A DNA stretch of 35,060 bases from an uncultured Actinomycetes bacterium. Lineage in GTDB: Bacteria > Actinomycetota > Acidimicrobiia > Acidimicrobiales > RAAP-2. Positions 1 to 35,060 of the stretch are shown one piece after another. Every line of letters begins with the position of its first letter. The first letter of the stretch is position 1. The stretch covers positions 1 to 35,060 of the forward strand of contig CAIKFN010000125.1 in assembly GCA_903826715.1 (NCBI GenBank), read 5' to 3'. Position numbers and translations under genes: made by a program. The notes below the pieces were generated by a model that searched no databases, was not told the origin of the DNA, and saw nothing but the letters and a program-made list of their open reading frames with translations.

Positions 1-107
1 AGCCGCTGTAACAACTCTTCTGGGAGCCGGACACTGATCAACTGACTTGCCGGTCTCCCACTGTTCCGGGAGCTTGCTTCGAAATACTTTGATGGTTTTG
101 TAGACAT
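1..107 (-). CDS. Ribbon-helix-helix (CopG/antitoxin-like) protein, N-terminal part only (runs off the window)
   Basis: Hand translation of the reverse complement gives MSTKPSKYFEASSRNSGRPASQLISVRLPEELLQRL..., with the ISVRLPEELL pattern of an RHH beta strand plus helix; frame is open to the window edge. Confidence 0.6.
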   Translation of the reverse strand, partial: MSTKPSKYFEASSRNSGRPASQLISVRLPEELLQR

Positions 108-113
108 GTAGAC

Positions 114-137
114 ATTGTAATACGTTTGTATTACAAT
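114..137. promoter_or_regulatory. Perfect inverted repeat ATTGTAATAC-GTTT-GTATTACAAT, candidate operator
   Basis: 10-bp perfect arms at 114-123 and 128-137 with a 4-bp spacer, immediately upstream of the RHH start codon. Confidence 0.6.
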
Positions 138-164
138 TGCAACTACTCTCGAATTCTTCGGTTT

Positions 165-503
165 CTAATGATCACCGAGACGTGTTGTCGGGTCATAATC
201 AATCTCATCGAGAGCTACGTCACCATGAATCAACATGTGAGTTAGTGACGTCGTTGGGACCCACACCTCTTTTATCTCATCCCAAGTGTCTTCGAAGCCT
301 TCTCCGCTTCTATAGAAATCAAGTGGTGTCTCTTTGCCATCCAATGAAACCGTCTGGAAGTATCGAGGTCTCTGAATTTGATCATATATCCGGGTAGAGA
401 TTTCGTTGATTTGCTCTGGCGTCATGTTCTCTAAATCACTCGGTAGTTTTGCCATGTACAGTTTCTGCTCCTTTTCGGGTTCTAGAGACTCATTCTTCGT
501 CAT
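165..503 (-). CDS. Small uncharacterised protein (112 aa), paralog of the 2223-2456 product
   Basis: ORF; TAATG overlap with upstream gene at 503; shares the pattern Y/F-Q-x-V-S-x-D-G ... W-x-P ... D-Y-x-P with the 2223-2456 product. Confidence 0.65.
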   Translation of the reverse strand: MTKNESLEPEKEQKLYMAKLPSDLENMTPEQINEISTRIYDQIQRPRYFQTVSLDGKETPLDFYRSGEGFEDTWDEIKEVWVPTTSLTHMLIHGDVALDEIDYDPTTRLGDH

Positions 504-1375
504 TACTGTGGCTCCGTCGATGCAGGCAGTACCTGAATAACTTGCGTAACTGGTGCTGCTCCGGGCTGACTGATCGTTACCGAACAGCTATTGCCTGTGA
601 AGGTAATAGCTGTGCCATCTGAACTACATGATCCAGACGCGGTGACCGTGATTGGGCCTGCTTCAGGTGTTCCTGCCGCGAATGTTGGGGTGTAGATAGA
701 GTTCCCAGAATTATCAACAACAACATTTGAAGCGCTTGGCACTGCTGTGAACGAAAGGGTGTTTGGCGCATAAACAACAGATGTAGGCATGCTGTAATCA
801 GTTGTTGCTGTAGGCAGCTGACAGCTCTGACCCAAATCAGGAATATGGCCGAGAACGCTGCACCAGATGATTCCATTATCGGCATAGTCAGATCCGTTAG
901 GAGTAGCAGGAGTCACTGGTGGCGTAGCAACAGGTGCTGGAGTCGACTGAGGTGCAGGCGCGCTCACAACCGGAGGGCTCACCACGGGTGCTGGAGTAGT
1001 TACCACTGGCACTGGAGTTTCAGATACTGACGCCACTGGAGCAGTCTGTGTCACCGGTGCTGCTGATGTTGGAATAGCGACAGCACTGGCTGCAGCCGGA
1101 GAGCTCTCTACCGTCGGTTCAGTAACTGGAGGCGCAGTTTGAACAATTGGTGTTGCAGTAACAATTGGTGCTGGATGGTTCATCCCAACATTCGTTAGGT
1201 AAAACTCAGCAAGTGTTGCGGACATCGTTACTGGTACGTATGTATTTAGTGAATGTGCAACAACAGTTTTGAGCGGTGTTGCCTTATGAATACCTGATCC
1301 TGCATACGCTGGAGATCCTAGAAATAGCAGGGCCAACGAGAGGCCAGTAATAAATACGCTTTTCTTGCTATTCAT
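503..1375 (-). CDS. Secreted protein with signal peptide and Pro/Ala/Val/Thr-rich low-complexity region
   Basis: N-terminus MNSKKSVFITGLSLALLFLGSPAYAG resembles a Sec signal; central PVVTTPAPVVSPPVVSAPAPQSTPAPVATPP. Confidence 0.75.
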   Translation of the reverse strand: MNSKKSVFITGLSLALLFLGSPAYAGSGIHKATPLKTVVAHSLNTYVPVTMSATLAEFYLTNVGMNHPAPIVTATPIVQTAPPVTEPTVESSPAAASAVAIPTSAAPVTQTAPVASVSETPVPVVTTPAPVVSPPVVSAPAPQSTPAPVATPPVTPATPNGSDYADNGIIWCSVLGHIPDLGQSCQLPTATTDYSMPTSVVYAPNTLSFTAVPSASNVVVDNSGNSIYTPTFAAGTPEAGPITVTASGSCSSDGTAITFTGNSCSVTISQPGAAPVTQVIQVLPASTEPQ

Positions 1376-1898
1376 TAGTTAATCCTTCCTCATCATTAAT
1401 CGGAATTGAATCACTTTCTTCAATGTACACCCGTGTTTCAGCTCTGTACTGATCTCTACAGGTGTTCTCTGGAATGTTCATCTCCCACGTCTGAATCACT
1501 ACTGGATTAGATGGAGCCTCACCAAGAACATCTGTTATGACCTGCTTCATCATTTTGATGAGCTCGATGAGTTCTGCAACATTTGCTGCCTCAAAGGTCC
1601 AGTTCGGGTTCAAGTACTCAACTGGTTCGCTAAAGCCCAGCTGCAGCAGTTGCTCTTCTGCAACAGGGCTCAGCGCTACTGAGTCTCCAATGTTGAGGTT
1701 AGAGATAACTTCTCCAATTACGTGGCCATTTGAATCAGACCAGAACTGAACGTACCGGTGATCTTCAAATTCAGCAAGAGCAATGTGATTCTTGCCAGTC
1801 GTGGCCAACGCTCCAAGCAGCTCTGGCATGTTGGTCAAGAATGACTGGACCGTTGACGTAACTCCATTTTTGTAACCTGAAAGTTCAATATTTCCCAT
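1368..1898 (-). CDS. TY-Chap/YbjN-like (T3SS-chaperone-fold type) protein
   Basis: Pattern HRYVQFWSDSNGHVIGEVISNLNIG...LSPVAEEQLLQLGFSEP...NW resembles actinobacterial TY-Chap domains; overlaps the next gene by 8 bp. Confidence 0.6.
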   Translation of the reverse strand: MGNIELSGYKNGVTSTVQSFLTNMPELLGALATTGKNHIALAEFEDHRYVQFWSDSNGHVIGEVISNLNIGDSVALSPVAEEQLLQLGFSEPVEYLNPNWTFEAANVAELIELIKMMKQVITDVLGEAPSNPVVIQTWEMNIPENTCRDQYRAETRVYIEESDSIPINDEEGLTNE

Positions 1899-1987
1899 AC
1901 AACAACCGTACAGATGGGGTGTGACATTACATTTAGTACTTGTTAGCCATTACTCTTGGATTTACGTGCAACTCAGAATGGAGTCAC

Positions 1988-2146
1988 ATGAACGTACCGT
2001 GCATTCCTCAACAAACTCCCTGTGGGTGTGGGACGCCAAGATTCCAAGATCAGACTTGCCCATTCTGCAACACTCAAAATCTTGTTTGCTGGGCGGCAAT
2101 GGTGTACCAGTGTTCAAGGTGTGGAGCTCCGAACTCAACTTCATAG
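1988..2146 (+). CDS. Zinc-ribbon microprotein (about 52 aa)
   Basis: MNVPCIPQQTPCGCGTPRFQDQTCPFCNTQNLVCWAAMVYQCSRCGAPNSTS: CxC, CPFC and CSRC motifs. Start chosen inside the 1940-2146 ORF. Confidence 0.5.
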   Translation: MNVPCIPQQTPCGCGTPRFQDQTCPFCNTQNLVCWAAMVYQCSRCGAPNSTS

Positions 2147-2222
2147 TTTTTGCATTAGCAAGTTTGACTATATGTCACACTCCCCCGTCATACTTATGTT
2201 GTCTAAGAAAGGACTTCATAGG

Positions 2223-2456
2223 ATGAGGGACGAAAAACCAAACTACGTTTATTACCAAGTTGTTTCTATTGACGGAACACCAAGAGCATATTTTCGAACA
2301 ATTGATGGATACAAAAAACCTGAGTATTGGGACTACACTCATCAAACCTGGCTCCCAAGTGACTCGTTTATTTCATATCATGCCAAGGGAGACCCATTCC
2401 TTGAAAGGCTTGACTACAACCCAAAGGATAAATCCTCGGACAATTCTGAAGGCTAA
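2223..2456 (+). CDS. Small uncharacterised protein, paralog of the 165-503 product
   Basis: MRDEKPNYVYYQVVSIDGTPRAYFRTIDGYKKPEYWDYTHQTWLPSDSFISYHAKGDPFLERLDYNPKDK aligns with the 165-503 product; AAAGGA upstream of the start. Confidence 0.6.
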   Translation: MRDEKPNYVYYQVVSIDGTPRAYFRTIDGYKKPEYWDYTHQTWLPSDSFISYHAKGDPFLERLDYNPKDKSSDNSEG

Positions 2457-2500
2457 TCGGTGTTTTGCTCCTCAGATTCCTCACCAGTATTTTTAAGAAT

Positions 2501-2935
2501 TTAAGAAGTGCTTTCAGAATCACTGGCGGGTGGAGTGCCCGGAAGATTTGATGCGATTGTTCCATCACACCAATGAAGCTCTTCGACAACTTGGTATCGA
2601 TTTGGCTTATCATGGTGATGAGTTCCAGCTGAATCTATAGTGCAATCTCGCCAAGACCAGAAAATATGATGATCGCCGTCGTAACAACAAGTCGAGCACC
2701 AAGGCATCTTGTTGGGAGCCAAACGTTGTTGACCACATTGATCGACCAAAGTGCACCAGTCTTCACCACTAAATCGTCTTGAGTGATCATTTGGGAGTGC
2801 AAAATCATGTGGGTTGCCAACTTCCTGTGCGGCCATTTCGATTTTTGCATTCGTGAGAAAGTCTTCTCCCTCACGGCCAAGCATCGCCTGCACGAGATTA
2901 TCGTGAAAACACTTTTGATCTAAACACCTTGCCAT
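2501..2935 (-). CDS. Hypothetical Cys/His-rich protein
   Basis: 144-aa ORF with several Cys/His (WCSTCCYDGDHHIFWSWRDC); followed upstream by an AT-rich intergenic region. No family recognised. Confidence 0.45.
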   Translation of the reverse strand: MARCLDQKCFHDNLVQAMLGREGEDFLTNAKIEMAAQEVGNPHDFALPNDHSRRFSGEDWCTLVDQCGQQRLAPNKMPWCSTCCYDGDHHIFWSWRDCTIDSAGTHHHDKPNRYQVVEELHWCDGTIASNLPGTPPASDSESTS

Positions 2936-3066
2936 ATGTTTCCTCTCACTTTTGCTTAAATAAAATCAATTGAGTTAAATGAAATTTATTATTTCTAAAA
3001 CTAAAACTGAGTAATTAAATCGGAAGTAAAATTATCATCATAAATCATTACTGAAAAATAGCCAAT

Positions 3067-3918
3067 TTAGCAAGGGCTCCATCGGGCGTTTGGAACCCAG
3101 CCAAATAAGACGACTTCGGTGTCTTCTGGAGTTTCACCGAGATCTGCTGCCCACGAGTACATAGCGTAGAGATAGCGACCATATTCAGTGGCATTTTCCG
3201 TTCCACCCTTTATTAGAACGCCAAGATTTGCCGCAAGCCATTTTGAAACAATGCTGTCAAAAACCAATGCACGGTGCCTATTTGGAACATCCGAGAAAAA
3301 GAACAAGTCTTTGGTCGAAAAAGCAGATCCCAATCCATCAAGCCTCAGCCTTGAATGTCGAGGAGCAAATTCCTTAAAGGCGGGAATGATTCCTTGACTT
3401 CGAAGCAATTGAGCGGCGAGTTGTAATGAGATGGGCGCGTTCATGGTCAACAGGTGATTATTGGTTCGAAATGGCCCAAAGCCAGCCTTTCCGAATCCCC
3501 ACATCATTGAAATGAGATGGGCGTCAAATGCATTATTTGGTGAAAGGTGCGCAAGACTGCCCAGGCTTGTTGCATGGTCACGATCGATCATCGTCCAGGA
3601 ACGACCATTGGAACAGCGTATTACAGGGCACCCAGCCAAGAGTGCTGGAACAGTTGGAAACGTCGGGCTCCATAAATTGATGTCGACTGGGCTTGCAAAC
3701 TGAGGAGGACGACCCTGAGCGACCCAGGATGCATGCTGGACAGCTAATTGTCTTGGTACAAACTGAGAGAATGCTGTTGTAAAATTTAACTGGCATTTAT
3801 GGCAAACATGCATTGCATTTCCAGCTGCGGTCATTGCCTTATGAGCGCTACACAATGACTTTGCACAAAAAGAACATTCACTGATCTTGATACCTGAACA
3901 GTTGGTTTCATCACACAT
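3067..3918 (-). CDS. N-terminal zinc finger plus region resembling OGG-fold DNA glycosylase
   Basis: N-terminal CDETNCSGIKISECSFCAKSLCSAHKA...CHKCQ; C-terminal MWGFGKAGFGPFRTNNHL ... RLRLDGLGSAFSTKDLFFF ... ALVFDSIVSKWLAANLG resembles actinobacterial OGG-like proteins (recalled, not searched). Confidence 0.6.
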   Translation of the reverse strand: MCDETNCSGIKISECSFCAKSLCSAHKAMTAAGNAMHVCHKCQLNFTTAFSQFVPRQLAVQHASWVAQGRPPQFASPVDINLWSPTFPTVPALLAGCPVIRCSNGRSWTMIDRDHATSLGSLAHLSPNNAFDAHLISMMWGFGKAGFGPFRTNNHLLTMNAPISLQLAAQLLRSQGIIPAFKEFAPRHSRLRLDGLGSAFSTKDLFFFSDVPNRHRALVFDSIVSKWLAANLGVLIKGGTENATEYGRYLYAMYSWAADLGETPEDTEVVLFGWVPNARWSPC

Positions 3919-3930
3919 TATAAAATCCTC

Positions 3931-4824
3931 CTAACTGCATTGCAGTACAACCCAAACACGTCTGAAATCTTTTTTAGCAAAATCAAGACGGTGAATTATG
4001 AAATAAATCTTCCCGCAGTCTCCCCACATCATTTCTTCTGTTCCACCTCTGTAGTCTGAACCAAACTGAGCCAGAAGTACCCAGTCTTTCGGATCACTGC
4101 GTACGTCACTTGATATGTTATCTAAGTTTTCTGGCTCTGCGGACCGAGCAGCATCAATTTCCTTCAGAGTTGCTCTGTAGCCCTCACTCAAGGGATCTCT
4201 CGACTGGATTCTGTCTGCAAATCCAAACAACCAGTGATCACTTCTTATATGGCTACTCCAACCATAAGAATATTCATAGCCTGTATCGTCATCAACATCA
4301 AAGGAATCCCAGTCAACGTCAGAATACGTTGGCAGCATCAGTTCGGGGATAAATGAAACCTTTTTTTCTTTTGTAATTATCTTGTAACTATCCCAAACAT
4401 CTTTGATGTATTTCTTGATTACTTTGGCCTTCGGCGGGATAAGTGAATTATCTTCAACAAAAATAACTTGAGCTGCTCCTGCATTCGTTTTGCTGAATCC
4501 CCACGATTGTTTGCTGTCGTAAAAGAAGAACAAAACTCCTTTTGACGGAAGACCAAGCTCCTTTGCATTTGGAATTTCACTTAAATCCATTTGTGCAATG
4601 AATGCCATCGGTTCACCCTGATAAATAGGCCACTCTATGTCGCTAGGCAGATTCGGGAATCCACCAATCTTGCTAATAACTTCAGCAGATTTAGCTTTTG
4701 TCGCGCTTACCATTTGAATAGACCACTTTGCATTATCGAGGATTTCGTCGACGAATACTTTGTCTAGACCGCCCCATTGAAAATTATTCTTCAATGCCTT
4801 TTTCGCTTTGGTTGTATTTAGCAT
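3931..4824 (-). CDS. DUF1963 (YwqG-like) protein
   Basis: KIGGFPNLPSDIEWPIYQGEPMAFIAQMDLSEIP ... GVLFFFYD is typical of DUF1963. Confidence 0.85.
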   Translation of the reverse strand: MLNTTKAKKALKNNFQWGGLDKVFVDEILDNAKWSIQMVSATKAKSAEVISKIGGFPNLPSDIEWPIYQGEPMAFIAQMDLSEIPNAKELGLPSKGVLFFFYDSKQSWGFSKTNAGAAQVIFVEDNSLIPPKAKVIKKYIKDVWDSYKIITKEKKVSFIPELMLPTYSDVDWDSFDVDDDTGYEYSYGWSSHIRSDHWLFGFADRIQSRDPLSEGYRATLKEIDAARSAEPENLDNISSDVRSDPKDWVLLAQFGSDYRGGTEEMMWGDCGKIYFIIHRLDFAKKDFRRVWVVLQCS

Positions 4825-4858
4825 GCGTCAGACCTCGAATATTTCAGAAATTCACTCA

Positions 4859-5260
4859 TTAGCAATCAACCTCTTCTCTTGGAAAAAATTCATCTCCGGA
4901 TTCAGGAAGCATGTGTCCATAAACTCGACCTGGAACTGTCCCCCTGTACCAAACAACTCTCCCCTGGCCTTCAAGCCAGTCAACCTTCTCGTTCGAACCA
5001 ATCATTCCATCGATAGCGCGATCGCCTGCGAAATGTTCACCATTCTTGGTAATCGAGGTCTGTAGTCCAAGGCGACTCAGTCTTTCGTCCCAATGATCCC
5101 ATCCTTCAGACATTGAACACCACATCATTAGGTTGTCGTCCTCCCAGAATGATGGATTCTCAAGTTTTAGGTTTTCTAGCTCTTCCAGAAGTACAGGACT
5201 TTTTCTCCTAAGTGCAGGTTTCGCAATTATGTAACTCGTGAATGATGTTAAGAGGGCCAT
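4859..5260 (-). CDS. Hypothetical protein
   Basis: 133-aa ORF starting at the stop of the upstream gene (1-bp overlap), implying an operon. Confidence 0.55.
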   Translation of the reverse strand: MALLTSFTSYIIAKPALRRKSPVLLEELENLKLENPSFWEDDNLMMWCSMSEGWDHWDERLSRLGLQTSITKNGEHFAGDRAIDGMIGSNEKVDWLEGQGRVVWYRGTVPGRVYGHMLPESGDEFFPREEVDC

Positions 5261-5727
5261 TAGAACTCACCTTCTTCGTTGGGTCCAGCATCAAAATCAG
5301 GGTCAATTGTTGTGCCACAGTTTCCACAGAACTTCTGCGCCATTGCAATTTCACCACAGACATTGCACATTGGAGAGATGACTCCCATCGCGACTACAAA
5401 TTTCGCAAGCTGCTTCATCTTCTTTGCGCGAACGTAAACCTTGATTGTCTCGTTAATCCTTGAATCGTCAAACACAGCAATAAGGCCCTTCTCGGGCCAA
5501 GTGAAACATACCGTTGTTTGGCGAAACTGGTCAACATGAGACGCAACCAACTTTCTATCCGGATTAAACAATTCAGCTTTCGCAAGTGCAGCTGAAGCAG
5601 ATGGCATAAACATCACCATGCTGTGCTTGCCGGCAGATGAATTTTTAACTAATTTCATTATCTGCTTGCGACGTTTCTTATCCAGCGCACTGAGCGCTGG
5701 GAACCTGTAGTTGTTTTCATAACTCAT
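5260..5727 (-). CDS. Protein with C-terminal zinc ribbon
   Basis: C-terminal MCNVCGEIAMAQKFCGNCGTTI (two CxxC pairs). Confidence 0.7.
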   Translation of the reverse strand: MSYENNYRFPALSALDKKRRKQIMKLVKNSSAGKHSMVMFMPSASAALAKAELFNPDRKLVASHVDQFRQTTVCFTWPEKGLIAVFDDSRINETIKVYVRAKKMKQLAKFVVAMGVISPMCNVCGEIAMAQKFCGNCGTTIDPDFDAGPNEEGEF

Positions 5728-5881
5728 TGTTGAATCTTTCTTCTAAAAACTAAAAGCCACTTTGACTAGTTGACTGACCTCATTTTGATAGTACGTGGCC
5801 TAAATGATCCTTGCCCTAAAGCGTGTGATGAATAAATGATATTTGTGCAAAAAGCCTGGAATTAAGGGGAAATCTTCTTTC

Positions 5882-7015
5882 TTAGAGGTAGGTTCCAATT
5901 GTTTCAACCTTCTCAGTGGTCATTGACTTTGTTTCGCCGAGCTGAACAAAGATTTCAGCGAGGCTCATCTCACTCTTAGCCGGCCCAAATTCACCCAAGC
6001 GCTCTGAGGCTTCGCTCACAGTGAACTTTCCAAATTCCACCTTCTGCAGTGTGCGACCGGGACGAAGTAGTGCTGGGTCCAGCGTTGACATCTGGCTGTT
6101 GGTTGAAATAAGAACCATAATTGACTTCGAGCTAGCAAGAAGTCCGTCTCCCATAGAAAGAAGACGACCAAGTCCTCCAGAGCGTGTACCAGAGACCACA
6201 TCGTCCGGCACATCTTCGAGCACCAGAACAAGAGTCTTATCACGAGGAGCAGAATCGATCAATCGAACTAAGTAACTAGTCCTCCCATCGCCGAAGAGCA
6301 TTTCTGGGTCTGCAATAACTGCAAACTTGGCCCATGGCTCCCACTCAGTGATCAAGGCTTGTGTAAAACGAGTCTTTCCAGTTCCTGGAGTTCCTTGAAA
6401 AATGACAAGGCGTGGATCACTGGACTCAACATCACGCTTGTATGTTGCCAACTTCTCCAGTTGAGCACGAGTCGCTTCAGGATAGTTCTTGGAAATGCCC
6501 CTCCAAGGAAGTGCTTTGGCTTTGGCATACGAAGGGTATTCCTGGTCGCTAAAGATCTTGTAGTTAATTTCCTTTTCCAAGTTTGGCTTGACCTGTAGTC
6601 CAATCGTGAGGCGCTCTACCATGTCTGTGCTGCGCTCCATAGAGGTTGAGCCAATGAAAACCTGAAGGGACGATGTGCCAATAACAATGTGCGCGTACCA
6701 CTCATCGAGCTTGCCTTGGATAAGCAAGAAGCGAACGCTTTCAGTTTTTAGTTCACGAATAATTTCTGAGTTAGGAAGAACAAAAGAAAGAGACTGATCT
6801 GTTACAGGCTTATTCACATCAAGATCAATGTTCGCAAACGCAAGGTGCTTAATAGTGCCTTCAGCGAATAGTTGAATAAACCCACCTTTAATAACATCAT
6901 CGGGATCGGTCTTGCGCTCAATTGCGTCAAGACTTACGCGAAACTTCGTGTCTATTTCAGTGCTGTTAGTAAACAACTTCATGAAACTCTGATCTACATC
7001 CTTAACTGCTTCCAT
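5882..7015 (-). CDS. AAA+ ATPase with uncharacterised N-terminal domain (possibly DUF5925-like)
   Basis: Walker A GTPGTGKT, Walker B-like KTLVLVLEDV, ISTNSQMSTLDPALLRPGR (sensor 1/arginine-finger region). Confidence 0.85.
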   Translation of the reverse strand: MEAVKDVDQSFMKLFTNSTEIDTKFRVSLDAIERKTDPDDVIKGGFIQLFAEGTIKHLAFANIDLDVNKPVTDQSLSFVLPNSEIIRELKTESVRFLLIQGKLDEWYAHIVIGTSSLQVFIGSTSMERSTDMVERLTIGLQVKPNLEKEINYKIFSDQEYPSYAKAKALPWRGISKNYPEATRAQLEKLATYKRDVESSDPRLVIFQGTPGTGKTRFTQALITEWEPWAKFAVIADPEMLFGDGRTSYLVRLIDSAPRDKTLVLVLEDVPDDVVSGTRSGGLGRLLSMGDGLLASSKSIMVLISTNSQMSTLDPALLRPGRTLQKVEFGKFTVSEASERLGEFGPAKSEMSLAEIFVQLGETKSMTTEKVETIGTYL

Positions 7016-7038
7016 ACCTGCCCGCTCCTCTTCTTCTT

Positions 7039-7056
7039 GCTAGGCGACGACCTAGC
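7039..7056. promoter_or_regulatory. Inverted repeat GCTAGG-CGACGA-CCTAGC between divergent operons
   Basis: Perfect 6-bp arms, 6-bp spacer, 24 bp upstream of the AAA+ start codon. Confidence 0.4.
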
Positions 7057-7238
7057 GACATGTGGGAGTTTTAAATTACGACCGGGGTGTGACATGAAAG
7101 TGGATGCTCACCAACTACCGCATATGTAGGGCTTTTGGTGAATTACGACTTAAAAGTCATGTTTCCAGGGGGCGGTGTCACAGGCCACCGGCATACTGGA
7201 TACAACGACCTGCGGGAAGAAAAAGTTAGGAGTAGATC

Positions 7239-7772
7239 ATGTCAATGCAACCAGGACCGTTCAATAATCAATCTTGGCAGCAACCTCCTTACGTCAACCA
7301 ACCATGGCAACAACCACCTTATGGTTATCAGCCATGGGTGCAACCTCCTAATTTCCGCCAACCACGAAGTGGCTTTGGGCAGCTAGAAAACATTCTGTTG
7401 CTACTCATTGGACTCAACTGGCTCAGCAAGCGCACTGTTGAAAAGAAGCGGCGTCCATTACTAGCGCAGGGCAACAGCATCGCAATCACTGTTGTTGATT
7501 TCACAATTCTTGACTACTCAACACTTCGTGTGTTCCTCTCTGCAACAAACCGCGGTGATCTAAACGGCGAGCGTGATTTTGAAATCTTTGTTGACGCTCA
7601 AATTAACGGTCATTCAACTGGTGACGGACGAATGAAAGGGACTATTCGCCTCGCAGCCCACGAACGTACAAATCAGTATTTAGACGTGTACGTTTCAAAC
7701 TCCCAGGCAGTCAATGTTCGCTTGCTTAACCAGGTTTCTTTAGTTCTAGACACAGAATGGAGCTCGAAATGA
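7239..7772 (+). CDS. Protein with N-terminal Q/P/W-rich repeats and C-terminal beta-rich-looking domain
   Basis: SWQQPPYVNQPWQQPPYGYQPWVQPPNF repeat followed by a hydrophobic segment LENILLLLIGLNWLS and a domain with LRVFLSATNRGDLNGERDFEIFVDAQINGHSTGDGRMKGTI. Confidence 0.75.
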   Translation: MSMQPGPFNNQSWQQPPYVNQPWQQPPYGYQPWVQPPNFRQPRSGFGQLENILLLLIGLNWLSKRTVEKKRRPLLAQGNSIAITVVDFTILDYSTLRVFLSATNRGDLNGERDFEIFVDAQINGHSTGDGRMKGTIRLAAHERTNQYLDVYVSNSQAVNVRLLNQVSLVLDTEWSSK

Positions 7773-8710
7773 GCAACGACACACTCGCATCAGACCAGCC
7801 ACAGAATGCAGAGCAAGCGCAACACAACCTGGTGGTTCTTTCATGCATCCTCAGTGGTGACTACGTGACGGGCATTTGGGCGGAGGACTTCTTTAATACT
7901 CGACCTTCAAGAAGTATTCGCAATCAAGCACTTGACCTACGCCTCAGAAGAAAAGCACACGAGCGTCTCAGGCAATTTGAACAAGCATTTGATGTAGCGA
8001 AACAAGAATTATCACTTTCAAAAACTATTGAGTATCCAATCTGGCGAGTGAGTAGCCTTCGCAGTGCTGGATACTTCTATCTACGCAATGGTCGACCAGA
8101 TCTAGCTCGTGACGCATTCAACGAAGCAATCGACACCACATCTCGGTTGGTGCGCCATGAAAATCAGATGTTGAGGGTGTGGATAGCGTACGAACGCTCC
8201 AAGTGCACACTGGCGAGCGTCGAATCAGACTTGGCTCTTGATGATCCCAATGCAGCTGTTAAGCACATTGAGCAATTTGAGACAGAACGAGAATATTTCT
8301 CCTACTGGAAGTCAAACCTCTTTCAGGCACGGGCACGACTAGCGGCCTACCAACAAAAGCACGGCCAAGATCTGACCCATGGTCAAACTGCGCACTACTG
8401 GCTAGATAGTTCACTTGAGGCTTCTAAAACAGTTGACGAGTGGAGTGGAACCATAAGCGTGCGCAATGAAATTCTTCATCTGTGCAACCGTGAAATAGAG
8501 AGTGTCTTTCACAAATCTCCAACACTCAACTATCCCAATAAGCATGTTTTATACAATCCCATTCGCCAAGCTCAAGCTCTGCGACTAAGAGCTGAACTGT
8601 CTCATAATGCATCAGACATTTCGAAATACACGCTAGAAGCACTAAAGATCGAAGACGAATTATTTCTCGACTGGCCCTACTACCGAGCCGAACTCTGGTT
8701 CCTCGCTTAA
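7769..8710 (+). CDS. Helical-repeat (TPR-like) protein
   Basis: ATGA overlap with the upstream stop; segments such as YPIWRVSSLRSAGYFYLRNGRPDLARDAFNEAIDTTSRL look like TPR. Confidence 0.65.
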   Translation: MSNDTLASDQPQNAEQAQHNLVVLSCILSGDYVTGIWAEDFFNTRPSRSIRNQALDLRLRRKAHERLRQFEQAFDVAKQELSLSKTIEYPIWRVSSLRSAGYFYLRNGRPDLARDAFNEAIDTTSRLVRHENQMLRVWIAYERSKCTLASVESDLALDDPNAAVKHIEQFETEREYFSYWKSNLFQARARLAAYQQKHGQDLTHGQTAHYWLDSSLEASKTVDEWSGTISVRNEILHLCNREIESVFHKSPTLNYPNKHVLYNPIRQAQALRLRAELSHNASDISKYTLEALKIEDELFLDWPYYRAELWFLA

Positions 8711-8722
8711 AGAAAGAAGAAA

Positions 8723-9199
8723 ATGTTCAACGTCAAACTCCCTAGAGGTTACATTCCTGTTTCAGTAGTTCTATTTCTTGTACTAGTTCTCAGCGAATGG
8801 ATTCAATCAGCCATTCCGTATGGAACTGCATTTATCCTCTTCAACATATTCCTTATTGTTGGAAGAATCTTTTCTGAAATCTGGCTCGTTGCTGGTGGTA
8901 TTGGACTTGGGCTGGCTCGTGCAGTGGTGTGCTTTAAATGTCTGCGCGCACCTAGAAGATTTAGCGACAAGCTCAGGGTGGTTCGCTGGATCAAATCAGC
9001 GTTTTGTGTTCTTGCGGCAATGATCGTCTATCTAATTGGCCAATACTTAACAAACTTTATTTTGGGGAGTTCGAACTTCGGCTACTACGTAGGTGTCTGG
9101 CTGGGCTCTGAATTCAGTCTCTTCCTACTATGGGAATGGGTTGTTCGACGGGGATTTCATAACAGGTTCAAAAAGCTCACCGAGGCAGTGTACGAATAA
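8723..9199 (+). CDS. Integral membrane protein
   Basis: Several hydrophobic segments (VSVVLFLVLVLSEWI, AFILFNIFLIVGRIF, FCVLAAMIVYLIGQYL, YYVGVWLGSEFSLFLLW). Confidence 0.7.
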   Translation: MFNVKLPRGYIPVSVVLFLVLVLSEWIQSAIPYGTAFILFNIFLIVGRIFSEIWLVAGGIGLGLARAVVCFKCLRAPRRFSDKLRVVRWIKSAFCVLAAMIVYLIGQYLTNFILGSSNFGYYVGVWLGSEFSLFLLWEWVVRRGFHNRFKKLTEAVYE

Positions 9200-9621
9200 T
9201 GAACGTTTCAGAATTACGAGAATGTCCAATTTTTCAGGCGAGACCCTTGATGTATGAACGATTCAACGCAAATGCTGGTCCATTTGTTCAGTATCAAGAA
9301 GTTCCGATAACCAATGAGCTTCACCTCACGTTTGCTGATGAAGTTGAAAACTCAACTTTAGAAGGTTGGCTCGTCGAAACTAATGGTCTGGTGACTTCCA
9401 TGTACTCGGTTGGCTCTCATGAAGGAGACGCTCTTGTCTTCTTTGACTCAGTGCAAAACTTTACCCCAGGAAATGAAATGACTATTTCTCGATATGTCAC
9501 AGTTGGATCAGATAATGAGAAGGTAGCCGCTCAACTGATGGAGAAAATAGAAGGTTTTTTTGCTTCACCGGACCTATTTTCACAAACATGGTTCGATAAC
9601 AAAAGGATGAAAGATGAGTGA
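9199..9621 (+). CDS. Uncharacterised protein, tandem paralog A
   Basis: TAATG overlap with upstream gene; N-terminus ECPIFQARPLMYERFNANAGPF resembles the next gene. Confidence 0.65.
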   Translation: MNVSELRECPIFQARPLMYERFNANAGPFVQYQEVPITNELHLTFADEVENSTLEGWLVETNGLVTSMYSVGSHEGDALVFFDSVQNFTPGNEMTISRYVTVGSDNEKVAAQLMEKIEGFFASPDLFSQTWFDNKRMKDE

Positions 9622-10009
9622 CCTATTAGATGAATACCCACTTTATTTCGCAATTCGTGAAATGCACCAAAAATTTAACGAGAACAGTGGTGCATTTTCA
9701 TGGCTGGGGTTCTGTATGGACTCAGCAGGTTTTAGACAGGAACTTATGGAGAATCAAGAATTTGAGTTAATTGGATCAGTATCAGACAAAAGACGAAGAA
9801 CCACGTCGCTTTTTCTTAAAAAGACCACACAAGCAATGATTCTCATCTGCGAAGAAGACTCTCACAATCCACCTGATGCACCTAAAGGTAGCAATAAGGT
9901 CACAATTAGAGCTCATTCATTCGAAGAAATGAATGCAGTTGTCGCATTGAATAACCCAAGAACGAGAGAAATAGAAAATTGGTTAATTGATCAATCTGGA
10001 TCAGAATGA
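9614..10009 (+). CDS. Uncharacterised protein, tandem paralog B
   Basis: Overlaps upstream gene by 8 bp; N-terminus EYPLYFAIREMHQKFNENSGAF. Confidence 0.65.
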   Translation: MSDLLDEYPLYFAIREMHQKFNENSGAFSWLGFCMDSAGFRQELMENQEFELIGSVSDKRRRTTSLFLKKTTQAMILICEEDSHNPPDAPKGSNKVTIRAHSFEEMNAVVALNNPRTREIENWLIDQSGSE

Positions 10010-10045
10010 CTGCAAAAATGATTATCTCGATGAAATGCAAAGAAA

Positions 10046-10546
10046 ATGAACACCACTAAGAAGACACTCGTTATTACTTTCGCTCTAGTAATGATATCGC
10101 AACTCCCCTGCGCTGGTGCCCAACGCGATCCGGGACTTCCTAACCCGCAAGTAACTCCTGGGGCAATCAATCCAGCCGTGAAGCAATCGAACATCTATTC
10201 AACAATCTGTGTATCTGGATATACAAAGACCATTCGACCACCCTCTTCGTATACAAATCACATCAAGCATTCGCAACTCGATAGTGGGTACAACTACAGG
10301 GGCGACACAAACGCTTCTGATTACGAAGAAGACCACCTTGTCCCCCTTGAGGTTGGCGGAAACCCAAGTTCTATAAAGAACCTTTTTCCACAGCCTTGGC
10401 TCGTCACCTGGAACGCAGGAAAGAAAGACCGACTAGAGAACAAGATGCATTCTCTTGTATGCAGCGGAGCCATTTCACTCGCCGCAGCACAAAAGGTGTT
10501 TATGACAAATTGGATCGCTGGATATCAGAAATACTTCTTGAAATAA
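10046..10546 (+). CDS. Secreted HNH-type (His-Me finger) nuclease, copy 1
   Basis: Signal peptide MNTTKKTLVITFALVMISQLPCAGA; motif YEEDHLVPLEVGGNPSSIKNLFPQPW; paralog at 30445-30942. Confidence 0.8.
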   Translation: MNTTKKTLVITFALVMISQLPCAGAQRDPGLPNPQVTPGAINPAVKQSNIYSTICVSGYTKTIRPPSSYTNHIKHSQLDSGYNYRGDTNASDYEEDHLVPLEVGGNPSSIKNLFPQPWLVTWNAGKKDRLENKMHSLVCSGAISLAAAQKVFMTNWIAGYQKYFLK

Positions 10547-10580
10547 TCAGCTTTGAACACTAACAAATGATGAATCTAAA

Positions 10581-11405
10581 TTACTTCAATTGCATCAGTT
10601 GACGATCATCATTTGATTCCAAAGAGGTAATGGAAAGTTCTTTGGTGACGTAATCGAATGTGAGGATGGAATCATCATTAAGAAATTTCCAATCCTTGCC
10701 TGCGAATCCAGTTGAACCTACTAATACAGAATTATTTTTTATGCAGTATTGAAGCCGATAGTAATTCTCGTCATGACCTGCAGGAAGGTTCTCTACCCCA
10801 CCAACCAAATCGATAAGCGTCTCAATAGGTGCTGGAGTCTGATCGAAGGCCTGAACAGCTATCAATTTTTTATTATTGAGCATTAAGCAATTTAGTGATC
10901 CTTGTCCACATAACTTCCTAATGTCTTTTATTGCTTCTTTTATTGCAAATTCGATATCTTCGGAATTATCAAGGTGCTGGAGAATTAATTGGAAGTACAA
11001 CTCAGAATCAGTATCACCCTTTAATTGACTCAGTCTTTCAGCGCTTAATAGTGAACGTAGCTTCGAAGAATCAGCTATTGAACCATTGTGTGCAAATGTC
11101 CAATTCTTATTTATAAATGGATGTGTATTTTCAACTACAACCGGAAATCCAGTTGTAGCCCAGCGGATGTGGATTATCCCACCTCTCGACATTTTTTTTG
11201 AGTTATCTACAAAATTTGAATCATCTATGGCACGTTTCACTGAATTGAATAGCTCAGGAGCTTCATCAGATGAACCTTGCCAAGCTCCACCCCATCCATC
11301 GCAGTGGAGTGTTGAGAGATTCTGATAATTGCTAATTTCATCAGGAGTCAGCAATGTCTCTAGTGACTGAAGTTCAGGCGATGCAAACGCTAATAAACGA
11401 CACAT
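10581..11405 (-). CDS. Class II glutamine amidotransferase (YafJ/EgtC-like)
   Basis: N-terminal MCRLLAF nucleophile Cys, HCDGWG, IHIRWATTG, NTHPF, FAHNGSI, GDTDSE motifs. Confidence 0.85.
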   Translation of the reverse strand: MCRLLAFASPELQSLETLLTPDEISNYQNLSTLHCDGWGGAWQGSSDEAPELFNSVKRAIDDSNFVDNSKKMSRGGIIHIRWATTGFPVVVENTHPFINKNWTFAHNGSIADSSKLRSLLSAERLSQLKGDTDSELYFQLILQHLDNSEDIEFAIKEAIKDIRKLCGQGSLNCLMLNNKKLIAVQAFDQTPAPIETLIDLVGGVENLPAGHDENYYRLQYCIKNNSVLVGSTGFAGKDWKFLNDDSILTFDYVTKELSITSLESNDDRQLMQLK

Positions 11406-11494
11406 CATGTTCCTTTAGGTTGTAGATAAAACACTCTATTACTACACATTCTACTTCAAAATTCATTTTATAAAATCAAGTCTTTCAAATGTTG

Positions 11495-12688
11495 TTATCC
11501 AAATGCACCTAATTTGGTGGAATCACTAATTAGTTCATCTGAGTAATTCAATAACTCCCTGAGAACTAAATCTTTATGTTCACCAAGAAATGGGGCTCGA
11601 CGATACTCTGGAGCACTGTCCCCAACTCTCACAGCACTTCTAATTTGTCTAATCGTGCCGAAGCGAGGATGTGAAGTTTCAATAATCATTTTTCGATTTA
11701 TCGTTTGAGGTTCATTTAAAGCTTCCTCGACTGTATTGACCCTCCCACAAGGAATTCCTGCTTCAGACAATATTGAAAGCCATTCTTCAGCAGATTTCTT
11801 CATAAATTCTGCCTCAAGTTCAGGCAACAATGATTCAGAGTTCTCACGACGATTTACGAACGAGTCATATCGTGGATCATCAGCAAGGTCTTTTCTATCC
11901 AATTCAATCGCTAGCCTCGACCAGAATTTCTCCTTGGCACAACCAACAACTATCCATTCATCAGAAGTAAGAAAAGCTTGAAAAGGAACAAGTGATGGGT
12001 GGGCAGAGTGTCTGGTGCGAGTTGGAACAAATTCACCATTGAGATTCCATGATGCTGGATAGGTGAGCATTGAAAGTGCTGTATCAAACAGACTGACATC
12101 GCAGTTCATGCCAACACCGTCTCTTCGAGCTTGGTGAACTCCTGCAAGTATTGAGATTGCAGCAATAAGACCGCTAGAAAAGTCAACAACTGAAAGCCCG
12201 GACTTAGTAGGAGGGCCAGAAGGTTCCCCCGTAATATCCATCCAGCCAGCTAAACCTTGAACCATGTAGTCGTACCCAGGGTCACTTGCACGAGGGCCAG
12301 TCATGCCATACCCAGATAAGGAACAGCAAACAATTTTTGAATTGAACTCCTTGAGATCTTCAAACATCAAGCCAATCTTGGAAGGAACATCTCCTCTCAG
12401 ATTTGAATAAACAACGTCGCTCTTTTTTACTAATTCATGAAAGATGCGTTTACCATCATCATTTGTTAAATCCAGGCAGATACTCCGTTTATTACGGTTA
12501 AAGGTTTCGAAAAATAAGCTATCGCTCTCCTCTTGATATGGTGGAACGTAGCGACCAACGTCACCACCAGATGATGGATCTTCAATCTTTATAACCTCAG
12601 CCCCAAGATCAGCTAATTGCACACTTCCAAATGGTCCAGAAGCAAATTGCTCAATACTTAATATTCTCAGATCTTCAAGTGGTTTCAT
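11495..12688 (-). CDS. CaiB/BaiF family CoA-transferase
   Basis: LEDLRILSIEQFASGPFGSVQLADLGAEVIKIEDPSSGGDVGR; NRNKRSICLDLTNDDGK; ATGA overlap with the upstream gene. Confidence 0.9.
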   Translation of the reverse strand: MKPLEDLRILSIEQFASGPFGSVQLADLGAEVIKIEDPSSGGDVGRYVPPYQEESDSLFFETFNRNKRSICLDLTNDDGKRIFHELVKKSDVVYSNLRGDVPSKIGLMFEDLKEFNSKIVCCSLSGYGMTGPRASDPGYDYMVQGLAGWMDITGEPSGPPTKSGLSVVDFSSGLIAAISILAGVHQARRDGVGMNCDVSLFDTALSMLTYPASWNLNGEFVPTRTRHSAHPSLVPFQAFLTSDEWIVVGCAKEKFWSRLAIELDRKDLADDPRYDSFVNRRENSESLLPELEAEFMKKSAEEWLSILSEAGIPCGRVNTVEEALNEPQTINRKMIIETSHPRFGTIRQIRSAVRVGDSAPEYRRAPFLGEHKDLVLRELLNYSDELISDSTKLGAFG

Positions 12689-13920
12689 GACTGTGTGAGC
12701 GCCTCTACTCTTGCCATTTCATTTCCAACAATCATCAAACCTTCGTCAACTCCCATGCCAGGTTTTGCCAGAACTTGAACTACATCACAAGCCATTGCAA
12801 TGTGCGCACTAACTTGTGCGGAGCGCTCCGTCTCATTACATGTGCCGCCGCAATACGCAGAAAGGCCTGAGGCACGAACCAAGAGAAGCGCTTCAATGGT
12901 GTTATTTACGCCCCCGAGGTCAGGGGTCTTCACATGAATTACATCAGCCGCTTTAGCTTCAACAAATAAACGTATGTCTTCTAAGGTGTTACACCATTCA
13001 TCCACGACAAGTTGGACTCGAGATTTCCTTGCAGCGAGTGCAATCCTTAGCGAACTCATTACCTTGATTTGGTTATCGCGACTTCCAGCATCAATTGGAT
13101 GTTCGATCCTAATTTCGAATGGACTAGCGATTTGACCAATCATGTTCAAATAGTCAGCTACTTTTTCAACATCACTATTAAAAGCTTCACCCGCTGAACC
13201 ATATAAATCAAAATGCAGAACAGGATTGTATTGTTCATTAGCTCGAACGTTTATAACCCTATTTCGAACCCAACTTACATATTCTTTAAATATTTCACCA
13301 TCAGCACCAAATTTTGTTGCAACGTTATTAACAAGGCCATGGGGTAAAACACCCACTTGTTTCAAGATCATTTTGTCAACGTTGTCGTATCTGTCATCTC
13401 CACATTGAACAAACATCGGACGAGCCTTCAGCTGACTATTAGTTGCGTACTCTTCTCGCACTACTTCAGCCATAGTTTGGTGTTTTGATTTAGCAACTGC
13501 GTCTAGTAGTGCTTGACTAAGTCCATACTGCAGCGCAACATGGAGTTCTTTTCCATGGATGCGCAGACTTTCTGCTCGTGAAGACAAGTCACGAAATGTA
13601 GTTATGTCTAAATCTTTAAGCCAGGGAGCAACAGCGTTTTGAAGCACTTCACATGCTTCACCTGAACGCAAAACTGACTCTCTGCCCCCTACGGCTGCAT
13701 ACTGCACAGTTGCGCAGTCACCAACCGCAATCTGGCCATCAGATAGTTCCAAAAGGATGCTCACGGCCTCACCAGGCTCTCTGATTGCCTTAAAACTCTT
13801 TGTTACTGGAGAACCAACATATAAGAACCCATCATGGGGAGCTCCAGAGCGAATGGCCATCTGGTCATCAACGAAAAATCCGGTTTTGATAGGGACAAAG
13901 ACGCATCTAACTATCTTCAC
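12685..13920 (-). CDS. mal: 3-methylaspartate ammonia-lyase
   Basis: Strong recognisable similarity to clostridial methylaspartate ammonia-lyase: DDQMAIRSGAPHDGF, QCGDDRYDNVDKMILKQVGVLPHGLVNNV, VVDEWCNTLEDIRLF, IHVKTPDLGGVNNTIEALL, YCGGTCNETERSAQV, VLAKPGMGVDEGLMIVGNEM. Confidence 0.93.
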   Translation of the reverse strand: MKIVRCVFVPIKTGFFVDDQMAIRSGAPHDGFLYVGSPVTKSFKAIREPGEAVSILLELSDGQIAVGDCATVQYAAVGGRESVLRSGEACEVLQNAVAPWLKDLDITTFRDLSSRAESLRIHGKELHVALQYGLSQALLDAVAKSKHQTMAEVVREEYATNSQLKARPMFVQCGDDRYDNVDKMILKQVGVLPHGLVNNVATKFGADGEIFKEYVSWVRNRVINVRANEQYNPVLHFDLYGSAGEAFNSDVEKVADYLNMIGQIASPFEIRIEHPIDAGSRDNQIKVMSSLRIALAARKSRVQLVVDEWCNTLEDIRLFVEAKAADVIHVKTPDLGGVNNTIEALLLVRASGLSAYCGGTCNETERSAQVSAHIAMACDVVQVLAKPGMGVDEGLMIVGNEMARVEALTQS

Positions 13921-13928
13921 TAAAGCTC

Positions 13929-14621
13929 CTAGCTCTCTTCACTCCACATGGAATTGCGCAACAATGTTTTCGCATCCTCCAGGTGAGAGCGCATTGCGGC
14001 TTCAGCTGCAATTGGATCATGGTCCATAAGTGATTTCAATAAGTCATCATGAGACACCATTGAAATTTTTAGTGCTGGGCGACTAGACCAGTAGGACCGC
14101 CAAAAACGAAGATTGTGACGCAACAATCGATCTGAGAGTTCTCTCAAATTAGTATCTCGAATAGTTCTTCCCAGAAAGCTGTGGATTTCAAAGTCATGAG
14201 CAAGAAAGTTTTCAAAGTCTGAAGAATCACGATCATGATCTACTGCAAAAATGACTTCTTTGAGTTTCTCTAGTTGATCGTCAGTAATTCGAACGGCTGC
14301 AATCCTAGCGATACCGCACTCAATGACTTCTCGTGCTTCAAACAACTCACTAGCGCCCTCTAAAGTGATCGGTGCAATCATTGCTCCGCGTCGTTGAAGA
14401 ATTTCAACGAATTGTTCAACGGCGAGTCGAGCAAGAGCTTCTCTCACTGGCATGCGACCAAGTTTTAATCTGCTTGCTAATTCCTGTTCATTCACTATTG
14501 ATCCAGGCTTAAGTTCGAGTGAAACAATTAGGTCACGCAAAATTACGTAGGCCTTGTCGCTCGAGCGAAGTATTTTTTCTTCGCTGAAACCAGAAGTATT
14601 GTCGTTAGGCCATTTATACAT
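13929..14621 (-). CDS. GntR-family regulator (FadR/FCD type)
   Basis: N-terminal winged helix with ELASRLKLGRMPVREALARLAVEQFVEILQRRGAMIAP; C-terminal FCD-like helices with FEAREVIECGIA. Start chosen at MYKWPND; longer form to 14642 possible. Confidence 0.9.
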   Translation of the reverse strand: MYKWPNDNTSGFSEEKILRSSDKAYVILRDLIVSLELKPGSIVNEQELASRLKLGRMPVREALARLAVEQFVEILQRRGAMIAPITLEGASELFEAREVIECGIARIAAVRITDDQLEKLKEVIFAVDHDRDSSDFENFLAHDFEIHSFLGRTIRDTNLRELSDRLLRHNLRFWRSYWSSRPALKISMVSHDDLLKSLMDHDPIAAEAAMRSHLEDAKTLLRNSMWSEES

Positions 14622-15384
14622 AATTAATTGAAATTCCACCATCGAGTGTTATTACCTGACCGGAAATCCAAGATGACCATTCTGAAGTTAAAAACGTTGC
14701 CAGTCCCGCAACATCGTCTGGTTTTCCAAACCTTCCAAGTGGCACCCTCGCCAGACGCAGCGCGCGCGCAGCAGGATCTGGAAAGAACTGTTCGACGTGT
14801 GCAGTAAGAATTGGACCAGGCGCCATGGCATTTACGCGAATGTTGTGGGGTCCAAACTGTGCTGACATTGATCTAGTTAAAGCAGAGAGCGCTCCTTTAG
14901 ACGACGTGTAGGCGTCTTGGGGGTAACTGCAGCCAATAACTGCCAAGAACGAGCTCATGTTGATCACGGAACCGCCGCCAGCTTCTTTAATGTGGGGAAC
15001 CACATGTCGAGAGACTGTTACGGTTCCAAGTGTGTTGAGCTCATAGATTGCGCGCCACTCATCCAGGTCAGCATCGAGCATTGATGCATCTTGATGAGGC
15101 ATAATTCCAGCGTTATTAATGAGAGTGTCAAGTCCACCAAATTCGCCAACGGATTCTGCGACTGCCTCAAAGATTTGATTATCGTTGCGAACATCTGCCT
15201 GAATCGCAATTGCGATACCGCCGTTACTATTTATTTCAGCAACAACATCTTCAGCGGCCTGAAGAGAAATGTCTACAACGGCTACCGATGCGCCTTCTTT
15301 CGCTAGTAATTTTGCTGTTGCGCTACCGAGATTTCCTCCACCGCCGGTTAGAAAAACTCTTTTGCCTTCTACAATTCCTGCCAT
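14614..15384 (-). CDS. Short-chain dehydrogenase/reductase
   Basis: TGGGGNLGSATA, NNAG, YTSSKGAL, GGISINYV. Confidence 0.92.
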   Translation of the reverse strand: MAGIVEGKRVFLTGGGGNLGSATAKLLAKEGASVAVVDISLQAAEDVVAEINSNGGIAIAIQADVRNDNQIFEAVAESVGEFGGLDTLINNAGIMPHQDASMLDADLDEWRAIYELNTLGTVTVSRHVVPHIKEAGGGSVINMSSFLAVIGCSYPQDAYTSSKGALSALTRSMSAQFGPHNIRVNAMAPGPILTAHVEQFFPDPAARALRLARVPLGRFGKPDDVAGLATFLTSEWSSWISGQVITLDGGISINYV

Positions 15385-16530
15385 TTATGATCCAATCCCA
15401 TATATTCGGGCTGCATTCCCTTTAAAAAAGGACTCAGCAGCTTTCTTGGCGTTAATCAGTGTGAAGTCATGATCGTCAATCATTGATTCAAGAACTTCAT
15501 TAACTGCTTTTCGAGCGGAGATTGCTGACATTACGTGAAGGTCCGGAACACGAGCGCCATCTGAGGAGTAGAGAATTTTTGAGGAAGGGGCAACGCTAAA
15601 AGCTTCTTCAGTCATTCGAAGCATAGAACGACTCGACTGAAATGCAATGCCGTATGAAACATCCAAGTACGCGTTTTGATATACGGAAGCAAGGTATGAC
15701 CCTTCTTTCGTATACGGCCAGCAACCATGGAGCATCACAATTGGAGCATTTTTATATCGAACATTCTCAAGCACAGACCTGAGCTCAAGAGGGTTGGCCG
15801 TTCTAAAATCAACATCCGGGTCGCCATATGCAACGTGGAACTGAACAGGTAGCTCTTGCGATGCTGCAGATTCAAGTGAAAGGTGAAGAAGGTGGTCAAC
15901 CAATGGCTTATAACCAAGTCGCACCGAGCCGGTTTGCGCAACCTCAGATCGAGCTTCAATATAAGCAGAGTGGACATGATCTTCATCCCAGTTTTCAATG
16001 TTTAGTCCTGTGCGGTATCCAACAATTGACTTAAAGCCAACGTATCCCCTGCTTCGCACATCACTTACCAATTCACGAACTTTTTCAATAAGAGCTTTGA
16101 AGGAGTCAGTTGCAGCAATTAACTTCTGAAATTCAACTTCAAGTCGAAGTAGGTAAAAGGACTCTCCCCCACTTAGCCGATTGAACTCTTCTTCCGAGAC
16201 CGCTTCGTCTCTAGGTGGGTAGCCATCATCAAAGATGTACTTCCCAATTCCAGAATTTGAAAGAAGGTTCGATACGGCGTCAGCTGCACTCAGTGCAGAG
16301 CGTTTTTTGTAGACCGATTCTTCTGTTGCCTCACAGCCAAAATGTTCACTCAGGAGATTTATTAAACGACCATAAAAGGCTGTGTTCGCAGAGTCATGAA
16401 TCTGCATTGATTTGTCATGTGATTCACTAAAAAGTGACCTCCAAGATTCAAGGTCATGGAACGAATCTAGTTTTACAGCGTGACAATGATTATCAATTAT
16501 TTTTAACTCTTCAAGACCTAGATCAACCAT
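15385..16530 (-). CDS. Amidohydrolase (FluG N-terminal/nodulin-type)
   Basis: IIDNHCHAVK, FHVAYGDPDVDF, MLHGCWPYTKE, YSSDGAR; adjacent to a GS-like gene as in FluG. Confidence 0.8.
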   Translation of the reverse strand: MVDLGLEELKIIDNHCHAVKLDSFHDLESWRSLFSESHDKSMQIHDSANTAFYGRLINLLSEHFGCEATEESVYKKRSALSAADAVSNLLSNSGIGKYIFDDGYPPRDEAVSEEEFNRLSGGESFYLLRLEVEFQKLIAATDSFKALIEKVRELVSDVRSRGYVGFKSIVGYRTGLNIENWDEDHVHSAYIEARSEVAQTGSVRLGYKPLVDHLLHLSLESAASQELPVQFHVAYGDPDVDFRTANPLELRSVLENVRYKNAPIVMLHGCWPYTKEGSYLASVYQNAYLDVSYGIAFQSSRSMLRMTEEAFSVAPSSKILYSSDGARVPDLHVMSAISARKAVNEVLESMIDDHDFTLINAKKAAESFFKGNAARIYGIGS

Positions 16531-16532
16531 CG

Positions 16533-17903
16533 CTAAAACCTGTAGAAGTGATTATTTATCTCAAAGTCGATATCATTAGCAGCAAATTGGTCTGCTTCGT
16601 GACGCCTAGTTAACAGAATGCATCGAGTTAAAAGGTCTCCTAATGACGAGGTAAGGAATTTGTCACCTTCAAGGTTATTGAGGGCATCATGCATTGTCGA
16701 AGGAAGAGGAACTGCCTTACATGCAGCCAATTCTTCTGGTGAAAGCTTCGCGGGGTCATGTTCACATGGCAGTCCTGGGGTAAGACCACGATCAATTCCA
16801 TCGAGTCCGGCGGCGAGCAATGCACCAAGCGAAAGGTAAGGATTTGAACTTGCGTCAGATGGCTTGTACTCAATGTTGAGACTTTGACCTGAACCCTCAA
16901 AGAAAGGAGAAATGACGCGCAGAGCAACTTCTTTGTTATCAAAGCCCCACGAGGCAGTAGAAGACGCCCATGCACCAGGCTTTAGTCGGCGATATGAGTT
17001 GTAACTAGGTGCAGTTAGAGCAACCAGTGCGGGGAGGTGGGCCTGGACACCTGCAACGAATTGGCGAGCAATAAGTGAAAGTCCGCGCTCAGATGATTCA
17101 TCATGGAGCACATTTACATTTGTTTTTGTGTCCCAAAGTGAAAAATGAATGTGAGCGCCACTACCAATCTCATCTGGAAAAGGTTTTGGTGCAAACGAAG
17201 CAAGAAGACCGTGCTGAAGAGCAACACCGCGAACCGTGTCACGGAAATACATCTGATTATCTGCAGCTCGAAGAGCATCGGTGTAGTGAATTGCGATTTC
17301 TTGCTGCCCCCTACCAAATTCATTGATTGCCTGCTCCGGCTCGATTCCCATTTTCTCAAGGGCGCTAACGGTATCAATCATTATTTGAGCGTTTAAGTCG
17401 TGACCAATTGGGCTGTAAACCGGTGAATGATGAACGAAATCGAATGGACGATATTTACCGTCATCCTCATACGCAAGGTAATACTCATTTTCAAAAGCAG
17501 CTTCAAAGCGAAGTCCTAAGCTCGCAGCTCTTTCAATCATTTTCTTTAAGAACGATCGTGGGCATGCACCCCAGTCAGTTCTTGTCTCGTCGAGTTGATC
17601 ACAGAGCACAACCGCAGAGCCAGGCACCCAAGGTAGAACACGAAACGTATCGGGATCGGGAACTATTCGTATTTCACCGATTGGTTCCATGCCATCAATG
17701 TGAATCATCGTTTCAAGCATGTTGATAGCCATTTGAGCACGCGTTAAGTTCACCCCATCGCGCATCTTTGTCTCTAATTGACTAATGTGAACAGCCTTGG
17801 AGCGTGCAACACCACTCGCATCACAATATTCCAGTCGAATTAACTGAACTCCTGCATCTTTTGCAGCTTTTACTATTGAATTAGTTGACATTTTTTCTTT
17901 CAT
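16533..17903 (-). CDS. Glutamine synthetase-like (gamma-glutamyl) ligase
   Basis: FENEYYL, GRGQQEI, GSGAHIHFSLWD, YNSYRRLKPGAWASSTASWGFDN, EYKPSDASSNPYLSLGALLAAGLDGI. Confidence 0.9.
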   Translation of the reverse strand: MKEKMSTNSIVKAAKDAGVQLIRLEYCDASGVARSKAVHISQLETKMRDGVNLTRAQMAINMLETMIHIDGMEPIGEIRIVPDPDTFRVLPWVPGSAVVLCDQLDETRTDWGACPRSFLKKMIERAASLGLRFEAAFENEYYLAYEDDGKYRPFDFVHHSPVYSPIGHDLNAQIMIDTVSALEKMGIEPEQAINEFGRGQQEIAIHYTDALRAADNQMYFRDTVRGVALQHGLLASFAPKPFPDEIGSGAHIHFSLWDTKTNVNVLHDESSERGLSLIARQFVAGVQAHLPALVALTAPSYNSYRRLKPGAWASSTASWGFDNKEVALRVISPFFEGSGQSLNIEYKPSDASSNPYLSLGALLAAGLDGIDRGLTPGLPCEHDPAKLSPEELAACKAVPLPSTMHDALNNLEGDKFLTSSLGDLLTRCILLTRRHEADQFAANDIDFEINNHFYRF

Positions 17904-17905
17904 AA

Positions 17906-18655
17906 TTAGAGCATTACGTCGCCACCGTTTGGACCCAATGTTTGGCCAACGTAGTAGCTGCCATCAGCGGATGCGAGAAGAATCGCAGTTGGTGTGACTT
18001 CGTCAACACGGCCGAATCTTCCAATTGGTAGTTCGGCGAGCTTTGCACTTCGCCATTCTTCAGTTTCGCTGTCGAGAAGTGGCGTAATAATTGGTCCGGG
18101 GGCAATTGCGTTTACTAATACACCACGTGTAGATACTTCTCGTGCCAGTGACTTTGTGAGTCCGATAATCCCAGCCTTCGACGCGCTGTAGTGAGCAACT
18201 GCTCCCCCACCAATTTGACCGAGCTGCGAAGCAATGTTGATTATTCGCCCTTCACCGCGCTCGAGCATTGGATTGATAAATGCACGAATGCAGAGAAAAG
18301 TACCTCTTAAATTCGTGTTCAGAACTCGGTCCCAGTCAGCTACAGACAAATTCTCTACAAGAGATTCAGTGAAGATACCAGCGTTATTTACAAGTATGTC
18401 AACTCGTCCAAACTCATCAATTGCAACTCGAGCAAGATTCGAAACACTTTTTTCGTCAGCAACATCAGTCTGTACAAATAATGACCTTCTGCCATGAGCC
18501 TTAATTGCGCTTAAAGTTTCTGCCGCAGCTTCAGGGCCAGAAAGATCAGCCACAATTACATCGGCGCCTTCTGATGCAAAGGCGATTGCAATGCCTTGAC
18601 CAATTCCTGAAGACGCACCCGTAACCAAAGCAATCTTATTTTCAAGGCGCATCAT
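17906..18655 (-). CDS. Short-chain dehydrogenase/reductase
   Basis: TGASSGIGQGIA, NNAG, YSASKAG; start at MMRLENKIALVTG gives an ATGA overlap with the upstream gene. Confidence 0.92.
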   Translation of the reverse strand: MMRLENKIALVTGASSGIGQGIAIAFASEGADVIVADLSGPEAAAETLSAIKAHGRRSLFVQTDVADEKSVSNLARVAIDEFGRVDILVNNAGIFTESLVENLSVADWDRVLNTNLRGTFLCIRAFINPMLERGEGRIINIASQLGQIGGGAVAHYSASKAGIIGLTKSLAREVSTRGVLVNAIAPGPIITPLLDSETEEWRSAKLAELPIGRFGRVDEVTPTAILLASADGSYYVGQTLGPNGGDVML

Positions 18656-19329
18656 TGAATTGCTTCCTTCCATAGTTTTGAGATTGTTGAAGTTGTTGCG
18701 ATGTCAAAGCGATTACTCATCAGAAGCATTGAAGCATCATGTTGAGACTTATCATCACTACCAACTGCATCTTCAGCAATTGTGACGAAATAATTTGCAA
18801 ACAGCGCGTCTCTTGCAGTTGACTCAACGCAACCTTCGGTGGTGCAACCAGCGATAACAACGCACTGGATTGCATTGCTTCGAAGCAGAAGATCTAGATT
18901 GGTGCCCCAAAAACCGCTGGAACGATATTTCAGCACAACAAATTCTCCCTTAGTTGGCTCAAACCCTGCAGAGAAGTTATGACCAGTTGTTCCAGGAATT
19001 GTGTAACGAAGAGCTGGCAAGTCCTCACGTGCAGCCATGTGCATTCGAAGATTGAAGCGAATTTGTGCTGGCGAATCACTGCCACGGGCATCAAGAGCAG
19101 TATTTTGAAGGTGAATAACAGAAACCCCGTGTTCGCGAGCAGATTCGAGCAGTTCGCGGACACGGGGTTTTACTGTTTCATACATCGAAAGATCAATTCC
19201 CATTTTCCCAAAGACACCATCAGAATCAATGAAGTCTTTTTGCATGTCGATGACAATTAAGGCAGTGTGTTTAGGATCCACCAGTTCTGATAGTTCACTA
19301 AATACTTCTTTGCCATCAACAATGATCAT
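18652..19329 (-). CDS. Isochorismatase-family cysteine hydrolase
   Basis: ALIVIDMQKDF and CVVIAGCTTEGCVESTARDA. Confidence 0.92.
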   Translation of the reverse strand: MIIVDGKEVFSELSELVDPKHTALIVIDMQKDFIDSDGVFGKMGIDLSMYETVKPRVRELLESAREHGVSVIHLQNTALDARGSDSPAQIRFNLRMHMAAREDLPALRYTIPGTTGHNFSAGFEPTKGEFVVLKYRSSGFWGTNLDLLLRSNAIQCVVIAGCTTEGCVESTARDALFANYFVTIAEDAVGSDDKSQHDASMLLMSNRFDIATTSTISKLWKEAIQ

Positions 19330-19346
19330 GGATGAATCTTTTTAAA

Positions 19347-20789
19347 TCAATTGCCATGATGATGAGCAAACTCATCATCATTAATGAACTGACCGAGAGA
19401 ATTAATCTTCTCTGGAGAATTCTTTCTGTAGAGCAACAACAGAGCAGTTCCCAAGGCGAGCCAACCAAGAACAATCCATGGCACGAGGCTGAATGGCCAA
19501 CTTTGACCCGGCTTTGCAACACTCCACAGCGGGTAGGCCAGCGCAATGATTCCAAGCACTGGAATAACAATGTGGCGACCAGTGCTTCGGTCATTTCGCT
19601 TCCAGAAGTACTTAATTAGCGCAATGTTTGAGAGACAGTAGACAATCACGATGGCAACTGTTCCAATGGTTCCAGTGAACCCATAGTTTCCACTCGCACC
19701 AGGTCCGAGCCACTCACCTCCAGCAATTCCAGCAACAACAGTAAACACCGTTTGCGCTGCAATTGCGCCATATGGTGAGTACCAGTCTTTGTGAACTTTT
19801 CCTATTGACTTTGGCAGAATCTGGTCACGTCCCATTGAGAACATAACGCGAACAGTCGTATTGTGAATTGCCATAAAGCAACTAAACAATCCGGCAATCG
19901 CTGCAAGCTCAATTGGTTGTAGCAACCAGTGAGCGTAGTGGTGTCCAAGTGTCACAAAAGGATTTGGATCACCCAAGAACTTAAGCAAGTTTGCGTGGTT
20001 GTTGAGTCCATATCCTGAAGTTAGCGCGTACATAACAATTACATAGAAAATTCCAACAGCGAATAGTGCTGAGTTAACTGCTAGTGGAACGTTCTTCTTA
20101 GGATCGCGGGTTTCTTCTCCCAACGTTGCAGCGGCGTCAAAGCCAATGAACGAAAGAATTCCAAAAACAACACCAAGTCCAACGCCAGAGATTCCATGAG
20201 GTGAAGATCCAGGATTGAAGTAGCTAAGTGTATTTCCGTGACCTGCATGGAAAATCGCAAGAATGGCAAGAACAAGGAAGATGATTACTTCGAGTACCAA
20301 TAGGAATAGGTCAACATTCACTGAAGCTCGAATCGAACGAATTGAAAGCCCGAGAATCAAAACCATTCCAATTAACGAAAAGACCCACCAAGGAACATTC
20401 GAATTGAAAGTTGCAACAAAGTAGTCATGAACGAATGAGCCAAACGCAGAAAACAGTCCTGGAGCCAATAATGCGTAGCCCATCCAAAATAGCCACCCTG
20501 TGAAGAATCCAGCTGTTGGCCCTATGCCTGCTCGGTTAAACGTATAAAACGATCCAGACGACGGAAGTAACTTCGAAAACTGAACAACTGTATTTCCTGT
20601 CAACAAGCACGCAATGAATGCAAGCAGGAATGACAGAGGCAGCGCGGAACCGGCTTGTGGCGCTGCTGCTGGTGCATTCAAGACAACTGCAAGTACGGGC
20701 GCCATTGCTGCAGCGGCTAATGCAATTCCATTTGGAACGCTGAGCACACCTTTCTGCAATGACTGTTGTGAATCTTTATTTAACGACAT
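19347..20789 (-). CDS. APC-superfamily amino acid/amine permease
   Basis: 12-TM-like hydrophobic profile; FIGFDAAATLGEETRDPKKNVPLAV. Confidence 0.92.
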   Translation of the reverse strand: MSLNKDSQQSLQKGVLSVPNGIALAAAAMAPVLAVVLNAPAAAPQAGSALPLSFLLAFIACLLTGNTVVQFSKLLPSSGSFYTFNRAGIGPTAGFFTGWLFWMGYALLAPGLFSAFGSFVHDYFVATFNSNVPWWVFSLIGMVLILGLSIRSIRASVNVDLFLLVLEVIIFLVLAILAIFHAGHGNTLSYFNPGSSPHGISGVGLGVVFGILSFIGFDAAATLGEETRDPKKNVPLAVNSALFAVGIFYVIVMYALTSGYGLNNHANLLKFLGDPNPFVTLGHHYAHWLLQPIELAAIAGLFSCFMAIHNTTVRVMFSMGRDQILPKSIGKVHKDWYSPYGAIAAQTVFTVVAGIAGGEWLGPGASGNYGFTGTIGTVAIVIVYCLSNIALIKYFWKRNDRSTGRHIVIPVLGIIALAYPLWSVAKPGQSWPFSLVPWIVLGWLALGTALLLLYRKNSPEKINSLGQFINDDEFAHHHGN

Positions 20790-20961
20790 TTGGGCCCCCC
20801 AAGTTAGGTACTGCTGTAATAGATTTGTAATCTATCAGCGTGAAAGACTCCAGTGATGTCAATAAAAAAACCCTGATCAAAACCTATTTAATTACATAGT
20901 AATCACAAAGTCAAGGTTTGGCGGAAGGACGAAGATTCAATTGAATATTGACTACTAATTG

Positions 20962-21840
20962 CTATTTTGAAGAAATGTCTCGTGCAATTTCCTCAAGGTG
21001 GTTGAACCAAATCGACATATGACCATCTTGGGAGAAGTGCTGGGCGGTAGACCTGGGAACCGTTTTAGTGAGCCAGTCACCATGTGACGCAGGAACCATT
21101 AAGTCATTGCTTCCGTACCAAAAAGATGTTGGGACCTTAATGTCTTGGACTGAAAAGCCCCATGGTTTTAGAAATGCACGATCATCATCAAAGAAGCCGT
21201 CGCTCCCCTTCGAAAACCCATGCACATAGTCGTTTGCTGCACGTTCACGTAGATGAAGTGGAGACCAGGCCTGTTTGTCAACTTCTGACATAACGTCACC
21301 AAAAAGATCAATAACGTTGCTAGGTGTTGCATGCTTAAATGTTTCACCAGCTGAGCGAACGTGCTCGTCGTATTCTGGGCCACCTTGCTTAGCGAGCTCA
21401 AATTCATCAATGTTTCCTTGGCCCATTCCTTCTGTCCAGTCAAAGTCAGCATCGATAGGAGCAACACCAGCAACTGAAAGTGCGCCTGTGCAGCGAGGAT
21501 CAAGCGCAGCACATGCAAGTGTATGTGGTCCACCGCCGCTCCAGCCAACCGAGACGTACGAAGAGCGTCTTTCTTTGTCAAGAATTGCCCCAACATCACC
21601 AACAACAGAACTGACGCTTCTGCCAATGTTGCGGTCTGAGTTTCCATAGCCTGCACGGCTATAGCTGATTACAAAGAAATCGCCCATAGCGAGTAACTCT
21701 TGGTAATGCATGAAGGTGAGTAAGCATCCAGGGGTACCATGATGAAATACGACGGTCTTTCCATCTGGGTTTCCAACAGTGCCATATTCAAAGTTGCGCC
21801 CATCGGAAGTCTTTATTGCATGATGTTGAAGTTCTGTCAT
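20962..21840 (-). CDS. Alpha/beta hydrolase
   Basis: VVFHHGTPGC, YVSVGWSGGGPHTLACAAL; start chosen at MTELQHHAIKT inside the 20962-21864 ORF. Confidence 0.85.
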   Translation of the reverse strand: MTELQHHAIKTSDGRNFEYGTVGNPDGKTVVFHHGTPGCLLTFMHYQELLAMGDFFVISYSRAGYGNSDRNIGRSVSSVVGDVGAILDKERRSSYVSVGWSGGGPHTLACAALDPRCTGALSVAGVAPIDADFDWTEGMGQGNIDEFELAKQGGPEYDEHVRSAGETFKHATPSNVIDLFGDVMSEVDKQAWSPLHLRERAANDYVHGFSKGSDGFFDDDRAFLKPWGFSVQDIKVPTSFWYGSNDLMVPASHGDWLTKTVPRSTAQHFSQDGHMSIWFNHLEEIARDISSK

Positions 21841-21863
21841 GTTCCTAACCAAATTTCTACGCA

Positions 21864-22017
21864 AACTATAGCCATTGACTCTGTTTACAGAATTGACAAA
21901 TTAAGGCAATTCCCTGCATTTCACCCGGGGAGCAAATTTCTTAATATTTGGCTACTATATCCAACTATCAGATCAGATCTGTAAATAGCCTGGGGGGGCT
22001 TATGAGCAACGAGAATC
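21864..22017 (+). repeat. Promoter/5'-gene direct repeat, copy 1
   Basis: About 95 percent identical by eye to 29205-29357, through the shared ATGAGCAACGAGAATC. Confidence 0.9.
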
Positions 22018-22049
22018 TCAAAACCATTTGGCCCAACGAGACGAACTAA
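22002..22049 (+). pseudogene. Remnant of a paralog of the 29342-30241 membrane protein gene
   Basis: ATGAGCAACGAGAATC joined to CATTTGGCCCaACGAgAC, matching the start and a point about 85 nt downstream in the intact gene; stops after 15 codons; SD-like GGAGGG is GGGGGGG here. Confidence 0.65.
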
Positions 22050-22055
22050 ATTTTC

Positions 22056-23351
22056 TTACTTAGCCACAAATGGATTCTGTGCGTATTCCGCTGATAAGAC
22101 TCGACCAAGAATCGTTGAACCAGCCTCCCAAGTAATTCCGTAAACATTTTTGAATGCCTGGGCGAATGTGTCGCCATCTGCCTCTCGTGCAATGAGCGCC
22201 ATAGTTGATTGTGGCCCCGCAATCGCAACTAAAGCCTCTGTTGCAGCCATACCAACTGAGTACCCCATTTTGTATAGTGGGCCATTTTGATAACACGAGT
22301 TTGAAACAGATTCATTTGGTATTTGTGAGTAGAGGTAAGACTTAAGTGCTGCAGCTGTCCACCCTGGAAACTTTGGATCGAGCGGACCACTTGAAACTGT
22401 GGCATTTCTTTTATCTAAATATTGAGAAAGTGTCGGAGATGCCGCAGCGATACCAGTCGCATTAGGTTGGCCCTCATGAATCCAGCACGGAGTCGTGATA
22501 TGAACGTAATAGGACCGAGCAGTGCTAGCGGTACCAATAAATTGTGCTGCCTGAACGGTGTGGGTATATTCATGTGAAACTTCGCCACTCTGAGTCGGAT
22601 CCCAAGGATGCTGAGGGTCTGCAGTGGTTACTCCAAGCATCATAAGACTGTCTTTTGACTTATCTATTCCCCCAGCATTTCCGGCATAGCAATCTCCCAT
22701 CGGGCCAGTAGTTTGACCTGGCTTACTTGATTTTGAGCAAGTTTGCTGAACGAGGTGCAGAGCTTCCTGTGGATCCTGTGGAGTCGCATATCCCTTCACC
22801 TTGAATATGGTCTTAAATTGCTGCTGAGCCCAATTGGTATCAAGATTGTTGTAAGCAATAATGTTCACAAAAGATGATTGCTGGAATCCTTCCCAGAGGC
22901 GAAATTCTTTGCTGAGCAATGATTCTTCTAAAGTTTTGGTTACTGACGTTGTTTTAGGCCCTACATAAAGTGCATGAGGGACAACGATTGAAGAATTCTT
23001 CGTAATTACGTTCTGAACATTCTGGTATGCAACTGATGGAATATCAGCAATGTGCGACATCACATTTGCAAATGTAATTGCATTTGGGCCTGTTGCTTCT
23101 GGGATCGGCAACACAATTGGAATTTTTGCTTTAAAAGATGTTGGTGTGCCGTCATCCCACTGAAAGTGATCTTGTCGACCTTCCGCCTGGCAGATGTAGC
23201 GTTTCCCGCCAGATATTTGAGTAGCTCCGGCGGTGGTGCAAGAGACTCCGGCTTTTGCGCTGGATGCTTGCGCGGTTCCAACAAAAGTAGTTGAAATTCC
23301 AATGACCAATACAGCTGAAATAAGAATCAAATTTGGCTTTTTCATAAACAC
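22056..23351 (-). CDS. Secreted zinc metallopeptidase-like protein
   Basis: Signal peptide; SHEYTHTVQ (HExxH) and downstream CWIHEGQPN; N-terminal VSCTTAGATQISGGKRYICQ motif common in actinobacterial secreted proteins. Confidence 0.65.
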   Translation of the reverse strand: MFMKKPNLILISAVLVIGISTTFVGTAQASSAKAGVSCTTAGATQISGGKRYICQAEGRQDHFQWDDGTPTSFKAKIPIVLPIPEATGPNAITFANVMSHIADIPSVAYQNVQNVITKNSSIVVPHALYVGPKTTSVTKTLEESLLSKEFRLWEGFQQSSFVNIIAYNNLDTNWAQQQFKTIFKVKGYATPQDPQEALHLVQQTCSKSSKPGQTTGPMGDCYAGNAGGIDKSKDSLMMLGVTTADPQHPWDPTQSGEVSHEYTHTVQAAQFIGTASTARSYYVHITTPCWIHEGQPNATGIAAASPTLSQYLDKRNATVSSGPLDPKFPGWTAAALKSYLYSQIPNESVSNSCYQNGPLYKMGYSVGMAATEALVAIAGPQSTMALIAREADGDTFAQAFKNVYGITWEAGSTILGRVLSAEYAQNPFVAK

Positions 23352-23512
23352 ACTTTAGGGTCTGCTGAGCTCTCCGTAGATGATTAGATAAGTAAACCTT
23401 TTGGCAATTTCTGCGATATTCATCAAACCAGGGCTTGCGTCATACCAGATTTAACTCCAATTGAACATTGAAGATGGACCTCACATTAGAAATAAATCGT
23501 TCTAGGCAAGAC

Positions 23513-24919
23513 TTATTTTGTGGTTTGCGACGAAGTGTCTTTAGGTCTTCTTAAGTGCCAGTCAGTTTCTTTCTGATACAAATCAGCAATCGAACAAAGC
23601 ATGAATTCTGAATGTGCTGGGCCAATTAGCTGTGCACCTATTGGTAGCGACTCACCTGTGAAGCCACACGGCAAAGAAATTGAAGGAAGGTGAGACAGAC
23701 TCCAGGGATAAGCAAACTTGTGTAGCTCTGCAGTTGTTGCGATCATTTCGCTATCAGCAATAAAAGTTGGTGACCTTGGAATTGTTGGAGTCAGCACAAA
23801 ATCTACTGAGTCCATCACAGAATTAATTGATCGACGCGACTCAAGTACAGAGTGATAGAGCTCTGCGACTTTCCAACCTTCAAGTTCATAACCCAGGTCA
23901 AGTCTTCTTGCGACATCATCGCCAAATTTCGACCGGTCACTCTCCAACCGCTCAATATGAATAGAAAGTGCTTCGGCTCTAATAACTTGACTGGTGAGAC
24001 TCATTGCATCCTCTGCACCAGGGACATCAATGTCGGCAACAATGACTGCTCCAAATTCTTCTAGTTTCCTAGCGAATTCCAGTACAGCTTCACCAATGCC
24101 TGCTTCCAGATTCTCGAAAAAATACTTTCGAGGAATTCCAACTCGAACTCCAGACAATTTTGAAGCTGGATCAATTTGAGTGCGACGGCCAGCATATGAA
24201 ATGCTCTGGGGATCTTGTGGGTCATATCCAACTATCACGCCGAAAATACTTGCAACATCACTTGCCCGACGAGCCATTGGACCAACGGTGTCAAAGGAAG
24301 GGCTGATGTGAAATACACCATGATTGCTGACTGTCCCCATGGTGGGTCTCAGCCCTGTGATGCCAACCATGCTCGAAGGGCAACGAATCGATCCTCCGGT
24401 GTCGGTGCCAAGAGCACCAATTGACCAATCTGACGCAATTGCTGCAGCTGATCCCCCACTTGAACCACCCGGAATTCTCTCAGTATCCCAAGGATTTCTA
24501 ACGGGACCAAAATGCGCATTGTTATTAGTTCCACCATAAGCAAACTCGTGGAGACTTGCTTTGCCCAAAATCACTGCCCCGGCTGCGCGCAACTTACTCA
24601 CCACAGTCGCATCATTACTTGCAACTCGGTCGGCAAACCATTTAGATCCTCGTGTGCAGCGAGCACCCGCAACATCAATATTGTCTTTGACAACTATTGG
24701 TAGTCCGTCGAGTGGAGCTGGTGTTCCTTGATCTCGAAGTGCCTGTAAACGTTCAGCGTCAGCCATGGCTGAATCATCCATGACAGTAATGAGCGCATTT
24801 ATGTTTCTAGTATCGCTCTTGATTCGCTCAAGTAGTTCATTCGTTACTGTTCGAATGTCAGATTTAGCTCGCAGTTGCGGAGAATCCCATCCACTGTCTG
24901 AATCATTTGAGAAGTCCAT
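23513..24919 (-). CDS. Amidase signature family amidase
   Basis: GLPIVVKDNIDVAG, PGGSSGGSAAAIASDWSIGALGTDTGGSIRCPSSMVGITGLRPT. Confidence 0.95.
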   Translation of the reverse strand: MDFSNDSDSGWDSPQLRAKSDIRTVTNELLERIKSDTRNINALITVMDDSAMADAERLQALRDQGTPAPLDGLPIVVKDNIDVAGARCTRGSKWFADRVASNDATVVSKLRAAGAVILGKASLHEFAYGGTNNNAHFGPVRNPWDTERIPGGSSGGSAAAIASDWSIGALGTDTGGSIRCPSSMVGITGLRPTMGTVSNHGVFHISPSFDTVGPMARRASDVASIFGVIVGYDPQDPQSISYAGRRTQIDPASKLSGVRVGIPRKYFFENLEAGIGEAVLEFARKLEEFGAVIVADIDVPGAEDAMSLTSQVIRAEALSIHIERLESDRSKFGDDVARRLDLGYELEGWKVAELYHSVLESRRSINSVMDSVDFVLTPTIPRSPTFIADSEMIATTAELHKFAYPWSLSHLPSISLPCGFTGESLPIGAQLIGPAHSEFMLCSIADLYQKETDWHLRRPKDTSSQTTK

Positions 24920-24920
24920 C

Positions 24921-25829
24921 TCAGATGTTTTCCTTCTTCGACCCGAGAATATCTAGTAGCCGCAGCTGTTCTTTTGCACGGTAATAAAGGGGGTAATCAA
25001 TAAAAACTCCATCGACGCGAATTGCTGCCAGTCCGCGAGACTCTGCGTTTTCGAATTCTTCAACAATCTTCTTGAACGATGCAATTTCTGTCGTAGTTAA
25101 TTTTGAGTATTCGTCCTGAACAGTGGCAACTTGTTTTGGATAAACAACAACTCGACCTGAGAACCCCAGGCTTCTCGAGATGCGAGTGTTAATTCGTAGT
25201 CCTTCGTCATCTTCAATATTTATATAAGGACCATCTAGAGGTGCGCCTAATCCAGCCGCCCTGGAAGCAACAACAATCTTTGAGCGAGCGTAGAGAATTT
25301 CATTGCCATCACGCGAAAGGGTGACGCCAATGTCGTTGGAGAAGTCACCACATCCAAATATGACTTTTTCTACTCTTTCAGGAGCATTGCCAAGTATTTC
25401 GTCACAGCGAACAAGACCTAGCGCTGTCTCAATTAATACAACGAGCCTGATGCTTCCCTCTTCTAGACCAGCGGACTTCTCAGCTAATGCAATCAACTGA
25501 TCAACTTCGTGCAAAGTGTTTACGTCTTGAACCTTAGGAATAACTATGCCGTCAAGACCGGGGCTCACCACAGCTGCGATGTCGCCAGCCATGAGCCCAG
25601 TCTCAATTGAGTTAACTCTGACTAATACAATTTCGGTTTTCTTCTTTACGCTGAGAATTGCGTCCTTGACAATTGCTCTGGCCGTGATCTTTTCATCATC
25701 AGCAACCGCATCTTCGAGGTCTAACGCAACAGCATCAGAGGCAAAATCACCGACACGGCTGAGCTTATGAGCATCATTTCCCGGGCAAAATAAAAGAGAC
25801 CTCATTGGCTTAGCGCTCCAAGCGTTCAT
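24921..25829 (-). CDS. HpcH/HpaI (CitE-like) CoA-ester lyase
   Basis: MRSLLFCPGNDAHKL, DAVALDLEDAV, GIVIPKVQ, VVLIETALGL, FGCGDFSNDIG, YPKQV. Confidence 0.92.
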   Translation of the reverse strand: MNAWSAKPMRSLLFCPGNDAHKLSRVGDFASDAVALDLEDAVADDEKITARAIVKDAILSVKKKTEIVLVRVNSIETGLMAGDIAAVVSPGLDGIVIPKVQDVNTLHEVDQLIALAEKSAGLEEGSIRLVVLIETALGLVRCDEILGNAPERVEKVIFGCGDFSNDIGVTLSRDGNEILYARSKIVVASRAAGLGAPLDGPYINIEDDEGLRINTRISRSLGFSGRVVVYPKQVATVQDEYSKLTTTEIASFKKIVEEFENAESRGLAAIRVDGVFIDYPLYYRAKEQLRLLDILGSKKENI

Positions 25830-25838
25830 AGCAATATC

Positions 25839-26879
25839 CTACGAATCAAGCTCTGGAACAAGAATTACTTTGCCGAAATTAGCTCGCTTGGCTAATACTT
25901 CATGGGCATCTGCCGCTTCATGAAGTGGAAACCTCTGATGAATTTCAGTTTTAAAGGTACCGTCACCAACAAGATTCAATACGTGTTGAATTTCAGTGAC
26001 TGTGGCCCTAACTGATCCGAGAAGACTTGTCTGTCGTCGAAAGAGACTGATTACGTCAACCGGCACTGTTTCACCAGCGTGAGCGCCGACAGTAACGAGT
26101 CTTCCGTTCTGTGAAAGTGCCTGGATGCTCTTTACGAGCACGTCGCCTCCAACACTTTCCATAACAACATTGACGCCATGGCCATCAGTCAGCTCCAAGA
26201 CTGCTTGCGCTAAATCGTGCGTGTTGTAGTTGACTCCAGCTACTGCACCATTAGCAATTGCACGACTAATTTTCTCATCGCTACCTGCAGAAACAATTAC
26301 TCGACCACCGAGGAGACGTGCAACTTGGAGAGCTGCAATTCCAATTCCACTGCCCGCTGCATTAACGAGCACCGTCTCATTGACCTGCAGATTGGCTCGA
26401 GCTTTGAGAGCATGCCAAGCAGAACTGAACGTTACCTGTGCTGCTGCAGCGTCTTCAAAGGAAAGATTGTCCGGCAGAGGGATAATCGCACGACTTGGAG
26501 CTACTACGTGACTTGCGTACCCACCAGGTAACTGAACACCAAACAACTGGGTATTTGCGCATGATTCCTCTTGGCCTTGCTGGCACCAATTGCACTCCCC
26601 ACAGTGAACCTGGTGAAGAGCTGTAACTCTGTCACCAACCTTTATGCCCGATACTTCAGAACCAATCGAGTCAACAACGCCGGCATATTCAAGACCCAAG
26701 GTATGTGGAAGTGAAATTGGTAGTCGTGAGCTTCCATCACGAATGTCAAGGTCAACATGATTAAGGGCACACGCTCTCACCGTAATAAGAACGTCGTCTC
26801 TCCCCAGCTTCGGAGTATCGAATTCTTCAAGCTTTAGAACGCCCGGGCCACCGTACTCGTGGAATCTAACTGCCTTCAT
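25839..26879 (-). CDS. Zinc-dependent MDR alcohol dehydrogenase
   Basis: LGLEYAGVVDSIGSEVSGIKVGDRV, CGECNWCQQGQEESC structural zinc site, Rossmann region. Confidence 0.92.
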   Translation of the reverse strand: MKAVRFHEYGGPGVLKLEEFDTPKLGRDDVLITVRACALNHVDLDIRDGSSRLPISLPHTLGLEYAGVVDSIGSEVSGIKVGDRVTALHQVHCGECNWCQQGQEESCANTQLFGVQLPGGYASHVVAPSRAIIPLPDNLSFEDAAAAQVTFSSAWHALKARANLQVNETVLVNAAGSGIGIAALQVARLLGGRVIVSAGSDEKISRAIANGAVAGVNYNTHDLAQAVLELTDGHGVNVVMESVGGDVLVKSIQALSQNGRLVTVGAHAGETVPVDVISLFRRQTSLLGSVRATVTEIQHVLNLVGDGTFKTEIHQRFPLHEAADAHEVLAKRANFGKVILVPELDS

Positions 26880-26896
26880 TACGTATTCGCCTGTAA

Positions 26897-27862
26897 CTAA
26901 CTGGCGAATTCGTCGTGATGTTCAAGCCACCAATTAGCAATATCAATGCGGCGCATGAATATTGCATCGTCAATCCCTTGAATGTATTCAATAATTTCGC
27001 GTAACGCCGATGCACGACCCGCCTGGCCAATCCATCGTGGGTGAAGTCCAATAGACATCATCTTTGGATGGCCACTACGACCTTCGCGAAGAAGCTCGTC
27101 AACAGCGCGCTTGATCGAATCAACGAAGTCTGATGGCCCACCGTATCCTTGCGGCAAAACAAAACGAGCATCGTTGTAGGTAAGAGAATATGGGACCACT
27201 AGGTGCTCCTTACCCTTCACGGTAGTGAAATACGGCAAGTCATCGTTGTAGGCATCAGAGTCATAGACAAACCCACCTTCTTCAACAATGAGCTCTCTTG
27301 TGTTCACACTGGCTCCGTAGCGGCAGTACCAACCAAGTGGTCTCGATCCAGTTGCTTGCTTGATTCCTTCAATCGCAGCAGCAATGTGCTTCGATTCTTC
27401 TTCGCGACTTAGCGTCCACATTTCAGTCCAGCGCCATCCGTGCGAGCAAGGGTCATGACCAGCTTCGCGTATCCACTGACCAACTTCAGGGTTGCGTGCA
27501 AGGGCAACTGCAGTTGTAAAGAAGGTGGACTTAACGTCGTACTCATCAAACATACGCATCACACGCCAGATACCTGCGCGACTTCCGTATTCGTAAACAG
27601 ATTCCGCTGAAAGGTCTCGAGCATCAGCTAATAAGTAAGGAATCTCAGCAAGACCTTCATTGCGACCATCACCAGCGGGCCATGAGTACTCAGAACCCTC
27701 CTCATGATTCACAACAAGATTTACAACAAGATTTGCTCCTTGAGGCCACACAACCTTTGGCTGGTGCCGGCCGTAACCCGGAAAATTACGACGAGGTCCC
27801 GGAATATCTTTGTCAATCAGTTCCATTTGCTGTTCCTTTCTTAAGGTTACTGCTAACCACAA
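26897..27862 (-). CDS. Polysaccharide deacetylase, PuuE/allantoinase-like
   Basis: YGRHQPKVVWPQGANLVVNLVVNHEEGSEYS, EYGSRAGIWRVMRMFDEYDVKSTFF, CSHGWRW, VYDSDAYNDDLPY, GLHPRWIGQAGR. Start may be internal (MELIDKDIPG). Confidence 0.88.
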   Translation of the reverse strand: MWLAVTLRKEQQMELIDKDIPGPRRNFPGYGRHQPKVVWPQGANLVVNLVVNHEEGSEYSWPAGDGRNEGLAEIPYLLADARDLSAESVYEYGSRAGIWRVMRMFDEYDVKSTFFTTAVALARNPEVGQWIREAGHDPCSHGWRWTEMWTLSREEESKHIAAAIEGIKQATGSRPLGWYCRYGASVNTRELIVEEGGFVYDSDAYNDDLPYFTTVKGKEHLVVPYSLTYNDARFVLPQGYGGPSDFVDSIKRAVDELLREGRSGHPKMMSIGLHPRWIGQAGRASALREIIEYIQGIDDAIFMRRIDIANWWLEHHDEFAS

Positions 27863-27911
27863 TTTTTAACATTTTCTAGGACTGCCTCGAGTCCTCAAGC
27901 TACGCAAGTAC

Positions 27912-29129
27912 TTAGATCAAACCTTCTGCTAGCCAGCTCGCAAATTCTTCTTCGCTGTGGCCAAGCTGGTCAATGTAAACCTCACGATTATGTTCTCCGA
28001 GACCCGGGCCAATGCTGCGAACTGATCCAGGGGTCTTTGAGAGCCTTGGAATAACGTTTTGCATCTTCACTGCACCCTCAGCATCATCAACAGAAATAAT
28101 GGTCTCACGAGCAAGATACTGCGGATCAGTAAAAATGTCCTCAATCGTAAGAACTGGCATCATCGCTACTTGAGATTCATTCGCCGCATCCATAACTTCT
28201 TCAGTGGTTCGTGCAGCTACCCAAGAACCAATCAAGTCGTCAATCAAGTCCTGATGCTCCAAGCGACCTTGGTGATTTCGGTACCACGGCTCGCTGATTA
28301 TGTGATCAGCACCAATCATCTGCATCACACGATCAGCAATTGACTGTGAGCTACCTGACAAAACAATCCACTTACCCTCACTGCTTTGATACGAGTTTCG
28401 AGGTGACGTGAATGGAGCCCTATTGCCAGTTCTTTCCTGAACTACGCCGAGCTGATCGTAAATTGAAGCCTGAGGTCCAAGAATCCAAAACAGTGGCTCG
28501 TAAATGCTCAAGTCCACAAATTGCCCAGGCCTGTCAGGCTGCGTGTCGCGGTGATGCAAGGCAAACATTGTTGCTGACGTTCCAAAGAGCGCCGCTACTG
28601 CGTCTCCAAGTGCAAAGGGTGGAAGTGTTGGCGGTCCGTCAGGGTATCCATTGATATGTGCAAAGCCGCTCATTGCTTCGGCGAGTGTTCCAAATCCAGG
28701 CCGGTCGCTATACGGGCCGGTTTGACCAAAGGCAGTTACTCGCACCATTACTAAATGCGGATTAATTGCGGCTAAATCTTCGTATCCAAGTCCCCAGGAC
28801 TCAAAGGTGCCAGGTCGAAAGTTTTCAATGAGCACATCTGCGTCTTTGACTAACTCTTTCAACAACTTTTGGCCGGTTTCGTGGTGAAGGTCAAGTGTGA
28901 CTGAACGCTTGTTTCGACCAATGAAGCTCCACCACAGACTTGTACCATTCTTCTGCCAGCCCATTGTTCGCTGTGCATCACCCTTTGGGTGTTCCACCTT
29001 GATTACATCAGCGCCAAAGTCTCCGAGCAACGTAGCAATTACTGGACCTGCGAACAGACTGGCAACGTCCAAGACCTTCAGTCCTTTTAGCGGTCCGTCA
29101 GATGACTTACTCTTTGATTCTTCAGCCAT
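27912..29129 (-). CDS. CaiB/BaiF family CoA-transferase (second)
   Basis: LKGLKVLDVASLFAGPVIATLLGDFGADVIKVEHPKGDAQR; GRNKRSVTLDLHHETGQ; DVLIENFRPGT. Confidence 0.93.
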   Translation of the reverse strand: MAEESKSKSSDGPLKGLKVLDVASLFAGPVIATLLGDFGADVIKVEHPKGDAQRTMGWQKNGTSLWWSFIGRNKRSVTLDLHHETGQKLLKELVKDADVLIENFRPGTFESWGLGYEDLAAINPHLVMVRVTAFGQTGPYSDRPGFGTLAEAMSGFAHINGYPDGPPTLPPFALGDAVAALFGTSATMFALHHRDTQPDRPGQFVDLSIYEPLFWILGPQASIYDQLGVVQERTGNRAPFTSPRNSYQSSEGKWIVLSGSSQSIADRVMQMIGADHIISEPWYRNHQGRLEHQDLIDDLIGSWVAARTTEEVMDAANESQVAMMPVLTIEDIFTDPQYLARETIISVDDAEGAVKMQNVIPRLSKTPGSVRSIGPGLGEHNREVYIDQLGHSEEEFASWLAEGLI

Positions 29130-29204
29130 TCCTGTCCGCTTCTTTCATAGATTCCCACAAGATGAACTCGAAACATTAGAAATAATGTTCAGATTTCTTA
29201 AGCG

Positions 29205-29357
29205 AACTATAGCCATTGAATCTGTTTACAGAATTGACAAATTGTGGCAATTCCCTGCATTACACCCGGGGAGCAAATTTCTCAATATTTGGCTAATATA
29301 TCCAACTATCAGATCAGATCTGTAAATAGCCTGGAGGGCTTATGAGCAACGAGAATC
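29205..29357 (+). repeat. Promoter/5'-gene direct repeat, copy 2
   Basis: Matches 21864-22017 with roughly 7 differences counted by eye. Confidence 0.9.
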
Positions 29358-30241
29358 ATCGACCTGCATCACCGTATTTAATTCCACTTTCAATTATTTC
29401 TTTAGCAGCGTTATTGGGATCATTCTTTCTCCCATCATTTGGCCCACGAAACACTCTTGCTTATTCAAGGACTTCGTTAGGGATTGGCCACAGCATTGGG
29501 CTAATCCTCATTGTTTTGGCAATGGCGGTCATGTCATATTCGCCAAATCGAAAAATGGTAGGACTTTCAGGCGTACTTAGCTTGATTGGATTTCTTTGGT
29601 GGGCTCCAGTAGTTGTAGGTGGGCTTATCGAAGTTGCAAAGCACAATCAGTCAGTCAATTCGGGTGGGTTTTTAGCAATCGCCGGAGTTTTGTTTTTGCT
29701 TACTTACTTCGTCTTCACTGCGAGCACAGGGCTCATTGGCTGGAAAGTTAGTAAATCAAGACTACGTACAAGCATGGTTGGAGGAACAATCGCTCTTGCG
29801 TGGGCTGCAGGTGAATTCATGCCATGGATCAGAACCACCTATGTGGCAAACCACCAAAGCATGATTCGTGACTGTTGCGTGATCTTTAAGACCTCAGCCA
29901 ACGGCAGCATGCCACTTGGATATTCATTTACCTATCTGTTACTCATCCTTCTTATTGTCGTTGCCGTGTTTCTAGTTAGCTTCGTAAAGTCAAAAACAAC
30001 TGGAGGGCTCGGACTCATTGCTATTGCGGTTGCTTTCTCAGGAGAAATTATTAACGGCCTCCAGACTGTCGCAAACGCAAATCCAATGCTCGCAGGTCAA
30101 GGAGCAGGACAGATGCCATGGAGTAATCAACCGAACATGACGGTCAGCCCTCTTCCAGGTCTCTGGCTTAATTTGATCGCTGAGCTAGCCCTGCTCGGCT
30201 ATGGAATCTACGTTTTCATAGATTCACGCATAGAAGAGTAA
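29342..30241 (+). CDS. Polytopic membrane protein, uncharacterised
   Basis: 299 aa, many hydrophobic helices; GGAGGG SD. Confidence 0.8.
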   Translation: MSNENHRPASPYLIPLSIISLAALLGSFFLPSFGPRNTLAYSRTSLGIGHSIGLILIVLAMAVMSYSPNRKMVGLSGVLSLIGFLWWAPVVVGGLIEVAKHNQSVNSGGFLAIAGVLFLLTYFVFTASTGLIGWKVSKSRLRTSMVGGTIALAWAAGEFMPWIRTTYVANHQSMIRDCCVIFKTSANGSMPLGYSFTYLLLILLIVVAVFLVSFVKSKTTGGLGLIAIAVAFSGEIINGLQTVANANPMLAGQGAGQMPWSNQPNMTVSPLPGLWLNLIAELALLGYGIYVFIDSRIEE

Positions 30242-30251
30242 AGACACATAG

Positions 30252-30293
30252 AAACTAAGTGACCGGGGCGCAGTGCCCCGGTCTTTTAGTTTC
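30252..30293 (+). terminator. Strong hairpin terminator
   Basis: AAACTAA GT GACCGGGGC GCAGT GCCCCGGTC TTT TAGTTT: 9-bp GC stem (30261-30269/30275-30283) with outer AAACTAA/TTAGTTT arms and T run. Confidence 0.85.
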
Positions 30294-30305
30294 TAAAGAG
30301 AATCT

Positions 30306-30420
30306 CTACAAAGAACAACTCATGTCTGATCAATAACACATTGGTGACTTGGCCTTTCATTCACACACTGGGCAGCGAGAGACATGTACTTAATTCCCAT
30401 CTTTAATAACTAAGCGTTTC
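30306..30420 (-). pseudogene. Decayed zinc-ribbon gene, paralog of 31183-31377
   Basis: Reverse strand reads DGN*VHVSRCPVCE*KAKSPMCY*SDMSCSL* against intact DGSKVQISRCPVCEGKIKSPMCCGSDMSCSL*. Confidence 0.85.
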
Positions 30421-30444
30421 AGTGGCAAGTGAAATACTTGATCT

Positions 30445-30942
30445 ATGAAGACTTTTTCGAAAACAGCGCTGATTTCAACAGCTCTTGTGCTCGGACTCCA
30501 GGTTCCTGGATTCGCAACGTCACGCGATCCCGGGCTCCCCAACTCATCTGTAACGCCTGGAGCCACCAACCCCCTCGTGACCCAGTCAAACATTCACTCA
30601 ACCATCTGCGTCTCTGGATACACCAAAACGATCAGGCCGCCCGAGTCATACACCTACAAGCTCAAATACACCCAACTTGACAGTGGATACAACTACAAGG
30701 GCAACACGAGTACCTCTAACTACGAAGAAGATCACCTTGTTCCGCTCGAAGTCGGTGGCAATCCAGCGTCAGTGAAGAATTTATGGCCTGAGCCATGGTT
30801 AGTGACATGGAATGCCGGTAAAAAAGATCAACTCGAGAACAAGATGCATTCTCTTGTGTGCAGTGGCGCTATTTCACTCGTCGCAGCACAAAAGGTATTC
30901 ATGACTAACTGGATTGCTGGATACCAGAAGTACATTCAGTAG
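30445..30942 (+). CDS. Secreted HNH-type (His-Me finger) nuclease, copy 2
   Basis: Signal-like N-terminus; YEEDHLVPLEVGGNPASVKNLWPEPW; highly similar to 10046-10546 product. Confidence 0.82.
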   Translation: MKTFSKTALISTALVLGLQVPGFATSRDPGLPNSSVTPGATNPLVTQSNIHSTICVSGYTKTIRPPESYTYKLKYTQLDSGYNYKGNTSTSNYEEDHLVPLEVGGNPASVKNLWPEPWLVTWNAGKKDQLENKMHSLVCSGAISLVAAQKVFMTNWIAGYQKYIQ

Positions 30943-30997
30943 CCAACTTGCACAAGTTCTCATCTGTTCGAATACGGGGCGGGTCTACAATTTGCGT

Positions 30998-31165
30998 ATG
31001 GGGAAAACAGCACTTGGCATTATTTTTTTCATTGCAATAATCACAACTATTTTGACGGTGGATATATTTTTCTTCAAACATCTCACCACCCAAAGATTGA
31101 TAGCAAACATAGCAATAGTGATTGCTTATGCAACTATCTACTTCATTTATTCAAAACGACTTTAA
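30998..31165 (+). CDS. Small two-TM membrane protein (55 aa)
   Basis: MGKTALGIIFFIAIITTILTVDIFFFKHLTTQRLIANIAIVIAYATIYFIYSKRL. Confidence 0.5.
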   Translation: MGKTALGIIFFIAIITTILTVDIFFFKHLTTQRLIANIAIVIAYATIYFIYSKRL

Positions 31166-31182
31166 TTAGAAGAACAGTCGCC

Positions 31183-31377
31183 CTACAACGAGCAGCTCAT
31201 ATCAGAGCCACAGCACATTGGTGACTTGATCTTTCCTTCACACACTGGACAGCGCGAGATTTGAACTTTGCTGCCATCATCAATTGTGAGTGTGTCATTA
31301 ACTAGTGGTTGGTCACATTTTGCACAGGTCGCGTGAACAGACATCCCACACTTGGCACATGAATACGTTGCAATCAT
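31183..31377 (-). CDS. Small zinc-ribbon protein
   Basis: CAKCGMSVHATCAKCD ... RCPVCEGKIKSPMCCG. Confidence 0.8.
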   Translation of the reverse strand: MIATYSCAKCGMSVHATCAKCDQPLVNDTLTIDDGSKVQISRCPVCEGKIKSPMCCGSDMSCSL

Positions 31378-31441
31378 CTTTTCTCCTAACTTTTCTTAAG
31401 TACTACACACAGTAGTTTCTCAAGATACTTGGATCTATGAA

Positions 31442-32698
31442 TTAAATCATTTCTCTGGTCGCCCATGACCACAGGGCGAAGTTGATTGGGTAAATGATGT
31501 ATCCGAACCTGGTCGCCGATGAAACACACATGAGCACGAAGAAACAGACACTCAATAGAGAAAGCATCTTCGCAAGGGTCAGTGGCCAGTGGGTCTTGAA
31601 ATACTTGGCCATAAAGTAACCGCCAATTAGTAGTGTGCCCGCCGGAAGAATGTGCTTAAAAGGATGCCACCAAGAAGCGAGAATATGACCCGGCAGCGCA
31701 CTCGCAGCCGGTGAAGTGACGTGGGACAGTCCGAGCGGAAATTCAAAAACGTTGGCAAAGAATGCGTGCGGGGCCTTAAGGGCAAAAGGAACAATTGCGA
31801 CAGTAACAATGGCGCAAACGACAATCACAAACTGTTTCCACTTACCCTTGAATGCTTCACCTCTAAGTGCAAGTAGTGATCCGAGTGCCATTGGCCACGC
31901 CGTGAGTTTCATTGCTGATGCGATTCCAATGCTGACGGCAGAGACGTAGATCTGTTTTCGCTGTAGAGCAACCAGACTTAGGAGCATTAGCGCAAGTATT
32001 GGCATGTCGTCTCCACCCGTTGCCAGAAATAATGCACCAGTTGGTAGAGCAAAGAGTACTTGTGCAAGTCGAATTTTCTTTTCTTTCTTTGTTCTGAAGA
32101 GCCTTAATGCAAGCAATCCAATTGCAATGGTGAGCACAGACATAACAATTCGAGCATCAGTGAGACCGAAGCCTCGGTGAGTAATTGCGTCAGGTAAGCC
32201 AAAAACGCTCATCAGTGGGAAGTAAGGAAAGAAGGATTCATATGTCGGAAGCCCCTTAATGCTGTTAAGAACTTTGCCATTCTTCACGTCAGTTGTGTAG
32301 GGGTCAGTGCCCTTAACAACATTGTTCGCCGAACGCTCAATGACTGATACTTCTGGCTGTGCGTAGCCATGTCCGCCATTATTTTGACGCCAATGAGTCT
32401 CAAGACCGAGCGGAACGACAACAACGCCGAGTACTAAAAGAATTAGAACAATTTTTCTGAGCGAAAATGAACTTGCCATCTGAGTTCTACCACCCACAAA
32501 CAGAAACAAGGAGGCGGCGAAGTAGCTGGCAAACGATATGTAGCCCCAGTGACACTGAGCCGGTTCATTGGAGGTGAGTCCAATGAGCAGCGCAAATGCT
32601 CCAGCGCCAAAGTAGAGGAAGCCATCAGATACAACGGGACTAAGAGATACCCACCAAGAAGTGACGGGACGAATAACCCGCTCAGTGGAAAGTTGCAT
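31442..32698 (-). CDS. Polytopic membrane protein, GT-C/DUF2029-like glycosyltransferase candidate
   Basis: 418 aa with many TM helices; YGYAQPEVSVIERSANNVVKGTDPY... and PTGALFLATGGDDMPILALML resemble GT87-type proteins. Confidence 0.55.
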   Translation of the reverse strand: MQLSTERVIRPVTSWWVSLSPVVSDGFLYFGAGAFALLIGLTSNEPAQCHWGYISFASYFAASLFLFVGGRTQMASSFSLRKIVLILLVLGVVVVPLGLETHWRQNNGGHGYAQPEVSVIERSANNVVKGTDPYTTDVKNGKVLNSIKGLPTYESFFPYFPLMSVFGLPDAITHRGFGLTDARIVMSVLTIAIGLLALRLFRTKKEKKIRLAQVLFALPTGALFLATGGDDMPILALMLLSLVALQRKQIYVSAVSIGIASAMKLTAWPMALGSLLALRGEAFKGKWKQFVIVVCAIVTVAIVPFALKAPHAFFANVFEFPLGLSHVTSPAASALPGHILASWWHPFKHILPAGTLLIGGYFMAKYFKTHWPLTLAKMLSLLSVCFFVLMCVSSATRFGYIIYPINFALWSWATREMI

Positions 32699-32739
32699 AC
32701 ATAAATCCTAGTTTGCGTAAGGCAAAAACTGATGAATAA

Positions 32740-33510
32740 CTACTGTGCTCGCCTACTCGGCTGGTATGTAACTGGTGGATACTGATCTTCAAAGAAGTTG
32801 CGAATAAGTTTTGAAGACAACTTGGTCTTCTCTTTTAAGACTGCGTGAGAGGTTCCAGGAACAATTGCGAGCTGCGCCCCGGGGACTGCTTCGTACATTG
32901 ATGTGGTGTGGTTCAGTTCCATGAGGTCGTCATCTCCCGCCATAACAAGCATTGGAACTGAAATCTTCGCGAGTTCTTGAACGCTAAATGCGGGTTCAGT
33001 GTCAAACATGTGAAGCGTCTTAGTGATCACTTCACGAGCGTGTTCTTTGCCACTCGGTGAAAGCTCGCCGTACTTAGTGGCCCATTCTTCAAACTGTTCA
33101 CCTTCAAGATGGAACATCGGCATTGGACGAAGACCGTTGTAGTGATAGTTAGCTCCGACAAGAACTACGCGCTTAAGTAAATCTGGGCGACGCATGGCAA
33201 CAATGAGTGCAACGTTCCCTCCATCTGAGTGTCCAACAAGATAGTGCTTGCCCCCAAGATGCTCTAAAAATGCAATTGTTTCATCAGCCATTTCTTCATA
33301 GTGAAACGGAGCGTCGGTATCTGCGGTGCGCCCGTGTCCCCTGCGGTCAAAGGCAGCTACACGATACTTTTTGTCAAAATGAGGTGCGAGATTCTTAAGC
33401 AAGCTACCGCTGCTACTCATGCCGCCATGAAGCAGAACTAGAGATGGCTTTTTCTTACCTCTACTTATGTAAGTCCAAGTCGAATGCCGATTAAGCGAGA
33501 TGTATGTCAC
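32740..33510 (-). CDS. Alpha/beta hydrolase
   Basis: LVLLHGGMSSSG, FDRRGHGRT, LVGHSDGGNVAL, GTSHAVL. Confidence 0.9.
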   Translation of the reverse strand: MTYISLNRHSTWTYISRGKKKPSLVLLHGGMSSSGSLLKNLAPHFDKKYRVAAFDRRGHGRTADTDAPFHYEEMADETIAFLEHLGGKHYLVGHSDGGNVALIVAMRRPDLLKRVVLVGANYHYNGLRPMPMFHLEGEQFEEWATKYGELSPSGKEHAREVITKTLHMFDTEPAFSVQELAKISVPMLVMAGDDDLMELNHTTSMYEAVPGAQLAIVPGTSHAVLKEKTKLSSKLIRNFFEDQYPPVTYQPSRRAQ

Positions 33511-33547
33511 GACCTAATCGTATTACTAAGTCAGATACAATTTTCTT

Positions 33548-34522
33548 ATGCGAGCCTTTTTAATTTCAGAAAATGAGTCAGACTTCGATGCCAAGGTGAC
33601 GGACACCAGTACAGAGCCTGTAGATCAGAGTGACCTCAAGATCAAAGTTGAGTACTCCTCAATCAACTTCAAAGACACGATGGTCGCAGCACCTAAGAGC
33701 CGTGTTCGTCGTGCACCGAGACTCATTGGTGGCGTCGACGCCGCTGGTGAAGTTGTTGAATCTTCTGACCCGAATTTCCCAGTTGGCTCCAAGGTCGAAG
33801 TTCACGGTGATGGCATTGGAGTTTCTCGCGATGGTGGGTTCGCAGAGTTCATTTACGCTCCTTCTCGTCTCGTAACAATCTTGCCAAGCAACATCTCAAC
33901 GAAGGACTCACAAGTTCTAGGAACTGCTGGGCTAACTGCTGCGCAGTCAATCCTCGCCCTCGAGAACCACGGACTAAAGCTTGGCGGAGAAGTACTCGTC
34001 ACGGGAGCAACTGGTGGAGTTGGATCAGTTGCAGTTACTCTGCTCGCAAAACGAGGATACAAGCCAGTTGCATCAACTGGCTCACCACAGGAATCGCAGT
34101 GGCTCCTTGACCAGGGAGCCGTACGCATCATTGGGCGTGACGAAGTGACCGACAAGATTGATCGCGTGCTTGGCTCAGAACAATGGGACGGCGCAATTGA
34201 CTGCGTTGGTGGTGCAACACTCGCAAACATTCTTCGCAGCCTTAAATACGGAGCGGCTGTTGCTGCTAGTGGACTCCTCGGAGGCATGGACATTCCTGCA
34301 ACTGTTTATCCGTTCATCACACGAAATGTTGCCTTGATTGGAATCGACTCAGTGGAAGCAACGCCGCAGACACGTGCTGCAGCATGGAAGCTCATTTCAG
34401 AAGCCAACCTTGATGTTTCTGATCTAATTGACCGTGTGGCGACACTTGAAGAGTTGCCTGAGGCACTCGGGGCAGTTGCTAAGGGTGCGACTCGTGGTCG
34501 CGTTCTTGTAGTTCCTAGCTAA
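33548..34522 (+). CDS. MDR oxidoreductase, YhdH/AcuI (acryloyl-CoA reductase) type
   Basis: VEYSSINFKDTMVA, GGVDAAGEVVESSDP.F.VGSKVEVHGDGIG, VTGATGGVGSVAVTLLAKRGY. Confidence 0.85.
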   Translation: MRAFLISENESDFDAKVTDTSTEPVDQSDLKIKVEYSSINFKDTMVAAPKSRVRRAPRLIGGVDAAGEVVESSDPNFPVGSKVEVHGDGIGVSRDGGFAEFIYAPSRLVTILPSNISTKDSQVLGTAGLTAAQSILALENHGLKLGGEVLVTGATGGVGSVAVTLLAKRGYKPVASTGSPQESQWLLDQGAVRIIGRDEVTDKIDRVLGSEQWDGAIDCVGGATLANILRSLKYGAAVAASGLLGGMDIPATVYPFITRNVALIGIDSVEATPQTRAAAWKLISEANLDVSDLIDRVATLEELPEALGAVAKGATRGRVLVVPS

Positions 34523-35060
34523 GAGTTAGCAACAGCGCTTGCGGCTTCGCGAGCAATCTCACATGTGCGGCCGAGGTCTTCGCTGCTGTGCGCAAGGGAA
34601 ACAAACATAATCTCGTAGGCGCCTGGTGCCATGGCAACCCCACGGGTAAGCATCTCGTGAAAGAACTTTCCATAAAGTCCGTTGCCACAGATGACGTTTG
34701 CTTGCGCAATATTCTTTGGTGCATCAAAGGCAGTCTTTGAAACATAGAGACCCATCAGTGGTCCCTGCACTGGAGTCTGTGCGAACAGTCCTCCTGCAGT
34801 AATTGCAGCGTTCAGATCTGCAGCAAATGCAGCAACAGTTTTTGACAACGCTGCAATGTCACTGGCGGAAACAAGGTCGAGCACCGTGGCTCCAGCGCTC
34901 ATTGCGAGTGGATTGCCACTGAGCGTTCCTGCTTGGTAGACCGGTCCATTAGGCGCAAGCACACTAAGGATTTCCTTAGATGCACCGAACGCTCCAACTG
35001 GAAGTCCTCCACCAATAATCTTTCCGAAGCACCAGATGTCTGGCTTTACTCCGAAGAACT
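34519..35060 (-). CDS. hemL: Glutamate-1-semialdehyde 2,1-aminomutase, C-terminal part (continues past window)
   Basis: Reverse translation from the edge: FFGVKPDIWCFGKIIGGGLPVGAFGASKEILSVLAPNGPVYQAGTLSGNPLAMSAG. Confidence 0.92.
   Translation of the reverse strand, partial: FFGVKPDIWCFGKIIGGGLPVGAFGASKEILSVLAPNGPVYQAGTLSGNPLAMSAGATVLDLVSASDIAALSKTVAAFAADLNAAITAGGLFAQTPVQGPLMGLYVSKTAFDAPKNIAQANVICGNGLYGKFFHEMLTRGVAMAPGAYEIMFVSLAHSSEDLGRTCEIAREAASAVANS

Follow-up and report, generated by a model that had tools for sequence, protein, structure and literature searches.

A DUF5925-AAA ATPase with a predicted proteasome-docking tail in an actinobacterial genome, and its relatives in mycobacteriophages

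The activators of the bacterial proteasome listed in a 2025 review are Mpa, PafE/Bpa and Cpa. GQYL is the docking motif of Mpa/ARC and Bpa, its Q being freely mutable (PMC6017811, PMC12288473), and in Bpa the Y and L of this motif contact R26 and K52 of PrcA (PMC11953334). Bpa was itself discovered through a search of M. tuberculosis for GQYL tails.

The stretch of DNA analyzed here (the window, 35,060 nucleotides) is the entire 35-kb contig G000:C125 of an actinobacterial bin, G000, which comprises 1.27 Mb and is 70.6% complete. The GC content of the window is 45.6% vs 48–51% in sampled G000 contigs, with tetranucleotide correlations of ~0.66–0.83; these values were judged acceptable, and contamination of the bin was rejected. 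On the minus strand, at 5882..7015, the window encodes a 377-aa DUF5925-AAA ATPase that ends in GTYL. We consider it likely, on sequence grounds, that this product is an unfoldase that would dock on the proteasome through its G-x-Y-L tail. Literature searches retrieved no report recognizing the DUF5925-AAA family as a proteasome partner.

The ATPase, its tail and the host proteasome

Both Pfam (PF00004, 4.1e-10) and AF2 identified a single AAA domain in the protein (residues 204–329, positions 6029..6406, delimited by Pfam and AF2/Foldseek). The original prediction had named an AAA+ ATPase here, correctly, and had overlooked the DUF5925-like N-terminal domain and the C-terminal GTYL tail. The AF2 model of the AAA domain showed an AAA fold with a pLDDT of 81, and its Foldseek matches in the PDB comprised Bcs1 as the best (6.6e-12), 26S Rpt subunits and mycobacterial Mpa (1.8e-8). 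The Walker A motif, the sensor Asn and the RPGR Arg finger occupy invariant columns of the homologue alignment; the pore-loop aromatic is conserved in only part of the Acidimicrobiales homologues. The N-terminal DUF5925 domain (residues ~26–168, positions 6512..6940), a probable substrate-receptor domain, was modeled by AF2 as alpha-beta-beta4-alpha with a pLDDT of 82. The window protein scores 20.1 bits against PF19347 (DUF5925), for which the curated cut-off is 27, and all six of the homologues aligned with it match the same family at E<0.01 (best 4.2e-53). The model of this domain had no significant match in the PDB (best E 0.013); the domain may have a YbjN/TY-chaperone fold, in which the order of elements is similar.

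The GTYL sequence (residues 374–377, positions 5885..5896) stands at the exact end of the protein, and the C-terminal tail is disordered in the AF2 model. All of the first six homologues aligned end in G-x-Y-L (6/6), and in a larger set a Y-L end is shared by all actinobacterial homologues that score above 300 bits. Of the 28 clusters formed at 60% identity, 22 have a Y-L end and 19 have G-x-Y-L, while the approximately 18 residues before the tail (positions -5 to ~-22) are unconserved across clusters. The Y-L tail is maintained over tree branches of more than 2 changes per site. A chance origin of the tail is excluded, because none of the other neighboring ORFs analyzed as a control ends in GxYL (0/6729); the FtsH-type AAA proteins encoded by these genomes lack this end too. 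A penultimate C-terminal Tyr suggests docking but does not suffice for it. DUF5925-AAA proteins with a canonical docking tail occur in Streptomyces, Nocardia, Streptosporangiaceae and Acidimicrobiales. One genome (G494) carries two copies of the AAA gene (G494:C97 and G494:C151; L166 and L175), with the ends KSYL and RFGFHQ.

The host encodes the corresponding protease. Contig G000:C106 carries, in order, the end of mpa (..GTGQYL), dop, pup, prcB, prcA and pafA; mpa and prcA were compared with PDB sequences, and the other names were assigned by gene order and sequence. In an alignment with M. tuberculosis PrcA, the host PrcA keeps both pocket residues, R26 and K52. Across genomes, prcA was found in 50/51 of those with a Y-L-tailed AAA protein, the exception (G386) being 81% complete, vs 2/7 of those with a non-Y-L homologue above 140 bits (Fisher p 2.7e-5, phylogeny ignored). 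In G180 and G219, prcA is present although the tail is GF. In a phylum sample of 297 genomes, in which the base rate of prcA is 125/297, all Y-L carriers have prcA (17/17), and the AAA carriers that lack prcA also lack Y-L (3/3). Independent changes of the tail numbered three on one tree and five on a tree including phages, with a poorly resolved backbone, and an independent-pairs test of tail vs prcA, with only 2–3 pairs, was powerless. By the prcA count (50/51), the Y-L tail is restricted to proteasome-bearing organisms, with few independent contrasts.

In the mechanism we propose, the gene would encode a ring-forming, classical-clade AAA ATPase whose flexible G-x-Y-L tail docks it on the host 20S proteasome, where it would open the gate and feed substrates in, presumably with unfolding. 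The DUF5925 domain may serve as the substrate receptor, replacing the coiled coil and OB domains of Mpa. With DUF5925 in their place, recruitment, and thus the unfoldase, would probably be Pup-independent. Counting against the mechanism are the small number of independent tail changes, the GF tails of the prcA-bearing G180 and G219, the absence of a prcA hit in G386, the incomplete conservation of the pore-loop aromatic and the PF19347 score of the window protein, which is below the cut-off.

Phage homologues and the GF tail

DUF5925-AAA homologues are encoded by the mycobacteriophages Myrna (L198 2039–3259), ScoobyDoobyDoo (L199 2204–3394) and Phabba (L200 2039–3262), with E values of 8e-48 to 2e-43 against a Streptomyces member. 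All three end in VGQYL (3/3), and their genes are flanked by PRPP-kinase-like and nicotinamide phosphoribosyltransferase genes. Among IMG/VR contigs, Y-L tails occur in several groups (L209, L210, L222, L228, L233, L243 and L246). Some actinophages, too, most likely carry a gene for a proteasome-docking unfoldase, and with the GQYL-tailed homologues these phages may use the host proteasome. Literature searches on DUF5925 or GQYL in phages found no paper; within the literature searched, the mycobacteriophage homologues would be the earliest case of phage proteins with predicted docking on a bacterial proteasome. In 119 genomes of a genus that is probably Mycobacterium, only a single weak and partial DUF5925 match was found, and this near-absence may explain why the family was missed by the search that led to Bpa.

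A different ending prevails elsewhere. Most homologues of proteasome-free bacteria and of phages with Gram-negative hosts end in (I/V/M)GF; homologues without Y-L, mostly of this type, are found among L201, L203–L206 and L213–L286, and in the bacterial L131, L134, L074 and L077. Ends with a GF motif were found in homologues of Myxococcus, Xanthomonas, Pseudomonas and Acinetobacter phages and of one gut phage, and an Erwinia phage homologue, a weak match, has neither a GF nor a Y-L end. The pattern [ILVM]G[FL] lies within the last 12 residues in 36/56 non-Y-L clusters vs 1/30 Y-L clusters; it was present in 1.4% of control ORFs, and shuffles gave at most 5.

Clp ATPases dock on ClpP with a range of tripeptides, and those known so far sit in internal loops, not at C-termini. 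The (I/V/M)GF tail, which we take to resemble these tripeptides, is unusual in its position, and this counts against the possibility, which we regard as doubtful, that the tail is a general protease-docking device, with GF homologues on ClpP by way of an IGF-like tripeptide and GxYL homologues switched to the 20S. In its favor are the distribution of [ILVM]G[FL] between the two sets of clusters and the LGF/IGF loop by which Clp ATPases reach ClpP (PMC10149685). Such a device would be compatible with, not opposed to, docking of the Y-L homologues on the 20S proteasome. A broader proposal joins the two: DUF5925-AAA proteins may be protease-partner ATPases common to bacteria and phages, with a swappable tail that directs G-x-Y-L members to the 20S and (I/V/M)GF members perhaps to ClpP, and with Myrna-group phages commandeering or competing for the host proteasome in the course of infection. 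We offer this tentatively, our own judgment inclining slightly against it. The contrast between the two tails offers a natural experiment in which a change of protease partner by an unfoldase can be followed.

The protein could also be a Bcs1-like remodeler that makes no use of the proteasome, its Y-L tail being intramolecular or docking elsewhere. Bcs1 is the top PDB match of the AAA domain, and the ATPase core needs no proteasome, because homologues without Y-L thrive in proteasome-free bacteria and phages. Against this stand the match to the Mpa/Bpa motif, located at the exact C-terminus, and the way in which the tail tracks proteasome-bearing hosts, both among bacteria and among phages of known host; we therefore regard a remodeler of this kind as unlikely.

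The divergent locus and its neighborhood

The ATPase gene is one of ten ORFs within 3067–10009, five per strand, which diverge from a 223-bp gap at 7016–7238; all were present where the original prediction had placed them. On the minus strand it is accompanied by g4 (5260..5727), a 155-aa orphan by Pfam with a C-terminal zinc ribbon of two CxxC motifs; g3 (4859..5260), a hypothetical protein without a family in family searches; g2 (3931..4824), a DUF1963 protein (PF09234, 6.5e-40); and g1 (3067..3918), with an N-terminal Cys/His cluster preceding an OGG-like domain (PF21790, 9.2e-30). The zinc-ribbon, DUF1963, OGG-like and zinc-finger calls previously made for these products agree with our results. 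The plus strand carries g6 (7239..7772), with a Q/P/W-rich N-terminus and a hydrophobic segment; g7 (7757..8710), in which Pfam detected weak TPRs, as the earlier TPR-like call implied; g8 (8723..9199), a predicted membrane protein and an orphan with no match in family searches; and the orphans g9 (9199..9621), with nothing over a family cut-off, and g10 (9614..10009). The last two had been described as tandem paralogs; the paralogy is weak, with similarity over just 24 aa (E 4e-4). By Pfam and family searches, the majority of the ten genes are orphans.

Overlaps of 1–8 bp had been claimed for most plus-strand junctions; in fact g6 and g7 overlap by 16 bp, g7 and g8 are 12 bp apart, g8 and g9 share 1 bp, and g9 and g10 overlap by 8 bp. 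In the minus arm, also described as translationally coupled, three junctions are gaps (154, 34 and 12 bp) and one is an overlap of 1 bp, and because of these gaps coupling of the AAA gene to g4–g1 is not evident. Applied to the locus, PADLOC found no defense system, and PHROGs profiles gave AAA matches and nothing else.

Elsewhere the AAA gene stands alone. In five genomes of the same genus (G013, G016, G498, G494 and G459), it is solitary between an S-adenosylhomocysteinase-like gene (ahcY) and a PIG-L/mca-type deacetylase gene, the neighbors being named by sequence; G459 shows the deacetylase side alone, and G013 has one extra gene in between. Its neighbors are different again in G490/G491 and G393/G394. 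At 22 loci from other actinomycete families, the AAA gene itself is the only widely recurring sense gene within 9 kb, and neighbor recurrences confined to Streptosporangiaceae represent local synteny. Across families, more than 60 other loci yielded no conserved multi-gene neighborhood round the NTPase. The other nine genes were absent nearby, with the exceptions of the TPR/QPW genes in G218 and an OGG-like ORF in G013, and a conserved two-arm operon was rejected.

The TPR gene occurs in 3/172 family genomes (G000, G218 and G395), each time with a Q/P/W/N-rich partner; g7 matches two copies in G218 (2e-15 and 9e-7) and one in G395 (1e-15), and the architecture of g6 is repeated upstream of the TPR gene in both. 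In G218, the TPR/QPW pair and the AAA gene share one 11.7-kb contig, with the AAA gene on the opposite strand, and no AAA match was found in the G395 genome. The linkage of the AAA gene to the pair is probably real and non-random, with two genomes, G000 and G218, as its basis. Speculatively, the pair, alone in the arms in having a linkage to the ATPase, could act as an adaptor module. An IS30-type transposase adjoins the pair in G395 (L176 274–3897), which suggests that the pair is mobile. The OGG-like ORF of G013, 2.5 kb from the AAA gene, is a weak hint of another linkage. The match of g4 among the 172 family genomes runs through the zinc-ribbon end only, the protein itself being confined to G000 (1/172); a g4 relative in G218 was rejected at a pairwise E of 0.08. 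Between the AAA gene and the TPR arm, G218 has further small plus-strand genes without known identity (L140 5191–7304), and an HhH/OGG assignment for L140 2016–2759 was rejected, Pfam support being absent. The remainder of both arms is a lineage-specific variable region.

Further genes of the window lie outside the two arms. A TY-Chap3 protein (PF22552, 2.9e-8), of a family known from ADP-ribose conflict loci (PMC9503650), is encoded at 1368–1898 (-). Two ORFs at 10046–10546 and 30445–30942 (+) are a close paralogue pair for a secreted protein with a EEDHLVPLEVGGNP motif, probably HNH/DUF1524-like. Short orphan proteins at 165–503 (-) and 2022–2456 (+) resemble diverged paralogues on opposite strands.

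The original prediction described a two-arm AAA+ locus as a candidate conflict or stress system with the layout of NTP-dependent conflict systems. The AAA gene is indeed the interesting element and is not part of a recognized system, but the evidence favors a proteasome-docking unfoldase over a conflict-system ATPase. That the ATPase works together with the zinc adaptors, the OGG-like enzyme, the TPR scaffold and the membrane protein as a two-arm, NTP-dependent anti-phage or stress system would fit the divergent, closely packed arms, the variable and orphan-rich region, the shared contig in G218, the transposase in G395 and the TY-Chap3 protein, but is decidedly unlikely given an AAA gene that is solitary elsewhere without a conserved neighbor across families, the rarity of the TPR pair and g4 among family genomes, and PADLOC matches limited to generic AAA and one weak zinc ribbon.

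Comparison with known proteasome activators

If the proposed docking is true, the DUF5925-AAA family would constitute a second ATP-driven, probably Pup-independent, entry to the bacterial proteasome. It resembles Mpa/ARC as an AAA ATPase in which a flexible linker leads to G-x-Y-L, in the same proteasome-bearing organisms, and Mpa is among its PDB matches. In contrast to Mpa/ARC, the window protein shows neither coiled coil nor OB interdomain nor beta-grasp in the secondary structure of its AF2 model, its gene lies outside the Pup-proteasome locus, and it scores 15.5 bits against TIGR03689, for which the cut-off is 504.75. It is probably no Pup receptor, because it lacks the Mpa domains, the Pup locus and the TIGR03689 score.

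Bpa/PafE shares its docking tail with the DUF5925-AAA family. Bpa, however, is an ATP-independent four-helix-bundle dodecamer found in every proteasome-bearing actinobacterium, whereas the DUF5925-AAA family has a sporadic distribution and, judged by sequence, depends on ATP. Bcs1-type AAA ATPases share the E-D order of Walker B and match the AAA domain best in structure, but the window protein has another N-domain and a G-x-Y-L tail and lacks a transmembrane segment. Cpa is likewise a non-Mpa AAA ATPase tied to the bacterial proteasome; it is Cdc48-like and without a Y-L motif, whereas the window protein has the motif, and the tandem AAA pair of Cpa/Cdc48 contrasts with the one AAA domain of the window protein.
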